Positions 1 through 64,000 of a stretch of DNA of 64,000 bases are shown in pieces. Both the position numbers and the translations under genes were made by a program. Where the stretch lies: positions 310,001 through 374,000 of the forward strand of contig NZ_KB908215.1 in the NCBI RefSeq assembly GCF_000382365.1, written 5' to 3'. The notes under the pieces were generated by a model, which was not told the DNA's origin, made no database searches, and worked only from the letters and a program-made list of their open reading frames with translations. The DNA comes from Pannonibacter phragmitetus DSM 14782 (GTDB lineage Bacteria; Pseudomonadota; Alphaproteobacteria; Rhizobiales; Stappiaceae). The first letter of the stretch is position 1. The number at the start of each line of letters is the position of its first letter.

Positions 1-123
1 CAGAGCGCCGCGTGTCGTTCGCGAAGGCCGGATCGCAACACAGGCCGGCCGGGCATTGTTTGCCCTGGTAGTGGTCATGCTGGCGTTCCCTGGCCATGGG
101 TGGCGGCAGGCACGCCTTATGCG

Positions 124-321
124 TCACTCCGCCTCGGGCGCAGCCTGTCCGGCTGGTGTTCCGATGGTCCCGATTCGGGCGGCAAGATCAAGCGCTTCCC
201 GCTCGATACGCACTCCGGGGAACAGAACGACCACGTCTTCCTGTGAAACAGGCCCCAGCCCGCCCGCTGCTTTGCGCTGCGGCCGCCTTGGTGCCATGCG
301 GAAATCAAGCACGTAACCCAT
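124..321 (-). CDS. Small conserved hypothetical protein, 65 aa
   Basis: A short basic protein that begins MGYVLDFRMAPRRPQRK and carries a VVVLFPGVRIERE motif near its middle. Its layout, a short hydrophobic start, a proline/arginine-rich stretch and then a hydrophobic 'LFPGVRIER' block, resembles small uncharacterised proteins I associate with rhizobia and relatives. The start at 321 is chosen because GGAGGAAG sits just upstream; longer in-frame starts exist at 333 and 351. It has no predicted membrane segment or signal peptide. No function can be assigned. It lies divergently from the DUF2336 gene, about 190 bp away. Coding is likely from the ribosome binding site and the conserved-looking motif, but not certain. 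Confidence 0.55.
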   Translation of the reverse strand: MGYVLDFRMAPRRPQRKAAGGLGPVSQEDVVVLFPGVRIEREALDLAARIGTIGTPAGQAAPEAE

Positions 322-514
322 CGCTTCCTCCATCAGCAGCTGCTCCGGCAAATGGCTCGGGCGGTTTCAGGACTGTGGACACTTACGCTGGTTTTCAGAG
401 TAACGCCCCTGCAGGGTTAACAGGCTGCTAACGCTTTATGTCTAATTTTAGCCACTGGACTGGGGGTAGCCTGTCCGTCCTTGTATTGAGTATCTGGCTG
501 TAGCGGCGCGTATC

Positions 515-1690
515 ATGTCATCAGTTCCGCCTGGTCGCGGTCCCAACTTCCTGAGCGGCAATCCGGATCTCACCCGGCGCGAACGCTTGCTACTGGCGGC
601 TACGGAGCTGTTCGTGGCCCGTGAACGCCACGACCGGCAGGAAATCCGCGCCTTTGGCGAACTGGCCATCAATCTATATGAAGGAACCGATGTAGCCGAC
701 CGGCGCCGCATCGCCTGCCTTGCCGCCCGCGCCAGCGATATTCCGGCCGAGTTTCTCGATCTTCTCGCCCGCGACGCAGACGCACTCGTCGCCTATCCGA
801 TTGTCCTCCATGCGGCCATGATCAGCACGCAGGCGCAGCTTCTCATTGCAGAGCGCGGACCGGAGAGCCTGCGCCGGGCCTTGATCCGCCGTGAAGATCT
901 CGTTCCTGCCGCCCAGACCGTGCTCGCCCGCAACGCCGATGCCCAATCGCTTCAGCAGCTTCTGCCCCGTATTGATCTGGCGACCCGGCCCGAAATCCTC
1001 GCAGCGCTCAGCGAGCGCGCCGATGTCATGGCCGTGATCGGGCCGGATCTGGCCGCACGCGCCCTGCTGCCGTCCCCGCTTCTGCTCGCCAACTTCCCGT
1101 TTCTGGATCATGCAAACCGTCTGCTGGCCATTGGCGCTGCGGAACTGCGCGCCCTTGGCAACTTGACCCGGCAGGGCGGCAAGCGCCCGCCCCGCCCGGC
1201 TTTCAAGCCCGCCTTGCTGCAGCGGCTGCGTGAGACTGCACTGTCCGGTGGCCACAAGGCATTTGCGGAAGGCATTGCCTATGCACTGGGGCTAGATGCC
1301 GGACTTGCCCTGCATCTGGCCGCAGACGAACAGGGCGAAGCCCTGACTGTCTGCCTGAAGGTACTCGGCTTTGACAGCGAGAGTGCAACCGCAATGCTGG
1401 TGCGCCTTGGCGGCGTCACGCTGGATCTTGCACGCCTGCGCAAGCTTCAGCACCTGTTCGAGAACATGTCCCTCGATGCGGCTGATTGCCTGCTGACCAG
1501 CTGGCGCCACAGAAGTGAAATCATCGACGGCGAGATTCAGCAGGCCGCTGCCGCCCGGCTTCAGCAGCCGGGAGGCGCCCGCGCCGGCCAGCGCCCGCAG
1601 GACATTGCCCGCCCCGGCGAACGCCCGCTGCCCACCCACAGGCCCGCACCGCGCACGGTTCCGTCAACCCGCCGCATCACCAGCGTCTGA
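515..1690 (+). CDS. DUF2336 domain-containing protein
   Basis: A 391-residue soluble protein made almost entirely of short amphipathic helices, in the style of the alphaproteobacterial DUF2336 family (HEAT-like, function unknown). The N-terminal two thirds carry the family-like blocks LTRRERLLLAATELF and AINLYEGTDVADRRRIACLA, and repeated helix pairs such as LARDADALVAYPIVLHAA. The last 40 residues are low-complexity, rich in Arg, Pro and Ala. There is no signal peptide or membrane segment. The gene stands alone and converges on the AraC gene, whose stop lies 16 bp away. A weak CtrA-like sequence (TTAA-N7-CTAA) occurs about 85 bp upstream. Family assignment is fairly secure; the role is unknown. 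Confidence 0.75.
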   Translation: MSSVPPGRGPNFLSGNPDLTRRERLLLAATELFVARERHDRQEIRAFGELAINLYEGTDVADRRRIACLAARASDIPAEFLDLLARDADALVAYPIVLHAAMISTQAQLLIAERGPESLRRALIRREDLVPAAQTVLARNADAQSLQQLLPRIDLATRPEILAALSERADVMAVIGPDLAARALLPSPLLLANFPFLDHANRLLAIGAAELRALGNLTRQGGKRPPRPAFKPALLQRLRETALSGGHKAFAEGIAYALGLDAGLALHLAADEQGEALTVCLKVLGFDSESATAMLVRLGGVTLDLARLRKLQHLFENMSLDAADCLLTSWRHRSEIIDGEIQQAAAARLQQPGGARAGQRPQDIARPGERPLPTHRPAPRTVPSTRRITSV

Positions 1691-1705
1691 CGGCAGCACG
1701 GACAT

Positions 1706-2560
1706 CTATCGCAGTTGCCCGGCGGCTCCTGCGGCAAGCTCCCGGTAGCGTCCTGGTGTCATGCCCGTCTGCTTGCGGAAGGCCCGCGTCATGTGGCTCT
1801 GGTTGGCAAAGCCGCAGGCAGCCGAAACCCCTGCCGCCGTTTCCCCTGCCCTCAGCAGCTGCTTGGCCAGATTGATCCGCTGCATCATCACCCATTCGCT
1901 GGGCGCCATGCCGCGCGCCAGCTTGAACATGCGGTGGAAATGAAACACGGAAAGGCCCGTCAGCGCGGCAAGGTCCTCCAGATGGATCACGCCGTCCATA
2001 TGGGCCCGCACCCACTCATCCACCCGCCGCAGCTGATGCGGGCTGAGCCCGCCTTTCAGCACCGGTGCACCACGCGTGAGATGCGCCACCATCACGGCAA
2101 AGGCCTCATCTGCCTTGAGAGCATCTTGAACCATGGCCGCCTCGGCGATCCGGAACAACGGCAGAGCGATGGAAGGCGCCGCCACAAAGGTTTCATCCCG
2201 CAGGTCCAGCCGCCGTGCGTCGCAGTCATGCACCTCGGCGAAGGCTGCACGCAGCGCCTTGTCGCTGACATAGAGATGCACGAAGCGGAAGGGCTCGGTG
2301 ATCTTCCAGTCGGATGCCTCCCCCTCCGGCATCACGCAGACGGCCCCCTGCCAGCCGGCCAAGGCGCCCTTGTCGAGCCGTGAGGTGCCGGTTCCACCCT
2401 GAAGATAGAGGCTGAACGTATGCCGCTCCGGCGCTTCGTAGGACACTTCGTCGTCATGGTTTTCCCAGACCGTCACCGAACGTTCAGCCCCCATGCCGAG
2501 ATGGGCGGCCGCAAAGGCGGTGGCAGACTGACTGAGAAAGTCGTGAACGGTCGGGCGCAT
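1706..2560 (-). CDS. AraC-family transcriptional regulator
   Basis: The N-terminal 160 residues resemble an AraC-type cupin sensing domain (ERHTFSLYLQGG, FRFVHLYVSDKAL). The C-terminal 100 residues are a two-helix-turn-helix AraC DNA-binding domain: LEDLAALTGLSVFHFHRMFK for the first, then AAGVSAACGFANQSHMTRAF and KQTGMTPGRYR for the second and the signature end. Length (about 284 aa) fits the family. ATG at 2560 is preferred; a GTG two codons earlier (2566) is possible. The gene is divergent from the EamA exporter at 2679 with about 118 bp between, so it probably controls that exporter in response to a small molecule. The ligand is unknown. Confidence 0.85.
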   Translation of the reverse strand: MRPTVHDFLSQSATAFAAAHLGMGAERSVTVWENHDDEVSYEAPERHTFSLYLQGGTGTSRLDKGALAGWQGAVCVMPEGEASDWKITEPFRFVHLYVSDKALRAAFAEVHDCDARRLDLRDETFVAAPSIALPLFRIAEAAMVQDALKADEAFAVMVAHLTRGAPVLKGGLSPHQLRRVDEWVRAHMDGVIHLEDLAALTGLSVFHFHRMFKLARGMAPSEWVMMQRINLAKQLLRAGETAAGVSAACGFANQSHMTRAFRKQTGMTPGRYRELAAGAAGQLR

Positions 2561-2678
2561 GACCACTTTCTACATCATTGACGGCCTGCAAGGCAGAGGC
2601 TGGACGGAGAATACCGCAAGATCGTGCAAGCCTTGCATTCAAGAGACAGCGTAACACCGGCAGGCAAGGAGCCTGCCC

Positions 2679-3572
2679 ATGACCAACATTCTGCTTTTCG
2701 CTTCCACCGTCCTGCTCTGGGGCACCACCTGGATCGCCATTGCCTTCCAGATTGAGGCTGCGCCTGTCCCGGTCTTCGTCTCCATCTTCCACCGCTTTGC
2801 GCTGGCAGCCCTTGTCATGGTCGCAGGGCTGGCGCTCATGGGCCGCCTGCGCCGCCCCCGTGTCTGGCGTTTTGTGTTCGCGCAGGCGCTTTGCCTGTTC
2901 TGCTGCAACTTCATCGCGCTTTACACGGCCACAACGCTCATCCCTTCCGGCCTCGTTTCGGTGATCTTCTCGCTGGCCTCGCTCTTCAACGCGGTGAATG
3001 CGCGGATCTTCTTCGGCGACAGGATCACGCCGCGCACGCTTGTTGCCGCAGCCCTCGGGGCCTGCGGGCTGCTGCTGCTGTTCTGGCACGATCTGACGGT
3101 CGACTTCGACATTTCCGTGCTGAAGGGCATCGGCTGGGCGGCACTCGGCACCTGCTTCTTTTCGCTCGGCAACATGGCCTCGCGGCGCAACACTGCAGAA
3201 GGCGTTCCCCCAGCCACGGCCAATGCCTGGGGCATGAGCTTTGGCGCCATTGCCTTGCTGGCGATCATCTACGCCACCGGCAACACCCTGGTGACCCCGC
3301 CCTCTTCGACCTATTGGCTCGCCGCCGGATACCTCGCCGTCTTCGGCTCTGTGGCAGGTTTCACGGCTTATCTGATGCTTGTCGCACGCATCGGTTCGGC
3401 CAAGGCAGGCTACGCCACGGTGCTGTTTCCAGTCATCGCCCTTGCCGCCTCCAGCCTGTTTGAAGGCTATCAGTGGACGCCCGAGGCCATCGCCGGACTG
3501 GCGCTGACCGGTCTGGGCAATCTGGTGATGTTCACGAAGGTCAGCTTCCGTCCGGCCAGAGCCGCGGCATGA
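2679..3572 (+). CDS. EamA/DMT-family inner-membrane exporter
   Basis: A 297-residue protein with about ten hydrophobic segments arranged as two repeats of five, typical of drug/metabolite transporters of the EamA type (RhaT/YdcZ-like exporters of amino acids or metabolites). It starts MTNILLFASTVLLWGTTWIA; the WGTTW motif in the first helix is characteristic. The second repeat contains the AGYLAVFGSVAGFTAYL helix, also typical. ATG at 2679 has AAGGAG eight bases upstream. The divergent AraC gene is the likely regulator. Substrate cannot be read from the sequence. The gene ends tail-to-tail with the DUF1491 gene, 39 bp apart. Confidence 0.87.
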   Translation: MTNILLFASTVLLWGTTWIAIAFQIEAAPVPVFVSIFHRFALAALVMVAGLALMGRLRRPRVWRFVFAQALCLFCCNFIALYTATTLIPSGLVSVIFSLASLFNAVNARIFFGDRITPRTLVAAALGACGLLLLFWHDLTVDFDISVLKGIGWAALGTCFFSLGNMASRRNTAEGVPPATANAWGMSFGAIALLAIIYATGNTLVTPPSSTYWLAAGYLAVFGSVAGFTAYLMLVARIGSAKAGYATVLFPVIALAASSLFEGYQWTPEAIAGLALTGLGNLVMFTKVSFRPARAAA

Positions 3573-3611
3573 ACGCAACGGGCGTCTGACTCTCTCCCCG
3601 CCGCCTTGCGG

Positions 3612-3965
3612 TCAGGCATCCGTATCAACCACCTGCAGCAGATCTGTACCGCCCTTGCTCTCGATTTCGACGACCCAGAAATCCGGGTCCATCCGCTTTT
3701 CGCTTTCAAGACGCGCCTGAGCCTCCTCGCGCGTGCCTTGAAAGATCAGCAGTTCGAAAGCCCGGTCATCGGCCGCCGTATCCATGAAGGCCTGTGGCGC
3801 GGGACCATAGAGATCAACAGTGCCGTCCATCCGGTCCACCAGCACGAAAACGACCCCGGCTTCTTCCGCACCCTTGCGGGTGGTCGCGGCAAAGCTACCG
3901 GCCGTAAAGACCTGCCGCACCAGCGCGCTGACGAAAAATCTGGATGTAAGCCGCGGCATGCGCAT
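3612..3965 (-). CDS. DUF1491 family protein
   Basis: A 117-residue soluble protein matching the alphaproteobacterial DUF1491 family in its order of features: a basic N-terminus with a short beta strand (SRFFVSALVRQVF), a GVVFVLVDRMDG core, a LYGPAPQAF segment, and a C-terminal DPDFWVVEIES strand. The family has no established biochemical role. The start may be at 3965 or two codons later at 3959; an AGGAAGGA sequence precedes both. It is the last gene of a likely operon with the peptidoglycan-binding protein and the sensor kinase upstream (37 bp and 30 bp gaps). Confidence 0.8.
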   Translation of the reverse strand: MRMPRLTSRFFVSALVRQVFTAGSFAATTRKGAEEAGVVFVLVDRMDGTVDLYGPAPQAFMDTAADDRAFELLIFQGTREEAQARLESEKRMDPDFWVVEIESKGGTDLLQVVDTDA

Positions 3966-4001
3966 TTCCTTCCTGCGGGCCAGCCCGCAAGGCAGGCCCG
4001 G

Positions 4002-4901
4002 TTATCCCTCGAACGGAATCCCTGTGAATTCTTCGAGCTCACGAATGAGCGAGGGCGACACCTGTCCGGTGATGGCGAGCCCCCGGTCCAGCTCGAAGCG
4101 CTGAATCGCGTTGGCGGTGTTGTCGCTCATCATGCCGTCTGCCCGCAAGGGGCCATAGCCAAGTTCCGAGAGTAACCGCTGCACCTTGGCCAGCTGCCCG
4201 CCGCCATTCTCCGCCACCTGCGCGCTGCGCCCCACTTCCTGAGGGGGCACAGGCACTGTGCCTGTTGCGGTGGGAAGCGGCACCTGGCGCACGGGCTGTG
4301 CCTGTTCGACAAGGGCTGCAATCGTTGCCGGGGCAGCAGACTGCGCCACGGCTGCGGCCGGGCTCGCTGCAGCTGCGCTGTTGCGATGTGCCGGGCTGGC
4401 GAAAGGTGAAGGTCTCGGCAAGGGCACCGCCCCGGCGCCACCGCTGGCAGCAGCACGCTCCACCAGCCCTTCGGTCTCCATGAGCAGACGCGCAAGCAGG
4501 GCGCTGTTCACCTCGCCGCTTTCCGGCAGACCTGCAAGGATCTCATAACGGCGGACGGATCTTTCCGTTGCCGGGCCCACCATGCCGTCCAGCAGCCCCT
4601 CGTAAAGGCCGAGGCGGCGCAATTCGGTCTGCACGTCCAGAACCAGCGTTGAAACCGCCTGCGGCATCACCGCACGGTTTTCCTGGGGCACCACTTCGCT
4701 GTGCCGCTCGCGCGTCACGACAAGCGGTGCAGGATGGCGGCCTGGCTGAAGCCCAACAGCGTTGGCAATGATCAGGCATCCGGTCAGCGCCATGACGATG
4801 GAACCACCGGCCGCGACGGGATTGTCCATCGCAGCCGTGCCCATGCGGGCAACCAGCCCCTCGCGGGGCGGCGGTTCAGGGTCAACTCGCTTGCGTGCCA
4901 T
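4002..4901 (-). CDS. Membrane-anchored peptidoglycan-binding protein (two PG_binding_1 domains)
   Basis: A 299-residue protein with a single transmembrane helix around residues 30-50 (GGSIVMALTGCLIIANAVG), which puts the bulk in the periplasm. Two peptidoglycan_binding_1 modules are visible: one at about 87-140 (VLDVQTELRRLGLYEGLLDG, then GPATERSVRRYE) and one at the C-terminus (LAKVQRLLSELGYGPLRADG, then NTANAIQRFEL). An Ala/Pro-rich linker separates them. No catalytic domain is present, so it probably binds cell wall rather than cleaving it. It sits between the sensor kinase and DUF1491 genes in one direction, suggesting an envelope-related operon. Confidence 0.85.
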   Translation of the reverse strand: MARKRVDPEPPPREGLVARMGTAAMDNPVAAGGSIVMALTGCLIIANAVGLQPGRHPAPLVVTRERHSEVVPQENRAVMPQAVSTLVLDVQTELRRLGLYEGLLDGMVGPATERSVRRYEILAGLPESGEVNSALLARLLMETEGLVERAAASGGAGAVPLPRPSPFASPAHRNSAAAASPAAAVAQSAAPATIAALVEQAQPVRQVPLPTATGTVPVPPQEVGRSAQVAENGGGQLAKVQRLLSELGYGPLRADGMMSDNTANAIQRFELDRGLAITGQVSPSLIRELEEFTGIPFEG

Positions 4902-4931
4902 GCGCTCCAGTCCGCTCTCCGCTTTCCGGCC

Positions 4932-6689
4932 TCAGGCCACCGTTCGCACCGGCAGATGACCTGCCTTGCGCGGTGAATTTGTTTTTGCTCCTGCCGCAGA
5001 GGGCGGCAGAAGAACCGTCATGCTTGTCCCGTTGCCCCGTGTCGCATCAACACGGAAGCTGCCCCCATGCAGCTCGGCAAGGCCTCTCACGAGGGCAAGA
5101 CCGATCTCAGCACCAGGCAGCGGCTCCGGCTGCCCGCGCCGCGAGGCTGCGCCTGCATCCGGCAGCATCCCTGTCGCCGTCACGCGGAACTCCGCACCAT
5201 TGCCAAGATGCCGGGCCAGAAGCTCGACCCGCCCACCCGCTTGTGCCGACTTCACGGCATTGGACAGCAGATTGATCACGATCTGGCGGCAAGCAACCTC
5301 GTCCGCCGGAAAACTTCCCAGCGCCGGATCGATTTCGCTGACCAGCGCAGCATTGCGCAGCCGCGCCTCATCTGCCGCCACCCGCACACACTCCTGCAGG
5401 CAGGCAACCAGATCCGCCTCAGCCCGGCTTCCGGGCTTGAGAGGAATGGCCGGCTTGTGCTGCCCGGATATCATCCCGTCCACCACGTCCAGCAGATGGG
5501 TGCTCGACGCATGGATCAGGTCAGCATATTCGCGCCTGCGGGCAGCATCGCTCAGGCTGTCTGGCCGTTCCCGCAACACATCGGAAAAACCGGCAATCGC
5601 GGTCAGGGGCGCACGCAGTTCATGCCCGGCCTCAGCAACCGTCCGCGACACATTCTCTTCGGCAGATCCCGCATTGCTATGGCCCGCCGCTTCCCGCAGC
5701 ACTGCAAGCACGCGGCCCGACCTGTCTCTCGCATCCGTGCGCGAAGCCGGGCGGCATTCGATCAGAACGCTGCGGTAATCGGCCGTTCCCGCCTCACCCG
5801 GCCGGTTCCGTCCCTGCCGCAGCCGCACATCAAGGCTCATGGCGCAACGGTCGCGCTCCACATCCGACACCATCTTCAGGAAGGCCGGCCGGTCCGCCAC
5901 ATGCAGCCGCTGGAACAGCCCTTCCCGCTGGACCTGCCGTGCGCTGGCGCCAAGCAATGCCTCGCAGGATCCGCCGATGGAAATCACGTCACCGCCTTCG
6001 CCCAGCAATGCAACCATGCCGCTGGCCTCGTCATTGACCATCTTCAGGCGGCTTTCCAGATGGCGGAACAGGCCCTCGCCGCGCTGCTGCTCTTGCGCAA
6101 TCTTGACGCCCATCATCATGGCATAGGCGAGAGCACCGCCAGAGGAAATGGCCAGCGCCGCTTCCGGGCTGCCGGACAGCGCATAAACGGGCGCCACGGC
6201 TCCCAGCAGGGCCAGCAGCCCAACTTCGGCAATACAAAGCGCCGTCACGTAGAGAATCGCGCGCCTGTCTGCGGTCAAGGCTGCCTCGACGGGCGCCAGA
6301 ATCAGCCAGATCAGGGCAAAGGAAGCGATCCCGCCCGTTATGGCCGCAATGCCGCCAATGAACAGCGCAAAGACCCCCGCAGAAGCGGCCTGTGCCACCG
6401 TCAGATTGCCCGTGCGCGACAGGAACAGTGCCAGCGGCCACTGAGCCAGAGCCCAGCCGAGAATCAGCGTCAGGGGCAGCGAGGCAGGCCCGGCAACGGC
6501 GAGATGCAGCGGAAACAGAAGCAGAGCGGCCGAGCCTGTCACCAGATTGGCCGTGATAAAGGCCTTGTGGCGCGGCGCGCGCAGCTCATCCCCTTCGACG
6601 GACGGATGTACCAGTCCCTCGACAAAACGGGCTATGGGCTGGCCATAGATGGTTAGGAACCTGGATACGCTACGCAACACACTCACCAC
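4932..6689 (-). CDS. Membrane sensor histidine kinase with degenerate ATP-binding G1 box
   Basis: A 585-residue protein. Residues 40-200 hold about six hydrophobic segments. A PAS-like region follows at about 220-335 (ALLGEGGDVISIGG). The dimerisation/phosphoacceptor helix has the H-box GHELRAPLTAIAGFSDVL with His356. The catalytic domain keeps the N box (VINLLSNAVKSA, Asn473/Asn477) and a G2-like stretch (GAEIGLALVRGLAELHGG). The G1 box, normally D-x-G-x-G, reads TATGMLPDAG, so the adenine-contacting Asp is missing. It may be a weak or pseudo-kinase, or a phosphatase. The start is a GTG with a poor ribosome site; no in-frame ATG occurs before residue 190. First gene of the operon with the peptidoglycan-binding and DUF1491 genes. 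Confidence 0.85.
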   Translation of the reverse strand: MVSVLRSVSRFLTIYGQPIARFVEGLVHPSVEGDELRAPRHKAFITANLVTGSAALLLFPLHLAVAGPASLPLTLILGWALAQWPLALFLSRTGNLTVAQAASAGVFALFIGGIAAITGGIASFALIWLILAPVEAALTADRRAILYVTALCIAEVGLLALLGAVAPVYALSGSPEAALAISSGGALAYAMMMGVKIAQEQQRGEGLFRHLESRLKMVNDEASGMVALLGEGGDVISIGGSCEALLGASARQVQREGLFQRLHVADRPAFLKMVSDVERDRCAMSLDVRLRQGRNRPGEAGTADYRSVLIECRPASRTDARDRSGRVLAVLREAAGHSNAGSAEENVSRTVAEAGHELRAPLTAIAGFSDVLRERPDSLSDAARRREYADLIHASSTHLLDVVDGMISGQHKPAIPLKPGSRAEADLVACLQECVRVAADEARLRNAALVSEIDPALGSFPADEVACRQIVINLLSNAVKSAQAGGRVELLARHLGNGAEFRVTATGMLPDAGAASRRGQPEPLPGAEIGLALVRGLAELHGGSFRVDATRGNGTSMTVLLPPSAAGAKTNSPRKAGHLPVRTVA

Positions 6690-7009
6690 GGGACCGGTAA
6701 GCCCGGTACCTCCAGTTTCTCGTTACCCGATTTTTCGCGCGGATCACTTAAGGAACGTTGAAGGCGGATGGAAACTCCTCAAAAGCCCCGGCAAAAAAAC
6801 ACCAATCCCGCGCAGCCCCTTGGCTCCAATCCGCTCAAATTTGAATCAAGTTTGCCGAAAAATATATTCAACATTCTGTTTTCTTTGAAGAAAATCACCC
6901 TCCGCAGAGAAACGCCGCTTTTGGATGTACCGGTTAATGTCGTGCCATAACAAAACCGTCAGCCCATGGCACGGAGACTGGCGGAACCGGAAAACTGAAG
7001 GGTAGCGCA
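6690..7009. other. Intergenic region, no gene seen
   Basis: This 320 bp stretch separates the divergent sensor kinase and DUF5330 genes and should hold both promoters. Its middle (about 6840-6900) is clearly more AT-rich than the surroundings. I see no convincing coding frame, tRNA or hairpin terminator in it. Confidence 0.5.
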
Positions 7010-7492
7010 ATGTTCTTCCTCGTCAGGAAAGCCCTCTGGCTTGTCTTGGTGCTGGCGATGGTGCCGTTCTTCGCCGGCAAGGATCAGGCAGGCGGCTTCA
7101 ACGTCGACCCTGTGGCGGCTTTCATGGCTGCTCAGGCAACCGTAAGTGATCTGACAGGCTTCTGCGGCCGCAATCCGCAGGCCTGCGAAACCGGCGGCGA
7201 GGCCCTTGCGGCCATCGGCGCCAATGCCCGCGACGGCGCAAAGCTGGTCTACCAGTATTTCGACGGCGCAGAGGCAGGAAGTGGAACAGACGATCCGGCG
7301 CTGGCAGCGCAGCCTGCCCCCGGCGACGTCACCAGCTCCATTCCAGCCACGGATGGCACATCCGGTGGTGAACTCAGCATCCCGTCGTGGCATCTGCCTG
7401 CGCCGGAGATCGCACAGCAGAATTCCTCCGTTCCGGAGGCTTCCTTTGGGCCGGTGCCACGGCCCAATCCCAGGTCAGTCCCCCGGGTCTGA
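7010..7492 (+). CDS. DUF5330 domain-containing protein (exported or membrane-anchored)
   Basis: A 160-residue protein whose first 22 residues form a hydrophobic helix (FFLVRKALWLVLVLAMVPFF), either an uncleaved anchor or a signal sequence. The next 65 residues match the DUF5330 pattern known in Hyphomicrobiales: VDPVAAFMAAQATVSDLTGF, then CGRNPQACETGGEA with two conserved cysteines, then a helix ending AKLVYQYFDG. The rest is a low-complexity Pro/Ser/Ala tail. The function of the family is not known. It is a single gene, followed by a strong intrinsic terminator at 7623-7668. Confidence 0.75.
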   Translation: MFFLVRKALWLVLVLAMVPFFAGKDQAGGFNVDPVAAFMAAQATVSDLTGFCGRNPQACETGGEALAAIGANARDGAKLVYQYFDGAEAGSGTDDPALAAQPAPGDVTSSIPATDGTSGGELSIPSWHLPAPEIAQQNSSVPEASFGPVPRPNPRSVPRV

Positions 7493-7622
7493 CCGACCCT
7501 GCTGCGGCACCGGGCCTGTCATTCCGGACCGCAGTGGTTTGCGCCCGCATGACCAGACCGGTCCCCCGTCCTGACCCGGGGCCGGACTGGAGAGACGGAA
7601 AAACTCGGTGGCCATGCCGCCG

Positions 7623-7668
7623 CGCCGCAAGTGGATTGCTGCCCCTTCCACTTGCGGCGTCTTTTTTC
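7623..7668 (+). terminator. Rho-independent terminator after the DUF5330 gene
   Basis: A perfect 13-bp inverted repeat (CGCCGCAAGTGGA at 7623-7635 with its complement at 7647-7659) around an 11-base loop, followed by TCTTTTTTC. It lies about 130 bp past the DUF5330 stop and about 90 bp before sufE. Confidence 0.85.
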
Positions 7669-7756
7669 CCGCCGCCATGCCGGGCACCCTTGCCTGACGG
7701 GCCGCAACGTCTATATCTGCGCACCTGACGTGCTCCAGAAAGCGGAACCCCGGCAC

Positions 7757-8188
7757 ATGACCGCCAGTCTTGACGAAATCCTCGAGAACTTTGAATTCAT
7801 CGATGACTGGGAAGACCGCTACAAGTATGTCATCGAACTGGGCCGCGCCCTGCCCGCCTTTCCTGATGACCAGCGCACGGAAGACAACAAGGTGCGCGGC
7901 TGCGTGTCCCAGGTCTGGCTGGTGACCCAGGTCACGCGCGGCGAGGATGGCAGTGCCATTCTTACCTTCCTTGGCGACAGCGATGCCCTGATCGTGCAGG
8001 GTCTTGTCGCCATCGTGCTTGCCGTCTTCTCGGGCCATTCAGCCAAAGACATTCTTGCGACCGATGTGGACGCGATCTTTGCCCGCATCGGTCTCAAGGA
8101 TCATCTCACGCCGCAGCGCTCCAACGGCCTGAAGTCCATGGTCCAGCGCATCAAGGACGACGCGGCCTCGGCTCTGGCTGGGGTGTGA
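7757..8188 (+). CDS. sufE: SufE family cysteine desulfuration protein
   Basis: A 143-residue protein with SufE hallmarks: an N-terminal EILENFEFIDDWEDRYKYVI helix, PAFPDDQRTEDNKVRGC with the sulfur-accepting Cys in the VRGCVSQVWL motif, then a hydrophobic sheet and a C-terminal helix. SufE accepts persulfide sulfur from the desulfurase SufS and passes it to the SUF scaffold for Fe-S cluster assembly in the cytosol. The start at 7757 gives the usual family length and an MTASLDEI beginning. The rest of the suf operon is not nearby, which is common for a detached sufE. Its 3' end overlaps the convergent DUF6456 gene by 38 bp. Confidence 0.93.
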   Translation: MTASLDEILENFEFIDDWEDRYKYVIELGRALPAFPDDQRTEDNKVRGCVSQVWLVTQVTRGEDGSAILTFLGDSDALIVQGLVAIVLAVFSGHSAKDILATDVDAIFARIGLKDHLTPQRSNGLKSMVQRIKDDAASALAGV

Positions 8189-8993
8189 CAGCCGGGCCGC
8201 GGCATTTCCGGAGCGCCTTTTTCGCTTCCGCCATGCCGTAGTGGGACGCCAGGGCAGACAGGCCGATCCCCAGCACCACCTTTGCAGAGCGGGCAGGCCA
8301 GCCCCTTTCCCGCTCGACGGTCTCCAGCCCCTTGAGCAGGCAGCAGACATCCACCAGCACGCCGCCAAGGCCCCGGCCGGCGGCATCCAGCGCCCGTTCC
8401 ACCCGGAGCCTTGCCGCCATCACATTGTCGCTCATGTCCGCCCCGGCCGGGCCACGGCCCGTATTGCGCCCGCCGCCGGCTTCCGTGCGCCAGCCGCCGG
8501 AAAGGCCCGGCATCATTGCCGCAAATGTAAAGTCTTCCCGCAGGCGTTCACCTGCCTCGACCTGCGCTGCCGTCAGCATCGCCTTGCCTTGGCCGTCCTT
8601 TCGCCGCGCCAGCCAGGCAAGAGGGCTCTCCGCCAGATTGACCGTCACCCGGATCGGGCTGCCATCGCCTGTTTGCAGCATGACCGGCTCGCGGACCTGA
8701 TGCTGCAGCTGAAAGCCGTCGCCGCCGCCGCTCAGCATCCTGCGCACATGCAGGCGGCCTTCAGTCGAGAGCCTCAATGCGCCATCCGGCGCCTCCCGCG
8801 TCAGGCCCAGATGCTTCAGGTCCAGGAGCACCCGCACCGTCACAATCATCTGCCGGCGCTTGCCCCCGGTGTCCTGGCGTCCCTCAAGCCGTACCGGAGC
8901 CTCTTCCTGACCGCTGCCGGACACAATGACCGCCCCTGTCGCGGCCAGAAACTTGAGAACCTTGCGTCCTTCGTCTGTCAACGTTCTGCTCAT
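8151..8993 (-). CDS. DUF6456 domain-containing protein (probable DNA-binding)
   Basis: A 280-residue protein. The N-terminal part looks like a winged-helix segment (SRTLTDEGRKVLKFLAATGA, VRVLLDLKHLGLTRE). The C-terminal half carries the DUF6456-like block: SPLAWLARRKDGQGKAMLTA, then VEAGERLREDFTFAAMMPGL, then a helical region around VLVDVCCLLKGLETVERERG. Proteins of this type are widespread in alphaproteobacteria and usually described as possible helix-turn-helix regulators; none is characterised to my knowledge. Its start codon overlaps the stop of the upstream DnaA-like gene (ATGA), so the two are translationally coupled. Its 3' end overlaps sufE on the other strand. Confidence 0.75.
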   Translation of the reverse strand: MSRTLTDEGRKVLKFLAATGAVIVSGSGQEEAPVRLEGRQDTGGKRRQMIVTVRVLLDLKHLGLTREAPDGALRLSTEGRLHVRRMLSGGGDGFQLQHQVREPVMLQTGDGSPIRVTVNLAESPLAWLARRKDGQGKAMLTAAQVEAGERLREDFTFAAMMPGLSGGWRTEAGGGRNTGRGPAGADMSDNVMAARLRVERALDAAGRGLGGVLVDVCCLLKGLETVERERGWPARSAKVVLGIGLSALASHYGMAEAKKALRKCRGPAVTPQPEPRPRRP

Positions 8994-9403
8994 CGGAATC
9001 CCTCCCAGCGGGCCAGTCCATAAACCGTCATGCCACCAGCAATCAGCTGCTCGATTTTCAGGAGAACGCCGTCGACATGAGGATCATCGCGCCGGTCCTC
9101 CCATTTGCGGCAGGCGTAAGCCACCGTGGACCGGTCCCGGCCGTAGTAGTCGCCGACCTCGGCACAGGAGAGGCCAAGGGCAACATGAGCCAGATACATC
9201 ACCAGCTGCCGGGCATCGGCAATCAGCCGGACGCCGCGGCGCTGACTGAGCAGCTCCGGCGGACTGATGCCATAGACTTCGGCGACCAATCCTTCGATCA
9301 GCAGAAGCCGGGCCATGACGGTTCTGTTCCTCACTTCTCCCGCCTGTCCCCCGTCACCACCCTGACGCTGCTGCCGGATAGAAGTCCTCGCTACGCACTC
9401 CAT
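8990..9403 (-). CDS. Stand-alone DnaA domain IV-like helix-turn-helix protein
   Basis: A 137-residue protein. The C-terminal 75 residues resemble the DNA-binding domain IV of the replication initiator DnaA: DARQLVMYLAHVALGLSCAE is like the domain IV helix 'RQIAMYLARELTGLSLPEIG', and GRDRSTVAYACRK matches the DnaA-box contact signature 'GRDHTTVLHA'. The AAA+ ATPase domain of DnaA is absent. It may bind DnaA-box-like sites, but that is inference. ATG at 9403 is chosen because GGGGAG lies seven bases upstream. It overlaps the DUF6456 gene by four bases and is the first gene of that pair. Confidence 0.82.
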   Translation of the reverse strand: MECVARTSIRQQRQGGDGGQAGEVRNRTVMARLLLIEGLVAEVYGISPPELLSQRRGVRLIADARQLVMYLAHVALGLSCAEVGDYYGRDRSTVAYACRKWEDRRDDPHVDGVLLKIEQLIAGGMTVYGLARWEGFR

Positions 9404-10065
9404 CACCAATCTCCCCGTGGGCTTCCCCGTTAGGCTTATATTCCTACATAATACGTCAGCAATCCGGGGTGAGGGATAAGTTTCCTAGCAACCTTTAAGG
9501 GCGCGCAGATATCCGCCATTTCTCCCCACGCCTCCCGGCCAGGTGATGATGGATAAATTCCTGACTGGCACCCCAGACAGGACACCGGAGCCTGAGCCTC
9601 TTTGATGTCTGAGACGTCAGCATCGAAGCCTTGGCAGCTCCTTTAGGCGTGAAGGGAGCCCGGATGCATGAACCGCCAGTGCCGGACAAAGTGTTCTGGA
9701 TGCGCCTTGAGCGTCTTGGGCTTGGAACAGGGCTGCCGGAGCAAAGGGCAGCAGCCAATGGTCTTCCGGTCCTGCTGCTCCGCCTGATACGTGCCATGCG
9801 GGCAGAGCGGGCAAGGTGCCGTCAAGGGCACTGGACAGGCGACATCAACCGCCTTGCCGGACTGCGCTCTTCCTTCCGCACATTGTGGCCCCTGCGCCAC
9901 TCTTGCCGCCGCTGAGTTTGCCCTGCCGGCGGCTCATCTCAAGCAATTCGAACAGACAGGGGAGCCAGCTTTTCATCTCAAATGGCTTCACGCCAAAGAG
10001 ACAGCACTCTCACCGCCATCTCTTTCAGTGCCGCGCCTGAAGCTTCAAGGATACCGGCCCCAAAA
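9404..10065. other. Long intergenic region, no confident gene
   Basis: About 660 bp between the DnaA-like gene and the mucR terminator. The part next to 9404 (to about 9490) is AT-richer and probably holds the promoter of the DnaA-like/DUF6456 operon. Open frames exist on both strands between 9500 and 10050, including a cysteine-rich minus-strand frame at 9643-9900 (PCPLCPHGTYQAEQQ). None has a good ribosome site or a family resemblance I recognise. A decayed gene is possible. Confidence 0.4.
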
Positions 10066-10101
10066 AATGCAAAAGGCCGCTGCGGTTTCCCGCAGCGGCC
10101 T
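10066..10101 (-). terminator. Rho-independent terminator of mucR
   Basis: A perfect 12-bp stem (AGGCCGCTGCGG at 10074-10085, complement at 10090-10101) with a four-base loop. Read on the minus strand it is followed by TTTTGCATTTTTT. It lies about 30 bp beyond the mucR stop. Confidence 0.88.
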
Positions 10102-10132
10102 CGAATTCATCCCTGCAGTGCAGGGCTGACAA

Positions 10133-10549
10133 TTACTTGACGCGCTTGCGCTGCTGACCCAGACCCATCTTCTTGGCCAGTTCAGAACGTGCAGCGGCGT
10201 AGTTCGGAGCAACCATCGGATAGTCGGCCGGCAGGTCCCACTTCTCGCGGTATTCTTCCGGGGTCATGTCGTAGTGCGTGCGCAGGTGACGCTTCAGCGA
10301 CTTGAACTTCTTGCCGTCTTCCAGGCAGATGATGTAGTCCGGCATCACGGACTTCTTGACCGGAACGGCCGGCTTCAGCGGCTCCGGCTCCGGCTCGACC
10401 TGGGCGCCAGACGTGCGCTGCAATGCACCGTAAACTTCGTTGATCAGGCTCGGAAGCTCAGTTGCCGCTACGGTATTATTGCTCACGTAAGCGGAAACAA
10501 TCTCAGCGGTCAGGTCGATCAGGTTTGCATCTACCGGCGTGTCAGTCAT
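10133..10549 (-). CDS. mucR: MucR/Ros family zinc-finger transcriptional regulator
   Basis: A 138-residue protein with the full MucR/Ros pattern. The N-terminus is helical ([32 protein letters not shown]). The C-terminal DNA-binding domain holds the prokaryotic C2H2-like zinc finger, with Cys in [20 protein letters not shown] and the two His in [15 protein letters not shown], followed by [20 protein letters not shown] and a basic tail. MucR proteins act as broad regulators, often silencers of AT-rich promoters, affecting exopolysaccharide, motility and virulence in Rhizobiales. The gene is monocistronic with its own terminator. The AT-rich DNA upstream (about 10560-10830) would suit MucR autoregulation; that is inference. 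Confidence 0.95.
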
Positions 10550-10921
10550 TTCTCACCCATCTCGTAAATTTGTCGCGTGTTCGCATTCCTGCACAAACCC
10601 AAGGTCTTCAACAATCGACGCTTTACAGCACAAGCTTACTTGGGAAGCGCGACGAGAAAATTTTGATTCTTATGCAGAGGCAACGTATTCGAGCTTATAT
10701 AGATGCTTCATTCATTGGACAAGCCCTAACAAACAAGAAAAAAGTAAAACGGCCTGTTTTCAACGAAACGCCTTCGTTATCTGTAGTCCAAATTTGTCCA
10801 TATTGTGGTAAAAACCCGCAGTAGAGCCGTCCAACAGCGGCATTCCCGCATTCAAGGCAGGGCCAGCCTTTGGTTGCATCCAGACTGGTTTTGCTAGCTT
10901 TGAGCAGGCTGACACTTCCCT
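10550..10921. other. AT-rich region upstream of mucR, no gene
   Basis: About 370 bp between the mucR start and the terminator of the mnh operon. Much of it (10560-10830) is markedly AT-rich for this genome, with runs such as AACAAGAAAAAAGTAAAAC. It must hold the mucR promoter. The short open frames inside it lack ribosome sites and look non-coding. Confidence 0.5.
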
Positions 10922-10957
10922 GCAAAAAGTAAGGCCCGGCGCATAACACCGGGCCTT
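10922..10957 (-). terminator. Rho-independent terminator of the mnh operon
   Basis: Inverted repeat AAGGCCCGG (10931-10939) and CCGGGCCTT (10949-10957) around a nine-base loop. On the minus strand it is followed by ACTTTTTGCA. It is 40 bp beyond the mnhG stop. Confidence 0.8.
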
Positions 10958-10997
10958 GCAACAAGCACTTGCCTCTCCTGCCCTGCGGGCCCGCACG

Positions 10998-11357
10998 TCA
11001 GGTTTTCTGCTGCTTCTTTTTCTGATCAAGAAGCGGAGCGAGGACGTCCATTTTTGTCACCGCGCAGGGCCGGTATCCGGCTGCGAGAGCCGCCTTGGCC
11101 ACCAGATGCGCGGAAATCGGAGCCGTCAGCAGAAAGAAGACAACACCCGCGATGGCTCTGGTGATTACATCGAGTTCCCTGGCGTGCAGGGCCAGCGCGA
11201 TCAGCATCAGCCCGGACCCCAGGGTCCCGGCCTTTGACGCGGCATGCATGCGCGAGAACACGTCGGGAAAGCGGATGAGGCCAAGTGCCGCAGCTGCCGC
11301 AAACAGCGCTCCGGCGACCATGAGGAGGCCACTTGCGATTTCGATTGCAGCGTTCAT
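10998..11357 (-). CDS. mnhG: Mrp/Mnh cation/proton antiporter subunit G
   Basis: A 119-residue membrane protein with three hydrophobic segments and the MnhG-like core [20 protein letters not shown], the family's best-conserved stretch. MnhG is one of the small subunits needed for assembly and activity of the seven-subunit antiporter that exchanges Na+ (or K+) for protons at the inner membrane. The C-terminus is Lys/Gln-rich (DQKKKQQKT). Its start overlaps the mnhF stop by four bases, and it is the last gene of the operon. Confidence 0.9.
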
Positions 11358-11710
11358 TTTCCAGCCTTTCTGCGGGCGAGATTTTCCTTCACCTCTGCGG
11401 AGATGGTGGGATCACCGACCTGCCCCCGGTTCAGGATGAAGCGCGCCAGCGCCACCGTGCTGAGGAAACCGACAAGGCCAAGCGTGATGGCAATGTCCAC
11501 GTAAAGATAGAATTCGGTCGCAATGCCGATCACGGCAATGAAGCCTATCGCGGTCGCCACCAGCATGTCGAGGGCGACAACCCGGTCCGGAAGGCTCGGG
11601 CCGAGCACAGTGCGCACCACCGTAACGGCAAAGGTGAAAACCAGAAGCGCCAGCGAGATCTGGATGCAGACCGCGAGGAAGTTTTCGGCAAAAAGGTCAA
11701 GCGGACTCAA
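11354..11710 (-). CDS. mnhF: Mrp/Mnh cation/proton antiporter subunit F
   Basis: A 118-residue protein with three hydrophobic helices and the MnhF signature [20 protein letters not shown], followed by [20 protein letters not shown]. It is a small membrane subunit of the Mrp complex. Some MnhF homologues are also linked to bile salt or cholate efflux, but in a complete operon an antiporter role is the natural reading. It overlaps mnhE upstream and mnhG downstream by four bases each, indicating translational coupling. Confidence 0.9.
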
Positions 11711-12183
11711 CGGAAGGCCTCCATGATCTTGCGTTCAAAACCGTTGCGGATGTCCGCAATGGTCCCTTCCGGATCAGGAACGTCGATGCAGTGAATGTAG
11801 AGTACCTTCCGGTCCTCGGAGACATCCACGGACAGCGTTCCCGGCGTCAGTGTGATCAGATTGGCCAGAAGCGCTATCTCGAAGTCGCTTTCGACCCTCA
11901 GGGGAAACGCAATGAACCCCGGATTAAGGTCAAGTTTCGGCCGGGTCACAATCCGCAGGACGCGCCAAGCCGACATGACCAGTTCATAGAGGAAAAGCAG
12001 GATCAGCCCTATGACGCGCGAAGCACGGCGGAAATATCCGCCCGTGTTGATCTGCTCGCGGATCAGGTAGAGAGCCCCCAGCCCTAGCACATAGCCGAAG
12101 GCGAGATTGACCACCGAGAAGGAGCCGGTCACCGCCCCCCATGCGGCAGCCAGCAGGATATTGACGAGGAACAGGCCGCTCAT
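11707..12183 (-). CDS. mnhE: Mrp/Mnh cation/proton antiporter subunit E
   Basis: A 158-residue protein starting [20 protein letters not shown], with two N-terminal membrane helices and a cytosolic C-terminal domain. The family features [20 protein letters not shown] and [20 protein letters not shown] are present. MnhE is required for a functional Mrp complex. The start at 12183 is chosen because it overlaps the mnhD stop as ATGA; the frame extends further upstream only inside mnhD. It is in the standard A-B-C-D-E-F-G order. Confidence 0.9.
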
Positions 12184-13784
12184 GCTGCACCTCCAAAGAC
12201 AGACAGGAAGTAACCGGCCGGATCGATCAGGCCGCCGGCACCGCGCATGGCGATGTTCATCAGCCATTCCGGCGCAAGTCCGAACAGGACAACCAGCGCC
12301 GTAAGTGCGCCAATCGGGATCCAGAGCGCCGGAGAGCCAAGACCGGAAGCCTGTCCAGCAACCACGGCGGTTCCACCGCTGTGAAGGGCCACCCGGGTGC
12401 CGTCACCCGTTCCCTCAGGCCCGCCGCGCCAGAACGCATAGATCCACACACGGCCCACGGCCATCGAGGTCAGGAACCCGGTCACGAGGATGGCGGCTGC
12501 CAGCCAGGACCAGCCGGTTTCAAGCGCGGCATCGACAAGGATCAGCTTGGGCCAGAAGCCCGAGAAGGGCGGCAGGCCGGCCACGGCAAAGGCAAGGATC
12601 AGGAACACGGCCGCAAGGGCCGGGCTCTCGCCGTAAAGGCCGCCCAGCTTGCGCAGATCATTGCTGCCGCACATCGACGCCATCACACCGGCGGCCAGAT
12701 AGAGCGCCGTCATGACGATGATCGAATGCACTGCATAGAAGATGCTTCCGGAGATGGCCGCAGGCGTGCCCATGGCAAGGCCCGCCAGCATCGAGCCAAT
12801 GCCGGAAATGACCAGATAGCCCAGCAGACGCCGCACATCAGACTGGGCCAGCGCACCGATAACACCCACCAGCATCGTCAGAGCCGCCACCCAGGCAATC
12901 ACGTCACTCATGTCGGCGCGAACCGCCGGCATCAGCATCACCATGACGCGCAGCAGCGCATAAATGCCGACCTTGGTCAGAAGACCGGCGAATATCGCCG
13001 AAACTGCGACACTGGGGGTATGGTAGGATGCCGGCAGCCAGGCGTTCACCGGGAAGGCAGCTGCCTTCATGGCAAAGGCCAGGAAATACAGGGCGCCGAT
13101 GGTCATCACCGGGCCGGAAGGCTCAGCATCCGCCAGCTTCATGCTGACATCGGCCATGTTCAGCGTGCCCAGATGTCCATAAAGCAGGCCGGTGGCAATC
13201 AGGAACAGGTTGGTGCCGATCAGGTTCAGCACACCGTATTTCACGGCGCCGTCCAGCTGCGCCCTGCCATTGCCCAGCACGAGAAGACCGTAGGACGAGA
13301 TCAGCAGCACCTCGAACCAGACATACATGTTGAAAATGTCGCCGGTCAGAAAGGCGCCGCAGGCACCGGTCATCAGGAACAGCAGGAACGGAAAGAACCC
13401 GTAGCGCCGCCCGGAGGTGTCGATGGTCCCTGCCCCATAGATGCCCGCGCAAAACGCCACGACAGAGGCGATGAAGGCAAGGGTTGCCCCCAGAGGATCG
13501 GCCGTGAAAGCAATGCCGAAGGGCGGCAGCCAGTTGCCCATCACCATGGTCACGACACCCGCCCTCAGCACATGGGCCAGCAGCGCGCCTGTAGTCAGGA
13601 CCAGGAGACCGAGAAAGAACAGCGCCAGCTTCGGCTGCAGCGATGTGTTCTTGCGCAGCAGCAGGCAGAGTGAGCCGCCGATGATGGTGAGAATTGAGGG
13701 AGCGACGATGAGCCAGTCCGCCGCCGTCACCGGCGCGGTGGTCATAGCCTGAGAAATATCAACCGAATAGGAAGGTCCGGCCAT
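12180..13784 (-). CDS. mnhD: Mrp/Mnh cation/proton antiporter subunit D
   Basis: A 534-residue polytopic protein (about 14 helices) related to the proton-pumping NuoL/M/N subunits of respiratory complex I. Family motifs include FEVLLISSYGLLVLGN, MKAAAFPVNAWLPASYHTPS with the conserved Lys of the antiporter-like channel, and VSAIFAGLLTKVGIYALLRV. MnhD forms one of the two ion-translocating units of the complex together with MnhA. A second in-frame ATG lies 13 codons in (13745). It begins three bases after mnhC ends. Confidence 0.94.
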   Translation of the reverse strand: MAGPSYSVDISQAMTTAPVTAADWLIVAPSILTIIGGSLCLLLRKNTSLQPKLALFFLGLLVLTTGALLAHVLRAGVVTMVMGNWLPPFGIAFTADPLGATLAFIASVVAFCAGIYGAGTIDTSGRRYGFFPFLLFLMTGACGAFLTGDIFNMYVWFEVLLISSYGLLVLGNGRAQLDGAVKYGVLNLIGTNLFLIATGLLYGHLGTLNMADVSMKLADAEPSGPVMTIGALYFLAFAMKAAAFPVNAWLPASYHTPSVAVSAIFAGLLTKVGIYALLRVMVMLMPAVRADMSDVIAWVAALTMLVGVIGALAQSDVRRLLGYLVISGIGSMLAGLAMGTPAAISGSIFYAVHSIIVMTALYLAAGVMASMCGSNDLRKLGGLYGESPALAAVFLILAFAVAGLPPFSGFWPKLILVDAALETGWSWLAAAILVTGFLTSMAVGRVWIYAFWRGGPEGTGDGTRVALHSGGTAVVAGQASGLGSPALWIPIGALTALVVLFGLAPEWLMNIAMRGAGGLIDPAGYFLSVFGGAA

Positions 13785-13787
13785 GGA

Positions 13788-14165
13788 TCAGTACCCCTGC
13801 GGAGGACCGGCTTCACCCTTGGGCTCGGCAACGCGCATGTCGTTCACGTCATCGGTGCCCAGTTCCTGATAGGTGCGGTAGGCCAGCACCAGCAGGAAGG
13901 CGAAGAAGGAGAAGGAAATCACGATGGCCGTCAGCACGAGGGCCTGCGGCAGCGGATTGGCGGTCGCCTGAGTGACGGTCGCCTGATCCAGCGGGATCAG
14001 CGGCGGCACTTCGCGGGTCAGGCGGCCATTGACGAAGATCAGCATGTTGACCGCATTGCCGAGGATCACGATGCCGATCAGCATCCGCACAAACATGCGC
14101 GACAGCATCAGATAGACGGCCACGGTGAAGAACAGGCCGATGAGGATAGACAGTCCGGCTTCCAT
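13788..14165 (-). CDS. mnhC: Mrp/Mnh cation/proton antiporter subunit C
   Basis: A 125-residue protein with three membrane helices, homologous to NuoK of complex I. Typical blocks are LIGIVILGNAVNMLIFVNG and DPLPQAL-like NPLPQALVLTAIVISFSFFA. The start codon overlaps the last base of the mnhB stop. The C-terminal tail (DDVNDMRVAEPKGEAGPPQG) is hydrophilic and a little longer than the core of the family. Confidence 0.93.
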   Translation of the reverse strand: MEAGLSILIGLFFTVAVYLMLSRMFVRMLIGIVILGNAVNMLIFVNGRLTREVPPLIPLDQATVTQATANPLPQALVLTAIVISFSFFAFLLVLAYRTYQELGTDDVNDMRVAEPKGEAGPPQGY

Positions 14166-14584
14166 CAGTCGCTCTCCCTTTCCTCAAGCGCGAGCGCGAT
14201 GGAGCCGAAGGCTCCCACCACGACGAGATAAACGCCAATGTCGAAGAACATCGGCGTGGACAGATCCACGTCCGTGCCGAAGATATGCACGGCAGCCCAC
14301 TGGCTCGTCATGTAGGCTTGTCCCATAAAAGCCGACAGCAGTCCGGCAACGGCAGCCAGCAGCAGACCGAAAGCCGCAAGGCTCATCGGATGCACGCCGA
14401 TGGCCCTGCGGACACCTTCGACACCGCAGGCGATGCCATAGATCGCCAGGGCTGAGGCCGCGATCAGGCCGCCGATGAAGCCGCCGCCAGGCTCATTGTG
14501 GCCGCGCAGCAGCACGAAAATGGAGAACAGCACCATCAGAGCCGCGATATAGGGCGCAAAGGTGCGGAAGATGATCGTGCGCAT
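14165..14584 (-). CDS. mnhB: Mrp/Mnh cation/proton antiporter subunit B
   Basis: A 139-residue protein with four hydrophobic segments and the MnhB signature [20 protein letters not shown] near its N-terminus, then [19 protein letters not shown]. It joins MnhA in the antiporter. That it is a separate gene rather than fused to mnhA marks this as a seven-gene (group 1) operon, unlike the six-gene Pha-type operons of some rhizobia in which A and B are fused. It shares one base with the mnhA stop. Confidence 0.93.
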
Positions 14585-16962
14585 CAGCGTGCCTCCGCAG
14601 GCTTGGACTTCGTGGTCTTGCCGCCCTTGCCCGTCTCGGGTTCCGGCTTGGTGCGGACACGGATCAGCGCCAGAACGGCAAGCCCGGTAAGGACCACCAC
14701 CGCGATCTCGCCCAGCGTATCAAAACCGCGGAAGTCGACGATGATCACGTTGACGATGTTGCGGCCATGGGCAATCACGCGGCTGTACTGGCTGAAGAAG
14801 TCAGACAGACGCGCATCGAACGGCTGCTGCGTGATGGCCAGAAGCACAAGCGTGAACCCAAGGCCGACGGCGACCGCGATGCAAAGGCTGACGATCCGCG
14901 CAAGCATCGGGCGATGGTCGCGGGGCGAAAGATTGAGCCGGGTCATGACAAGGGCAAGGATCACCACGGACAGGGTTTCCACCATGAACTGGGTGAAGCT
15001 GAGATCCGGAGCACCAAACAGCATGAAGATCAGCGCCACCGCGAAGCCCTGGATGCCGAGGGTCACGATGGCCGTCAGGCGGGTGTTGGCGAACAGAACC
15101 GCCCCCAGGCCAGCCACAGCGATCAGGATCACAGCCCATTCATAGAAGCGGAACTCGGGCCATTCCGGCACCTGCGGCATGCCATTGGCAAAGATTGCCG
15201 GCAACAGCAGCGCTGCCCCCGTGGCGAGGAAGACGACGGCCATATAGGTCTGCATCGAACCGCCCTGCAGCAGGCGGGTGATGCCGGTGGAGAGCCTGAC
15301 GATGGCAGCCACAAACTGGTCGAAGCCCTTGTCCGGTCCCCAGCCGATGGCCTTGAGGACACCGGCCACCGCCGTACGCAGGCGGCCCAGCATCAGGAAC
15401 AGCCCGATCCCCAGAGCGACGGTGATGATCGACAGGATCAGCGGTGCGGAGATGTAGCCGGGGATGAGATGCAGTTCCACGGCTGTCTGCGCGCCCATCA
15501 GGGAGGACAGCATCGGCCCGATGAACAATTCGCCCGTCGAATGGGCCAGCAGAGCGGCGGCAAGACCGGTCAGCGACAGCACGACAGGTCCGGCCCACAG
15601 CAATGCGGGACCTTCATGGGCATGTTTGGGCGTATGCACCTCGGGTCCGAAGAACGGCTTGATGGCGACAGCTGCCGCAATCACCAGCATCAGCGCATTG
15701 CCCACCACCGCCACGGCGGTGATCAGCAGAGCGCCACTGGAGAGCCCCCAGGTGCCGTAATACAGCACTTCCTTGGCGATGAAGCCGATGAAGGGCGGCA
15801 GGCCCGCCATGGAAAGCCCTGCGAGCGCGGCAGCCGCAAAGGTGATGGGCATCGCCTTGCGCAACCCGCCCAGCTTCGTCACATCGCGCGTACCCGTCTC
15901 ATGGTCGATGATACCGGCCACCATGAACAGAGCGCCCTTGAACAGCGAGTGCGCCAGCAGATAGAGCACAGCCCCTTCCAGCGCCTTCTGCGAGCTGGTG
16001 CCCGTCAGCATTACGAGAAGCCCGAGCGAGGCAACCGTCGTATAGGCCAGCATCAGCTTCAGGTCGGTCTGGCGCACCGCCAGGATCGTGCCCACCAGCA
16101 GTGTGATTCCGCCAAACAGCGGCAGCACGGTCATCCAGACTTCGGTGCCGCCCAGAGCCGGATGCATGCGCATCAGCAGGTAGACACCAGCCTTGACCAT
16201 GGTGGCCGAGTGCAGGAAGGCCGACACCGGCGTCGGCGCTTCCATGGCATTGGGAAGCCAGAAATGGAACGGGAACTGCGCCGACTTGGTGAAGGCGCCG
16301 CCCAGAACGAGGATCAGGATCGGCAGATAGAGGCCGCTGTTGCGCAGCACATCGCCGCCCGCCAGCACCTGCGACATCTGCGACACGCCGGTCACCTGCA
16401 TGATCAGCAGGAAACCGGCCAGCAGCGCCAGTCCGCCGCCACCGGTCACCAGCAGCGCCTGCAGAGCAGCACGGCGCGAGGCCGCCCTCAGATGGTCAAA
16501 GCCGATCAGCAGGAAGGAGGTGATCGAGGTCAGTTCCCAGAAGATGAAGAGCGACAGAAGGTTGTCGCTGGTCACCAGCCCCAGCATCGCCCCCATGAAC
16601 ATGAACAGGAACGAGAAGAAGCGTCCCTGCTGCGGATGCCCCTTGAGATAGCCGCCCGCATACAGAATGATGAAGGTGCCAATACCGGAGATCAGCATCG
16701 CAAAAAGGGTCGAAAGCCCGTCCAGATAAAAAGAAAGGGTGACGCCATAGGCGGGCACCCATTCTTTAGCGACGGTATAGACTTCGCCTTCGGACACACC
16801 CGGCACGAAGCGGGTGAAGTGCAGGAAGATCAGCAGCGGCACAAGGGCAAGCAGCCAGGCCGCATTGTGCTTCAGCACTTTCGTGGCGATTGGGGCGATG
16901 ATTGCAGCCGCGAAGGGCGCAAGCACGGCGAGGATGGTCGTGTCGAGTGCGGCGGGTGTCAT
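14584..16962 (-). CDS. mnhA: Mrp/Mnh cation/proton antiporter subunit A
   Basis: A 792-residue protein with about 20 membrane helices. The first 500 residues are NuoL-like ([57 protein letters not shown]). The C-terminal part is NuoJ-like ([40 protein letters not shown]). It is the largest ion-translocating subunit and the first gene of the operon. The start [11 protein letters not shown] at 16962 is preferred over an upstream ATG at 17001, since GAGTGAGC precedes it. The operon should support sodium and alkaline tolerance or pH homeostasis. Confidence 0.95.
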
Positions 16963-17364
16963 GCTCACTCTTCGGCTAGGGCAAATTGCCAATACATGCA
17001 AATCGGGACTCTCAGTGTAGCGGCCGAGAGTTAAGATTTTTGATCGAGTTAGGCTCTGTCCGGGCTCTGCACAAGGGAGCAGAGACCAATTTTCGCCATA
17101 ATCGCAAAACCGCGCGCCCTTGCTTTGCTGCGCTGCGGAATGAGAGAGCGCTGAGCAGAGCTTTTACGGCGGCAGATGCTACTTGTACGGTGCTTTTATA
17201 CTGCATCGCACAACCAGAACTCTATCTTCACAAACAAGGGGCGAATCAAACACTTGCCGGGTCGCAGCAACTCCCGATGAGTTTGACTTGCCGGGAGTTC
17301 GCCAAACCCGTGCAGCGGCTGAGCAAATTCGAAGCGTGATGCGCTGGCATCGAAGGCCGTCGCG
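16963..17364. other. Intergenic region upstream of the mnh operon, no gene
   Basis: About 400 bp holding the mnh operon promoter. It also contains a small inverted repeat (AACTCCCG near 17268 and CGGGAGTT near 17291) and a repeated ACTTGCCGGG word. I found no convincing coding frame or known RNA; a small RNA cannot be excluded. Confidence 0.4.
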
Positions 17365-17799
17365 TCAGTTCCCCGTCCCTTCCATAAACCGGGTCCCTTC
17401 AAACCCCGCCTCGGCAACCTTGTCGCACAGGCCGGACCATTCGCAGCCATTGCAGGCCGGGCGCAGTTCGCCCGAAGCAAAGCCATCCTGCATCCGGTTC
17501 AGCATCGCTTCGTCCACGATCAACTCGCTGCCAGCCTCCAGCAGCCGCCCGAGAAGAGATCCGGCACTCTCGAGAGCCAGCCGGTCACGCTCCAGAACGC
17601 TGTCACGGTGACAATGGGGAGCGTCTGTATCCAGAAGCGGCGCACAGATGTCGTCGGGCCCCTGCACGATCAACACTGGCTCACCCGCCCTCATCCGCCG
17701 GATCACCTTCGCATAGTTGGCGACGAAGCGGGGGGAATAGCCCTCACCCACAAAGGTCAGCATGCACAGCAGATGATGCCCGCGAAGCCGGATGGTCAT
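17365..17799 (-). CDS. DUF1284 domain-containing protein
   Basis: A 144-residue soluble protein beginning MTIRLRGHHLLCMLTFVGEG, the typical opening of the DUF1284 family. It has nine or so Cys residues placed like metal or Fe-S ligands: LRGHHLLC, DDICAPLL, APHCHRDS and a C-terminal CNGCEWSGLCDKV. The function is unknown; a metal or Fe-S cofactor is an inference from the Cys/His pattern. The start at 17799 has GGGGAGAGGGC directly upstream. It lies downstream of sodB on the same strand, but an intrinsic terminator lies between them, so it may be transcribed only by read-through. Confidence 0.82.
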   Translation of the reverse strand: MTIRLRGHHLLCMLTFVGEGYSPRFVANYAKVIRRMRAGEPVLIVQGPDDICAPLLDTDAPHCHRDSVLERDRLALESAGSLLGRLLEAGSELIVDEAMLNRMQDGFASGELRPACNGCEWSGLCDKVAEAGFEGTRFMEGTGN

Positions 17800-17822
17800 G
17801 CCCTCTCCCCGCCTTGAACGCC

Positions 17823-17850
17823 AAAAGGCCCGGCACAGGGCCGGGCCTTT
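17823..17850 (-). terminator. Terminator hairpin after sodB
   Basis: An 11-bp inverted repeat (AAAGGCCCGGC at 17824-17834, complement at 17840-17850), followed on the minus strand by TTTTGGCG. It is 15 bp beyond the sodB stop. Confidence 0.75.
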
Positions 17851-17865
17851 CAACGAAACGGAAGC

Positions 17866-18468
17866 TTACTTGGTTGCAGCTTCGTACATTTCCAGGACGT
17901 AGTCCCAGTTGATCAGATTGTCGACGAAGGCCTCGAGGTACTTCGGACGGGCGTTGCGGTAGTCGATGTAGTAGGAGTGCTCCCACACGTCGACGCCGAG
18001 GATCGGGGACGCGCCCTGCACCAGCGGGCTTTCGCCGTTGGCGGTCTTGGAGATGATCAGCTTGCCATCCTTGACGGCAACCCAGGCCCAGCCGGAGCCG
18101 AACTGGGTGGTGCCGGCAGCGATAAAGTCGGCGCGGAACTTGTCATAGCCGCCCAGATCGCTGTCGATGGCCTTGGCCAGAGCGCCCGGGATGGACTTGC
18201 CGCCACCATTCGGCTTCATCCACTTCCAGAAATGGATGTGGTTGTAGTGCTGGCCTGCGTTGTTGAAGAGGCCGGCGTTCTTGCCGAAGCTCTCCTTGAC
18301 GATCTCTTCCAGCGTCTTGCCTTCGAGGCCGCTGTCCTTCAGCAGGTTGTTGCCGTTGGTCACATAGGCCTGATGGTGCTTGTCGTGGTGATACTCAAGC
18401 GTCTCCTTGGACATGTAGGGACCAAGAGCGTCATAGGCATACGGCAGTTCGGGAAGTTCGAAAGACAT
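17866..18468 (-). CDS. sodB: Superoxide dismutase, Fe type
   Basis: A 200-residue cytosolic enzyme that converts superoxide to hydrogen peroxide and oxygen. The metal ligands are visible: His27 in LEYHHDKHHQAY, His77 in NHIHFW, and Asp160 and His164 in GVDVWEHSYYIDYRN. FNNAGQHYNH carries Gln73, the position used by iron-type enzymes for the outer-sphere glutamine; manganese types have Gly there. So iron (or cambialistic) is the better call. The start is fixed by a perfect AGGAGG seven to eight bases upstream of 18468. It is probably a single-gene unit with the hairpin terminator at 17823. Confidence 0.96.
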   Translation of the reverse strand: MSFELPELPYAYDALGPYMSKETLEYHHDKHHQAYVTNGNNLLKDSGLEGKTLEEIVKESFGKNAGLFNNAGQHYNHIHFWKWMKPNGGGKSIPGALAKAIDSDLGGYDKFRADFIAAGTTQFGSGWAWVAVKDGKLIISKTANGESPLVQGASPILGVDVWEHSYYIDYRNARPKYLEAFVDNLINWDYVLEMYEAATK

Positions 18469-18729
18469 GGCAAATCCTCCTTCAGGAAAGCTGTGGTGCG
18501 GCCCGGCTGCATTCAATCATGCTGGCCCGGCCCTTCCGGAGCTGCGGGGAAGCAGCTCGCGCCGGGATGCAAAATAGGCGTCTTCTCGCTCGTGAGCAAT
18601 GCACCCGGGCAAATAAAAAAATATTTTTCTTGGTTTATTAGCTGGAACCATTTCAGGCGCGCAGCGTTCTGCGCCTCCCCGCGCTCACAAGGACGAAATC
18701 CGTGCGTCCTTAAAACCGGAAGCAAGATC

Positions 18730-18745
18730 TTAACAGCCCGTTAAC
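18730..18745. promoter_or_regulatory. Candidate CtrA binding site upstream of the thermonuclease gene
   Basis: The sequence TTAACAGCCCGTTAAC is a perfect TTAA-N7-TTAAC, the consensus of the alphaproteobacterial cell-cycle regulator CtrA. It lies 62 bp upstream of the nuclease start and about 260 bp upstream of the divergent sodB start. The match is seen; binding is inferred. Confidence 0.45.
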
Positions 18746-18806
18746 CCTTGCTCCCCAGACTTCCCGCAAAGCCACATAGGCCTCGCCTGATTCCGGGATT
18801 ACCGCC

Positions 18807-19523
18807 TTGAAAACACACGCAGTCCGGCCATCCCTCCGGAGCAGTCTTCCGCTTGGCGCGCTGGTTTTAGCCGCATGCATCGCCGGCGGCGCAGCCCCGC
18901 TCACGTTTCAGGCACTGAAGGTCACGGACGGCGATACGATCGTGCTGAACGGTGAAAAAATCCGCCTGGAAGGGATTGACGCGCCCGAGATGGCACAGCG
19001 CTGCCTGACGCCAACAGGTCAGGAGTACCGTTGCGGCAAAGAGGCGGCAGATGCACTCAGAACATTCCTTTCAAACGGACCGGTGGTTTGCAAGGGCGCC
19101 ACGCTTGATGACTACGGCCGCCGTTTGGGTACCTGCTATTCCGGCGCGCTCAACGTGAACGCGGCCATGGTAGAGAGTGGCCACGCCTTCGCATTCATCC
19201 GCTATTCCTCAAGCTACGTTGCCGAAGAAAGCCGTGCGCGCGCCGGCAAGGCGGGCATGTTTGCAGGCAAAGCCGAAGCCCCCTGGGATTTCAGGGCAGC
19301 CAAGTGGCAGAACGCCAGCGCCCAACGGCAGGTGCAGGCCTCAGCAGACGCGCAAAAGGAATGCCCGATCAAGGGCAACATTTCCAAAGGCGTACGCATC
19401 TACCATATGCCCTGGTCAGCCTCCTACGCCAAAACCAGCATCAACGAAAGCAAGGGCGAGCGCTGGTTCTGTTCGGAAGCCGAAGCCATTGCTGCGGGCT
19501 GGCGGGCACCGCGCGGCAGCTGA
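18807..19523 (+). CDS. Exported thermonuclease-family (SNase-like) nuclease
   Basis: A 238-residue protein with an N-terminal hydrophobic signal (LPLGALVLAACIAGGAA) followed by a staphylococcal-nuclease-like OB fold. Key residues are present: KVTDGDTIVLNGEKIRLEG with the metal-binding Asp and the catalytic Arg, then GIDAPEM, CGKEAADALR, DDYGRRLGTCY with the second catalytic Arg, and VESGHAFAF. The C-terminal 60 residues (CPIKGNISKGVRIYHMPWS, WFCSEAEAIAAGWRAPRG) match the small module often found after such nucleases. The only reasonable start is TTG at 18807, since a stop lies ten codons upstream. It probably acts in the periplasm or outside the cell. A CtrA-type box lies upstream. Confidence 0.87.
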   Translation: MKTHAVRPSLRSSLPLGALVLAACIAGGAAPLTFQALKVTDGDTIVLNGEKIRLEGIDAPEMAQRCLTPTGQEYRCGKEAADALRTFLSNGPVVCKGATLDDYGRRLGTCYSGALNVNAAMVESGHAFAFIRYSSSYVAEESRARAGKAGMFAGKAEAPWDFRAAKWQNASAQRQVQASADAQKECPIKGNISKGVRIYHMPWSASYAKTSINESKGERWFCSEAEAIAAGWRAPRGS

Positions 19524-19533
19524 CTCTCAGCCC

Positions 19534-19887
19534 TCAGCGTTCACACTTCTTCGCAACTATGGCAACCGTGCTCGCCAGCGTTTTTATCGTCAAGCCGGGA
19601 ACCATCCCCCCGGCTGCCAGATCGAGCATTTCATCCGGCAACTCGTCAATCTCCAACGGGCGCGGCAGCACAAGAACGGCCTCTCCAGGCTGCTCTTCAA
19701 TAACCCGGATGGCGTAACCCGCAACCGGATTGAACCCCAGCAGCTCTTTCAGCGCGCCTTGCGGGTCACGAACGAGGCGCCCCCGGAAGTCCGCATCCTC
19801 CAGGGCCTTTTGCACAAGAGCAGCCTCAACCTCCTTGCGTGCACTCTCGATCTCACCGGGCTGAGAGCTGGCAGTTGCCACGGACAT
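19534..19887 (-). CDS. Orphan NHLP-type RiPP precursor peptide (nitrile hydratase-like leader)
   Basis: A 117-residue protein. Residues 18-94 follow the NHLP leader pattern (homologous to the nitrile hydratase alpha subunit, used as leader by proteusin and TOMM-type RiPPs): KALEDADFRGRLVRDPQGAL, then a YAIRVIEEQPGEAVLVLPRP strand region, then DELPDEMLDLAAGG. The double Gly at 93-94 is the usual C39-peptidase cleavage point. The 23-residue putative core (95-117) starts MVPGLTIKTLAS and has one Cys (115), with Ser and Thr as possible modification sites. The start is fixed by AGGAGGG upstream of 19887. No maturase, cyclodehydratase, radical SAM enzyme or C39 transporter is encoded within 19 kb on the left or 44 kb on the right. 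It ends 10 bp from the convergent nuclease gene. Confidence 0.85.
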   Translation of the reverse strand: MSVATASSQPGEIESARKEVEAALVQKALEDADFRGRLVRDPQGALKELLGFNPVAGYAIRVIEEQPGEAVLVLPRPLEIDELPDEMLDLAAGGMVPGLTIKTLASTVAIVAKKCER

Positions 19888-20051
19888 ATGTTTCCCTCCT
19901 GATGACGGCAGCGACCGGAAGAGCCACTGCTCCAAGGCCGCTCAACGAACGTGAAGCAGCTTGAAGCAGGAAAGCTTAGTGCGCAGAGGCAACGAAGCGG
20001 AAAAAGACCCGAAAAGTGCCGGCCCCTGCCTCTTCACTGAATCAACCTGCT

Positions 20052-20510
20052 TCAGCGGCTCGTCCGCTCGGCCTTCGCCGCCATGATGTTGGGGGTGTTG
20101 ACCTCCAGCCAGTCTGCCAATGCCCGTACACGCTCCGCTGCCTCGCGGCCCAGCGGCGTCAGGCTGTATTCCACATGCGGCGGCACCACGGGCAGCGATA
20201 CCCGGTCGATCATGCAATCTCCCTCCAGCTGCTGCAGCGTCTGCGCCAGCATCTTCTCGCTTACACCGCCCACCTTGCGGCGCAACTCGCTGAAGCGGTG
20301 CGTGCCCTCCAGCAGCGCCAGCAGGATCAGCACACCCCAGCGGCTGGTCAGGTGATTGAGAATTTCCCGCGACGGACAGGCCACGCTGAACAGTGCGCCC
20401 CGGCGCATCAGCTCCGAAAGCGGCTGCCCCGTGACCAGATCCGGCATGACATCCACACACCCGGCTTCGGAAGAGATTTTTTCATCTCTATCCAACCCGC
20501 TGTTTTCCAT
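20052..20510 (-). CDS. HxlR-family transcriptional regulator
   Basis: A 152-residue winged-helix regulator. The HxlR core is clear: CPSREILNHLTSRWGVLILL, then EGTHRFSELRRKVGGVSEKM, LAQTLQQLEGDCMIDR, VPPHVEYSLTPLGREAAERV. A Cys at the start of the domain (ACPSREIL) is the position used for redox or aldehyde sensing in several relatives. The start at 20510 has AGGAGA upstream. It is divergent from qorB; the same HxlR/qorB pairing is known in Escherichia coli as ytfH/ytfG, so it very likely controls the quinone reductase in response to electrophile or quinone stress. Confidence 0.9.
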   Translation of the reverse strand: MENSGLDRDEKISSEAGCVDVMPDLVTGQPLSELMRRGALFSVACPSREILNHLTSRWGVLILLALLEGTHRFSELRRKVGGVSEKMLAQTLQQLEGDCMIDRVSLPVVPPHVEYSLTPLGREAAERVRALADWLEVNTPNIMAAKAERTSR

Positions 20511-20663
20511 ATCTTTTCTCCTGAAAAGCACATCCGGCAGACACGCCCTTCCACTAACTTACCAAATTGTATGTACTTTCCAAAAGAAAGTACATAGCGC
20601 ATATCTGCCCCATTGCACCGCTCCGGTGATCCCGCCGGAGCGCTTCAACAGATGGAGCCGCAT

Positions 20664-21518
20664 ATGAAATTCGCCATCACCGGCGCTTCCGGCCAGCTTG
20701 GCCGCCTCGTTGCCGAAGCCCTGCTTGCCACCGAACCGGCAGCCTCGCTGCGCCTGCTCGTCCGGTCCCCGGAAAAGGTTGCCGATCTTGCCGCACGCGG
20801 CGCCGAAGTGGCTGCCTTCGACTATTCCAGGCCCGAAACCCTCGCACCGGCGCTTGCCGGTGTGGACCGTCTCCTGCTCATCTCCGGCAGCGAAGTCGGC
20901 CAGCGCGTGCCGCAGCACAAGGCCGTCATCGAGGCTGCGAAGGCAGCCGGTGTAGGCCTCGTCCTCTACACCAGTGTCCTGCGCGCCCAGCAGTCCGGCA
21001 TGATCCTCGCCGGTGAGCACAAGGCTACGGAAGACATGCTCGAGGCATCGGGCCTCGATTATGTTCTGCTGCGTAACGGCTGGTACATCGAGAACTACCT
21101 GTCCGCCGTGCAGGCCGAAATCGCCCATGGTGTCGTTGGCGCCTCGGGAGAAGGCCGCATTTCCGGCGCAGCCCGCGCCGACTATGCCGCGGCTGCCGCT
21201 GAGGTCCTGCGCCAGGGCGCCCCGTCCGGCACCATCTATGAGCTGGCCGGCGACACCTCCTTCAGCAAGGCCGACTACGCCGCCGAGCTGTCCCGCGCCT
21301 CCGGCAAGCCGGTCACCTACACCAATCTCCCGGAAGCAGCCTACAAGGACGTTCTCGTGCAGGTCGGCCTGCCGGAAGGCTTTGCCGCCATTCTGGCCGA
21401 CTGCGACACCTGCACCGCCAAAGGCGATCTGGAAGACAACAGCAAGACCCTGTCCAGCCTGACAGGCCGGCCGACAACGCCGCTGTCCGTCATGGTCGCA
21501 GAGGCCGTGAAGGGATAA
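20664..21518 (+). CDS. qorB: NAD(P)H quinone reductase, NmrA-like SDR (QorB/YtfG type)
   Basis: A 284-residue Rossmann-fold protein starting MKFAITGASGQLGRLVAEAL, with the GASGQLG nucleotide-binding loop of the atypical short-chain dehydrogenase NmrA group. Other QorB-like features are GVDRLLLISGSEVGQRVPQH, the LVLYTSVLRAQQSGMILAGE stretch and LRNGWYIENYL. QorB reduces quinones with NADPH in the cytosol. The divergent HxlR gene supports this identity over a general NmrA-like protein. ATG at 20664 has ATGGAG upstream. It is followed by a strong intrinsic terminator. Confidence 0.88.
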   Translation: MKFAITGASGQLGRLVAEALLATEPAASLRLLVRSPEKVADLAARGAEVAAFDYSRPETLAPALAGVDRLLLISGSEVGQRVPQHKAVIEAAKAAGVGLVLYTSVLRAQQSGMILAGEHKATEDMLEASGLDYVLLRNGWYIENYLSAVQAEIAHGVVGASGEGRISGAARADYAAAAAEVLRQGAPSGTIYELAGDTSFSKADYAAELSRASGKPVTYTNLPEAAYKDVLVQVGLPEGFAAILADCDTCTAKGDLEDNSKTLSSLTGRPTTPLSVMVAEAVKG

Positions 21519-21541
21519 CCCCCAACCGCCTTTCATGCTGC

Positions 21542-21581
21542 AGGACCGCTCCCGGCAATCACCGGGAGCGGTCCTGTCTTT
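21542..21581 (+). terminator. Rho-independent terminator of qorB
   Basis: A 14-bp perfect inverted repeat (AGGACCGCTCCCGG at 21542-21555, complement at 21562-21575) with a six-base loop, then GTCTTT. It is 23 bp after the qorB stop and also lies just past the end of the convergent opp operon. Confidence 0.82.
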
Positions 21582-21586
21582 GCCAA

Positions 21587-23212
21587 TCACACAGCCGCAT
21601 GCGCCGTTGGCAGCATGGCTGCGGCAATCAGACGGCGCGTATACTCCTCGCGCGGCGCCTCGAACACGTCTGCCGCAGGCCCTGCCTCGACGATCTTGCC
21701 GTGCTGCATCACCATCACCGTGTCCGACATGGCCCGCACCACCGCCAGATCATGGCTGATGAACAGATAGGTCAGACCATGGGCACTCTGCAGGTCGCGC
21801 AGCAGCGTCACGATCTGCTTCTGGATCGTCCGGTCCAGCGCCGATGTGGGCTCGTCCAGCACCATCAGATCCGGCTTCAGCACCATGGCGCGGGCGATGG
21901 CGATACGCTGGCGCTGGCCGCCGGAGAACTCGTGCGGATAGCGGTTGCGCATCACCGGATCGAGTGACACCTCTTCCAGTGCCTGACAGGCCCTGCGATC
22001 GCGCTCGGCCGCGCTCAGGCCCGGCTCATGCACCAGCAGCCCTTCGGTGATGATCTGGCCCACGGTCATGCGCGGGCTCAGCGAGCCGAACGGGTCCTGG
22101 AACACCAGCTGCATATGCTTGCGCAGCGGCCGCATCTGCGCCTTGCTCTTGTCCGAGATGCGCGTGCCGTTGAAGAACACACGCCCATCAGAAGGCATCA
22201 GCCCCAGCAGCGCCCGGCCCAGCGTCGATTTGCCCGAGCCGCTCTCGCCCACGATGCCAAGCGTCTGCCCCTTGCGCACGGTCAGCGAAATGTCGTTCAC
22301 CGCCTTCAGGATGAAAGGCTTCGTCAGCAGCCCGCCGCCAAGGGCGAACTCGACCGACACCTTCTGCCCCTCGATCACCACCGGCGCCGAAGCATCTACC
22401 GGTGCCTTGGTGCCTTCCGGCTCTGCGTCCAGCAGCATGCGGGTGTAGTCGTGGGCGGGGGTGTCAAAGATCTTTGCCGTAGCGCCCTCTTCCACCACCT
22501 CGCCCTTGCGCATCACATAAACGCGGTCCGCAATCCGCCGCACGATGCCCAGGTCATGGGTAATGAACACCACCGCCATGCCCAGCCGCTTCTGCAGATC
22601 CGCAAGAAGATCGAGGATCTGCGCCTGCGTCGTCACATCCAGCGCAGTGGTCGGCTCGTCGGCGATCAGCACGTCCGGGTCATTGGCCAGCGCCATGGCG
22701 ATCATCACGCGCTGGCGCTGCCCGCCGGACAGCTCATACGGATAGGACTTCAGCTTGCGCTCAGGCTCGGGGATGTTGACGAGCTTGAGCAGCTCCAGCG
22801 CCCGCGCCTTCGCCTTGGCCCAGCTCAGGCCGCCATTCTCCACCATCGGCTCGCATAGCTGGCGGGAGATGGTGTAGAGCGGATCAAGCGAGGTCATCGG
22901 CTCCTGGAAGATCATGGTGATCTTCTTGCCGCGCACCTGGTTCAACTCGCCGGTCTTCAGGCCGAGGATGTTGCGGTCCCGGTAGAGCACACGCCCGCCG
23001 GTGATGCCGTTGGACGCCAGCAGCCCCATGGCCGCCATCATGGTCTGGCTCTTGCCCGAGCCGCTTTCGCCCACGATGGCGACCGTTTCGCCGCGGTTGA
23101 CGTGGATGTCGACACCCCGCACGGCCTCGACCATTCCTGTGTTGGTGCGGAAGTTGACCGTCAGGCCTTCGATCTTCAGCACCGCTTCGTTCTGGTTCTC
23201 AGATCCCGTCAT
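21587..23212 (-). CDS. Oligopeptide ABC transporter, fused double ATPase (OppD-OppF type)
   Basis: A 541-residue protein with two complete ABC ATPase domains in one chain. The first has Walker [17 protein letters not shown], signature [15 protein letters not shown] and Walker [14 protein letters not shown]. The second has [31 protein letters not shown] and [12 protein letters not shown]. Each is followed by an oligopeptide-type C-terminal extension. It energises import of the substrate brought by OppA. The start at 23212 is chosen because it directly follows the oppC stop; the upstream frame lies inside oppC. It is the last gene of the four-gene operon. Confidence 0.94.
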
Positions 23213-23213
23213 G

Positions 23214-24341
23214 TCAGCGGTCCTTCGGATCAAGCGCATCGCGCAGGCCATCGCCGATGAAATTCAGCGCAAACAGCGTCGAGGTCAGGAAGATCGAGGG
23301 GAACACCAGCAGCCAGACGCCGCCCTGCAGGTTGCGCGCGCCTTCCGAAATCAGCACGCCCCAGCTCGTCATCGGCTCCTGGACGCCAAGGCCGAGGAAG
23401 GAGAGGAAACTCTCCAGCAGGATCACCTTCGGCACCAGCAGCGTCATGTAGACCACCACCGGCCCCAGCGTGTTGGGGATGACATGGCGGCGCAGGATGC
23501 CGGCATTGCCAACGCCCATGGCTTCGGCCGCCTGCACATATTCCTGCCGCTTGATGGTCAGCGTCTGCCCGCGCACGATGCGGGCCATGTCCAGCCACTC
23601 CACCGCGCCCACGGCAATGAACATCAGCACGAAGTTCCGGCCGAAGAACACCACCAGCATGATGACGAAGAAGATGAACGGCAGCGAATAGAGCACATCG
23701 ACGATGCGCATCATCACCTGGTCCACCCGGCCGCCCAGATAGCCGGAGGTTGCGCCATAGATGACGCCGATGGAGATGGCCACCACAGTTGCCAGCAGGC
23801 CGATGGTCATTGATACGCGGCCTGCGATCATCGTGCGGGTCATCAGGTCGCGGCCATTGGCGTCCGTGCCGAAGTAGAAATGCAGCTTGCGCACGTCCGC
23901 CTTCAGCGTCACCGACTTGCCATCGGCGGCCATGTCCTCAAGACGGGCATTCTGGAAGTAATCGCTGCGGTCCACATACTGCACCGAGCGCGGATCGATC
24001 TCGCGCGAGGAGATCAGCCGCACGCTCACCGTGTCCCCATCCCGCTGATAGTTCTCGGCTTGAAGCCGCGCCCGGCGCAGCACGCTCATCAGCCCCGGCT
24101 CCACCTGTTCAGGCAGCGGATAGGACTGAAGGCTCGCGGGCACTTTCACGAAGTCACGGTAGACCTGATCGAAGCCATGCGGCGACAGATAAGGCCCGAT
24201 GATGGAAACAAGGGTGACCACGGCCAGCACGATCATGCTGGCAACCGCCGCCCGGTTGGCCTTCAGCCGGTCACGCGCGTCATCCCACAGGGAGCGGCCT
24301 TTCACCGGCTGCGGTCCGCTTGCAGAGGAAGTCAGGCTCAT
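23214..24341 (-). CDS. oppC: Oligopeptide ABC transporter permease (OppC type) with extended periplasmic loop
   Basis: A 375-residue inner-membrane permease. It has an N-terminal helix (VASMIVLAVVTLVSIIGPYL), then about 100 hydrophilic residues (approximately 55-160), then the BPD_transp_1 core with FGTDANGRDLMTRTMIAGRV and the EAA-like loop EAMGVGNAGILRRHVIPNTL. The usual OppC is about 300 residues, so the periplasmic insertion is the extra part; it ends LHFYFGTDANGRD. It pairs with OppB to form the channel. Its gene starts 9 bp after the oppB stop. Confidence 0.93.
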   Translation of the reverse strand: MSLTSSASGPQPVKGRSLWDDARDRLKANRAAVASMIVLAVVTLVSIIGPYLSPHGFDQVYRDFVKVPASLQSYPLPEQVEPGLMSVLRRARLQAENYQRDGDTVSVRLISSREIDPRSVQYVDRSDYFQNARLEDMAADGKSVTLKADVRKLHFYFGTDANGRDLMTRTMIAGRVSMTIGLLATVVAISIGVIYGATSGYLGGRVDQVMMRIVDVLYSLPFIFFVIMLVVFFGRNFVLMFIAVGAVEWLDMARIVRGQTLTIKRQEYVQAAEAMGVGNAGILRRHVIPNTLGPVVVYMTLLVPKVILLESFLSFLGLGVQEPMTSWGVLISEGARNLQGGVWLLVFPSIFLTSTLFALNFIGDGLRDALDPKDR

Positions 24342-24350
24342 GGCTGGTCC

Positions 24351-25274
24351 TCAGTCGAAACGCACGCGCGGATCAAGCAGTGCATAGAGCAGATCCACGA
24401 CGAGATTGAAAAGAATGACGAAGCAGGCAACGATGACCACGGTGCCCATGACGAGCGTGTAGTCGCGGTTGAGTGCCCCTTGCACGAAGTAGCGGCCAAT
24501 GCCGGGAATGCCGAAGATGGTTTCCACCACCACCGATCCGGTCAGCAGCGCAGCGGCGGCCGGCCCGAGATAGGAAACCACCGGCAGCAGTGCCCCGCGC
24601 AGGGCATGCACCACGATGACCGTATAGGCCGACAGTCCATAGGCCCGCGCCGTGCGCACATGGTTGGAGCGCAGCGCCTCGATCATCGAGCCGCGCGTCA
24701 GGCGCGCCACCACGGCAATCTGCGGCAGCGCCAGTGTCACCACGGGCAGGATTGCATAGACGTAGTTGCCAGCCGCCCATCCTCCGACCGGCAGCCAGCC
24801 GAAGTTGACGCCCAGCACCAGCTGCAGCACCGGTGCCACCACGAAGTTCGGAATGGTCACCCCCAGCGTTGCGGCTGCCATCACGGAATAATCAAGGCCG
24901 TGGTTCTGACGCAGCGCCGCAATCACACCCAGCACACCGCCAACGATCAGCGCCAGCACCAGCGCGCTCAGGCCAAGCTGGATGGAGATCGGCAGACTGG
25001 CTGCAAACAGCTCGTTGATCGAAAAATCACGGAAGTAGAAGCTGGGGCCGAAATCCAGAACCGCGATATTCTTCAGATAGATCAGGTACTGGTTCCAGAG
25101 CGGTTCATTCAGATGATAGATCCGGTTGAGGTTCTCCATCACCTTGGCTTCCAGCGGCCGCTCCAGATCGAAGGGCCCGCCCGGCGCGATGCGGATCAGG
25201 AAGAAGGAGATCGTAACAATGAAAAAGAGCGTCGGGATTGCTCCCAGCAGCCGTTCAAGCACGTAACGCAACAT
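24351..25274 (-). CDS. oppB: Oligopeptide ABC transporter permease (OppB type)
   Basis: A 307-residue permease with six helices beginning MLRYVLERLLGAIPTLFFIV, the characteristic OppB/DppB opening, followed by FFLIRIAPGGPFD. The cytosolic loop ARAYGLSAYTVIVVHALRGA and the end GIPGIGRYFVQGALNRDYTL are typical. The start at 25274 is taken from this family pattern rather than the longer upstream frame (25352). It lies downstream of oppA with a hairpin in the gap, which often sets a lower level for the membrane genes. Confidence 0.94.
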   Translation of the reverse strand: MLRYVLERLLGAIPTLFFIVTISFFLIRIAPGGPFDLERPLEAKVMENLNRIYHLNEPLWNQYLIYLKNIAVLDFGPSFYFRDFSINELFAASLPISIQLGLSALVLALIVGGVLGVIAALRQNHGLDYSVMAAATLGVTIPNFVVAPVLQLVLGVNFGWLPVGGWAAGNYVYAILPVVTLALPQIAVVARLTRGSMIEALRSNHVRTARAYGLSAYTVIVVHALRGALLPVVSYLGPAAAALLTGSVVVETIFGIPGIGRYFVQGALNRDYTLVMGTVVIVACFVILFNLVVDLLYALLDPRVRFD

Positions 25275-25350
25275 GCCCAGACCTTTCCTTCGCCAGCGGG
25301 AAACGCTGCCCGGCAGCCTTGAAGCTGCAGGGCAGCGCCCGTCATGACGC

Positions 25351-25395
25351 AAAGCGGCCAGCTGCCCCCCCTTGCGGGAACTGCAGCTGGCCTTT
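25351..25395 (-). terminator. Intercistronic hairpin between oppA and oppB
   Basis: A 10-bp stem (GGCCAGCTGC at 25356-25365, complement at 25383-25392) in the 129-bp gap between oppA and oppB. Only a short T run follows on the minus strand. It could act as a partial terminator or protect the oppA transcript, giving more binding protein than permease. Confidence 0.6.
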
Positions 25396-25403
25396 GTCCT
25401 GTC

Positions 25404-26990
25404 TTACTCGGAAATGCTCATCCAGCGGGTCGGATGCACATCCATGAGGTTCGTCTCGAAGCCCTTCAGCTTCGGCGAGACGAGGTTCTTGGACGCATAG
25501 TAGAGCATCGGGATGAAAGGCAGATCGCGCATGAAGATGGTCTCTGCCTCCTTGAGGATGGCAGCGCGCTTTTCGAGGTCCGTCGTGGCGGCAGCCTCGT
25601 CCATCAGCTTGTCATAGTCCGGATTGTCGTAGTTCGCGTAGTTGAAGCCGGCGTTGCCGGACTCAACCAGGAACAGGAAATTCTGCGGATCGGAATAGTC
25701 GCCGATCCAGCCGGCACGGGCGACGTCGAAGTCCTTCTTGTCACGCAGCATGGCGTAGTGGGTCGCGGTGTCCGTGTTCACCAGCGAAACTTCCACACCC
25801 AGCGGCTTCCACATGTCGGCAATGGCAACAGCCGTGTTCTTGTGGTTCTCGGAGGTGTTGTAGTTGATCGTCAGCTTCAGCGGCTTGTCCGGGCCATAAC
25901 CCGCCTGCTTCATCAGCTCGATGGCCTTCTCTTCGCGGTCGATCTGCGGCAGATCCTTGTAGTCCGCGTAGGCCGGCTCGCCATAATTGTTGATACCCGG
26001 AGGAACCAGCGAATAGCCCGCGATCATCGTACCGCCCCAGATCTCGTCCGCAAGGAACTCGCGGTCGATGGCCATTGACAGCGCCTGACGCACTTCCGGC
26101 TTGGCCAGCGCCTCATCCTTCATGTTGAGGGCGTAATAGTAGGTGCCCAGATAGGGAGCGGGCTTGAACTGATCAGCCAGTTCCTTCTTGATGAAAGCCA
26201 TCTGCTCGGTCGGCACGTCGTCGTTGGAATGCAGTTCACCCGCCTGGAACCGGCGCAGTGCCGCGCCACGGTCTTCCGTCGGGTAGTAGAACACCGTGTC
26301 GATCGCCACATTGGCAGCATCGTGGAAGTTCGGGTTCTTCACCATCTTGATCTGGGCGTTCGGCGTGAACTCGGCCAGCGTATAGGCGCCATTCGACACC
26401 ATGTTGCCTGCCTTCACGAAGTCGGTGCCGAACTTCTCGACGCTGGCCGGATGCACCGGCAGGCCGGTCTGGTGGGCCAGCAGATCGACGAAGTAAGGTG
26501 TCGCCTGAGCGAGCGTGATTTCCAGCGTGTGGTCATCAACCGCCTTCACACCCAGCTCTTCACCCTGCTTCTCGCCCTTGTTGATCGCCTCGGCATTCAG
26601 GATCGGATAGAGGATGGTCGCGTATTTCGCGCCCGTCTCCGGGTTCATGATACGGCGGAGCGAAAACACGAAATCGCCAGCCGTGACCGGATCGCCGTTC
26701 GACCACTTGGCGTTGTCGCGCAGCTTGAATGTGAAGGTCTTGCCATCTTCAGACTGGGTCCAGCTCTCTGCAACGCCCGGGATGATCTTGCCGGCAGCGC
26801 TGTAGGCAACAAGACCCTCGTAAAGGTCGCGCATGATGTTGCCTTCATAGACCGTCGAGGTCTTGTGCTGATCCAGCGTTTCCGGATCAGCGGAATTGCC
26901 ACGGTGATAGACCATCTCCGCCATGGCAGAGAAGGAGGTTGCAGCCAGAAGCGCGGCGGCGAGCGCAGTCATCCTTGCGGACTTGAACAT
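25404..26990 (-). CDS. oppA: Oligopeptide ABC transporter substrate-binding protein
   Basis: A 528-residue protein of the SBP_bac_5 family with a cleavable signal peptide (MTALAAALLAATSFSAMAEM, ending around residue 25). Family-typical blocks are EMVYHRGNSADPETLDQHKT, IMRDLYEGLVAYSAAGKIIP, GVAESWTQSEDGKTFTFKLR and DNAKWSNGDPVTAGDFVFSL. It is periplasmic and binds peptides for the OppBC channel. ATG at 26990 has GAGGGGAG upstream. It is the promoter-proximal gene of oppA-B-C-DF. The closest model is the E. coli OppA/MppA group; whether it also takes murein tripeptide cannot be told. Confidence 0.94.
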   Translation of the reverse strand: MFKSARMTALAAALLAATSFSAMAEMVYHRGNSADPETLDQHKTSTVYEGNIMRDLYEGLVAYSAAGKIIPGVAESWTQSEDGKTFTFKLRDNAKWSNGDPVTAGDFVFSLRRIMNPETGAKYATILYPILNAEAINKGEKQGEELGVKAVDDHTLEITLAQATPYFVDLLAHQTGLPVHPASVEKFGTDFVKAGNMVSNGAYTLAEFTPNAQIKMVKNPNFHDAANVAIDTVFYYPTEDRGAALRRFQAGELHSNDDVPTEQMAFIKKELADQFKPAPYLGTYYYALNMKDEALAKPEVRQALSMAIDREFLADEIWGGTMIAGYSLVPPGINNYGEPAYADYKDLPQIDREEKAIELMKQAGYGPDKPLKLTINYNTSENHKNTAVAIADMWKPLGVEVSLVNTDTATHYAMLRDKKDFDVARAGWIGDYSDPQNFLFLVESGNAGFNYANYDNPDYDKLMDEAAATTDLEKRAAILKEAETIFMRDLPFIPMLYYASKNLVSPKLKGFETNLMDVHPTRWMSISE

Positions 26991-27396
26991 TTTAGTCTCC
27001 CCTCTTCAACACTTGAAGAGCACCTGGTGCCGGTGCGGTGGCACGTTCCCATGCAGCCCCACCCTGTTCAACCCTGCCACAGGGGAACCTAGGTTGCAGG
27101 AGGGTAAAAAAACGGATTCTTTTCGGCAGCGCCAGTCATCCGAAAAATTTTTCCCCCTCTGAAAATTTATGCATTCCGCTCAAACAATCGCCATGCCTAC
27201 ATTCAAAGCAGGTCATTACCGGCAGTTTTCTGCCGTTTGGGCACCCTTTCACGGTACACCTTGGGTTTAAGGCAGAGATTCGCCCCCTGGACCGTTTCCC
27301 TCTTGCATGGCGGGCCAAGATGGCGTTCCTCTGCGCCGTATTTTCACGCCGCCATCAACCGGCAGCGTTCCGGCACTCGACGTTTGACAGGACCAC
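26991..27396. other. Divergent promoter region, no gene
   Basis: About 400 bp between oppA and the ABC-F gene. It contains an AT-rich stretch with homopolymer runs around 27105-27170 and must carry two divergent promoters. Short frames on both strands lack ribosome sites and family resemblance, so I call no gene here. Confidence 0.5.
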
Positions 27397-29208
27397 ATGG
27401 CCCCTCCGCTTCTCATCCTGCGTGACATTCATCTCACTTTCGGCGCCACACCTCTCCTGACCGGAGCCGAACTCAGCGTTTCGGAAGGCGACCGGCTCTG
27501 CCTTGTCGGGCGCAACGGTTCGGGCAAGTCCACCCTGCTGAAGATTGCAGCCGGCATGATCGAGGCCGACAACGGCGAGATTTTCGTGCAGCCCGGCCGC
27601 ACCATCCGTTACCTGCCGCAGGAACCGGATCTGTCTGCCTATGAAACGGTGCTCGACTATGTGACCGCAGGCCTTGCTCCCGGTGATGATCCGTACCGCG
27701 CGCCCTACCTGCTGGAAGTCCTTGGCCTCACCGGCACGGAAAACCCGAATAGCCTGTCCGGCGGTGAAGCACGCCGTGCGGCCCTCGCCCGCACGCTGGC
27801 GCCGGAGCCGGACATCCTTCTCCTCGACGAGCCGACCAACCATCTTGACCTTCCGGCCATCGAGTGGCTGGAAACGGAGCTGAAGAGCCTCAAATCTGCC
27901 ATCGTTCTCATTTCACACGACCGGCGCTTCCTCGAGAATCTCTCCCGCGCCACCGTCTGGATCGACCGGGGCACGTCGCGGCGGATGGAGCGGGGCTTCG
28001 AGCATTTCGAGGCCTGGCGCGACGAGCTTTTCGAGCAGGAAGAACGCGACCAGCAGAAGCTCGCCCAGCAGATCAAGCGCGAAGAGCACTGGATGCGCTA
28101 CGGCGTCACCGCCCGGCGCAAGCGCAACATGCGCCGCGTGCGCGAGCTGGCAGACCTGCGCGACAAGGCCCGCAACCACCGTGGCCCGCAGGGCACCGCC
28201 AAGCTGGCAGCCACCGAAGGCGAGACATCCGGCAAGCTGGTGATCGAGGCCAAGTCCATTTCCAAGGGATATGGCGAGCGCTCCATCGTCTCGAACTTCT
28301 CCAGCCGCGTCCAGCGCGGCGACCGCATCGGCCTCATCGGCGCCAATGGTGCCGGCAAGACCACGCTTCTCAAGATGCTGACCGGGGAGCTGGAGCCGGA
28401 CAGCGGCACCTTGCGCCTTGGCACCAACCTGCAGATGGTCACCCTCGACCAGAAGCGCGAGAACCTCAACCCGCTCGACACGCTGGCCACCGTCCTCACC
28501 GGCGGGCGCGGCGATACGGTGGTTCTGGGCACCGAGACGAAGCACGTCATGTCCTACATGAAGGACTTCCTCTTCGCTCCCGAACAGGCCCGCACACCGG
28601 TCGGTGTCCTGTCTGGCGGCGAGCGCGCCCGTGCCATGCTTGCCCGTGCCCTCGCCAGCCCGTCCAATCTGATGGTGCTCGACGAGCCGACCAACGATCT
28701 CGACCTTGAGACGCTGGATCTCCTGCAGGAACTGCTGAGCGACTACGAAGGCACCGTGCTCCTCGTCTCGCACGACCGTGACTTCCTCGACCGCGTTGCC
28801 ACGTCTGTGATTGTCTCGGAAGGCAACGGCAAGTGGCAGGAATATGCCGGCGGCTATTCCGACATGGTGGCACAGCGCGGCGATGGCGTGACCGCCCGCA
28901 AGGCCGAGAAAGCAGCAAAGGCCGAAAAAGCCCCTGCCCCGGCTGCCACCGAAGCCAAATCCTCGTCAAAGGTGAAGCTCTCCTTCACCCAGCTGCATCT
29001 CCTCAAGACCCTGCCGGAGACTGTCGACAGCCTGACGAAGAAGCTGGAAAAGCTGCAGGCCGAGATGGCCGATCCGAACCTCTACGCAAAGAACCCGGAC
29101 CGTTTCGCCAAGCTCTCCGCCGAAATCACCCGCCTCACTGGCGAAAGGGATGCGGCCGAAGAGCAGTGGCTGGAACTGGAAATGCTGCGCGAGGAAGCCG
29201 AAGGCTGA
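27397..29208 (+). CDS. uup: ABC-F family ATPase (Uup type)
   Basis: A 603-residue soluble protein with two ABC domains and no membrane segment. Walker A motifs are VGRNGSGKSTLLKIAAG and IGANGAGKTTLLKMLTG. Signatures are LSGGEARRAALARTL and LSGGERARAMLARAL. Walker B/switch regions are LLLDEPTNHLDLPAIEWLE and MVLDEPTNDLDLETLDLL. The linker (about 205-255) is charged, as in ABC-F proteins that reach the ribosomal P-site. The C-terminal 70 residues form a charged coiled coil (PETVDSLTKKLEKLQAEMAD) typical of Uup. Such proteins relieve stalled or special ribosome states. It is monocistronic, with a shared terminator after it. Confidence 0.92.
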   Translation: MAPPLLILRDIHLTFGATPLLTGAELSVSEGDRLCLVGRNGSGKSTLLKIAAGMIEADNGEIFVQPGRTIRYLPQEPDLSAYETVLDYVTAGLAPGDDPYRAPYLLEVLGLTGTENPNSLSGGEARRAALARTLAPEPDILLLDEPTNHLDLPAIEWLETELKSLKSAIVLISHDRRFLENLSRATVWIDRGTSRRMERGFEHFEAWRDELFEQEERDQQKLAQQIKREEHWMRYGVTARRKRNMRRVRELADLRDKARNHRGPQGTAKLAATEGETSGKLVIEAKSISKGYGERSIVSNFSSRVQRGDRIGLIGANGAGKTTLLKMLTGELEPDSGTLRLGTNLQMVTLDQKRENLNPLDTLATVLTGGRGDTVVLGTETKHVMSYMKDFLFAPEQARTPVGVLSGGERARAMLARALASPSNLMVLDEPTNDLDLETLDLLQELLSDYEGTVLLVSHDRDFLDRVATSVIVSEGNGKWQEYAGGYSDMVAQRGDGVTARKAEKAAKAEKAPAPAATEAKSSSKVKLSFTQLHLLKTLPETVDSLTKKLEKLQAEMADPNLYAKNPDRFAKLSAEITRLTGERDAAEEQWLELEMLREEAEG

Positions 29209-29216
29209 GAAGACAC

Positions 29217-29245
29217 AAAGGCCGGGCATTGCTGCCCGGCCTTTG
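29217..29245. terminator. Bidirectional terminator between uup and the first chemoreceptor gene
   Basis: Stem AAAGGCCGGGCA (29218-29229) with complement ending CCTTT near 29243, loop of a few bases. It sits between two convergent genes, 8 bp after the uup stop and about 25 bp after the chemoreceptor stop on the other strand. Confidence 0.8.
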
Positions 29246-29269
29246 CTGTTTGACGTGATCGCCTGAGAC

Positions 29270-31273
29270 TTACGCCGCGCGCACCTGTGCGATGAAGCGG
29301 GTGACTTCCATCTTCAGCGTCTCCGCGTCCTTGGCAAGGCCACCGGCCGAGCCCAGAACCTGCGATGCGGCAGCCCCGGTCTCTTCCGCCGCGCGGCTGA
29401 CGCCGGTGATGTTGGAGGAGACTTCCACCGTGCCGGCCGAGGCCTGCTGCACGTTGCGGGCGATTTCCGAAGTGGCTGCGTTCTGCTCTTCCACCGCAGC
29501 GGCAATCGTCGAGGCGATGCCGTTCAGCTTGGCGATGGTTTCACCGACATTCTCGATCGCATCCACCGAGGCATTGGTCGCGGACTGGATCTCGGCAATC
29601 TGGCCGGAGATTTCCTGCGTGGCGCGGGACGTCTGTTCCGCCAGCGCCTTCACTTCCGAAGCCACGACCGCGAAGCCACGGCCAGCCTCACCGGCACGGG
29701 CCGCTTCAATGGTGGCGTTCAGTGCCAGCAGGTTGGTCTGGCCGGCAATCTCCGAGATCATGTTCAGCACATCGCCGATCTTCTGCGAAGCCGAAGACAG
29801 GAAGGCAATGCGTTCGCTGGCGGTCTGGGTATCGCCAACGGCCCGCTGGGACATGCTGGAGGATTCTTCCGCCCGGCGGCCGATCTCGTTTACCGAGGCT
29901 GCCAGCTGTTCGGTCGCCGAGGCCACGGTCTGCACATTGGCTGCAGCTTCTTCGGACGCCGCCGACACCGCGGTGGACTGCTGGGCCGTTTCTTCGGCAG
30001 AAGCGCTCAGCGTGTTGGCCGCAGCCTGCATTTCCTGCGCGGCAGCAGACACCGTCTCGACGATGCCGCCAACTGCCCGCTCAAAACTATCGGCCAGTTC
30101 GTTCATCATCCGGCGGCGCTCGGCCTCCTGCTGCCCCTTGACGGCGGCCTGCTCACTTTCAAGCCGTTCCTTCTCGATGCCATTGGCCTGGAACACCTCG
30201 ACAGCTGCTGCCATCTCGCCGATCTCATCAGAGCGGCCAGAGCCGAAGACCTTCATCGTCAGGTTGCCAGCTGCAACCGCCCGCATGCAGTCCGTGATCG
30301 CAGAGATGGCGCGCGAGATGGACATGCCGAGGAAGACAGCAATCGCCGTCATCACCAGCGTGAAGATGCTGGCCAGCGTCAGGGTCGTGGACAGGGTGCT
30401 GTCGATCCCGGCAGAGGCCTTCGGCCCCACTTCATTCTGCACTGCAATCACTTCATTGCTAACGGTTTGATAGGCCGTGGAAATGGCTGGACCGATCTTG
30501 AAGATCCGCTCGGTCAGCGCCTCCTGCTGGGCCACAACGCCGGTTTCAACGGCAGCCGCCTGCTGGCGCACCTGCTCGAATTCCACCGCAAGTTTGGCTG
30601 TCAGCTGAGACAATTTGGCGCTCTGCTGCGCCGCAACAACCGTCTTCAGCAGCGGCTCCACATTTGCATAGCGGGTCTTGGCCGAGGTCAGGTCAGCCGG
30701 ATCGGCAGCAAGGCCATAGCGTTCCATGAACACCCGGGCGAGCAGAAACTCCTGCAGCGTGCGCGCCGCAGCCGCCAGAACGGCAGCATTTTCTTCGGTG
30801 ATCGCCGTCTCGATGGTCTCCGTCAGAAGCGCACGGAATTCCGCGCCGTCTTTCTGCAGTCCTTCAAGCCCTTTCGTTGCAGCAGCGTTAGAGGTGCGGA
30901 AATCAAGGAAAGCCCGCTCATATGCGACAACATCGCTTTCAAGCGCCTGCAACTCGGCAAGCTGAGGGGAGCCCGCAAAGAACTGGCTGACCTGCGCCTT
31001 GCTGGCCTTGAGATCGGACAGCAGTTTCTCGGCCCGCTGCCCATCCGTGTCATTGGGCGACAGCGCATAACGGACAACAGCCAGACGAGCCTCCGTCAGG
31101 GTCGTGGCCGATTCAGAAATCACAAGCGACTGCCGGGCCGCTGCCCGGTAGTCATCGAAATAACTGGAGGCGGTCTGCAGGCCATTATAGCCGAGCCAGG
31201 AGACCGCAAGGAGTGCAGCGACAGATAGACCGAAGCCGCCGAAGAGTTTGGATCGCACAGTGAGATTTAGCAT
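29270..31273 (-). CDS. Methyl-accepting chemotaxis protein, 667 aa, large helical sensor domain
   Basis: A transmembrane chemoreceptor. TM1 is at about 10-28 ([20 protein letters not shown]) and TM2 at about 296-318 ([20 protein letters not shown]). Between them is an all-helical periplasmic domain of about 265 residues, the size of the helical bimodular (HBM) sensors that bind organic acids or amines. HAMP follows at about 319-372. The signalling hairpin tip is [20 protein letters not shown], at about 511-530. No C-terminal CheR/CheB docking pentapeptide is visible (end FIAQVRAA). It signals to CheA/CheW, which are not in this window. The next gene upstream at 32084 is a close paralogue of identical length. 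Confidence 0.93.
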
Positions 31274-31929
31274 TAGAACCCCCGGTTAACAGGTCTCTGC
31301 AGACTGCGCCAAAACAATATAAACATGGTTAACATCACGATTTAAATCTAAAAATACGGAACAATCACACCTCACCCAGCAAAATAGAGCCCAAAAAAAC
31401 GAAAACTGGTCGAATTTTACTCCAATATACAAATAATAATAAAAGTCACATTTAAAAAATACACAGAACAAACTCTACGGAATGAAAATCATTCATACTC
31501 ATCACAGAAAGATCGCCGCCCCCGGCGCCAAATCAACTCTTCCGTCATATGTCTACAAAAAACTGGCGGAAAACTTGACCTTTCCGATCACCCGCCATAG
31601 ACAGCAGCAGAAATGACGTGCGCAGCTCGGATTTATTGCAATTTTTCCTTTGGCGACGAAAAGTTATCCTAGGTTACCGAAAGCTAGCTTCACATGGTCC
31701 GCCAGAGAAAACCTGACTTAGAGTTACTGTTAATTTTAACTATTGTAAACTTTTGCGATAATCACCAAAAGTTGCAAGCCTGACATCTGGAACAGCGGTA
31801 CGGCAAGCACCTGCGGCAAAAAAACCTGACCGCTAGGCATCGCCTCGCCCTCCCTACGGGAGCCGCACGCAGCCGGACCCGCAGCAAACAGCAAAAAGCC
31901 GGACATTGCTGCCCGGCCCTGTGCTGCGT
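31274..31929. other. Long AT-rich intergenic region, no gene
   Basis: About 650 bp upstream of the first chemoreceptor gene. The first 250 bp are strongly AT-rich and probably contain its promoter. A hairpin near 31895-31920 (GCCGGACATTGCTGCCCGGC) resembles the terminator at 29217 and may be the displaced terminator of the second chemoreceptor. I see no coding frame worth calling. Confidence 0.5.
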
Positions 31930-32083
31930 CTGATATCAGCGCTTGATAGATGTCACGTTTTACGCAGGGCTCAGGCCCCTGCGGCGTCCAGGCCTATCAG
32001 GCGATGATGCGTCAGCATCATAAGCCCGTGCGGCGCTTGAGCATTTTCAAGGCATGATGCGTCAGCAATTGAAAGCCTTGGTA
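31930..32083. repeat. Palindromic repeat cluster downstream of the second chemoreceptor gene
   Basis: A block of short palindromes. ATGATGC-GTCA-GCATCAT spans 32004-32021, and a second copy of ATGATGCGTCAGCA lies at 32054-32067 inside a larger stem whose arms are AAGGC (about 32049) and GCCTT (about 32075). Further short inverted repeats occur near 31932-31947 and 31964-31984. The second copy is about 50 bp from the first in the same orientation. The block separates the stop of the chemoreceptor gene from its likely terminator, as if inserted. It resembles a REP/BIME-style element; other copies in the genome cannot be checked here. Confidence 0.55.
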
Positions 32084-34087
32084 TTACGCGGCGCGCACCT
32101 GCGCGATGAAGCGGGCGACCTCGACCTTGAGGGTTTCTGCGTCCCTGGCAAGTCCGCCTGCGGAACCCAGAACTTCTGAAGCTGCAGCCCCCGTCTCTTC
32201 GGCAGCGCGGCTGACGCCGGTGATGTTGGAGGAGACTTCCACCGTACCGGCCGACGCCTGCTGCACGTTGCGGGCAATTTCAAGCGCGGCGGCATTCTGC
32301 TCCTCCACCGCAGCTGCGATGGTTGCAGCGATGCCGTTCAATCGCGCAATCGTATCCCCGACGTTCTGAATCGCATCAACAGAGGCGTTCGTCGCTGCCT
32401 GGATCTCCGCAATCTGTCCAGAGATTTCCTGCGTGGCCCGGGACGTCTGCTCGGCAAGAGCCTTCACTTCCGTTGCCACAACCGCGAACCCCTTGCCAGC
32501 CTCACCGGCGCGCGCTGCCTCAATGGTCGCGTTCAGGGCCAGCAGGTTCGTCTGGCCTGCAATGTCCGAAATCATGCTCAGCACATCGCCGATTTTCTGC
32601 GAGGCCGAGGACAGGAAGGCAATGCGTTCGCTGGCGGTCTGGGTGTCCCCGACAGCCCGGTGCGACATGCTCGAGGATTCCTCCGCCTGGCGGCCGATCT
32701 CGCGCACGGAGGCTGCCAATTGCTCGGTGGCAGCTGCAACTGTCTGCACATTGACCGCCGCCTCTTCCGATGCTGCGGAAACGGCCGTAGACTGATGTGA
32801 CGTCTGTTCGGCCGAGGCACTTAGCGTGTTCGCCGCAGCCTGCATTTCCCGCGATGCGGAAGACACGGTATCAACAATCCCTCCGACAGCACGTTCGAAG
32901 CTGTCAGCCAGTTCATTCATCAACCTGCGGCGCTCTACTTCCTGCTGTTCCTTGACAGCGGCCTGCTCACGCTCAAGCTGCTCTTTCTCGATGCCATTGG
33001 CCTGGAAGACCTGCACTGCGGCAGCCATCTTGCCGATTTCGTCGGAACGGCCCGCTCCGAAAACCCTCATGGTCAGGTCGCCCGCCGCAATGGCCCGCAT
33101 GCATTCAGTGATCGCGTTGATGGCGCGGGAAATGGATGTGCCCAGGAACACCGCGATGGCTGCCATCACCAGAGTGAAGAGGCTCGCCAGCATCAGCGTC
33201 GTCGAACTCGTGTTTTCAATGCCGGCTTCTGCCACCGGGCCCATTTCGTTCTGCGCATCGATCAACTTGTCGACAGCCGCCTGATATCCGGACATGATCA
33301 GCGGCCCAAGCACGTCGAGCTTGTTCTTGCGAATGTCAGCGGCTTTGGAAATAGCGATTTCCAGATAGGACGCCTCGCTGATCACCTCTTCCATCTGCGC
33401 GGGCAGCGGTGCCACAAGCCGGTTCAGCTCGGGCGACTTCTGGGCAAACTGCAGCCGCTGAAGCAGGGACGTGGCCTCATCGTAATAATTCATGGCCTCG
33501 TTCAGGTCGTCCGCATTTCCGCCGCTCGCGTAACGCTCGACATAAATACGCGCCAGCAGAAACTCCTGCATGGCAGGAGCCACCGTTTCCAGAGCGGGAT
33601 AATTCTGCTCCTCAATGGCCTTCTGCATCACGCCTGCCATACTCTGCCGGAAGGCATCGCCCCCTTCTTTCACCTGGGTAAGGCTGAGGGCAACTTCCTC
33701 ATTCACCGCGCGCAGCTCGTCAAAGGCAGCTTGATAGGCGTCAACCTGCTGGATCAGTTCCCGCAGCTCGTCCAGCAGAGGAGATCCGGCGAAAACCTCC
33801 TCGATCTGCGTTGCGCCTGCGCTGATCTTTCCGATCAGGTCATTCGCCTGGGCCGCGCTGTCCGCAGTTTCCTCCAGCTGATACCGCAAGACGGCAAGCC
33901 GGGCTTCCATCAGCGCGGCCTGCGCCTCATAACCAGTCAGGCTCTGCCTCGCGGTTTCACGGAATTGGCTGAAATAGGTGGCAGCAGTCTGCAAACCACT
34001 GTAGCCGATGTACGATACGACAAGCAGGGCGGCAACAGATGCGCCAAATCCGCCAAAAAGCTTCGCACGAACGGTCGAGATAAACAT
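32084..34087 (-). CDS. Methyl-accepting chemotaxis protein, 667 aa, paralogue of the neighbouring receptor
   Basis: Same architecture and same length as the receptor at 29270-31273: TM1 ([20 protein letters not shown]), a helical periplasmic domain of about 265 residues, TM2 ([20 protein letters not shown]), HAMP, and a signalling domain with [20 protein letters not shown]. The cytosolic halves of the two are nearly identical, while the periplasmic domains are clearly diverged (for example [20 protein letters not shown] here). This suggests tandem duplication followed by change of ligand. It again ends FIAQVRAA. An upstream hairpin or CtrA box is not evident. Confidence 0.93.
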
Positions 34088-34208
34088 GACAGCTCCTGTT
34101 CTGGATCGCGCAACAATACGTCGCGAAATCTCTAGGTGAAGTTAACAAGCCTGTTCAACAATGCGCTGCAAAACGGCCAGCTCCAACATGTGAAAGTCAG
34201 ACACCACG

Positions 34209-34835
34209 ATGATCATGGGCTTTATTATTGCAGGAGGTGCTGGGTCCAGGATGAAATCCGGACACAAGCCGTCAGTTCCACTTAGGGAACTTCCGCTGAT
34301 TTCGCATGTGGCAGCAAGGCTTCAGAAGCAAGTCGAGACTGTCATAATTATCAGTAATGAGCCCGGCAATTTGCCTGAAACGCTGCACCTGCCAGCCGTC
34401 TGCGATTTTCAGCCAGGGCGCGGCGGGCCGCTGGTCGGTATTATTACCGCTATGCTTTACGCAAGGGCAAACCAGCCGGAAAGCAGTCGTCTGGTCAGTG
34501 TGCCTTGTGATGGCCCCTTCTTTCCTGAAGCTCTGGTCAAGCGGCTGACCGCAGCCAGCGGCGCGGACACTCCGGCCATAGCCGTGTCTGAAGGCCGCAG
34601 GCATCCGCTGTTCGCCTGCTGGCCCGTTTCGCTGCTGCCGCAGTTGCAGGACTGGGTGGCTGCCGGCAACGCCCGCGTGGGCCAGTTCCTGAGCGAATGC
34701 GGCGCTGCCGAGGTGGATTTTCCGCTCGATGAGGATGGCACCGATCCCTTCTTCAACATCAACACGCCGGAGGATCTTGCCGAAGCACAGCGGATCCTCG
34801 CGGCCCGGCAGAGTTCAGGCCTGAAATCCCCCTGA
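34209..34835 (+). CDS. mobA: Molybdenum cofactor guanylyltransferase
   Basis: A 208-residue nucleotidyltransferase of the MobA type, which attaches GMP to molybdopterin to form the guanine dinucleotide cofactor in the cytosol. The nucleotide-binding start is GFIIAGGAGSRMKSGHKPSV, a MobA-type AGG-x-x-x-RM signature. Other features are LPAVCDFQPGRGGPLVGIIT with the GPLxGI motif, and SVPCDGPFFPEALV. The C-terminus FFNINTPEDLAEAQRIL is the family's standard ending. The start may be 34209 or two codons later at 34215. It precedes moeA in the same direction (about 115 bp gap), forming a molybdopterin pair. Confidence 0.9.
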   Translation: MIMGFIIAGGAGSRMKSGHKPSVPLRELPLISHVAARLQKQVETVIIISNEPGNLPETLHLPAVCDFQPGRGGPLVGIITAMLYARANQPESSRLVSVPCDGPFFPEALVKRLTAASGADTPAIAVSEGRRHPLFACWPVSLLPQLQDWVAAGNARVGQFLSECGAAEVDFPLDEDGTDPFFNINTPEDLAEAQRILAARQSSGLKSP

Positions 34836-34950
34836 CCACTTGACGCACGCCCCCGATGCAGCTTGCGCACAGACACAAAGCAGGGAATGTTCGGGGCAGC
34901 CGCACACGGGCGGCACTGGGACAGCGGCACGGGGACAGCGGGAAAAGCGG

Positions 34951-36213
34951 ATGCGGGGTGAGGATTGTTTTGGCGCGGATGACAAGCGGCTGCTCCATGA
35001 CGAGGCGCTGGATCTGCTTGGGCGCCTGCCTCTGCCCTCGCCCGGCCACGAAACCGTCAGCCTTGGCAAAGGGCGTGGCCGCATTCTGGCAGCGCCCGTC
35101 ACGGCCCCGCGCAACGTGCCGCAGCACGACACCTCCGCCGTGGATGGCTACGCCTTCCGCTATCAGGACTTCGACCCCTGCGGCGGCTTCTTCCGGCTGG
35201 AAACGCGCATTCCTGCAGGCCACCCCGCCGCACAATCCCTGACGCCTTGGGCAGCTGCCCGCATCTTCACCGGCGGCGTGATGCCGGAAGGTGCCGACAC
35301 AGTGGCCATGCAGGAAGACTGCCGCCTTGAGACCGGCGGCGGCCAGAGTGTTGTTATCGTTCCTGCAGGCCTGCCCAAGGGCGCCAACCGCCGGCTGGCG
35401 GGAGAGGATCTGGCGGCAGGCACGCAGATCCTTGCCCAAGGCCACCGGCTGCGGGCCCAGGATCTTGCCGCCATCGCCTCAACCGGCACAGCAGAGGTCC
35501 CTGTGTTCACCCGGATCCGCGCCGGTGTGATCTCGACAGGCGATGAGCTCGTCCGCCCCGGCAACGCCCTTGGCGCGGGCGGGCTCTATGATGCCAACCA
35601 TTTTCTGCTGACATCGCTGCTCGAAAGCTGCCCGGCAGACATCACCGATCTTGGCATCTGCCCGGACCGGCGCGATGCCCTGCAGCTTGCCCTGTCTGAA
35701 GGGGCGGAGCACTGCGATGTCATTCTCACCAGCGGCGGAGCCAGCCACGGCGAGGAAGATCACCTTCTGGCCGTCTTGGAGCGCATCGGTGAGGCACAGG
35801 TGTTCGACCTTGCCATCAAGCCGGGCCGCAGGCTGATCACGGGCCGGACCGGAGACTGCCTGATCATCGGCCTGCCCGGCAATCCCGTGGCGGCGATGGT
35901 CTCCTTCCTGCTCTATGCCCGCCCCCTGCTGCTGCGCCGCGCCGGAATGACGGCCGCCCCAGTCCAGGGCTTTCAGGTGCAGGCCGGCTTCGACCTGCCG
36001 AAGCGCAAGACCGGGCGGCGGGAGTTCAGCCGCGGGCGTCTGGTCACACACCCCGATGGCTCCGTGCATGCAGAGCTTTATCCCCGTTCCGGCTCCGGAC
36101 TGATCTCAAGCCTCCGGGAGGCGGACGGCCTCATCGAAATTCCGGAGGAAACGGCGGCCATCCACAGGGGGGACCCGGTCCGCTTTCTTCCTTTCAGCGG
36201 CTTTTGGGCCTGA
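34951..36213 (+). CDS. moeA: Molybdopterin molybdotransferase MoeA
   Basis: A 420-residue enzyme that inserts molybdate into adenylated molybdopterin. Family blocks are in order: LGKGRGRILAAPVTAPRNVP, QHDTSAVDGYAF with the conserved Asp, ARIFTGGVMPEGADTVAMQE, a central MoCF_biosynth domain with ISTGDELVRPGN, DVILTSGGASHGEEDHL, GLPGNPVAAMVSFLLYARPL, and a C-terminal beta domain. The start at 34951 gives the normal length; a longer frame reaches 34840. It follows mobA and is likely co-transcribed. Confidence 0.92.
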   Translation: MRGEDCFGADDKRLLHDEALDLLGRLPLPSPGHETVSLGKGRGRILAAPVTAPRNVPQHDTSAVDGYAFRYQDFDPCGGFFRLETRIPAGHPAAQSLTPWAAARIFTGGVMPEGADTVAMQEDCRLETGGGQSVVIVPAGLPKGANRRLAGEDLAAGTQILAQGHRLRAQDLAAIASTGTAEVPVFTRIRAGVISTGDELVRPGNALGAGGLYDANHFLLTSLLESCPADITDLGICPDRRDALQLALSEGAEHCDVILTSGGASHGEEDHLLAVLERIGEAQVFDLAIKPGRRLITGRTGDCLIIGLPGNPVAAMVSFLLYARPLLLRRAGMTAAPVQGFQVQAGFDLPKRKTGRREFSRGRLVTHPDGSVHAELYPRSGSGLISSLREADGLIEIPEETAAIHRGDPVRFLPFSGFWA

Positions 36214-36474
36214 GATCCCGCAAACCGACCAAGCAGGACGCTGCGTCATCCGGCAGATACCGGCAAAAATGCCAATGCACATCTTCTGTGCCAGCATGTT
36301 TTTTCATCTGGGCGAGCCGTATTCGCCGGGATATGTTCATACAATGGGCGCTGCGGTGCGCTGCTTTCTCAAGTGCTGCAGACCGCGCCCGGATGAATGA
36401 AGCAACAAGCAACCTGAGTCACAGCAGCCGCCACCGGCCTGCTGCCGCGACACAAGGCGCGAGGGGTAAGTTAC

Positions 36475-37251
36475 ATGGGTATCAAGACGATTGCCGCCGC
36501 TGCAATCCTGTCCGTTGCCGCATTCGGCGCAGCCGAAGCCAAGGACTGGAGCAAGATCCGCATGGGCACGGAAGGCGCCTATCCTCCGTTCAACGTTCTG
36601 GGCTCCGATGGCCAGCTGACGGGCTTTGACATCGACATTGCCAAGGCGCTCTGCGACGAAATGAAGGTCGAGTGTGAATTCATCACCTCCGACTGGAACG
36701 GCATCATCCCGGCGCTGCAGGCCGGCAAGTTCGACACCATCATTGCCTCCATGTCGATCACCGAAGAGCGCAAGCAGCAGGTCGACTTCACCAACAAGTA
36801 CTACAACACCCCCCCGGCCATTGCCGTGCCGAAGGACAGCCCGCTGACGGAAGCCACCGATGCGGCCCTCGCCGGCAAGGCCATCGGCGCGCAGAGCTCC
36901 ACCACCCATTCCAACTATGCCGAAGTGAAGCTCCCCTCCACAGACCTCAAGCTCTACCCGACCTCCGACGAGTACAAGCTTGACCTCGTCAACGGCCGCA
37001 TCGATGGCGTGATTGACGACGTTGTCGTGCTCTCGGAATGGGTCAAGAGCGAAGATGGCGCCTGCTGCAAGATCCTTGGCACTCTGAAGCCAGATCCGGT
37101 GATCAACGGCGAAGGCGCCGGCATCGCCATCCGCAAGGAAGACCAGGACCTCAAGGAAAAGCTGAACGCGGCCATTGCCGCCATCCGCGCGAACGGAAAG
37201 TACAAGGAAATCAACGACAAGTACTTCGAGTTCGACGTTTACGGCGATTGA
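36475..37251 (+). CDS. Polar amino acid ABC transporter substrate-binding protein
   Basis: A 258-residue periplasmic binding protein of the HisJ/ArgT (SBP_bac_3) family with a signal peptide (AAAAILSVAAFGAAEA, cleavage around residue 22). It shows GTEGAYPPFNVLGSDGQLTG, FDIDIAKALCDEMKVECEFI, WNGIIPALQAGKFDTIIASM and SITEERKQQVDFTNKYY, all typical of binders for basic or polar amino acids. The C-terminus has the ANGKYKEINDKYFEFDVYGD ending of the lysine/arginine/ornithine group. First gene of a transporter whose two permeases follow; no ATPase gene accompanies them. Confidence 0.92.
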   Translation: MGIKTIAAAAILSVAAFGAAEAKDWSKIRMGTEGAYPPFNVLGSDGQLTGFDIDIAKALCDEMKVECEFITSDWNGIIPALQAGKFDTIIASMSITEERKQQVDFTNKYYNTPPAIAVPKDSPLTEATDAALAGKAIGAQSSTTHSNYAEVKLPSTDLKLYPTSDEYKLDLVNGRIDGVIDDVVVLSEWVKSEDGACCKILGTLKPDPVINGEGAGIAIRKEDQDLKEKLNAAIAAIRANGKYKEINDKYFEFDVYGD

Positions 37252-37259
37252 TGGGGAAT

Positions 37260-37287
37260 GGGCGGGCAGGCTACATCCTGCCCGCCC
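37260..37287 (+). terminator. Intercistronic hairpin after the binding-protein gene
   Basis: A 10-bp stem GGCGGGCAGG (37261-37270) and CCTGCCCGCC (37277-37286) with a six-base loop directly after the binding-protein stop and before the permease gene (37446). No T run follows, so it more likely stabilises the upstream transcript or attenuates than fully terminates. Confidence 0.6.
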
Positions 37288-37445
37288 CGCTTCCGACAAG
37301 TGGCCGGAACGCCGGATGCAGGTACTGGCCGGAAAGCGCAGGCAGGATTGCCCGGCGCTCCCGGTCCGTCCCCTGACAGCATGGCATGTCCGGCAAAGCC
37401 AGGATCAGGGGCGGGCGCCCCTGACGCGCAGGGTCCGGGCAGCTG

Positions 37446-38159
37446 ATGGACAAATATCTGGAACTTCTTGCATACGGCCCCACGGGATGGGGCGATGAGC
37501 TTCTCGGCGGCCTGTTCATCACGGTCAGCCTTGCACTGGCCACCCTGCCCTTCGGACTGTTGCTGGGGTTTGTCATTGCCCTTGGCAAGAAGTCGCCCGA
37601 GCCGTCCCTGCAGCTTGCCAGCACGATCTACACCACGATTTTCCGTGGCCTGCCGGAGCTGCTGACGCTGTTCCTCGTCTATTTCGGCTTCCAGATTGCC
37701 ATCAAGACGCTCTCCGAGCGTATGGGCTATGGCATCACCATCGAGGTTAACAGCTTCCTTGCCGGCATGATTGCGCTGGCGCTGGTGTTCTCGGCCTATT
37801 CCAGCGAAGTGTTCCACTCTGCCTTCCTTGGCATCCCGCAGGGCCAGTATGAAGGTGGCAAGGCACTTGGCCTCAGCCGCTTCCAGACCTTCCGTCTCGT
37901 GGTCATGCCGCAGTTGATCCGCCTCGCCCTGCCGGGACTGACCAATCTCTGGCTGATCCTTCTGAAGGAAACATCCCTCGTGTCGGCTGTCGGTCTTGTC
38001 GATGTCATGCGCCAGACCGGCATTGCCGCCCGCAACACCAAGGAAGCCTTCTTCTTCTACAGTCTCGCCTGCCTCATCTATCTGACACTGGCGATCCTGT
38101 CCTCCCTGGTCCTGCGCCGCACCGAAGGCTGGGCCAAGCGCGCGGAGATGGCCCGATGA
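37446..38159 (+). CDS. Polar amino acid ABC transporter permease (HisQ type)
   Basis: A 237-residue permease with five or six helices. It begins MDKYLELLAYGPTGWGDELL, the usual HisQ-like opening. Signature parts are YTTIFRGLPELLTLFLVYFG and the EAA loop EGGKALGLSRFQTFRLVVMP. It forms the membrane channel with the next gene product. Its start follows a 194-bp gap after the binding protein, and its stop overlaps the next start as ATGA. Confidence 0.92.
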   Translation: MDKYLELLAYGPTGWGDELLGGLFITVSLALATLPFGLLLGFVIALGKKSPEPSLQLASTIYTTIFRGLPELLTLFLVYFGFQIAIKTLSERMGYGITIEVNSFLAGMIALALVFSAYSSEVFHSAFLGIPQGQYEGGKALGLSRFQTFRLVVMPQLIRLALPGLTNLWLILLKETSLVSAVGLVDVMRQTGIAARNTKEAFFFYSLACLIYLTLAILSSLVLRRTEGWAKRAEMAR

Positions 38160-38989
38160 GCCCGGCCGCCGCCCCCGCCATCAGCCGTCCGCCCGCCGCT
38201 GCCCGCCGCCCCTGGACGGCTGCGCGCATTACCGGTCATGTGCTCATGGCCTTCTGGATCGTCAGTGGCATAGGCCTTGCCATTTACCTCGGCCAGAACC
38301 TCTTCAGCACCTTCGCCAGCCAGTATCTGCCCAAGTACGTCACCGGCGCGGTGGTAACGCTGAAGCTGACCATCTACTCCTTCCTCATCGGTGCGGCTCT
38401 CTCCGTGCCGCTGGCGCTGGCCTGCTCGGCGCAAAACACCGCCATCAGGTCACTCGGCAATGCCTATGTCTATTTCTTCCGGGGCACCCCCATGCTGGCG
38501 CAGGTATTCCTCGTTTACTACGGCCTCGGTTCCTTCCGCAGCGCCCTGGACACAGTTGGCCTGTGGTGGTTCTTCCGTGATGCCTGGAATTGCGTGCTCC
38601 TGACCTTCGCGCTCAACACCGCCGCCTATCAGGCGGAGATCCTGCGCGGCGCCGTCCAGTCCATGCCGAAAGGCCAGTGGGAGGGTGCCTTCTCGCTCGG
38701 GCTTTCGCGCGGTGTCACCTTCTTCAAGGTCATCCTGCCGCAGGCGCTAATCGTGGCCCTGCGTCCCTATGGCAACGAGATCATCCTGCTGCTCAAGGGC
38801 TCGGCCATCTCCTCCATCGTCACCATCTACGACATCATGGGCGAGGCAAACCGGGCGTTTTCGCGCAGTTTCGACTTTCAGGCCTATATCTGGGCGGCGG
38901 TTGCCTATCTCATCGCGGTGGAACTCATCCGCCGCGCCTGGGACCTGATGGAGCGGCGCCTGACGCGCCATATGCGTCACGGCAAGTAG
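38156..38989 (+). CDS. Polar amino acid ABC transporter permease (HisM type)
   Basis: A 277-residue permease with a longer basic and Pro/Ala-rich N-terminus (residues 1-25) and then membrane helices. Core motifs are NAYVYFFRGTPMLAQVFLVY, NTAAYQAEILRGAVQSMPKG and QWEGAFSLGLSRGVTFFKVI, the standard HisM pattern. It is translationally coupled to the previous gene. The expected ATP-binding subunit (HisP/GlnQ type) is not next to it: the following gene is a dehydrogenase. Confidence 0.92.
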   Translation: MSPAAAPAISRPPAAARRPWTAARITGHVLMAFWIVSGIGLAIYLGQNLFSTFASQYLPKYVTGAVVTLKLTIYSFLIGAALSVPLALACSAQNTAIRSLGNAYVYFFRGTPMLAQVFLVYYGLGSFRSALDTVGLWWFFRDAWNCVLLTFALNTAAYQAEILRGAVQSMPKGQWEGAFSLGLSRGVTFFKVILPQALIVALRPYGNEIILLLKGSAISSIVTIYDIMGEANRAFSRSFDFQAYIWAAVAYLIAVELIRRAWDLMERRLTRHMRHGK

Positions 38990-39071
38990 CGTCATCGGGC
39001 CGATTATCCGTTGCACCCGGCGCGCGGCTGTGCGAGCAAAACGCAACAGTCCGCTTACCGGGAGTTCTGAC

Positions 39072-39953
39072 ATGGCGAAAGTTGCATTCATTGGTCTGGG
39101 CGTCATGGGCTATCCCATGGCCGGTTACCTTGCCTCACGCGGCGGCCACGAGGTCACCGTCTTCAATCGCACGGCAGCCAAGGCGGACAAGTGGGTGGCA
39201 GAACACGGCGGCAAGTCTGCCGCAACCCCGCGTGACGCCGCAGAAGGCTGCGACTTCGTTCTCGCCTGCGTCGGCAATGACGACGACCTGCGCGCCGTTA
39301 CCACCGGGCCGGACGGCGCCTTCCACGGCATGAAAAAGGGCGCCATCTTCATCGACCACACCACCGCCTCCGCAGAAGTGGCGCGCGAACTCCATGCTGC
39401 CGCCAAGGCCACCGGCTGCGGCTTCGTCGATGCCCCTGTTTCCGGCGGCCAGGCAGGCGCTGAAAAGGGCATTCTCACCGTCATGTGCGGCGGCGGGGAG
39501 GCAGACTTCAACGCCGCCAAGCCCGTCATCGAGTGCTTTGCCAAGTTCGTGGGCCTGATGGGCGCACCGGGTGCCGGCCAGCTCACCAAGATGGTCAACC
39601 AGATCTGCATCGCCGGTCTGGTACAGGGCCTTGCCGAAGCCATCCATTTTGCCAAGCAGGCAGACCTCGACGTTCCCGCCGTCATCGCCGCCATCAGGGG
39701 CGGTGCGGCCCAGTCCTGGCAGATGGAAAACCGCTGGGAGACCATGCTGAACGGCAAGTTCGATTTCGGCTTTGCCGTGGACTGGATGCGGAAGGATCTC
39801 GGTATCGTGCTCGACACCGCCCGCCAGACCGGCGCCCGCCTGCCGGTCACCGCGCTGGTGGACCAGTTCTACGGCGAAGTGCAGGACATGGGCGGCAACC
39901 GCTGGGACACCTCCAGCCTCATCGCCCGGCTGGAGAAAACCGGCAAGGCCTGA
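39072..39953 (+). CDS. Beta-hydroxyacid dehydrogenase (3-hydroxyisobutyrate dehydrogenase family)
   Basis: A 293-residue NAD(P)-dependent oxidoreductase. The Rossmann motif is FIGLGVMGYPMAGYLASRGG. The family substrate loop is VDAPVSGGQAGAEKGILTVM, and the catalytic Lys lies in GAGQLTKMVNQICIAG. C-terminal blocks such as FAVDWMRKDLGIVLDTARQT match the GarR/MmsB/GlxR group, which oxidises 3-hydroxyisobutyrate, D-glycerate, tartronate semialdehyde or similar acids. The substrate cannot be fixed. The start at 39072 has GGGAG upstream. It follows the amino acid permeases by about 80 bp. Confidence 0.88.
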   Translation: MAKVAFIGLGVMGYPMAGYLASRGGHEVTVFNRTAAKADKWVAEHGGKSAATPRDAAEGCDFVLACVGNDDDLRAVTTGPDGAFHGMKKGAIFIDHTTASAEVARELHAAAKATGCGFVDAPVSGGQAGAEKGILTVMCGGGEADFNAAKPVIECFAKFVGLMGAPGAGQLTKMVNQICIAGLVQGLAEAIHFAKQADLDVPAVIAAIRGGAAQSWQMENRWETMLNGKFDFGFAVDWMRKDLGIVLDTARQTGARLPVTALVDQFYGEVQDMGGNRWDTSSLIARLEKTGKA

Positions 39954-39998
39954 GACTTTTTCAAATACCCGCTTCACTCCACTCTGGGGCCGCTGCCT

Positions 39999-40388
39999 TC
40001 ACCCCGCCGGCCCCAGAACCAGACGCACGCCTTGAAGCGCTGCGGCCAGCACCAGAAACAGCCCGCAGAGCCGCGCCGAGTACCAGGCCTTTTCCAGAAG
40101 CTCATCGCGCATCGCCGTGGCAATGAGCGGCAGGGCAACCGCCTTGGCCGGGCGGTCTTCGGGGGCCAGCAGCATCCACACTTCCGTATCCTCGACCCGC
40201 CGCCGGTGATGATAGGTCAGGCCATACCACGCCATGATCAGCCCTGTGATGCCGCAGCCCAGCGCACCGAAGGTGAAGCAGTAGGGTGGATGCGAGGCCG
40301 TGCCCATCATCACCATCAGGATGGCGAGGCCGCAAAAGCCCCAGGCCCGCGTCACGGAAATACGGGCAAGCTTGGTAATGCGCTCCAT
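39999..40388 (-). CDS. Small inner-membrane protein of unknown function
   Basis: A 129-residue protein with three hydrophobic segments: ITKLARISVTRAWGFCGLAI leading into ILMVMMGTASHPPYCFTFGA, then GITGLIMAWYGLTYHHRR, and a C-terminal LCGLFLVLAAALQGVRLVLG. A hydrophilic loop (DTEVWMLLAPEDRPAKAVAL) lies between the second and third. I do not recognise the family. The start at 40388 is chosen because GGGGGACGGGG lies upstream; a longer frame reaches 40457. It converges on the dehydrogenase gene, and a hairpin (TGGGGCCG...CGGCCCCA, about 39984-40016) covers its 3' end. Confidence 0.65.
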   Translation of the reverse strand: MERITKLARISVTRAWGFCGLAILMVMMGTASHPPYCFTFGALGCGITGLIMAWYGLTYHHRRRVEDTEVWMLLAPEDRPAKAVALPLIATAMRDELLEKAWYSARLCGLFLVLAAALQGVRLVLGPAG

Positions 40389-40584
40389 CAGCCCCGTCCC
40401 CCTTTTGAACCAGATCCTGATGCTGCCAGATACGCCATGCCTTGCAAGCCGGTTCACGCGGCACGCCTTCTGAAATCACTGTGAACGTGCCAGCGAAGAT
40501 GCTGCGGCCATTTCATCCATGCGGTAGTGTCGGAATCAGGTTCATACCCTTGCTACCTTTCCTGAAAAGCCCTACCTCCCCGCC

Positions 40585-42666
40585 ATGACACAGACACTTC
40601 CCCCCCGCGCCGAAGCGCGCTCCCTCACCCTTGAAGCTCACGGCATCACCCGCCAGGACGAATTCGCCTGGCTGAGGGCCGAAAACTGGCAGGACGTGAT
40701 GCGTGATCCGTCCGTGCTGGCGCCGGATATCCGCGCCTATCTGGAGGCGGAAAACGCCTATCTGGAAACGGTCATGGCGCCCACGAAAGAGCTTCAGGAC
40801 AAGCTCTTTGCCGAGATGAAAGCCCGGATCAAGGAAGACGACAGTTCCGTGCCGATGCCGGACGGCCCGTTCGAATATGGCGTGGGCTACGTCACCGGCG
40901 GCCAGCATCCGCGCCTTGTGCGCACGCCTCTTGGCGGCGGCGCGCAGGAGGTCCTCGTCGATGGCGACAAGGAAGCCGAAGGCAAGGCCTATTTCCGCAT
41001 GGCCGGTGCCATGCACTCGCCCGCCCACGACCGGCTGGCCTGGGCCTTTGACGACAAGGGCTCGGAGTTCTTCACCCTGCTCATCCGCGATCTGGCCACC
41101 GGCAAGGACCTGCCCACCCGGATCGAGGACACCGCTGGCGGCGGCGTCTTCTCCGCATGCGGGCGTTATCTGTTCTACGTGCGCCTTGACGCGAACCACC
41201 GCCCGTCCAAGCTCTTCCGCCACGAGATCGGCACCGATCCGGCCACGGACGTGCTGGTTTTCGAGGAAGAGGACGCAGGCTTTTTCATGGGCGTCGGCAA
41301 GACCCAGTCGGACAGCCATATCCTGATCGACATCCACGATCACGAGACCTCGGAAGTCCACGTCATTCCGGCAGACCAGCCGCTCGCCGCCCCGCGCCTG
41401 ATCGCGGCGCGCGAAACCGGCATCGAATATTCGGTCGAAGAAAACGGCGGCACCTTCTATATCCTCACCAATGCGGATGATGCCGAGGACTTCAAGATCG
41501 TCACCGCTCCGGTGGAGACGCCTGGCCGGGAGAACTGGCGCGACTTCATCGCCCATGAGGCTGGCCGGCTGATCCTGTCGCACACGCTCTACAAGGACTT
41601 CATGGTGCGGCTGGAGCGGGCCGAGGGCCTGCCGCGCATCATCATCCACCGGCTGGCGGATCACCTCGAACACCCGATTGCCTTTGCCGAGGAAGCCTAT
41701 TCGCTGGGCCTTGCCGATGGCTACGAGTTCGATACGAACATCATCCGCTTCACCTACTCGTCGATGACCACGCCCGCGCGGGTCTATGACTACGACGTGG
41801 AAACGCGCCAGCGCACCCTGCGCAAGGAGCAGGAAGTGCCCTCCGGCCACAATCCGGACGACTACATCACCCGCCGCCTTATGGCTCCTGCCCCGGACGG
41901 TGAACTGGTGCCCGTGTCGATCCTCTACCGCAAGGACACGCCGCTGGACGGCTCCGCGCCCTGCCTGCTCTATGGCTACGGCTCCTACGGCATCTCCATC
42001 CCGGCCAGCTTCAGCACCACCAGCCTGTCGCTGGTGGACCGGGGCTTCGTCTATGCCATCGCCCACATCCGCGGCGGCAAAGACAAGGGCTACGCCTGGT
42101 ACAAGAAGGGCCGCCGCGAGTTCAAGACCAGCACCTTCACCGACTTCATCGCCGCAGCGGTGCATCTGGTGAAGGAGGGCTTCACCGCCCATGACCGCAT
42201 CGTCGCGCAGGGCGGTTCTGCCGGTGGCATGCTGATGGGGGCGGTCGCCAACATGGCGCCGGAGAAATTCGGCGGCATCATCGCCGAAGTGCCCTTTGTC
42301 GATGTGCTGAACACCATGCTCGACGACACCCTGCCCCTCACCCCGCCGGAATGGCCGGAGTGGGGCAACCCGGTTGCCTCGCGCGAGGCCTATGACCTGA
42401 TCGCCTCCTACTCGCCCTATGACAACGTGGCGGCGAAGGACTATCCGGCCATTCTCGCCGTCGGCGGCCTGACGGACCCGCGCGTCACCTATTGGGAACC
42501 GGCCAAGTGGGTTGCGCGCCTGCGCGAGCGCAAGACCGGTGACAGCCTGCTGATGCTGAAGACCAACATGGACGCCGGCCACGGCGGCGCCTCCGGCCGC
42601 TTCGACCGCCTCAAGGAAGTCGCCCTCGTCCAGGCCTTCGCCCTGATGCTGACCGGCAGGGCCTGA
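40585..42666 (+). CDS. ptrB: Oligopeptidase B (S9 family serine peptidase)
   Basis: A 693-residue cytosolic peptidase that cuts after basic residues in short peptides. The N-terminal 400 residues form the beta-propeller (DEFAWLRAENWQDVMRDPSV; RHEIGTDPATDVLVFEEED). The C-terminal alpha/beta hydrolase has the catalytic Ser545 in QGGSAGGMLMGAVAN, Asp631 in GGLTDPRVTYWEPAKW and His666 in NMDAGHGGASGRFD. The spacing matches oligopeptidase B. YGYGSYGISIPASFS and AHIRGGKDKGYAWYKKGRR are also typical of that subfamily. It has no signal peptide and is monocistronic, with a strong terminator after it. Confidence 0.94.
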   Translation: MTQTLPPRAEARSLTLEAHGITRQDEFAWLRAENWQDVMRDPSVLAPDIRAYLEAENAYLETVMAPTKELQDKLFAEMKARIKEDDSSVPMPDGPFEYGVGYVTGGQHPRLVRTPLGGGAQEVLVDGDKEAEGKAYFRMAGAMHSPAHDRLAWAFDDKGSEFFTLLIRDLATGKDLPTRIEDTAGGGVFSACGRYLFYVRLDANHRPSKLFRHEIGTDPATDVLVFEEEDAGFFMGVGKTQSDSHILIDIHDHETSEVHVIPADQPLAAPRLIAARETGIEYSVEENGGTFYILTNADDAEDFKIVTAPVETPGRENWRDFIAHEAGRLILSHTLYKDFMVRLERAEGLPRIIIHRLADHLEHPIAFAEEAYSLGLADGYEFDTNIIRFTYSSMTTPARVYDYDVETRQRTLRKEQEVPSGHNPDDYITRRLMAPAPDGELVPVSILYRKDTPLDGSAPCLLYGYGSYGISIPASFSTTSLSLVDRGFVYAIAHIRGGKDKGYAWYKKGRREFKTSTFTDFIAAAVHLVKEGFTAHDRIVAQGGSAGGMLMGAVANMAPEKFGGIIAEVPFVDVLNTMLDDTLPLTPPEWPEWGNPVASREAYDLIASYSPYDNVAAKDYPAILAVGGLTDPRVTYWEPAKWVARLRERKTGDSLLMLKTNMDAGHGGASGRFDRLKEVALVQAFALMLTGRA

Positions 42667-42682
42667 GAAAACAAGACATGTC

Positions 42683-42712
42683 AAAGGCCGCGGATGATCT
42701 CCGCGGCCTTTG
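42683..42712. terminator. Bidirectional terminator between ptrB and a chemoreceptor gene
   Basis: A perfect 12-bp stem (AAAGGCCGCGGA at 42683-42694, complement at 42700-42711) with a five-base loop. It serves the convergent ptrB and chemoreceptor genes. Confidence 0.85.
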
Positions 42713-42740
42713 CCGTTTCAAGACGCTGAATGCAAGCCGC

Positions 42741-44441
42741 TCAGGCAGCGCGGATCTGGTTCAGGAAGGCATCTACCTGTGTCTGCAGGCTTTCCGAATG
42801 CTGCGACAGTTCGCCCGCCACGCGCAAAACGTCAGTGGCCGCAACGCCGGTCTGGGAAGCAGCCTTCGCAACACCCGTAATGGTATGCCCGACCTCCGTC
42901 GTGCCCTGTGCGGCCCGCTGGGTGCTAATGGCGATTTCCCGCGTTGCCGCGCCCTGTTCGGAAACAGCCGAAGCAATGGTGTCGGAGATCACCTTGACCC
43001 TTGTAATCGTGGACGCAATCGAACTGATGGCATTGACCGCATCACCAGTCACCGACTGCATTCCGGCAATCTGGGCGCCGATTTCTTCCGTCGCACGCGC
43101 CGTCTGAGTGGCAAGGTTCTTCACCTCGGAAGCGACAACGGCAAAGCCCCTGCCCGCTTCCCCCGCACGGGCGGCCTCGATGGTGGCATTCAGGGCCAGC
43201 AGATTGGTCTGTTCTGCGATTCCGCGAATGAGTTCAATGACCTCACCGATCTTGCTGCCTGCATCGGCCAGTCCGCGCACTGTCTCGTTGGTACGGATTG
43301 CTTCCGAGTTGGCCTGGTTCGATATCTGCGCCGCTTCGCTCACCTGACGGGTAATCTCGAAAATCGACGCCGACATTTCCTCAGCTGCGGAAGCAGCCGT
43401 CTGCACGCTGCCGGAAGCCATTTCGGCCGAGTTCGCCACTTCGCTCGCTTGATTGGTGGTCTGTTCCGCAACAGCCGAGAGTGATTGTGCGGTAGACTGC
43501 ATTCGCTGCGAGGAAACTGCGATATTGGAAATGATCCCCATCAGGCGATGCTCGAAATCGGCAGCAAGAGCCTCCTGAGCCCGGCGCTTTTCCTCTCCGG
43601 CCTGACGCTCGCGCTCAAACCTCTCGGCCTGCATGCGCTCCACTTCCAGCATGTTGCCGCGAAAGACCCCCAGCGCCTCGACCATCTGGCCAATCTCGTC
43701 TCTCCGGTCCATGCGCTCAATGGCAATATCCGTTCGCCCGCCTGCCAGTTCTGCCATCGAGCGGATGATCCTGACAATCGGGCCAGAGATCATTCGGGAG
43801 ATGATCCAGTTCAACAGGAGACCAGCCACAGTCACGCAGGCGACCGTAATCAGAAACAGTTGCAGGGCCTGATTGGCTCCTGCCAGAGTCGATTGGGTAG
43901 CCTGATGCCGGATGGCGCCAATGTCGTCACTCAACGTATTGAGAGCCTGCAGAAGCTCTGCATGCCTGCCGATGGCATCATTCATCATGATACTGGCTGC
44001 GGCGACATCAAGTGAAGCCATGTCCGCTGCGGAAATCGCAGCCTTGACGTAATCTGCGATGGCACCAACGAAAACATCGCGCGCCTGGTTGACCTGAGCA
44101 TTCCCAACGGCCGAAAAATCAAGTTGCTGCAAGGCCGGCTCAAGCGTCTTGAAGACTGCTGCCGTCTCCTCGTTCGCCTTCTGGATCCGCATCATGTCGG
44201 ATTCGTTCACGGCAACCGTCATCAGCGCATAAAGCTGCAACTGCGCCTGAGCAAGCCTGTCCTTCGCCTCACTGACATCCGAGAGAGCCTTGATCTGTAC
44301 CTCATTGAGATTCTGGATCGCGCTGCGCTGCTGATCAATGGCATTGAAGGAGATAAGCGAAACGATACCCAGGCCGATCAGAAGAATGACCGGGGTGACA
44401 AACATTTTTTTCGACAGCGTGAGATTCTTGAACCAGTTCAT
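42741..44441 (-). CDS. Methyl-accepting chemotaxis protein, 566 aa, four-helix-bundle type sensor
   Basis: TM1 is at about 13-33 ([20 protein letters not shown]), TM2 at about 192-214 ([20 protein letters not shown]). The periplasmic domain of about 155 residues is all helical, as in the four-helix-bundle (Tar-like) group. HAMP (about 215-268) and a signalling domain with [20 protein letters not shown] follow. The start [12 protein letters not shown] at 44441 is preferred over 44465 by comparison with its paralogue. The gene lies directly downstream of a secreted Cache-domain protein gene (44537-44998), a layout repeated at 50738-52966. It ends LNQIRAA, without a CheR-binding pentapeptide. 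Confidence 0.92.
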
Positions 44442-44462
44442 GATGTGCCTTGCCGGTTGGGA

Positions 44463-44497
44463 CAAAAAGCCGGTGCCATCTTCTCATGCACCGGCTT
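44463..44497 (-). terminator. Hairpin between the Cache-protein gene and the chemoreceptor gene
   Basis: A 10-bp stem (AAGCCGGTGC at 44467-44476, complement at 44488-44497), followed by TTTTGTC on the minus strand. It could attenuate read-through from the Cache gene into the chemoreceptor, so that the secreted protein is made in excess. Confidence 0.72.
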
Positions 44498-44536
44498 CCT
44501 GTCCTATTCGCATGCCAGGTTTAACCCGGCCGGTTC

Positions 44537-44998
44537 TCACTTGTAGATGCCGACCGCACACACGAGATCGTCAGCGAATTTCTCGACATAAGAGCTTTTC
44601 GGCTCAATCTTCTTGGTAGAAGGATTGGACCACTGATAGTCGGCCCAGCCGCTGCCCTTCATGCCGGCATTGATGATGTCCATGGTGAACAGCTTGCCGT
44701 CCGCATCTTTCAGGCCCGCCAGGTTCTGGCCGACAAGCTTCGCATTCACACCATGCGTGCGCATCACACCAGTGGCATCAAGGCAGAAGACGTAAAGATC
44801 GCGGTCATGCCACTCACCGCCCGGCGTTGCAAAATCCTTGAACGCCTGCTCCATGCCGGCGGAGTCGAAATGCGCCTTGGCCTTCGTCAACAGTGCCTGT
44901 GCCTCCTCTGGAGTGCCGCGTTCAGCAGCATGAGCCGCAAACGGAGTTACCGAAAGGCCTGCGAACACGGCGAGTGCCATCAGACGGCGATAGTTCAT
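44537..44998 (-). CDS. Secreted single-Cache-domain protein
   Basis: A 153-residue protein with a signal peptide (LMALAVFAGLSVTPFAAHA, cleavage near residue 24). The rest is one Cache-type sensor domain (of the kind that normally forms the outer part of chemoreceptors or kinases): a helix AQALLTKAKAHFDSAG, then WHDRDLYVFCLDATGVMRTH, GVNAKLVGQNLAGLKDADGK and the C-terminal KKIEPKSSYVEKFADDLVCA. It has no membrane or signalling part. Because it is followed by a chemoreceptor gene and a paralogous pair exists at 50738-52966, it may be a periplasmic ligand-binding partner of that receptor. This role is an inference. Confidence 0.88.
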   Translation of the reverse strand: MNYRRLMALAVFAGLSVTPFAAHAAERGTPEEAQALLTKAKAHFDSAGMEQAFKDFATPGGEWHDRDLYVFCLDATGVMRTHGVNAKLVGQNLAGLKDADGKLFTMDIINAGMKGSGWADYQWSNPSTKKIEPKSSYVEKFADDLVCAVGIYK

Positions 44999-45387
44999 TG
45001 CGATCTCCCAATACTGTTCTTCCCGGCATCCAGTTATGATGCTTCCCTGGCCAGCATCTCATGAAACGAGTTTATTTTTTCTTTAGCCCACATGAAAATA
45101 CCAAATATACTAATTGTCATTTTTAACAATGAAACTAGAACAACGTAATTCAATCAAGAAACAATTCGGCAAAAAGGAAATTATAATTTCCCAATAAATT
45201 CAAACCCCCGCCTAACCCACCCCCGTCCACAAATAAAACTTACCGGCAGTTATACGAGCCAATTGAGCCATCAAGAAAGCGGACCGCTGTAGCAAGGAGA
45301 CAGCTGACCTCAAACGTGTTTCAGGTCGAATTTATCGGCTGAGGCGGGCATAGTGCGGGTTCAACCTGCACCCGCGTGATCTCCTCC
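44999..45387. other. AT-rich divergent promoter region, no gene
   Basis: About 390 bp between the Cache gene and the AraC-type gene. The part from 45070 to 45250 is very AT-rich for this genome, with long A and T runs. It should hold the promoters of both genes. No coding frame or RNA structure was recognised. Confidence 0.5.
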
Positions 45388-46443
45388 ATGCTCTTCATCC
45401 CCTTCCCCTTTGCCGCAGCCATGGTGCTGCTGATGCTCTTCGCCGGGTCGCTGCGCCGGTCCGCAGGGGAAGGCCGGAACCGGCCCTTTCTGGCCCTGAT
45501 CCTGCTCGCGGCCGTGCAATCCATCCTGATTGGCCTGCGCTGGGGCTATGGCCTCACCGCCATCATGCATGTCCTGCCCGTCACCGCCGCGCTGGTGCCG
45601 CCACTGGCCTATTGCGGCGTCGCCCGGCTGGTGCGCCAGAGCACGCTTCCCCTCTTCCAGCGCCTTGTCCTGCACAGCACTCCGGCGGTGCTTGTGGCGC
45701 TGATGCTCGCCGTCCTGCCCATGGCCATCGATGTCACGCTGGTGACCATCTTTCTCGGCTATGCGGCCGCTATCCTGCGGCTCATGCGCCAGGGCACGGA
45801 TGCCCTGCGGCTTGTCGCCTTCGAGGATGCCGCCCGCGCCCACAAGGCTATACTCTTTGCCGCTGCCGGACTGATCCTGTCCGCGCTGGTAGATATCTAC
45901 CTTGCCCTGGATTTCGTCTGGCTTGATGGCCGGCATGCGCTTGGCGTCATCACCGGCGGCAACATCGGCGTGCTGATCGTTCTCGCCATCGCAGCTTCCG
46001 CCGCCAGCCGCACGCCTGGTGAGTCCCCCGCTGCAGACAGAGGCCTTCCGGATGAAACCCCGGCTCCCGAAGCGGCAGAACCCGCCGCAGACACCGCCGC
46101 TGCCGACCGTGAGGTGATGGCAAACATCGAAGCGCTGATGCAGGCCCGCACGCTTTACCGGGACGCCAATCTCACTCTGGACAGGCTGGCCCGGCGTGCG
46201 GGCATCCCGGCCCGGCAGATCTCCGGCGCAATCAACCGCACCACCGGCAAGAACGTCTCACAATATGTCAACGAGTTCCGCATCGCGGAGGCCTGCCACC
46301 TGCTCCAAAGCACGGACAAGCCGGTGACCGCCATCATGTTCGAGGCCGGGTTTCAGACCAAATCCAACTTCAACCGCGAGTTCCGCCGCGTAACCGGCCT
46401 GAGCCCGGTGGAGTGGCGCCAGCAGAAGTCCGGCGCGGCCTGA
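45388..46443 (+). CDS. Membrane-anchored AraC-family transcriptional regulator
   Basis: The first 210 residues form about seven hydrophobic helices (FIPFPFAAAMVLLMLFAGSL, LILLAAVQSILIGLRWGYGL, VLVALMLAVLPMAIDVTLVT). A Pro/Ala-rich linker follows, then an AraC DNA-binding domain: LTLDRLARRAGIPARQISGA with the first helix-turn-helix, and KPVTAIMFEAGFQTKSNFNR with the second, ending VTGLSPVEWRQQK. This 7TM-AraC layout is seen in other proteobacteria. It probably senses a membrane or envelope signal and controls the export operon starting about 90 bp downstream. ATG 45388 is preferred; GTG at 45376 is possible. Confidence 0.87.
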   Translation: MLFIPFPFAAAMVLLMLFAGSLRRSAGEGRNRPFLALILLAAVQSILIGLRWGYGLTAIMHVLPVTAALVPPLAYCGVARLVRQSTLPLFQRLVLHSTPAVLVALMLAVLPMAIDVTLVTIFLGYAAAILRLMRQGTDALRLVAFEDAARAHKAILFAAAGLILSALVDIYLALDFVWLDGRHALGVITGGNIGVLIVLAIAASAASRTPGESPAADRGLPDETPAPEAAEPAADTAAADREVMANIEALMQARTLYRDANLTLDRLARRAGIPARQISGAINRTTGKNVSQYVNEFRIAEACHLLQSTDKPVTAIMFEAGFQTKSNFNREFRRVTGLSPVEWRQQKSGAA

Positions 46444-46534
46444 AACTCTCCTTTCAGGTCCTCGATCGCGATCTGCACCCTCCCTGATCGTGTTCAAGGT
46501 CGAGCCGATGGCTTGGCGCCGCCAGTCTGGGTCC

Positions 46535-47605
46535 ATGACAACCCTGACAGACCAGAACCGCCAGCTCGCCGGGACGCTGCGGTCTCTCTCCCTCCCCGAT
46601 CCCGTGACAACAAGAGATGAGACGCAGCCCGCGCCCCGTCCCGCCTTCAGATGGCTTCTGCTGATTGGCCTTGGCAGCGCCGCCCTCGCCCTGACGGCAG
46701 CCGTGCTTGTTGGCACGGCACCAGAGACCGCCGGAACATCTGTTCCCTTGCAGCAGGTACCCCCGCCACCGCCTGCTCCCCCACCTGCCCCGCTGGCAGC
46801 ACGGGAGATAACCGGCTCGGGCCATGTCACCGCGCTTCAGTCTGTCCCCGTCTTCGCCCGTTATGAAGGGCGGATCGAAAACGTCAATGTCACGCTGGGG
46901 TCTGAAGTTCAGGAAGGCGCTGTGCTGGCCGTGCTCAAGGAGCCGGCCGCCAGCCTTGCGCTGGATCAGGCCAGGGCCAGGCTGCGCACGGCGGAAATAA
47001 CCCTCACCTCCCGCCAGATCACCCTTGCGCAGGCCAGCGCAGACCTTCGCCGCGCCGAAGCTCTGGCCGCACGCGGCAGCCTGTCCCAAAGCGCGCTGGA
47101 AACAGCCGGCACAGCCGCAAGGACTGCCGCCAATGCCGTCGAGCTGGCGGAAGCGGGCATCACAGAAGCCCGGGTTGCTGCTGCCATCGCCGCCGAACGG
47201 GTCGCATCCCTCACCATCCTTGCGCCCTTTGCCGGAACCATCACGCAACTCAACGCACGCCCCGGCGCCATGGTCCTCGATCGCGCCGACGGCATCCGTG
47301 AAGCGGATAGCCTGCTTACCCTCACCCGCATGGACAGCCTCGTCATCGAGGCGGATGTGGCCGAGCGCAGCATCGCCGGTCTCGTGCCCGGCCTTCTGGC
47401 TGAGGCGGAGCTTGACGCTGCCCCCGGCGCGCCGTTCCCCGTGCGCCTGTCACTGACTGCGCCCGAGGCGAATCCGGCCAAAGGCACCTTCAGCCTGCGT
47501 TTCACCCCGCTCGAGTCGCCAATCACCCTGCGCCCCGGCATGGCCGCGCGCATCCGCATCAGCCTTCCCTCCACCACACAGACAGCAGGAGCGACACCCC
47601 GATGA
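46535..47605 (+). CDS. Periplasmic adaptor (MacA/HlyD-like) of an ABC exporter
   Basis: A 356-residue membrane-fusion protein: one N-terminal transmembrane helix (WLLLIGLGSAALALTAAVLV), a proline-rich linker, a split lipoyl-like domain (TGSGHVTALQSVPVFARYEG, then ERVASLTILAPFAGTITQLN), a long coiled coil (LDQARARLRTAEITLTSRQI), and a beta-barrel ending with MAARIRISLP. It should bridge the ABC pump to an outer-membrane channel. Upstream in-frame starts exist at 46490 and 46508; 46535 is chosen on length. The start of the ATPase overlaps its stop as ATGA, forming an operon with the three genes downstream. Confidence 0.85.
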   Translation: MTTLTDQNRQLAGTLRSLSLPDPVTTRDETQPAPRPAFRWLLLIGLGSAALALTAAVLVGTAPETAGTSVPLQQVPPPPPAPPPAPLAAREITGSGHVTALQSVPVFARYEGRIENVNVTLGSEVQEGAVLAVLKEPAASLALDQARARLRTAEITLTSRQITLAQASADLRRAEALAARGSLSQSALETAGTAARTAANAVELAEAGITEARVAAAIAAERVASLTILAPFAGTITQLNARPGAMVLDRADGIREADSLLTLTRMDSLVIEADVAERSIAGLVPGLLAEAELDAAPGAPFPVRLSLTAPEANPAKGTFSLRFTPLESPITLRPGMAARIRISLPSTTQTAGATPR

Positions 47606-48315
47606 CACAGCCAGCACCACAGGATGAGACGGCTTTCATCACTCTCACGGGCCTTGAAAAGTCCTACCGTTCCGGCAGCAGCACGCTGCCGGTGTTCTCC
47701 GGGCTCAACCTCACCTTTCCGAAGGGGGATTTTGCCGCGATCATGGGCCCCTCCGGCTCCGGCAAGTCCACCTTGCTCAACCTTCTGGCTGGCATAGATC
47801 ATCCCGACCGGGGCGAAATCCGCATTGGCCGGGCCCGGCTGGACCAGATGGGCGAAGCCGCCCGCACCAGCTGGCGGGCGCATCATCTCGGCATCGTCTT
47901 CCAGTTCTACAATCTGCTGCCCATGCTCACAGTGGCGGAGAATGTGGAGCTGCCGCTTCTGTTGAAGCCACTCTCTGCCCGCCAGCGGCGTGAGCTGGTG
48001 ATGAGGGTGCTGGAGCTCGTGGGCCTGTCCGGCCACGCCCGCCACCGGCCCTCCCAGCTTTCGGGCGGCCAGCAGCAGCGTACCGGCATTGCCCGCGCCA
48101 TCGTCTCCGATCCGGGGCTGATCCTCTGCGACGAACCCACCGGCGACCTCGACCGCAAATCCGCCGATGACGTTCTGGCCATGCTGCGCGTGCTGAATGC
48201 GGAACTGGGCAAGACCATCGTCATGGTCACCCATGATCCTCTGGCCGCTGCCAGCGCAAGGCGGACCCTGCATCTCGACAAGGGCAGCTTCCTTGAAGAG
48301 CGGAGGGCCGCGTGA
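47602..48315 (+). CDS. ABC transporter ATP-binding protein (MacB/LolD-like)
   Basis: A 237-residue ATPase with Walker [21 protein letters not shown], a Q-loop in IVFQFYNLLPMLTVAENVEL, signature LSGGQQQRTGIARAI, and Walker B LILCDEPTGDLDRKSADDVL. FYNLLPMLT and the 'LNLLAGID' stretch are typical of the MacB/LolD/FtsE group that drives mechanotransmission rather than classical transport. It works with the two FtsX-type permeases downstream. Overlaps with both neighbours are four bases. Confidence 0.92.
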   Translation: MTQPAPQDETAFITLTGLEKSYRSGSSTLPVFSGLNLTFPKGDFAAIMGPSGSGKSTLLNLLAGIDHPDRGEIRIGRARLDQMGEAARTSWRAHHLGIVFQFYNLLPMLTVAENVELPLLLKPLSARQRRELVMRVLELVGLSGHARHRPSQLSGGQQQRTGIARAIVSDPGLILCDEPTGDLDRKSADDVLAMLRVLNAELGKTIVMVTHDPLAAASARRTLHLDKGSFLEERRAA

Positions 48316-49457
48316 TGACCTGGCTCCGCCTTGCCCGCAAGAACGCCGCCCGCAAGCCGCTGCGCCTTGCCCTGCTCGTCTTCAGCGTGGCCATCGCCTT
48401 CCTGATCCACGGCCTCACCGCCAGCTTTCTGGCTGGCTCGCAGGGCAGTTCGGCGGCGAGTGACGACCTCCTCGGCGTCATGTCCGCCGCCGGCCCCGCC
48501 CAGCCGCTGCCGCTCTCCTACCTGCCACGGCTGGAGGCAGAACCCGGCGTTGCGGCCGTCTCCCATGTGGCCCGCCTGCGCGGCTTTCTGGACCGGGAAA
48601 CGAATGTCATCGCGGTCGCGGCAGTAGATCCCACCCGTGCCGCCGCCGTCAACGGACCGGAGCTGGGGCTGACGCCTGCCCTCACCGCCAGCCTCAGCGA
48701 GAGCCGCGGCAACCTTCTGGCGGGCCGCGCTCTGGCGCAGGCGCAAGGCTGGGCCGTGGGGGACAGCGTTGCCGTCACCGCCTTCGCCATGGCGCAGAAG
48801 GATGGCAGCCGGATCTGGCGCTTCCGGATCGCGGGAATCTTCGACGGCGCATCGGCCAGCACGGACACCTATTTTGCGATTGCCCAGTACGATTACATCA
48901 ATGCCCTGCGCGCCGGCGGCACCGATACCGCCGATGTCTTCGCCATCCGCCCCAGACCGGATACCAGCGCCAGCGCGCTGGCCGCCGCGATTGACGCGCA
49001 ATTCGCCAACTCGCCTGCGCCAACCCGAACCCAGTCGGAAAAGCAGTTTCTGGAAGCCTTCCTGCGCCAGTTCGCCGATGTGAAGCTGATCACCAGCCTC
49101 GTCACCTCCGCAGCCTTCATCACCCTCTTGATGATCATCACCAACACCATGGTCTTTGCCGTGCGCGAGCGCCGGTTCGAGACCGGCGTGCTGAAGGCTC
49201 TCGGGGTTTCGCCTTCGCGTATCGCCCTGCTGATCCTTGGCGAGACAGGCTTCATCTTTGCCCTTGGCGGCGCCATTGGCCTCGGCCTCACCGGCCTTTC
49301 TGCCTTGTTCGGCCCACCCGTTCTGGGGCTGGCGCTCACCGGTACCGTCATCGGCGAAGCGCTTCTGCTCATGGCAGGCCTTGCCCTTCTCACCGGCCTT
49401 CTTCCCGCCTGGAGCGCCATGCACATCCCAGTCATTGCCGCCTTCCGCACGAGGTAA
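48312..49457 (+). CDS. ABC transporter permease, MacB/FtsX type (first of two)
   Basis: A 381-residue permease. It has an N-terminal helix (LRLALLVFSVAIAFLIHGLT), a periplasmic domain of about 230 residues, and three C-terminal helices of the FtsX fold (LVTSAAFITLLMIITNTMVF, ETGVLKALGVSPSRIALLIL, LLLMAGLALLTGLLPAWSAM). ETGVLKALGVSPSR is the coupling-helix-like region conserved in this family. It pairs with the next gene as a heterodimer. Confidence 0.88.
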   Translation: MMTWLRLARKNAARKPLRLALLVFSVAIAFLIHGLTASFLAGSQGSSAASDDLLGVMSAAGPAQPLPLSYLPRLEAEPGVAAVSHVARLRGFLDRETNVIAVAAVDPTRAAAVNGPELGLTPALTASLSESRGNLLAGRALAQAQGWAVGDSVAVTAFAMAQKDGSRIWRFRIAGIFDGASASTDTYFAIAQYDYINALRAGGTDTADVFAIRPRPDTSASALAAAIDAQFANSPAPTRTQSEKQFLEAFLRQFADVKLITSLVTSAAFITLLMIITNTMVFAVRERRFETGVLKALGVSPSRIALLILGETGFIFALGGAIGLGLTGLSALFGPPVLGLALTGTVIGEALLLMAGLALLTGLLPAWSAMHIPVIAAFRTR

Positions 49458-49460
49458 CCC

Positions 49461-50669
49461 ATGTCAGCCACAGCCTCCCTCATCCGCCAGACCCGCGTCC
49501 TCTTGCAGACAAGCCTCCTCAGCCTGCCGCGCCGGGCAGCGCTCGCCCTCTCCATGGTGCTCTCAGCCGCGCTTGCCGTCAGCGTTCTTGCCGGATTTCT
49601 CGCCATGGCCGCCGGTTTCGAGAAAACGCTCAAGGGCACCGGCTCACCGCTGACCGCCGTGGTTCTCGGCGGCACGCAGGCGCAGGAAACCGGCTCCAGC
49701 ATCTCCGCCGGTGCTATCCGCACGCTGCTTGCATCGCGGGATGATTTCGGCATCAGCAGGACGCCATCCAGCACACCGCTTGTCTCGCGCGAACTGGTCA
49801 TGCCTGCCAGCCTGACGCGGCCGGACGGCCAGGAAGCCACCCTTGCCCTGCGCGGCATGGATGTTGAAGGCCTTCCAGCCCGGCCGGATGTGAGGCTGAC
49901 CGCAGGCCGGATGTTCTCGCCCGGCGCGCGGGAGCTGGTGGCAGGCGAAAGTCTCGCCCGCAGCATGTCCGGTATCGCGCCGGGCAGCAAGATCAGGCTG
50001 TCCGGTATGGAATGGACCGTCACCGGACTGTTCAGCGCAGGCGGCAGCGCCTTTGAATCGGAACTCTGGACCAGCCTTGAAGCCATGCAGGCCGCCTTCA
50101 ACCGCCCGGGAGATGTCCAAAGCCTGCGGCTTCTGCTGAAGGAGCCGGGCGGCCTCGCACCCTTGCAGGAAAAGCTCTCCTCTCTGCCCGGACCAGCACT
50201 CACGGCCCTCACCGAAGCACAGCTCTATTCCGGCCAGTCGGCCCGCACGGCAGATCTCATCCGCCTGTTCGGCTGGCCTGTTGCCGGGCTGATGGCGCTG
50301 GGGGCGGCGGCAGGCGTCCTCAACACCATGTTCAGCGCCGTCTCGAGCCGCTCCGGCGAAATCGCCACGCTGCGGGCCCTCGGTTTTGCCCGTCTGCCCG
50401 CCTTTCTTGCAGTCTGGATCGAGGCCATCTGCCTTGCAGGTCTGGGCACCGCCATCGGCATCTACGGCTCATGGCTTGCCTTCAACGGCTGGCAGGCCAG
50501 CACGTCTGCCGCCGGGAACACCCGCCTTGCCTTTGAACTTTCCGTCGATAGCCACGTGATGCTCACCTGCGGCCTCCTCGGCCTCGCCCTCGGCCTTGCA
50601 GGCGGCGCCCTCCCCGCCCTGACCGCAGCCCGCCTGCCCCTCCACAAGGCGCTGCGGCAGATCAACTGA
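49461..50669 (+). CDS. ABC transporter permease, MacB/FtsX type (second of two)
   Basis: A 402-residue permease of the same fold: N-terminal helix (AALALSMVLSAALAVSVLAG), periplasmic domain, and three C-terminal helices starting LFGWPVAGLMALGAAAGVLN. GEIATLRALGFARLPAFLAV is the coupling segment, and LALGLAGGALPALTAARLPL the last helix. Its sequence is clearly different from the first permease, so this is a heteromeric MacB-like exporter rather than a duplication artefact. It begins three bases after the previous stop. Substrate is unknown; peptides, antibiotics or lipid-like compounds are possible. Confidence 0.88.
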   Translation: MSATASLIRQTRVLLQTSLLSLPRRAALALSMVLSAALAVSVLAGFLAMAAGFEKTLKGTGSPLTAVVLGGTQAQETGSSISAGAIRTLLASRDDFGISRTPSSTPLVSRELVMPASLTRPDGQEATLALRGMDVEGLPARPDVRLTAGRMFSPGARELVAGESLARSMSGIAPGSKIRLSGMEWTVTGLFSAGGSAFESELWTSLEAMQAAFNRPGDVQSLRLLLKEPGGLAPLQEKLSSLPGPALTALTEAQLYSGQSARTADLIRLFGWPVAGLMALGAAAGVLNTMFSAVSSRSGEIATLRALGFARLPAFLAVWIEAICLAGLGTAIGIYGSWLAFNGWQASTSAAGNTRLAFELSVDSHVMLTCGLLGLALGLAGGALPALTAARLPLHKALRQIN

Positions 50670-50680
50670 CCGCGAAACAA

Positions 50681-50712
50681 AAAGGCCGGACAGTCCATAA
50701 GACTGCCCGGCC
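50681..50712 (-). terminator. Terminator hairpin of the second Cache-linked chemoreceptor gene
   Basis: A 12-bp stem with one mismatch (GGCCGGACAGTC at 50684-50695 and GACTGCCCGGCC at 50701-50712). On the minus strand it is followed by TTTTTGTTTC. It lies 25 bp beyond the chemoreceptor stop and just after the export operon on the other strand. Confidence 0.78.
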
Positions 50713-50737
50713 CCGCAATTTGTGTCACCAGCCCAGA

Positions 50738-52438
50738 TCAGGCTGCCCGCACCTGATGCAGGAAGGCTTCGACCTGGTGGCGCAGATTGGCCGCATGCTG
50801 GGACAGATCCACCGCCACATCCAGCACTTCCTTGGCAGCTGTGCCGGTCTGCGAGGCCGCATCGGCCACCTCGCCGATGGTGTTGCCAACCTCGGCCGTG
50901 CCCGCAGCCGCATGCTGGGTACTCATGGCAATCTCGCGCGTGGCAACGCCCTGCTCGGAGACAGCCGTCGAGATCGTGTCCGAAATGGCCTTCACCTTGG
51001 CAATGGTCGCGCCGATCGCCGAAATGGCCGACACGGCACTGCCCGTCGCCGTCTGCATGCCGGCAATCTGCGCGCCGATTTCTTCCGTGGCGCGGGCGGT
51101 CTGGCTGGCGAGGTTCTTCACCTCGGACGCCACGACGGCAAAGCCCTTGCCAGCCTCCCCGGCACGCGCAGCCTCGATGGTTGCGTTCAGCGCCAGCAGG
51201 TTGGTCTGCTCTGCAATGCCGCTGATCAGTTCGATGACCTCGCCAATCTTGCTGCCGGCATCGGCAAGTCCGCGCACCGTTTCATTGGTACGTGCAGCTT
51301 CTGCATCCGCCTGATTGGTGATCTGCGTGGCTTCAGCCACCTGACGGTTGATTTCCCCGATGGAGGCAGACATTTCCTCCGCTGCCGAGGCTGCGGTCTG
51401 CACGTTGCTGGAGGCCATTTCAGCCGAATGAGCCACGGTGCTTGCCTGCCGCTGTGTGCGCTCGGCGACCTGAGAGAGGGACTGCGCGGTCGTCTGCATC
51501 CGCTGCGACGAGCTTGCCACAGTTTCCACGATGCCCATGAGACGGGCCTCGAACTCTCCGGCCAGCGCTTCCATGGCCGCCTTCTTTTCACGAGCTGCCT
51601 GCTCCTCAAGCACCACCTTCTCGGCCTGCATGCGGTCAACCTCGATCGTCTTCTGCCGGAAGACCTCAAGCGCACGGCCGATCTGACCGATTTCATCCCG
51701 GCGGTCGCCTGTCATCACATCGATCTTGGTATCTCCGTCGGCAAGGCGTGTCATGGCACCGATGATCTGCACCATCGGGCCGGAAATCATGCGCGAAATG
51801 ATCCAGTTGACCAGCACGCCGGCAAGAACGACAACGCCGACGGTGATCAGAAACAACTGCATCGCACGGTCGGCACCAGCAAGACTGGATGCGGCTGCCC
51901 GGTCACGAATGGCGCCGACCATGGTGCTCAGATCATTCACATCACGCAGCAGCTGGCCATGCAGTTTGATCGCTTCGCCGGAAACGATGCTGGCCGCCGC
52001 CGCATCAATCTCGGCCATGTCGACAGCGCTCGTGGCTGAATCAATGTATTTTCTTGAAGTTGCGATGATGTCATCACGCTTGGCATTCACGGCGCTGTCG
52101 CCGATGGCGCTGAGATCCAGTGCTTCCAGCCGCGGCAGGAAGCCTTTCATCGCCGTCTGGGTTTCAGCCAGCAACACGCTGACACGATCGGCGTCAGACT
52201 CGGTCACCGCCGTCAGCAGCAGGGCGTAAAGCGCCATCTGAGCTTCCGACAGGATTTCCTTGGCCTGCCCCATGTCCGCAAGTGCAGAAATCTGCACCCG
52301 GTTCAGGCTGTCAATTGCGCTGCGCTGCGTGCCAATTGCCCGGTATGCGATGACCGAAACGACCGCAAGGCCGAGCATGAGAAGAATAGGCGTAATGAAG
52401 ATCTTGGATGAGAGTTTCAGATTGGCAAACCAGCGCAT
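50738..52438 (-). CDS. Methyl-accepting chemotaxis protein, 566 aa, paralogue of the 42741-44441 receptor
   Basis: It has the same length and layout as the receptor at 42741: TM1 ([20 protein letters not shown]), a helical periplasmic domain of about 155 residues, TM2 ([20 protein letters not shown]), HAMP, and [20 protein letters not shown] in the signalling hairpin. The cytosolic parts are close; the periplasmic parts are related but more diverged ([20 protein letters not shown] here). The start at 52438 is chosen to match the paralogue. It lies downstream of a Cache-domain gene (52511-52966), separated by a hairpin. Confidence 0.92.
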
Positions 52439-52466
52439 TGTTCCCCCGGCAGTCGTCAAGGCATGA

Positions 52467-52490
52467 GCAGGGCCGGAAACCCGGCCCTGC
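52467..52490 (-). terminator. Hairpin between the second Cache gene and its chemoreceptor gene
   Basis: A perfect 10-bp stem (GCAGGGCCGG at 52467-52476, complement at 52481-52490) with a four-base loop. No T run follows on the minus strand, so it may be an attenuator or RNA-stabilising structure. The same place in the paralogous locus holds the hairpin at 44463. Confidence 0.6.
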
Positions 52491-52510
52491 CTTGCAGAAG
52501 TTCTCTGGTG

Positions 52511-52966
52511 TTACTTGTAGATACCGACACCACAGATGCCGTCAGCGAAGGGCTTTGCGTAGGATGACTTCGGTTCGATCTTCTTGGAAACCGGATTGGC
52601 CCAGCGGTAATCCGTCCAGCCGCCACCGGAAAGGCCAGTCTTCACCATCGCACCGATGAACAGGTTTCCGTCCGCGTCCTTCAGCTCGGACAGGTTCTTG
52701 CCGATCAGCTTCTCGTTGGCACCATGCGCCAGAGCAACGCCGTCCTTGTCGAAGCAGAAGACATAGAGGTCACGGTCCTGCCAGCCTTTGTCCTTGCTGG
52801 AAAAGTCGGCATAAGCCTGCTCGGCACCAGCGGTCTTGAAATGAGCCTCTGCCTTATCGAGCAGCTTCATGGCGTCGTCGGCGCTGGCGCGCTCTTCCGC
52901 GAAAGCAGCACCCATGGCCAGAGCCGACGAAATCACAGCAACAGCAATGCGGGAAATCTTGAGCAT
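52511..52966 (-). CDS. Secreted single-Cache-domain protein (paralogue of 44537-44998)
   Basis: A 151-residue protein with a signal peptide (IAVAVISSALAMGAAFA, cleavage near residue 23) and one Cache domain. It shares most conserved positions with its paralogue: WQDRDLYVFCFDKDGVALAH, then GANEKLIGKNLSELKDADGN, GWTDYRWANPVSKKIEPKSS, and the ICGVGIYK end. It is followed by a chemoreceptor gene just as in the other locus. Its start has GGAGGG a few bases upstream. Function as a chemoreceptor partner is inferred from this repeated gene order. Confidence 0.88.
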   Translation of the reverse strand: MLKISRIAVAVISSALAMGAAFAEERASADDAMKLLDKAEAHFKTAGAEQAYADFSSKDKGWQDRDLYVFCFDKDGVALAHGANEKLIGKNLSELKDADGNLFIGAMVKTGLSGGGWTDYRWANPVSKKIEPKSSYAKPFADGICGVGIYK

Positions 52967-53369
52967 TTTTGCCCTCCTTTTATATAACCCAGGAGTAAAT
53001 GAACAAAATCTCGTTAAGATTCCGTTTTACACAAGCATAAAACGCTTTGCGAAATTTTTTTCGCTATTTTATACATCGATATATTTCTGAAATGTTTCGA
53101 AACAATTCAGATAACGTGATTTTTTACATAATCAACCAGAAGTCAATTCCGTTCTTGGTAACGTAATTCGATAGCGTCACAGTCCTGCTGCCGGAGATGC
53201 GTCTTCCCAACTGACGTAACTCCCCTCATAAAGCAGCAAGGGGCAGATCTGCAGGGATACAACCCTAAGCGAATGCAATAGCCTCTGACACGTTGAAGGT
53301 TCAGAGCAAGACAGTCACCGGATTTGTGATGATGGGAACACTTCAATCCGCCTCATGTTTGGAGAAGTC
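52967..53369. other. AT-rich divergent promoter region, no gene
   Basis: About 400 bp. The part from 52980 to 53150 is strongly AT-rich, much like the region upstream of the paralogous Cache gene. It should contain the Cache promoter and that of the small secreted protein at 53370. No coding frame was convincing. Confidence 0.5.
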
Positions 53370-53723
53370 ATGAAAATGTTGAAGAGATCCACGCTCGCCG
53401 CACTGGTCCTCGTGATCGGGCAATCGGCAGCCATGGCGCAGGGCAGTTTTCTGGAGCATCTTCTCCTGTCACCGACCCGCACGCCGGGGGACGTCCCGGA
53501 GACCTATGGCACGGCTTATGACTGCCGTCCGCTGAAAGCCGCCAATCAGACGGCTGGTGTCTGGCGCGGCCTGATCGGTGGCCAGGTCTGGCCGGATGCA
53601 AGGGAAACCCGCCCCGTCAGCCGCGAAGGCTGTTTCAAGACTGAACAGGAATGCCAGGCCTTCCTGAACGTGATGGGCGGCTATATCGACTTCGTCTATT
53701 CGCGGGAATGCAAGCGGCTGTAA
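53370..53723 (+). CDS. Small secreted protein of unknown function
   Basis: A 117-residue protein with a signal peptide (STLAALVLVIGQSAAMAQG, cleavage near residue 24). The mature part has four Cys (TAYDCRPL, SREGCFKTEQEC, SRECKRL), likely forming disulfides in the periplasm, and a WRGLIGGQVWPDARET stretch. The family is not one I recognise. The start at 53370 has GGAGAAG upstream. It is monocistronic, with a strong terminator at 53742. Confidence 0.72.
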   Translation: MKMLKRSTLAALVLVIGQSAAMAQGSFLEHLLLSPTRTPGDVPETYGTAYDCRPLKAANQTAGVWRGLIGGQVWPDARETRPVSREGCFKTEQECQAFLNVMGGYIDFVYSRECKRL

Positions 53724-53741
53724 AAATTCCCGATAGATGCA

Positions 53742-53779
53742 AGAAAGCCGGAGCATGGGGCTGCTCCGGCTTTCTGTCT
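53742..53779. terminator. Bidirectional terminator
   Basis: A perfect 14-bp stem (AGAAAGCCGGAGCA at 53742-53755, complement at 53762-53775) with a six-base loop, between two convergent small genes. Confidence 0.85.
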
Positions 53780-53798
53780 GCGGGATCAATGCAGGGGG

Positions 53799-53999
53799 TC
53801 AGTTTGCCCTGCAGGTCTTGATCCCGAACAGCGTATAGGCAGGGCACCAGCCCACCAGTGCAACCACTGCCGGAATGACGCCGAACCAGCCAATCCACTT
53901 CCAGCTGATGTCAGCTGGTCCGAAAAGGGCGAAACCGATCAGCGCGATGCCACTCACAAAGCGGATGGCCCGGTCGAGGGTTCCCATGTTCACAGTCAT
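53799..53999 (-). CDS. DUF2892 small inner-membrane protein
   Basis: A 66-residue protein with the DUF2892 pattern: an N-terminal MGTLDRAIRFVSGIALIGFA helix, a second helix WFGVIPAVVALVGWCPAY, and the conserved CPAYTLFGIKTC end with two Cys. Such proteins are often found beside rhodanese or sulfur-related genes; here none is present. ATG at 53999 has GGGACGGG upstream. The next gene upstream on the same strand is the Crp/Fnr regulator, about 135 bp away, so co-transcription is possible but not certain. Confidence 0.85.
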   Translation of the reverse strand: MTVNMGTLDRAIRFVSGIALIGFALFGPADISWKWIGWFGVIPAVVALVGWCPAYTLFGIKTCRAN

Positions 54000-54133
54000 A
54001 TCCCGTCCCCTTGGCTCAAGGCCTGTCCGGACAATCCGGACGGTCAGAGGACGTTAGCCCCGGCGGAGAGCCCCGTCTGTGACATGGTCACAATCGAGGC
54101 TCAGCCGCGTAGTTGCACTTATTTCTCGCCCGC

Positions 54134-54817
54134 TCAGCCCGCATTGGCAATCCGGCGAAGCGCCGCAGCGTCAAGCAGCCGCACCTCACCACGCCCTTGC
54201 GCAATATGGCCCGCCTCGGCCCAGCGTCCCAGCAGCCGGGCAATCACCTCGCGGGCGCTGCCGGTTTCTGCGGCAAGCGCAGCCTGTGTCAGGTGAATGG
54301 CTGCCCCGTCCCCGGCCAGTTCAAGCAGCAGCCGGGCCAGCCGGGCATCCAGCCGGTGAAACATGGCGTCTTCCATCTTCCGCAGAATGCTGGCGAGACG
54401 CAGGCTGAACCCCTGAAAGATGCGCCTTCGGAACACCGGCTCGCTGTCGAGCAGCCGTGCCACAACTCCGGCCGGTATCATGAAGGCCTGGCATGCTGTT
54501 TCCGTGATGCCTGACGCGGCATAAGGCTCTTCGCCCAGCAGGCAGGATGTGGTCAGCACACAGCTCTCGCCCGGGGCGACGCGGTACAGGAGGATTTCCC
54601 GGCCTGTATCGGATGTCATCAGCACGCGGACGCTGCCCGAGGTAAGCACCAGCCAACCAGGGCAGGCCTGCCCGGGCGCGAAGACTTCGGTTCCAGCCGG
54701 AATGGTCATCTGCCGCAGGGCCTGTTCAACGGCGCGGCGTCCGGCTTCGGAGATATCCGAAAGCCCCATCAGGCGCAGCGCCTCTTCAAAATTGCTGCCC
54801 GCAATCTGTCCGCTCAT
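54134..54817 (-). CDS. Crp/Fnr family transcriptional regulator
   Basis: A 227-residue regulator with an N-terminal cyclic-nucleotide-binding-like domain (IPAGTEVFAPGQACPGWLVL, GREILLYRVAPGESCVLTTS) and a C-terminal Crp-type winged helix (LTQAALAAETGSAREVIARL, then GEVRLLDAAALRR). The N-terminus lacks the Cys cluster of oxygen-sensing Fnr. Some Cys lie in the sensor domain (SCVLTTSCLLGEE). It is close to two cytochrome c genes on the same strand and so may respond to redox or nitric oxide; this is inference. The start at 54817 has GGAGCAGGGG upstream. Confidence 0.88.
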   Translation of the reverse strand: MSGQIAGSNFEEALRLMGLSDISEAGRRAVEQALRQMTIPAGTEVFAPGQACPGWLVLTSGSVRVLMTSDTGREILLYRVAPGESCVLTTSCLLGEEPYAASGITETACQAFMIPAGVVARLLDSEPVFRRRIFQGFSLRLASILRKMEDAMFHRLDARLARLLLELAGDGAAIHLTQAALAAETGSAREVIARLLGRWAEAGHIAQGRGEVRLLDAAALRRIANAG

Positions 54818-54902
54818 GCCCCTGCTCCGCACCACTGTAATCGCTGCCAGTCTAGCGGCAGCAGATCGGGGCAAGCCAGTGCGGAAGACTGCGGCCTTTC
54901 AT

Positions 54903-55820
54903 CTATTGGCCCTGCGCGTGGGCGGGAATGGCCTTCAGATAGGCGGCAATGGCCTCCCGGTCTTCTGACGTCAGCCGGGCCATGTTCTCCTGTACGGCGA
55001 CCATTTCCCCGCCAACGGAGTCATAGGAGGGCGTGAAGCCGCTTTCGAGATAATAGGCGATGTCAGCAGCGGACCATTCCCCGATACCACCCTCTCCGCC
55101 GGTGATGTTGGGGATCGTGCCCTCTCCTGTGGGCACCTTTGCGCCCGCAAGCCACTGATCCAGCTTCAGGCCACCCGCCATGTCGCGGGGCGTGTGGCAT
55201 TCGCTGCAGTGGCCGGGCCCTTCCACCAGATACTGGCCCCGCTGCAGCTGCTCGTCGATCCTCTGCAACACGGTGGCAGGACCCGGATCGAGATACATGA
55301 GCTTCCACAGTCCCAGTCCCCGCCGCAAGGTGAAGGGAAAGGCCAGCTCATGGCCGGGCGCGGCGCCCTGCACCGGCTCCAGCGTCTTCAGGAACGCGAA
55401 GAGATCGGAAATGTCCTGATCCTTCATGCGGGCATAGGATGTGTAGGGAAAGGCGGGGTAGTAATGCTCGCCCTCGGGCGAAATTCCGGCCAGCATCGCA
55501 TTGGCAAAGTCCGGCAGCGCCCAGCTGCCGATGCCCGCTTCAATGTCCGGTGAGATATTCGGGGCGACGAAGACACCGAAAGGGGTTTCCAGCCTCAGGC
55601 CGCCGCCCAGCTTCAGCTTGTCCAGCCCCGATGCGCCCGGCGCGGCGTGGCAGGAGGCGCAGCCTCCTGCCCAGAACATCACTTCTCCCCGCCCGGCATT
55701 ACCCTCCGGAAGGGCCGCAAGCCGCACGGGATCAATCGCGGCAGGCGCAGTCAGCGCCCAGAAACCCAATCCACCCGCTCCCATGACAAGAGCGCCGGCA
55801 AGAGCCAGTTTCTTCAGCAT
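54903..55820 (-). CDS. Dihaem cytochrome c, membrane-anchored or periplasmic
   Basis: A 305-residue protein with an N-terminal hydrophobic segment (LALAGALVMGAGGLGFWALT) and two haem c motifs, CASCH (Cys54, Cys57, His58) and CSECH (Cys205, Cys208, His209). The segment YYPAFPYTSYARMKDQDISD is typical of the cytochrome subunits of alcohol, gluconate or sorbitol dehydrogenases, which pass electrons to quinone or an oxidase. No dehydrogenase gene is nearby, so its partner is unknown. It lies just downstream of the cytochrome c' gene on the same strand (24 bp gap) and upstream of the Crp/Fnr gene. Confidence 0.9.
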   Translation of the reverse strand: MLKKLALAGALVMGAGGLGFWALTAPAAIDPVRLAALPEGNAGRGEVMFWAGGCASCHAAPGASGLDKLKLGGGLRLETPFGVFVAPNISPDIEAGIGSWALPDFANAMLAGISPEGEHYYPAFPYTSYARMKDQDISDLFAFLKTLEPVQGAAPGHELAFPFTLRRGLGLWKLMYLDPGPATVLQRIDEQLQRGQYLVEGPGHCSECHTPRDMAGGLKLDQWLAGAKVPTGEGTIPNITGGEGGIGEWSAADIAYYLESGFTPSYDSVGGEMVAVQENMARLTSEDREAIAAYLKAIPAHAQGQ

Positions 55821-55844
55821 CGGACCACGCCTTCCACGGCTCTC

Positions 55845-56294
55845 TTACTTCTGCACCCGGTAAACCTCGTGACAGGCCTTGCAGCTGCCCATGACCGGCC
55901 CCATCGCAGCCTTGAAGGCCTCCACATCGGCCGGGCCATCCTTGCCGGAGGCCTGTGCGGCAGCGCCCGTGGCGGCCGCAAACTTGGCAAGCGCTGCCTC
56001 AAAGCCAGCCGAATCTTCCCAAATCTTCGGGCTGGCGGAAGAACCGGCTGCGTTCTGTGTGCCATCGGGATAGAACGCACCAAAGGAATGTGCTGCTGCA
56101 TTCATCGAGGCAATGGCCGCCTTGCCTGCTGCAGGGCTGTAAGCCATGTCCCCCTTCATCATCGCACCGGCAAGACCGGCATTGGCAGCCACGGACTGCA
56201 TGATGGCCTTGCGGGTCGCGACAGGGTCACCGGCAGCCGATGCCGCAGTCAGGGTTACGGCCAGCAGAGCGCCAGCCACAAAATATTTGCGCAT
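55845..56294 (-). CDS. Cytochrome c'/c556 family protein
   Basis: A 149-residue periplasmic protein with a signal peptide (YFVAGALLAVTLTAASAAG, about 22 residues) and one haem c motif near the C-terminus, CKACH, followed by EVYRVQK. The four-helix bundle features DPVATRKAIMQSVAANAGL and FEAALAKFAAATGAA match the cytochrome c' or c556 group. Members bind nitric oxide or carry electrons. The start at 56294 has GAGGGAGA upstream. Together with the dihaem cytochrome it forms a short electron-transfer operon. Confidence 0.9.
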   Translation of the reverse strand: MRKYFVAGALLAVTLTAASAAGDPVATRKAIMQSVAANAGLAGAMMKGDMAYSPAAGKAAIASMNAAAHSFGAFYPDGTQNAAGSSASPKIWEDSAGFEAALAKFAAATGAAAQASGKDGPADVEAFKAAMGPVMGSCKACHEVYRVQK

Positions 56295-56440
56295 CAAAGT
56301 CTCCCTCAAAAGAGCCGGCCGCGTCACTGGCCGGTACGCCCATTCAGACCCGACTGCGCCGCAAAACTGAAATCACGGACGCGTGAGAGCGGATGATCCA
56401 CAAAAGACTATGGAGGATTACGGACAGGAGGGCTTTAAAG

Positions 56441-56457
56441 TTGACTATTTTTATCAA
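56441..56457. promoter_or_regulatory. Candidate RirA (iron-responsive) operator
   Basis: TTGACTATTTTTATCAA is an inverted TTGA-N9-TCAA that fits the TGA-N9-TCA iron-responsive motif bound by RirA in Rhizobiales. It lies 38 bp before the start of the iron-type binding protein, near where a promoter would be. The match is seen; repression by iron-loaded RirA is inferred. Confidence 0.5.
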
Positions 56458-56495
56458 GTTTGACAAACGGACACATCCTCAATCGGGAGTAGTCC

Positions 56496-57620
56496 ATGCG
56501 CATTTTCAAGCACTTGAGAACCGGCACCCTCGCGGGTCTGCTGGGCCTTGCCGCCGCCACCAGCCTCACCACAACCGCCTTTGCGGAAGAAAAAACCTTC
56601 ACGGATGTGATCGGCCGTGAGGTCAAGGCGGACCTGCCGTCCAAGCGCGTCCTGCTCGGCTTCTACTTCGAAGACTTCATGGCCGTTGGCGGCGAAGCCT
56701 CCTACGACAACGTTGTCGGCATTTCGCGCGAAGCCTGGGAAGGCTGGCGCCCGGCGTCCTGGACCCGTTACGTCAAGCACCGCCCCTCCCTCGATGCCCT
56801 GCCGGACGTGGGCGAAGTGGAAGCCCAGACCTTCTCCGTCGAAAAGGTTCTGGAGTTGAAGCCGGACATGGTTGTTCTCGCCGACTGGCAGTACAAGGGT
56901 CTCGGCCTTGACGCTGACCGCATCGAAGAGGCAGGCATTCCGATTGCTGTCGTCGATTTCAACGCCCAGACGCTGGAACGCCATCTGGACAGCGCCCGTG
57001 TCCTCGGCCTGATCACGGGCGAGGAAGACCGCGCCGCGCAGATCGCAGGTGAGTACAAGGCAACCGCCGACCTGATCACCAAGCGCATCGCCGATGCGGG
57101 CAAGCCGCAGCCGAAGATCTACGTTGAGTTCGGCAACAAGGGTCCGGCCGAGCACAGCTTCACCTTTGGAAAAAACATGTGGGGCGCCATGGCCACTGCG
57201 GCGGGCGGCGACAACATCGCAGCCCCCTTCGTCGAATGGTGGGGCCCGATCAATCCGGAGCAGGTGCTGGCCTCCAAGCCGGACGTCATTGTGATCTCCG
57301 GCACCGAGTCCCGCAAAAATCCGACGTCGATGCTCATGGGCGAGGACGTGACCAAGGCCGAGGCGCTTGAACGCCTGAAGGGCTTCACCAGCCGCGCCGG
57401 GTGGAACGAACTCCCCGCAGTGCAGAACGGGCGTTTCTATGGCGTCTATCAGGGTGCATCCCGCACCCTGGCCGACCAAGCCATGCTGCAGTTCTTCGCC
57501 AAGGTGCTCTATCCGGACCTCTTCACCGACCTGAACCCGGACGAGACCTACAAGGCCTTCTACAAGAAGTACCTGCCGGTGGCTCCCGAGGGCACTTTCA
57601 CCCTCGCCATCAAGGAATAA
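56496..57620 (+). CDS. Iron-type ABC transporter substrate-binding protein
   Basis: A 374-residue periplasmic protein with a signal peptide (GTLAGLLGLAAATSLTTTAF, cleavage near residue 30). It shows the FecB/BtuF (peripla_BP_2) features TFTDVIGREVKADLPSKRVL, VLELKPDMVVLADWQYKG and NPEQVLASKPDVIVISGTES. The candidate iron box upstream and the FecCD-type permease downstream point to an iron compound, probably a ferric siderophore or haem. ATG at 56496 is the natural start. It is the first gene of a three-gene importer. No TonB-dependent receptor lies within the window. Confidence 0.9.
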   Translation: MRIFKHLRTGTLAGLLGLAAATSLTTTAFAEEKTFTDVIGREVKADLPSKRVLLGFYFEDFMAVGGEASYDNVVGISREAWEGWRPASWTRYVKHRPSLDALPDVGEVEAQTFSVEKVLELKPDMVVLADWQYKGLGLDADRIEEAGIPIAVVDFNAQTLERHLDSARVLGLITGEEDRAAQIAGEYKATADLITKRIADAGKPQPKIYVEFGNKGPAEHSFTFGKNMWGAMATAAGGDNIAAPFVEWWGPINPEQVLASKPDVIVISGTESRKNPTSMLMGEDVTKAEALERLKGFTSRAGWNELPAVQNGRFYGVYQGASRTLADQAMLQFFAKVLYPDLFTDLNPDETYKAFYKKYLPVAPEGTFTLAIKE

Positions 57621-57702
57621 GCCCTCCCATAGCCAGCGCCCGGGACATGAACCTCCCGGGCGCGAGCATGCAAGCTGCCTCTTTCAGGGACTTCGCAAAC
57701 CA

Positions 57703-58746
57703 GTGACCGGCACAACTCATGTTGCGACCGCGATTGCAAGCCAGCGCAACCGGGAACGGCGGCGCTGGCGCCTGCTTTTCGGCCTCACCCTCTTCTGCTG
57801 CGTGACGCTGGTGCTCGACATCGGCACCGGCCCTTCCATGCTCAGCCCTGCCGATGTTCTGGCGGGCCTTCTACGGCTGGAAGGCACGGACAGCATGACG
57901 GTAACCATCGTCAACGGCCTGCGCCTGCCGATGGCGCTGATGGCCCTTGTTGTCGGTTGCGCGCTGGGGGCGGGCGGGGCGGAAATCCAGACCCTTCTGA
58001 ACAACCCCATGGCCAGCCCCTACACCCTCGGCCTTGCCGCTGCTGCCGGGCTCGGCGCAGCCTTCAGCATTTTCACCGGAGGCTTCGGCCTGCATCCGGC
58101 CATCGCTGTGCCGCTGGGTGCCTTCCTGTTCTCCATGCTGGCTGCGGCGTTCCTCTTCGCCCTTGCGGCCTTTGCGCGGGTGTCCTCCACCATGCTGGTG
58201 CTGGCGGGCATTGCGCTGCTCTTCTTCTTCCAGTCGCTTCTGTCGCTGCTGCAGTTCATCGCTTCGCCGGAAGTGGGACAACAGATCCTGTTCTGGCTGT
58301 TCGGCAGCCTGACCAAGACCACCTGGACCAGCCTCTGGGTCACGCTTGGCGTCACCGTCTTCTGCGTGACGCTGCTGTTCCGTGACGCCTGGAAGCTCAC
58401 CGCCCTCAGGCTGGGCGAGGCGCGGGCGCAGAGCCTTGGCGTCAACCTCACGCATCTGCGCGTCACCACGCTGACGCTGACGGCGCTCATGACCTCCACC
58501 GCCATCAGCTTCGTCGGCATCATCGGTTTCGTCGGCCTTGTCGCCCCGCATGTGGCGCGGCTGCTGGTGGGCGAGGATCAGCGCTTCTTCCTGCCCATGT
58601 CGATGGTGGCGGGCGCAGCCTTCCTGTCCATGGCCTCGGTCATCTCCAAGGTGGTCATTCCCGGCGCGTTGTTTCCGGTCGGCATCGTCACCGCCATGGT
58701 CGGCGTGCCCTTCTTCTTCTGGATCATGCTGGCACGGCGGCGATGA
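57703..58746 (+). CDS. FecCD-family iron ABC transporter permease
   Basis: A 347-residue permease with about nine or ten helices. Family motifs are LRLPMALMALVVGCALGAGG (the RLPR-like start), NNPMASPYTLGLAAAAGLGA, FGSLTKTTWTSLWVTLGV, GEARAQSLGVNLTHLRVTTL and SFVGIIGFVGLVAPHVARLL. The start is GTG at 57703. The stop overlaps the ATPase start by four bases. It forms the inner-membrane channel for the iron compound. Confidence 0.92.
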   Translation: MTGTTHVATAIASQRNRERRRWRLLFGLTLFCCVTLVLDIGTGPSMLSPADVLAGLLRLEGTDSMTVTIVNGLRLPMALMALVVGCALGAGGAEIQTLLNNPMASPYTLGLAAAAGLGAAFSIFTGGFGLHPAIAVPLGAFLFSMLAAAFLFALAAFARVSSTMLVLAGIALLFFFQSLLSLLQFIASPEVGQQILFWLFGSLTKTTWTSLWVTLGVTVFCVTLLFRDAWKLTALRLGEARAQSLGVNLTHLRVTTLTLTALMTSTAISFVGIIGFVGLVAPHVARLLVGEDQRFFLPMSMVAGAAFLSMASVISKVVIPGALFPVGIVTAMVGVPFFFWIMLARRR

Positions 58747-59531
58747 ACGATCTCATCCTTCAGGACATCACCCTCTTCCGGGGCAAGCACTGCGTCGCCC
58801 GTGACCTTTCCCTGCGGTTTGAGCCGGGCAAGGTGCATGTCATCCTCGGCCCCAATGGCGCAGGCAAGTCCTCGCTGCTGCGCGCGCTCTTCGGCGAGTT
58901 CTGGCCGCAGACGGGCCGCATCGCCCATGGCGAGAAGCAACTCACCCGCGAAACCCTGCGCCAGTGGCGCAAGGCCATCGGCTACATGCCGCAGGACACT
59001 GCCCTGGAGGCCTCCCTCACCGCGCTGGAAGTGGTGCTTCTGGGCCGTATGGATGAACTCTCCTTCCACGTGGATGACGCAACGCTCCATGCCGCCGTCA
59101 CCACCATGGATGCGGCAGGAATTGCGCATCTGGCCAGCCACGACATTCTCTCGCTCAGCGGCGGCCAGCGGCAGCTCGCCCTGTTTGCGCAGGTGCTGCT
59201 GCGCGATCCCGGCATCCTCTTGCTGGACGAGCCGGTCAGCGCGCTCGACATGCACCATCAGCAGAAGCTGCTGGATATCGTCCACCGCGAGACCCGTGCT
59301 CGAAACCGCATCAGCATCCTGATCCTGCATGACCTCAGCCTTGCCGCCCAATATGCCGACCAGCTGATCCTCATCGGCGGCGGAGAACTGAAAGCCGCAG
59401 GCAGCCCCGCCGAGGTGCTGAAGGCGGACCTCATCAGCCGCACCTATGGCGTCGATGTGGAAATCCTCACCGACAGTGCCGGCGCCCCCGTCGTCCGCCC
59501 CTTGCGGACAGCGCTGGCAAGCCCATTCTGA
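58743..59531 (+). CDS. Iron ABC transporter ATP-binding protein (FecE/FepC type)
   Basis: A 262-residue ATPase with Walker A LGPNGAGKSSLLRALFGEFW, Q-loop near GYMPQDTALEASLTALEVVL, signature LSLSGGQRQLALFAQVLLRD and Walker B ILLLDEPVSALDMHHQQKLL, followed by the H-loop ILILHDLSLAAQYADQLILI. This layout is typical of siderophore and haem importers. Translational coupling with the permease is by ATGA. A cytochrome c gene follows 24 bp downstream. Confidence 0.93.
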   Translation: MNDLILQDITLFRGKHCVARDLSLRFEPGKVHVILGPNGAGKSSLLRALFGEFWPQTGRIAHGEKQLTRETLRQWRKAIGYMPQDTALEASLTALEVVLLGRMDELSFHVDDATLHAAVTTMDAAGIAHLASHDILSLSGGQRQLALFAQVLLRDPGILLLDEPVSALDMHHQQKLLDIVHRETRARNRISILILHDLSLAAQYADQLILIGGGELKAAGSPAEVLKADLISRTYGVDVEILTDSAGAPVVRPLRTALASPF

Positions 59532-59555
59532 CACTCAAGGACCGAAAGAGAAAAA

Positions 59556-59954
59556 ATGAGGCCACTCTTCACAGCTTTGACTCTGCTCATGGCCGGGACG
59601 CTCACCGCCCAAGCTGCGGATGACGCCGCCAAGGGCCGCAAGGTCTTCGCCAAATGCGCCATCTGCCACAAGGTTGGGCCAGATGCAGGCGTTACCTCAG
59701 CCGGTGTTGGCCTCAACGGCATTGTCGGCAAGACGATAGGCTCCGAGCCCGGTTTCCAGTATTCAACTGCCATGGCCGCCCTCGGGGCGGAAGGAAAGGT
59801 ATGGGACGAGGCCTTTCTTGCCCTGTTCCTTCAGGATCCGGCGGCAGCTGTGCCCGGCACACGCATGGCCTTTGCTGGGCTCAAGCGGCAGGCGGAAGTT
59901 GACTTCCTTCTGGTTTATCTGCGCCAGATACAGCCTGATGGAACAGGACATTGA
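59556..59954 (+). CDS. Small class I cytochrome c (c2-like)
   Basis: A 132-residue protein with a signal peptide (FTALTLLMAGTLTAQA, cleavage about residue 20), one haem c site CAICH (Cys34, Cys37, His38) and a Met ligand in PGTRMAFAGL. The fold blocks KGRKVFAKCAICHKVG, VGLNGIVGKTIGSEPGFQYS and FLALFLQDPAAAVPGTRM match soluble electron carriers of the cytochrome c2/c550 type. It directly follows the iron importer genes in the same direction with GAAAGAGA before its start, so haem supply and iron uptake may be co-expressed. Confidence 0.92.
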   Translation: MRPLFTALTLLMAGTLTAQAADDAAKGRKVFAKCAICHKVGPDAGVTSAGVGLNGIVGKTIGSEPGFQYSTAMAALGAEGKVWDEAFLALFLQDPAAAVPGTRMAFAGLKRQAEVDFLLVYLRQIQPDGTGH

Positions 59955-60057
59955 TGCTGGACAGCCCCGTCCTTCAGGCTTCCTCATCCACTTGAGGGGC
60001 TTCGCCGGGCGGCAGAGCTGGTCTAGTGTCGGCTCACCTGCCAGCCGGAGCCCATCC

Positions 60058-61227
60058 GTGACATCTGCCGCCCCTTCTACTGCCTCCCCCGTCCATCTTG
60101 CTCTCGGCGGCCTGCTGTCGCTGGCGGCGGCCATGGGCATCGGGCGTTTCGTCTACACGCCCGTGCTGCCTTTCATGATCGCGCAGGTGCCTCTCAGCAA
60201 GGCAGACGGCGGACTGATCGCCTCTGCCAATTTCCTCGGCTATCTGTTGGGGGCGCTTGCAGCCTCGTCCGGTTCCCTGCCCGGTGGCCGCCGGGTGTGG
60301 TTTCTCGGCTCGCTGATTGCCAGCTCTGCCCTTTCCTTCGCCATGGCCTGGACGGACAGCGTTCCGGCCTTCATGCTGCTGCGGTTTCTGGCGGGTCTTG
60401 CCAGCGCATTCGCCTTCGTTTTCTCCGCAACACTCATCCTCGACCGGCTGGCGCAGGCCGGACGGCCCGGATTGTCGGCGCTCTATTTCTCGGGCGTTGG
60501 TGCGGGGATTGCGGGCTCTGCCCTCATCGTCTCCGGCCTTGCCGCCATGGGCGCAGACTGGCAGGGCTTGTGGACGGGCTGCGGCGTCATCAGTCTGGCA
60601 CTGACGGCAATTATCGCATGGATGGTGCCGGGCGCACCCGATACAGCCCCAGCAGCCCCCGCGAAAACCGGCCCCCGCCGCCTTCCCGCCGGACTGCCTC
60701 AGCTGATCGCAGCCTACGGGCTTTTCGGCATAGGCTATGTGGTGACGGCCACCTTCATCGCCGTGATCGCCCGCTCCGATCCGGCGCTGGCAACGGCCGA
60801 ACCCTATCTCTGGCTGATCGTCGGCCTCGCCGCGGCCCCGTCCATTTTCATCTGGAACCGGATAGCCGCCCGCACCGGCGTGCCGCGTGCCTATGCGCTG
60901 GCCTGTGTGATTGAGGCTTGCGGCGTTGCCCTCAGCGTCACGGCGGCCGGTCCCGCAGGCATCCTGCTGGCGGCGTTTCTGCTCGGCGCTACCTTCATGG
61001 GCATCACCGCGCTGGGTCTTATCGAGGCCCGCCGGCTGTCCACCGGCGATCCTCGCCGCACCATCGCACTGATGACCGCCAGTTTCGGCCTTGGCCAGAT
61101 GCTGGGGCCCAGCCTTGCTGGCTTTGCCGCAGGCAGCACCGGCAGCTTTGCCCTGCCTTCGGCAGGGGCCGCCCTCTGCCTGCTGCTGGCTGCCGGACTG
61201 GTGCTTATCCCTGCCCGGCAGCAGTGA
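60058..61227 (+). CDS. MFS transporter of the YbfB/YjiJ family
   Basis: A 389-residue transporter with about twelve helices: GGLLSLAAAMGIGRFVYTPV at the start, which has the GIGRFxYTP motif of the YbfB/YjiJ group, then ASANFLGYLLGALAASSGSL and GLGQMLGPSLAGFAAGSTGS. The start is taken as GTG at 60058; no ATG occurs before the first helix. It follows the cytochrome c gene by about 100 bp on the same strand. Substrate is unknown. Its 3' end faces the aminotransferase gene, 13 bp away. Confidence 0.85.
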   Translation: MTSAAPSTASPVHLALGGLLSLAAAMGIGRFVYTPVLPFMIAQVPLSKADGGLIASANFLGYLLGALAASSGSLPGGRRVWFLGSLIASSALSFAMAWTDSVPAFMLLRFLAGLASAFAFVFSATLILDRLAQAGRPGLSALYFSGVGAGIAGSALIVSGLAAMGADWQGLWTGCGVISLALTAIIAWMVPGAPDTAPAAPAKTGPRRLPAGLPQLIAAYGLFGIGYVVTATFIAVIARSDPALATAEPYLWLIVGLAAAPSIFIWNRIAARTGVPRAYALACVIEACGVALSVTAAGPAGILLAAFLLGATFMGITALGLIEARRLSTGDPRRTIALMTASFGLGQMLGPSLAGFAAGSTGSFALPSAGAALCLLLAAGLVLIPARQQ

Positions 61228-61239
61228 TCAGCCGAATCT

Positions 61240-62097
61240 TCAGCCGTGGGCGAAGTCCCAATAGAGTTCCCGCGCCTTGGCTGCCACCGGACCCGGCTGC
61301 AAGCTGCGCTCCTCGATGCGGTTCACCGGCACCACCTTGGAGTAGTTGCCGGTCGAGAAGATCTCGTCCGCCTCCTGGAACTCACGATAACCAATGGTGC
61401 GCTCATGCACCGCATGGCCCGCCTTGCGCAGCAGCTGGATCACCCGCTGGCGCGTGATGCCATTGAGGAATGTTCCATTCGGCGCAGGCGTATGCAACGC
61501 CCCGTCCTTGACCATGAAGATGTTGGCACTGGTCAGCTCGGCCACATTGCCCAGCATGTCCAGCACCACCGCATTGTCAAAGCCGCGGCCCTTGGCTTCG
61601 GCCATGGCGCGGGCGTTGTTGGGATAAAGGCAGCCTGCCTTGGCATTCACCGGCATGGTTTCCATGGTCGGGCGGCGGAACGGGGACAGGGTGATGGAGA
61701 AGGAAGCACCGGCCGGCGCCATCGGCGCCTCGAACAGGCACAGGCAGAACCGGGTGCTGTCAGGATCACCCACAATCACCCCCGGCCCGTCGCCTTCCGC
61801 CCAATACATCGGCTTGATGTAGATGGCACTGCCCGGTTTGAACTTGGCGACGCCCTCACGGGTCATCTCGATCATTTCGCCAACACTGACGGTGGGCTTG
61901 AGACCAAGGGCAACAGCCGAATCATTCACGCGCTGGCAATGCAGGTCGAGATCCGGCGTCACGCCCTCGAAGAACCGGGCCCCGTCAAAGACCGAAGATC
62001 CCAGCCAGGCCGCATGGGTGCGCGGCCCCATCAGCGGCGGATTGCCCTCATGCCAGGCGCCATCCACATAGGTCCAGGTCTCACTCCAGCCGCTCAT
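61240..62097 (-). CDS. Branched-chain amino acid aminotransferase, fold-type IV PLP enzyme
   Basis: A 285-residue PLP enzyme. Family features are GPRTHAAWLGSSVFDGARFF, the PLP-Lys region PVNAKAGCLYPNNARAMAEA, VLDMLGNVAELTSANIFMVK, and NGTFLNGITRQRVIQLLRKA with the phosphate-binding GIT-R motif, followed by ADEIFSTGNYSKVVPVNRIE. The EVAE...-like LGNVAELTSANIF stretch and SVFDGARFFEG are typical of branched-chain type enzymes, though D-amino-acid or aminodeoxychorismate activities cannot be excluded. It catalyses amino transfer between branched-chain amino acids and 2-oxoglutarate. It is monocistronic. Confidence 0.88.
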   Translation of the reverse strand: MSGWSETWTYVDGAWHEGNPPLMGPRTHAAWLGSSVFDGARFFEGVTPDLDLHCQRVNDSAVALGLKPTVSVGEMIEMTREGVAKFKPGSAIYIKPMYWAEGDGPGVIVGDPDSTRFCLCLFEAPMAPAGASFSITLSPFRRPTMETMPVNAKAGCLYPNNARAMAEAKGRGFDNAVVLDMLGNVAELTSANIFMVKDGALHTPAPNGTFLNGITRQRVIQLLRKAGHAVHERTIGYREFQEADEIFSTGNYSKVVPVNRIEERSLQPGPVAAKARELYWDFAHG

Positions 62098-62379
62098 CTT
62101 GCGCGCCCTCCGCTGTATTTTTCACTGCCAGCGAACAAACGCCCGGAAAAAGGCAAGGTCAACCGTTTGACGCCCTTCACCCAAAAATCGGAAGACTTGC
62201 TCCGGCAAGGCCGCGCCCGGACAGGCTCTCATTCCTGAAAAGCGGCCTTGCAGGAAAATTGATCCGCGCAGCTATCTGCACTGTCTACTTCCCGGCTCAC
62301 AAAGCCTTTGATCTTTCACGGATTCCGCCTGATCCTCCGTCTGCCCGCCCCTCGCCTGGCGCTATCCGGAGGACTGACC

Positions 62380-62991
62380 ATGGACCTCTCCACGCTTCTT
62401 GCCTTTGCTGCCGCCTTCTTCGTCTTTGCCGCCAGCCCCGGCCCGGACAACATGACCATCATCGCCCGCACCCTGTCGCATGGGACCGCTTCCGGTCTTG
62501 CCTATGGGGCAGGCACCGTGGCGGGCATCCTCATTTTCCTCTGCCTTGCCGCCTTCGGCCTGTCGCTGCTGGCCTCGGAAATGGGCACGGCCATGACCGT
62601 GCTGCGCTACGCCGGCGCCCTGTGGCTGATCTGGACCGGCATCCGCCTGTGGACAGCGGAGCCGGTGGTGCCAGCGCTGCAGCCCACCGGCAGCGGCAAT
62701 CTCCTGTCCGCCTTCGCCACCGGCATTGCCCTCAACCTCGGCAATCCGAAGATGCCGCTGTTTTATGTGGCGCTTCTGCCCAATGTGGCCGGAACCGCCC
62801 TCACCCCGTTGAGTGTGCTGGAGCTTGCCGCCGTCATTCTGGCGGTTGAAGTGGTGGTCATCGGCGGGCATATTCTCCTCACCATGCGCGCCCGCCGCCT
62901 GCTGCGCAGCCCTGCCGTCGTGCGCCGGGTCAACCGCACCGCCGGAGCTGTCATGGCCGGAACGGGTGCCACGCTCATCGTTACCCGCTGA
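62380..62991 (+). CDS. LysE/RhtB-family amino acid exporter
   Basis: A 203-residue membrane protein with six helices. It opens MDLSTLLAFAAAFFVFAASP, then GPDNMTIIARTLSHGTASGL, the well-known PGPD motif of the family, and NLGNPKMPLFYVALLPNVAG, the equivalent of the NPK motif. Members export lysine, threonine, homoserine lactone or leucine. The start at 62380 has GGAGGA upstream; longer frames reach 62308. The gene stands alone. Confidence 0.88.
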   Translation: MDLSTLLAFAAAFFVFAASPGPDNMTIIARTLSHGTASGLAYGAGTVAGILIFLCLAAFGLSLLASEMGTAMTVLRYAGALWLIWTGIRLWTAEPVVPALQPTGSGNLLSAFATGIALNLGNPKMPLFYVALLPNVAGTALTPLSVLELAAVILAVEVVVIGGHILLTMRARRLLRSPAVVRRVNRTAGAVMAGTGATLIVTR

Positions 62992-63234
62992 AACCTCCCC
63001 CTCACAGGAAGCCAGATCTTGGAACAGCGCCTTCAACCCGTTCTGGACCGTGGATGAAAACGGCGCCATCGCGCTGCCGGGCTGAAGGTTCAGGCCGGGC
63101 GGTGGAGAAGCTGTGACTACCAGCCGGAAACCTGCAATTTGTGATCCTGCGGACATGACCCTGCAGCTTTCACCGTGTTAAGACCCGTCCGCTTGTTGCG
63201 AAAAGCAACTCAATTTTCGATCAGAGGTCTTCAA

Positions 63235-63588
63235 ATGTCGTCGAGCACCGTTTCGGTTCCCAATTCTGGCATGGGTGCCAATCCGTCCATGATTTTCTGT
63301 GGCACCTGCGGCCATCAGATTGCGTCAACGGCACCGTCCTGCCCCAAGTGCGGCGCACCGAACGCATTGGCCGCAACGCCTGTTTCCGAGAAGAGCATGG
63401 TTGCTGCGGCTCTGCTTTGCTTCTTCCTCGGCACCTTCGGCATCCACCGTTTCTACACCGGCAAGATCGGCACCGGCATCCTCATGATCCTGACGCTCGG
63501 CGGCCTTGGCATCTGGTCGCTCATTGACCTGATCATGATCATCGTCGGGTCCTACAAGGACAAGCAGGGGCTGCCGCTCCGCCGATGA
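63235..63588 (+). CDS. Zinc-ribbon TM2-domain protein (first of two)
   Basis: A 117-residue protein. Residues 20-45 hold a zinc ribbon (MIFCGTCGHQIASTAPSCPK then CGAPNA; four Cys). After a short linker comes a TM2 domain of two helices: KSMVAAALLCFFLGTFGIHR with the family FGxHRFY motif (FGIHRFYTGK), then GILMILTLGGLGIWSLIDLI. TM2 proteins have no settled role in bacteria. The start has a weak ribosome site. Its stop overlaps the start of the next gene as ATGA, which has the same domains. Confidence 0.85.
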   Translation: MSSSTVSVPNSGMGANPSMIFCGTCGHQIASTAPSCPKCGAPNALAATPVSEKSMVAAALLCFFLGTFGIHRFYTGKIGTGILMILTLGGLGIWSLIDLIMIIVGSYKDKQGLPLRR

Positions 63589-64000
63589 GTGAGCCCCGCA
63601 CAGAGCCGCAGGGCGGCGGATGGAGCTTCTGCATCCACTGCGGGGACAAGATCGCTTTCCGGGCGCATTTCTGCCCGCATTGCGGTTCCCCCCAGCCGGA
63701 AGCAGGCAAAGCACAGGCAGAGAACGTCAGTGACAAGAGCTACGGCGTTGGGGTTGCCCTGTGCGGCGTTTTCGGCGTGATGGGGCTCCATCACTTCTAC
63801 CTCGGCAACATCCTGCACGGCCTGTTCGACCTTGGGCTCTTCGCGCTCTGGATCTTCTGCCTTCTCGTGGCACCTGCCCAGGGCACGAACCTCATCCTGA
63901 TTGGCCTTCTGCTTCTGGCCATTGATGTGCTGCACACAATCTATGTGTTCTTCCGGCTCATCGTTGGAAAGCAGCGCGATGGCAGCGGACGGCTCGTCGC
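63585..64000 (+). CDS. Zinc-ribbon TM2-like protein (second of two, cut at the window edge)
   Basis: An incomplete gene: 138 codons are in the window and no stop has been reached. Residues 15-40 form a zinc ribbon (FCIHCGDKIAFRAHFCPHCG). A TM2-type part follows: YGVGVALCGVFGVMGLHHFY with an LHHFYLGN variant of the TM2 motif, then two or three more hydrophobic stretches (HGLFDLGLFALWIFCLLVAP, NLILIGLLLLAIDVLHTIYV). It is longer and has one more helix than the first protein. ATGA overlap with the upstream gene shows translational coupling; the pair probably forms a complex. Confidence 0.82.
   Translation, partial: MSEPRTEPQGGGWSFCIHCGDKIAFRAHFCPHCGSPQPEAGKAQAENVSDKSYGVGVALCGVFGVMGLHHFYLGNILHGLFDLGLFALWIFCLLVAPAQGTNLILIGLLLLAIDVLHTIYVFFRLIVGKQRDGSGRLV

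Follow-up and report, generated by a model that had tools for sequence, protein, structure and literature searches.

A lone gene in Pannonibacter phragmitetus DSM 14782 probably encodes a trans-acting, selidamide-like RiPP precursor that would work with machinery encoded on another contig of the genome, C8. The gene lies in the window, the 64,000-nt stretch analyzed here, which is positions 310001-374000 of contig C1 (genome G000). It has a conserved NHLP leader ending in a GG cleavage motif, a short putative core unlike any other, and relatives whose genes adjoin tandem GNAT genes. The site contains the following features, in window coordinates.

18807-19523, forward strand: thermonuclease-like protein with a sunset domain, the left flank, outside the system (Pfam/NCBIfam).
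19506-20063, no strand: 558-bp segment that has no counterpart in Pannonibacter indicus and contains the NHLP gene (blastn flanks).
19534-19887, reverse strand: NHLP-family RiPP precursor gene, ATG start, 117 aa (TIGR03793 match).
19606-19887, reverse strand: leader, residues 1-94, with ...DELPDEMLDLAAGG at its end and GG as the C39 peptidase cleavage motif (TIGR03793 residues 17-94; invariant columns of alignment A3).
19537-19605, reverse strand: putative core, residues 95-117, MVPGLTIKTLASTVAIVAKKCER (follows GG; identity to other cores about that of shuffled cores).
19894-19900, reverse strand: ribosome site AGGAGGG, with the ATG 6 nt downstream (sequence).
20052-20531, reverse strand: HxlR-type regulator, the right flank, not a RiPP-type gene (Pfam/NCBIfam).

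The window protein matched the NCBIfam model TIGR03793 (leader_NHLP) at 55.5 bits, over the cut-off of 50.9, and is on this evidence a member of the NHLP precursor family. Protein residues 17-94 aligned with profile positions 2-77 of 77. The leader ends in DLAAGG and is followed by 23 core residues with 3 Thr, 1 Ser, 1 Cys (residue 115) and 3 Lys (102, 113, and 114). An earlier sequence-only reading of the window had described this leader and core and the ribosome site, and all of these were confirmed. The ribosome site suggests that the precursor is translated. A scan for sigma-70-like promoters and terminators around the gene gave no match. The profile score and 54 distinct relatives exclude a chance open reading frame. 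A structure model of the precursor was of low confidence (pLDDT 56.3) and carries no weight here.

The same reading had called the gene an orphan, with no modification or C39 genes in the window. For the window this holds: the tandem-GNAT profile found nothing there, and none of the genome's C39, YcaO, LANC_like, or radical SAM matches falls within it. An ABC2 query gave weak window matches from four frames. For the genome the term fails. G000 has 12 TIGR03793 matches over seven contigs, with two on C8, two on C20, four on C22, others on C1 (the window) and C24, and weak ones on C18 and C2, and C8 encodes both an exporter and GNATs. The C8 stretch (L009) encodes ABC2, ABC1 with its C39 domain, HlyD, and a channel of the outer membrane. 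It also has NHLP and GNAT genes, two of each, together with genes for a histidine kinase and a response regulator. Its NHLM components scored 969.3 bits for ABC1 (cut-off 853.3), 304.7 bits for HlyD (cut-off 156.2), and 707.2 bits for ABC2, which is 2.2 under the cut-off of 709.4. The genome-wide search for a C39 peptidase that had been proposed thus led to this NHLP exporter. Between the C8 exporter and precursors is a 391-aa frame (L009 8123-9298) that matched no Pfam or NCBIfam family, and its P. indicus counterpart (L057 6862-8001, 379 aa) had no Pfam match. These C8-type frames of 379-391 aa may encode either an unknown protein or enzyme or nothing, as spurious frames.

GNATs of the tandem family are found in G000 on contigs C8, C2, and C6, and none is in the window precursor's own cluster. 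C6 has a second C39 protein with its own GNAT and Nif11-like precursor. This system (L070 9203-14664) consists of a C39-ABC protein, an ABC protein, a Nif11/NHLP-like precursor with core IPPRPSMKDFGKGSKISFG, and a tandem GNAT; the P. indicus match to the C6 GNAT has one internal stop. At the C2 locus (L014 9908-11229), a single tandem GNAT is the immediate neighbor of a precursor whose core is GAQQCAISLVGSKLRT, and the 20 kb examined gave no NHLM exporter match.

NHLM ABC1 (E <= 1e-200) was detected in at least 9 of 87 family genomes, with 8 over the cut-off. Carriers are all five Pannonibacter genomes plus G040, G063, G072, and G084. Each Pannonibacter genome has 11-13 NHLP-model matches, weak ones included. 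Many NHLP-model matches in other genera cover about positions 18-72, are set within long frames, and resemble nitrile hydratase chains. A tandem-GNAT profile was built from alignment A1 (14 GNATs) and applied at E <= 1e-15. It matched in at least 7 of the 87 genomes, all with the exporter among the matches listed. The 15 GNAT matches listed are C8-type pairs in five genomes, those on C2 and C6 of G000, one on C23 of G008, and one each in G040 and G072. Every one of the 15 has a precursor or a C39/NHLM exporter nearby, and the C39 domain was confirmed in the neighbor of the G008 C23 GNAT.

A GNAT adjoins a class-I NHLP (>100 bits with the A3 profile) in 14 of 15 genomes or records examined, which were picked by NHLP similarity, not by GNAT, and with Azospirillum B510 and a Paenibacillus plasmid left out. 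The 14 comprise five from Pannonibacter, two from Rhizobium (RU36D and an assembly from a metagenome), four from a single genus of another family, and three singles (Shinella plasmid p1, Magnetospirillum, and one Novispirillum). The other-family genus came from an even draw of 397 order genomes, at least six of which matched, two being Pannonibacter. Its four genomes have an ABC gene upstream of the GNAT, and the one tested has a C39 domain. In the 15th case, Novispirillum G465, the GNAT lies between the same neighbors as in G464 and the NHLP is elsewhere, with none in 20 kb around the GNAT. For a Novispirillum NHLP that was an orphan at first sight, a single-type GNAT was predicted elsewhere and then found. 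A structure model of the Rhizobium GNAT (319 aa, pLDDT 88.6) has the tandem GNAT fold, with VipF as best PDB match. The linked enzymes are tandem GNATs, a type that the earlier reading did not name.

Other arrangements were also observed. In Shinella the NHLP gene is flanked by a GNAT gene and by a radical SAM gene whose product has a B12-binding domain. The genes on plasmid p1 (L101 13885-18094) follow one another as GNAT, NHLP, that radical SAM gene, a Nif11-type precursor, and a second GNAT, with an NHLM exporter nearby. Given this radical SAM gene, GNATs need not be the sole maturases of the precursor class. Plasmid pHM2 of Rhizobium sp. SSA_523, typed mobilizable, has a lone NHLP precursor (L102 14980-15306) in 30 kb without a GNAT or exporter match. 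G084 has three NHLPs beside an NHLM exporter (L093 13032-14300) and no GNAT match there; at least two of the cores are long, hydrophobic, and Gly/Ala-rich.

The following mechanism is proposed. Judging from linkage, the tandem GNATs of C8 would recognize the conserved leader. As enzymes of this type, they would acylate the short core, probably with a fatty acid, the candidate sites being Lys 102, Lys 113, Lys 114, or Cys 115. By family, the C39 domain of the NHLP exporter would cut after ...LAAGG, and ABC1/ABC2/HlyD with the outer-membrane channel would carry the core out. Scattered precursor genes would thereby yield a set of different secreted acylated peptides, the window precursor being a species-specific member gained or lost as a single gene. 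Secretion and diversity allow a guess at an ecological role of the product. The earlier reading had offered two branches, tailoring genes elsewhere that act in trans or another role for the precursor; the C8 GNATs and the linkage in relatives make the first the likelier, short of proof. Alternatively, the GNATs of C8 may accept no precursors other than the two encoded beside them.

The cores contain a further pattern. Exactly one Cys is present in 49 of 49 distinct class-I cores from two-GNAT genomes (Pannonibacter and Rhizobium), two of the 49 tails being without GG and cut approximately. Its position ranges from the fifth residue to the 26th. Six of the 49 cores have no Ser or Thr, and therefore Ser/Thr-dependent chemistry is not the common reason for the Cys. 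Four of 49 (3 of 47 without the two GG-less tails) have no Lys, and therefore Lys is not the sole target. Leaders have 1 Cys in 4875 residues (55 sequences, a few from other genera). With a single class-I-type GNAT, Cys is found in 1 of 11 distinct cores and Lys in 11 of 11. One core with a Cys, in Novispirillum stretch L165, lies next to a GNAT of the single type. Of the 13 low-scoring NHLP tails in two-GNAT genomes, 1 contains Cys. The C2 locus has a single GNAT, yet a Cys in the core of its different precursor type. In a GNAT tree of 34 rows, which leaves out six matches (L156, L157, L158, L160, L163, and L164), the two copies are sister clades of 7 rows each, joined at support 100/97, and other GNATs fall outside. 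The contrast between two-GNAT genomes with one Cys and the rest is confounded by descent, with two genera set against four, and for this reason a Fisher test of it does not count as independent evidence.

A speculative reading, which we hold to be doubtful, is that the GNAT was duplicated in Pannonibacter and Rhizobium and that the thiol is a substrate or a requirement of the second copy. Products would be doubly acylated, S-acylated, or acyl-transferred via the Cys, and would derive from dispersed, swappable precursors that spread as single genes. If true, the thiol reading would describe a GNAT-based counterpart of the prochlorosins and a new acceptor chemistry. The exactly-one-Cys pattern is a simple handle on the role of the second GNAT.

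The single Cys also suits the best-surviving rival to acylation, in which the C8 NHLP exporter, acting in trans, cuts and secretes a core that stays unmodified and perhaps forms a disulfide dimer. The presence of that exporter in the genome, the absence of a tailoring gene beside the precursor, and one Cys in each of the 49 distinct cores agree with this account. It is unlikely in view of the GNAT that adjoins a same-class precursor in nearly all genomes or records examined, and of the GNAT profile matches listed in the family, which sit near precursors or exporters.

Several observations on unlinked precursors bear on trans action, the preferred reading. In the stretches scanned, neither a GNAT nor an NHLM exporter is adjacent at the window, C22, C24, or C20 loci. 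Core families NAK[DE]CWWKFNQWAYKQDW and A[FY]KGCKGD occur in arrays next to the GNAT pairs of G007, G009, and G010. The same two families are found on C22 of G000 and C4 of G008, contigs other than those of the GNATs and exporter. Even with abutting contigs, the C22 array and the exporter would be separated by at least ~17 kb, and the array and the GNATs by at least ~27 kb. Flanks of the C24-type orphan match in all five Pannonibacter genomes. Its core starts [TV][SG]FS[AS]F[IV]LYGPPY, and cores starting [TVI][SG]FS[AS]F are GNAT-adjacent in other genera. Between G000 and G008, a single species pair, the C24-type leader has dN 0.010 and dS 0.25, and the core dN 0.063 and dS 0.21. Because core families are shared, C24 flanks are conserved, and dN is below dS, unlinked precursors such as these are kept as working genes, and the window precursor itself may be used likewise.

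C20-type loci in all five Pannonibacter genomes (L010 9332-10166 on C20, and L053, L056, L064, and L069) encode two or three NHLPs with long cores that lack Cys, and no GNAT or exporter match is beside them in the fetched stretches. NHLPs of Pannonibacter (L009 9356-9706) and Rhizobium (L082 5691-5918) have cores that share the start VGVSDNL and lack Cys, and the Rhizobium leader is shortened. The orthologous NHLP genes L011 9584-9919 and L058 5433-5768 have identical cores and diverged leaders (leader dN 0.144, core dN 0), as if paralogues had exchanged the leader.

Leader and core of the window protein differ in conservation. The leader has a mean identity of 49% to 54 distinct relatives (>100 bits with the seed profile, two of them C20-type). 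Mean identity of the core to the 54 other cores is 0.13, versus 0.126 after shuffling of those cores. Alignment A3, which holds the window protein and 26 relatives, has 17 invariant columns, all of them within the leader. Relative to three paralogues, the window leader has pN 0.28-0.32 and pS 0.61-0.75, with pS near saturation. The conserved leader and variable core that the sequence-only reading expected across relatives were thus found, and together with a dedicated exporter in the genome they bear out its identification of a RiPP precursor.

The gene is present in one of five Pannonibacter genomes. At the matching site P. indicus has 36 bp (L100 4669-4704) in place of the 558 bp, a net extra of ~520 bp in the window, and its thermonuclease and HxlR frames abut directly. 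By blastn, window 17817-19505 equals L100 2980-4668 at 89.5% identity on the left, and window 20064-21700 equals L100 4705-6340 at 87.8% on the right. The A3 profile found no NHLP within 10-11 kb around the HxlR gene in the four other Pannonibacter genomes. The simplest account of this one-gene difference is a gain in the window lineage, with loss elsewhere as the alternative. No direct repeats were found at the edges of the extra segment, and a single 11-nt inverted pair lies inside the gene. Because the edges lack repeats, no insertion mechanism is put forward.

A gene found at this site in a single genome, with a unique core and no promoter-like match, might be a silent leftover, recently arrived or decaying, that makes no product. 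This explanation is improbable, somewhat more so than an unmodified peptide, for a frame that is intact, has a strong ribosome site, and encodes a leader typical of its class. Leader pN below pS relative to the three paralogues, even with pS near saturation, and purifying selection on sister orphans also argue against it.

The enzymes proposed earlier for tailoring, LanM-like, radical SAM, and YcaO, were mostly not borne out. Modification by the genome's only YcaO, on contig C18, would give a thiazole- or oxazole-type product, and NHLP leaders do serve such enzymes elsewhere (PMC2887384). It is very unlikely here, since that YcaO is unlinked to the window gene, scored 94.5 bits with the SagD model in G000 against a cut-off of 219.25, and lies (L013 7651-9123) by a different, weak NHLP-like frame (9754-9930, 28.9 bits). 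A lanthipeptide with an NHLP leader was rejected, as PF05147 (LanM/LanC-type cyclase) had no match in the genome. Radical SAM gave 10 matched stretches in the genome, none on C8, C18, C20, C22, or C24. The nearest to an NHLP are ~207 kb away on C1 and ~320 kb away on C2, and a linked maturase of the proteusin type was rejected for G000. An MNIO on C7 was likewise rejected, as neither an NHLP nor a GNAT nor an exporter was matched in the 20 kb around it (L139).

A non-RiPP protein related to the nitrile hydratase alpha chain is hardly credible and was rejected as an enzyme: Pfam NHase_alpha matched below threshold (22.6 vs cut-off 27.2), while the protein's 117 aa cover just part of such a chain, it has a GG motif and a TIGR03793 score over cut-off, and its core identity is at the shuffled baseline. 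The earlier reading would have favored a non-RiPP protein had conservation been uniform and tailoring genes been absent from relatives; the core is unconserved, and GNATs adjoin relatives' precursors.

Cluster mining seeks precursors next to enzymes and would overlook the window peptide and the other unlinked precursors. Should the GNAT pair act on the scattered precursors, one small cluster could produce many lipopeptides, with new ones acquired as single genes. A literature search that covered few subscription papers turned up no description of scattered precursors with a GNAT pair, no such RiPP from Pannonibacter, and no mention of exactly one Cys per core.

Among known systems, selidamides (phaeornamide and kamptornamide) and nostolysamides are RiPPs that GNATs acylate, and their leaders are of the NHLP or Nif11 type. 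The acceptor of selidamide GNATs is (hydroxy)ornithine or Lys, and NpuN is a Lys-acylating enzyme with a tandem GNAT fold. These systems share with that of Pannonibacter the NHLP leader, GG site, C39 exporter, and tandem GNAT fold. In their N-terminal halves, most of the 14 A1 GNATs share a P-loop-like motif with selidamide GNATs; by strict pattern it is absent from GNAT2 of G000 and G008. Phaeornamide and nostolysamide carry lanthionine rings, whereas the Pannonibacter genome has no LanC-like protein, and the phaeornamide system also has a peptide arginase. Unlike selidamides, the Pannonibacter system has two GNATs side by side, and the window precursor is unlinked. By analogy, the window precursor presumably works as precursors of the selidamide type do; with no GNAT gene linked to it and its product unseen, it is not classed among the selidamides.

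Pelotomaculum thermopropionicum and Azospirillum sp. B510 have NHLP arrays, described by Haft et al. (2010) with the link between NHLPs and the NHLM exporter (PMC2887384). Pannonibacter resembles these in its many NHLPs per genome, hypervariable cores, and NHLM exporter. In that report, the arrays are discussed with a cyclodehydratase or LanM-like enzyme, whereas Pannonibacter has GNATs. Prochlorosins provide the parallel for dispersed precursors. ProcM/SyncM are encoded with many scattered precursors, some of them lone genes in unrelated neighborhoods (PMC10783134). Both systems have one enzyme set presumed for many precursors, with leaders alike and cores unlike. Prochlorosins use a lanthionine synthetase and Nif11 leaders, whereas Pannonibacter would use GNATs, of presumed promiscuity, and NHLP leaders.
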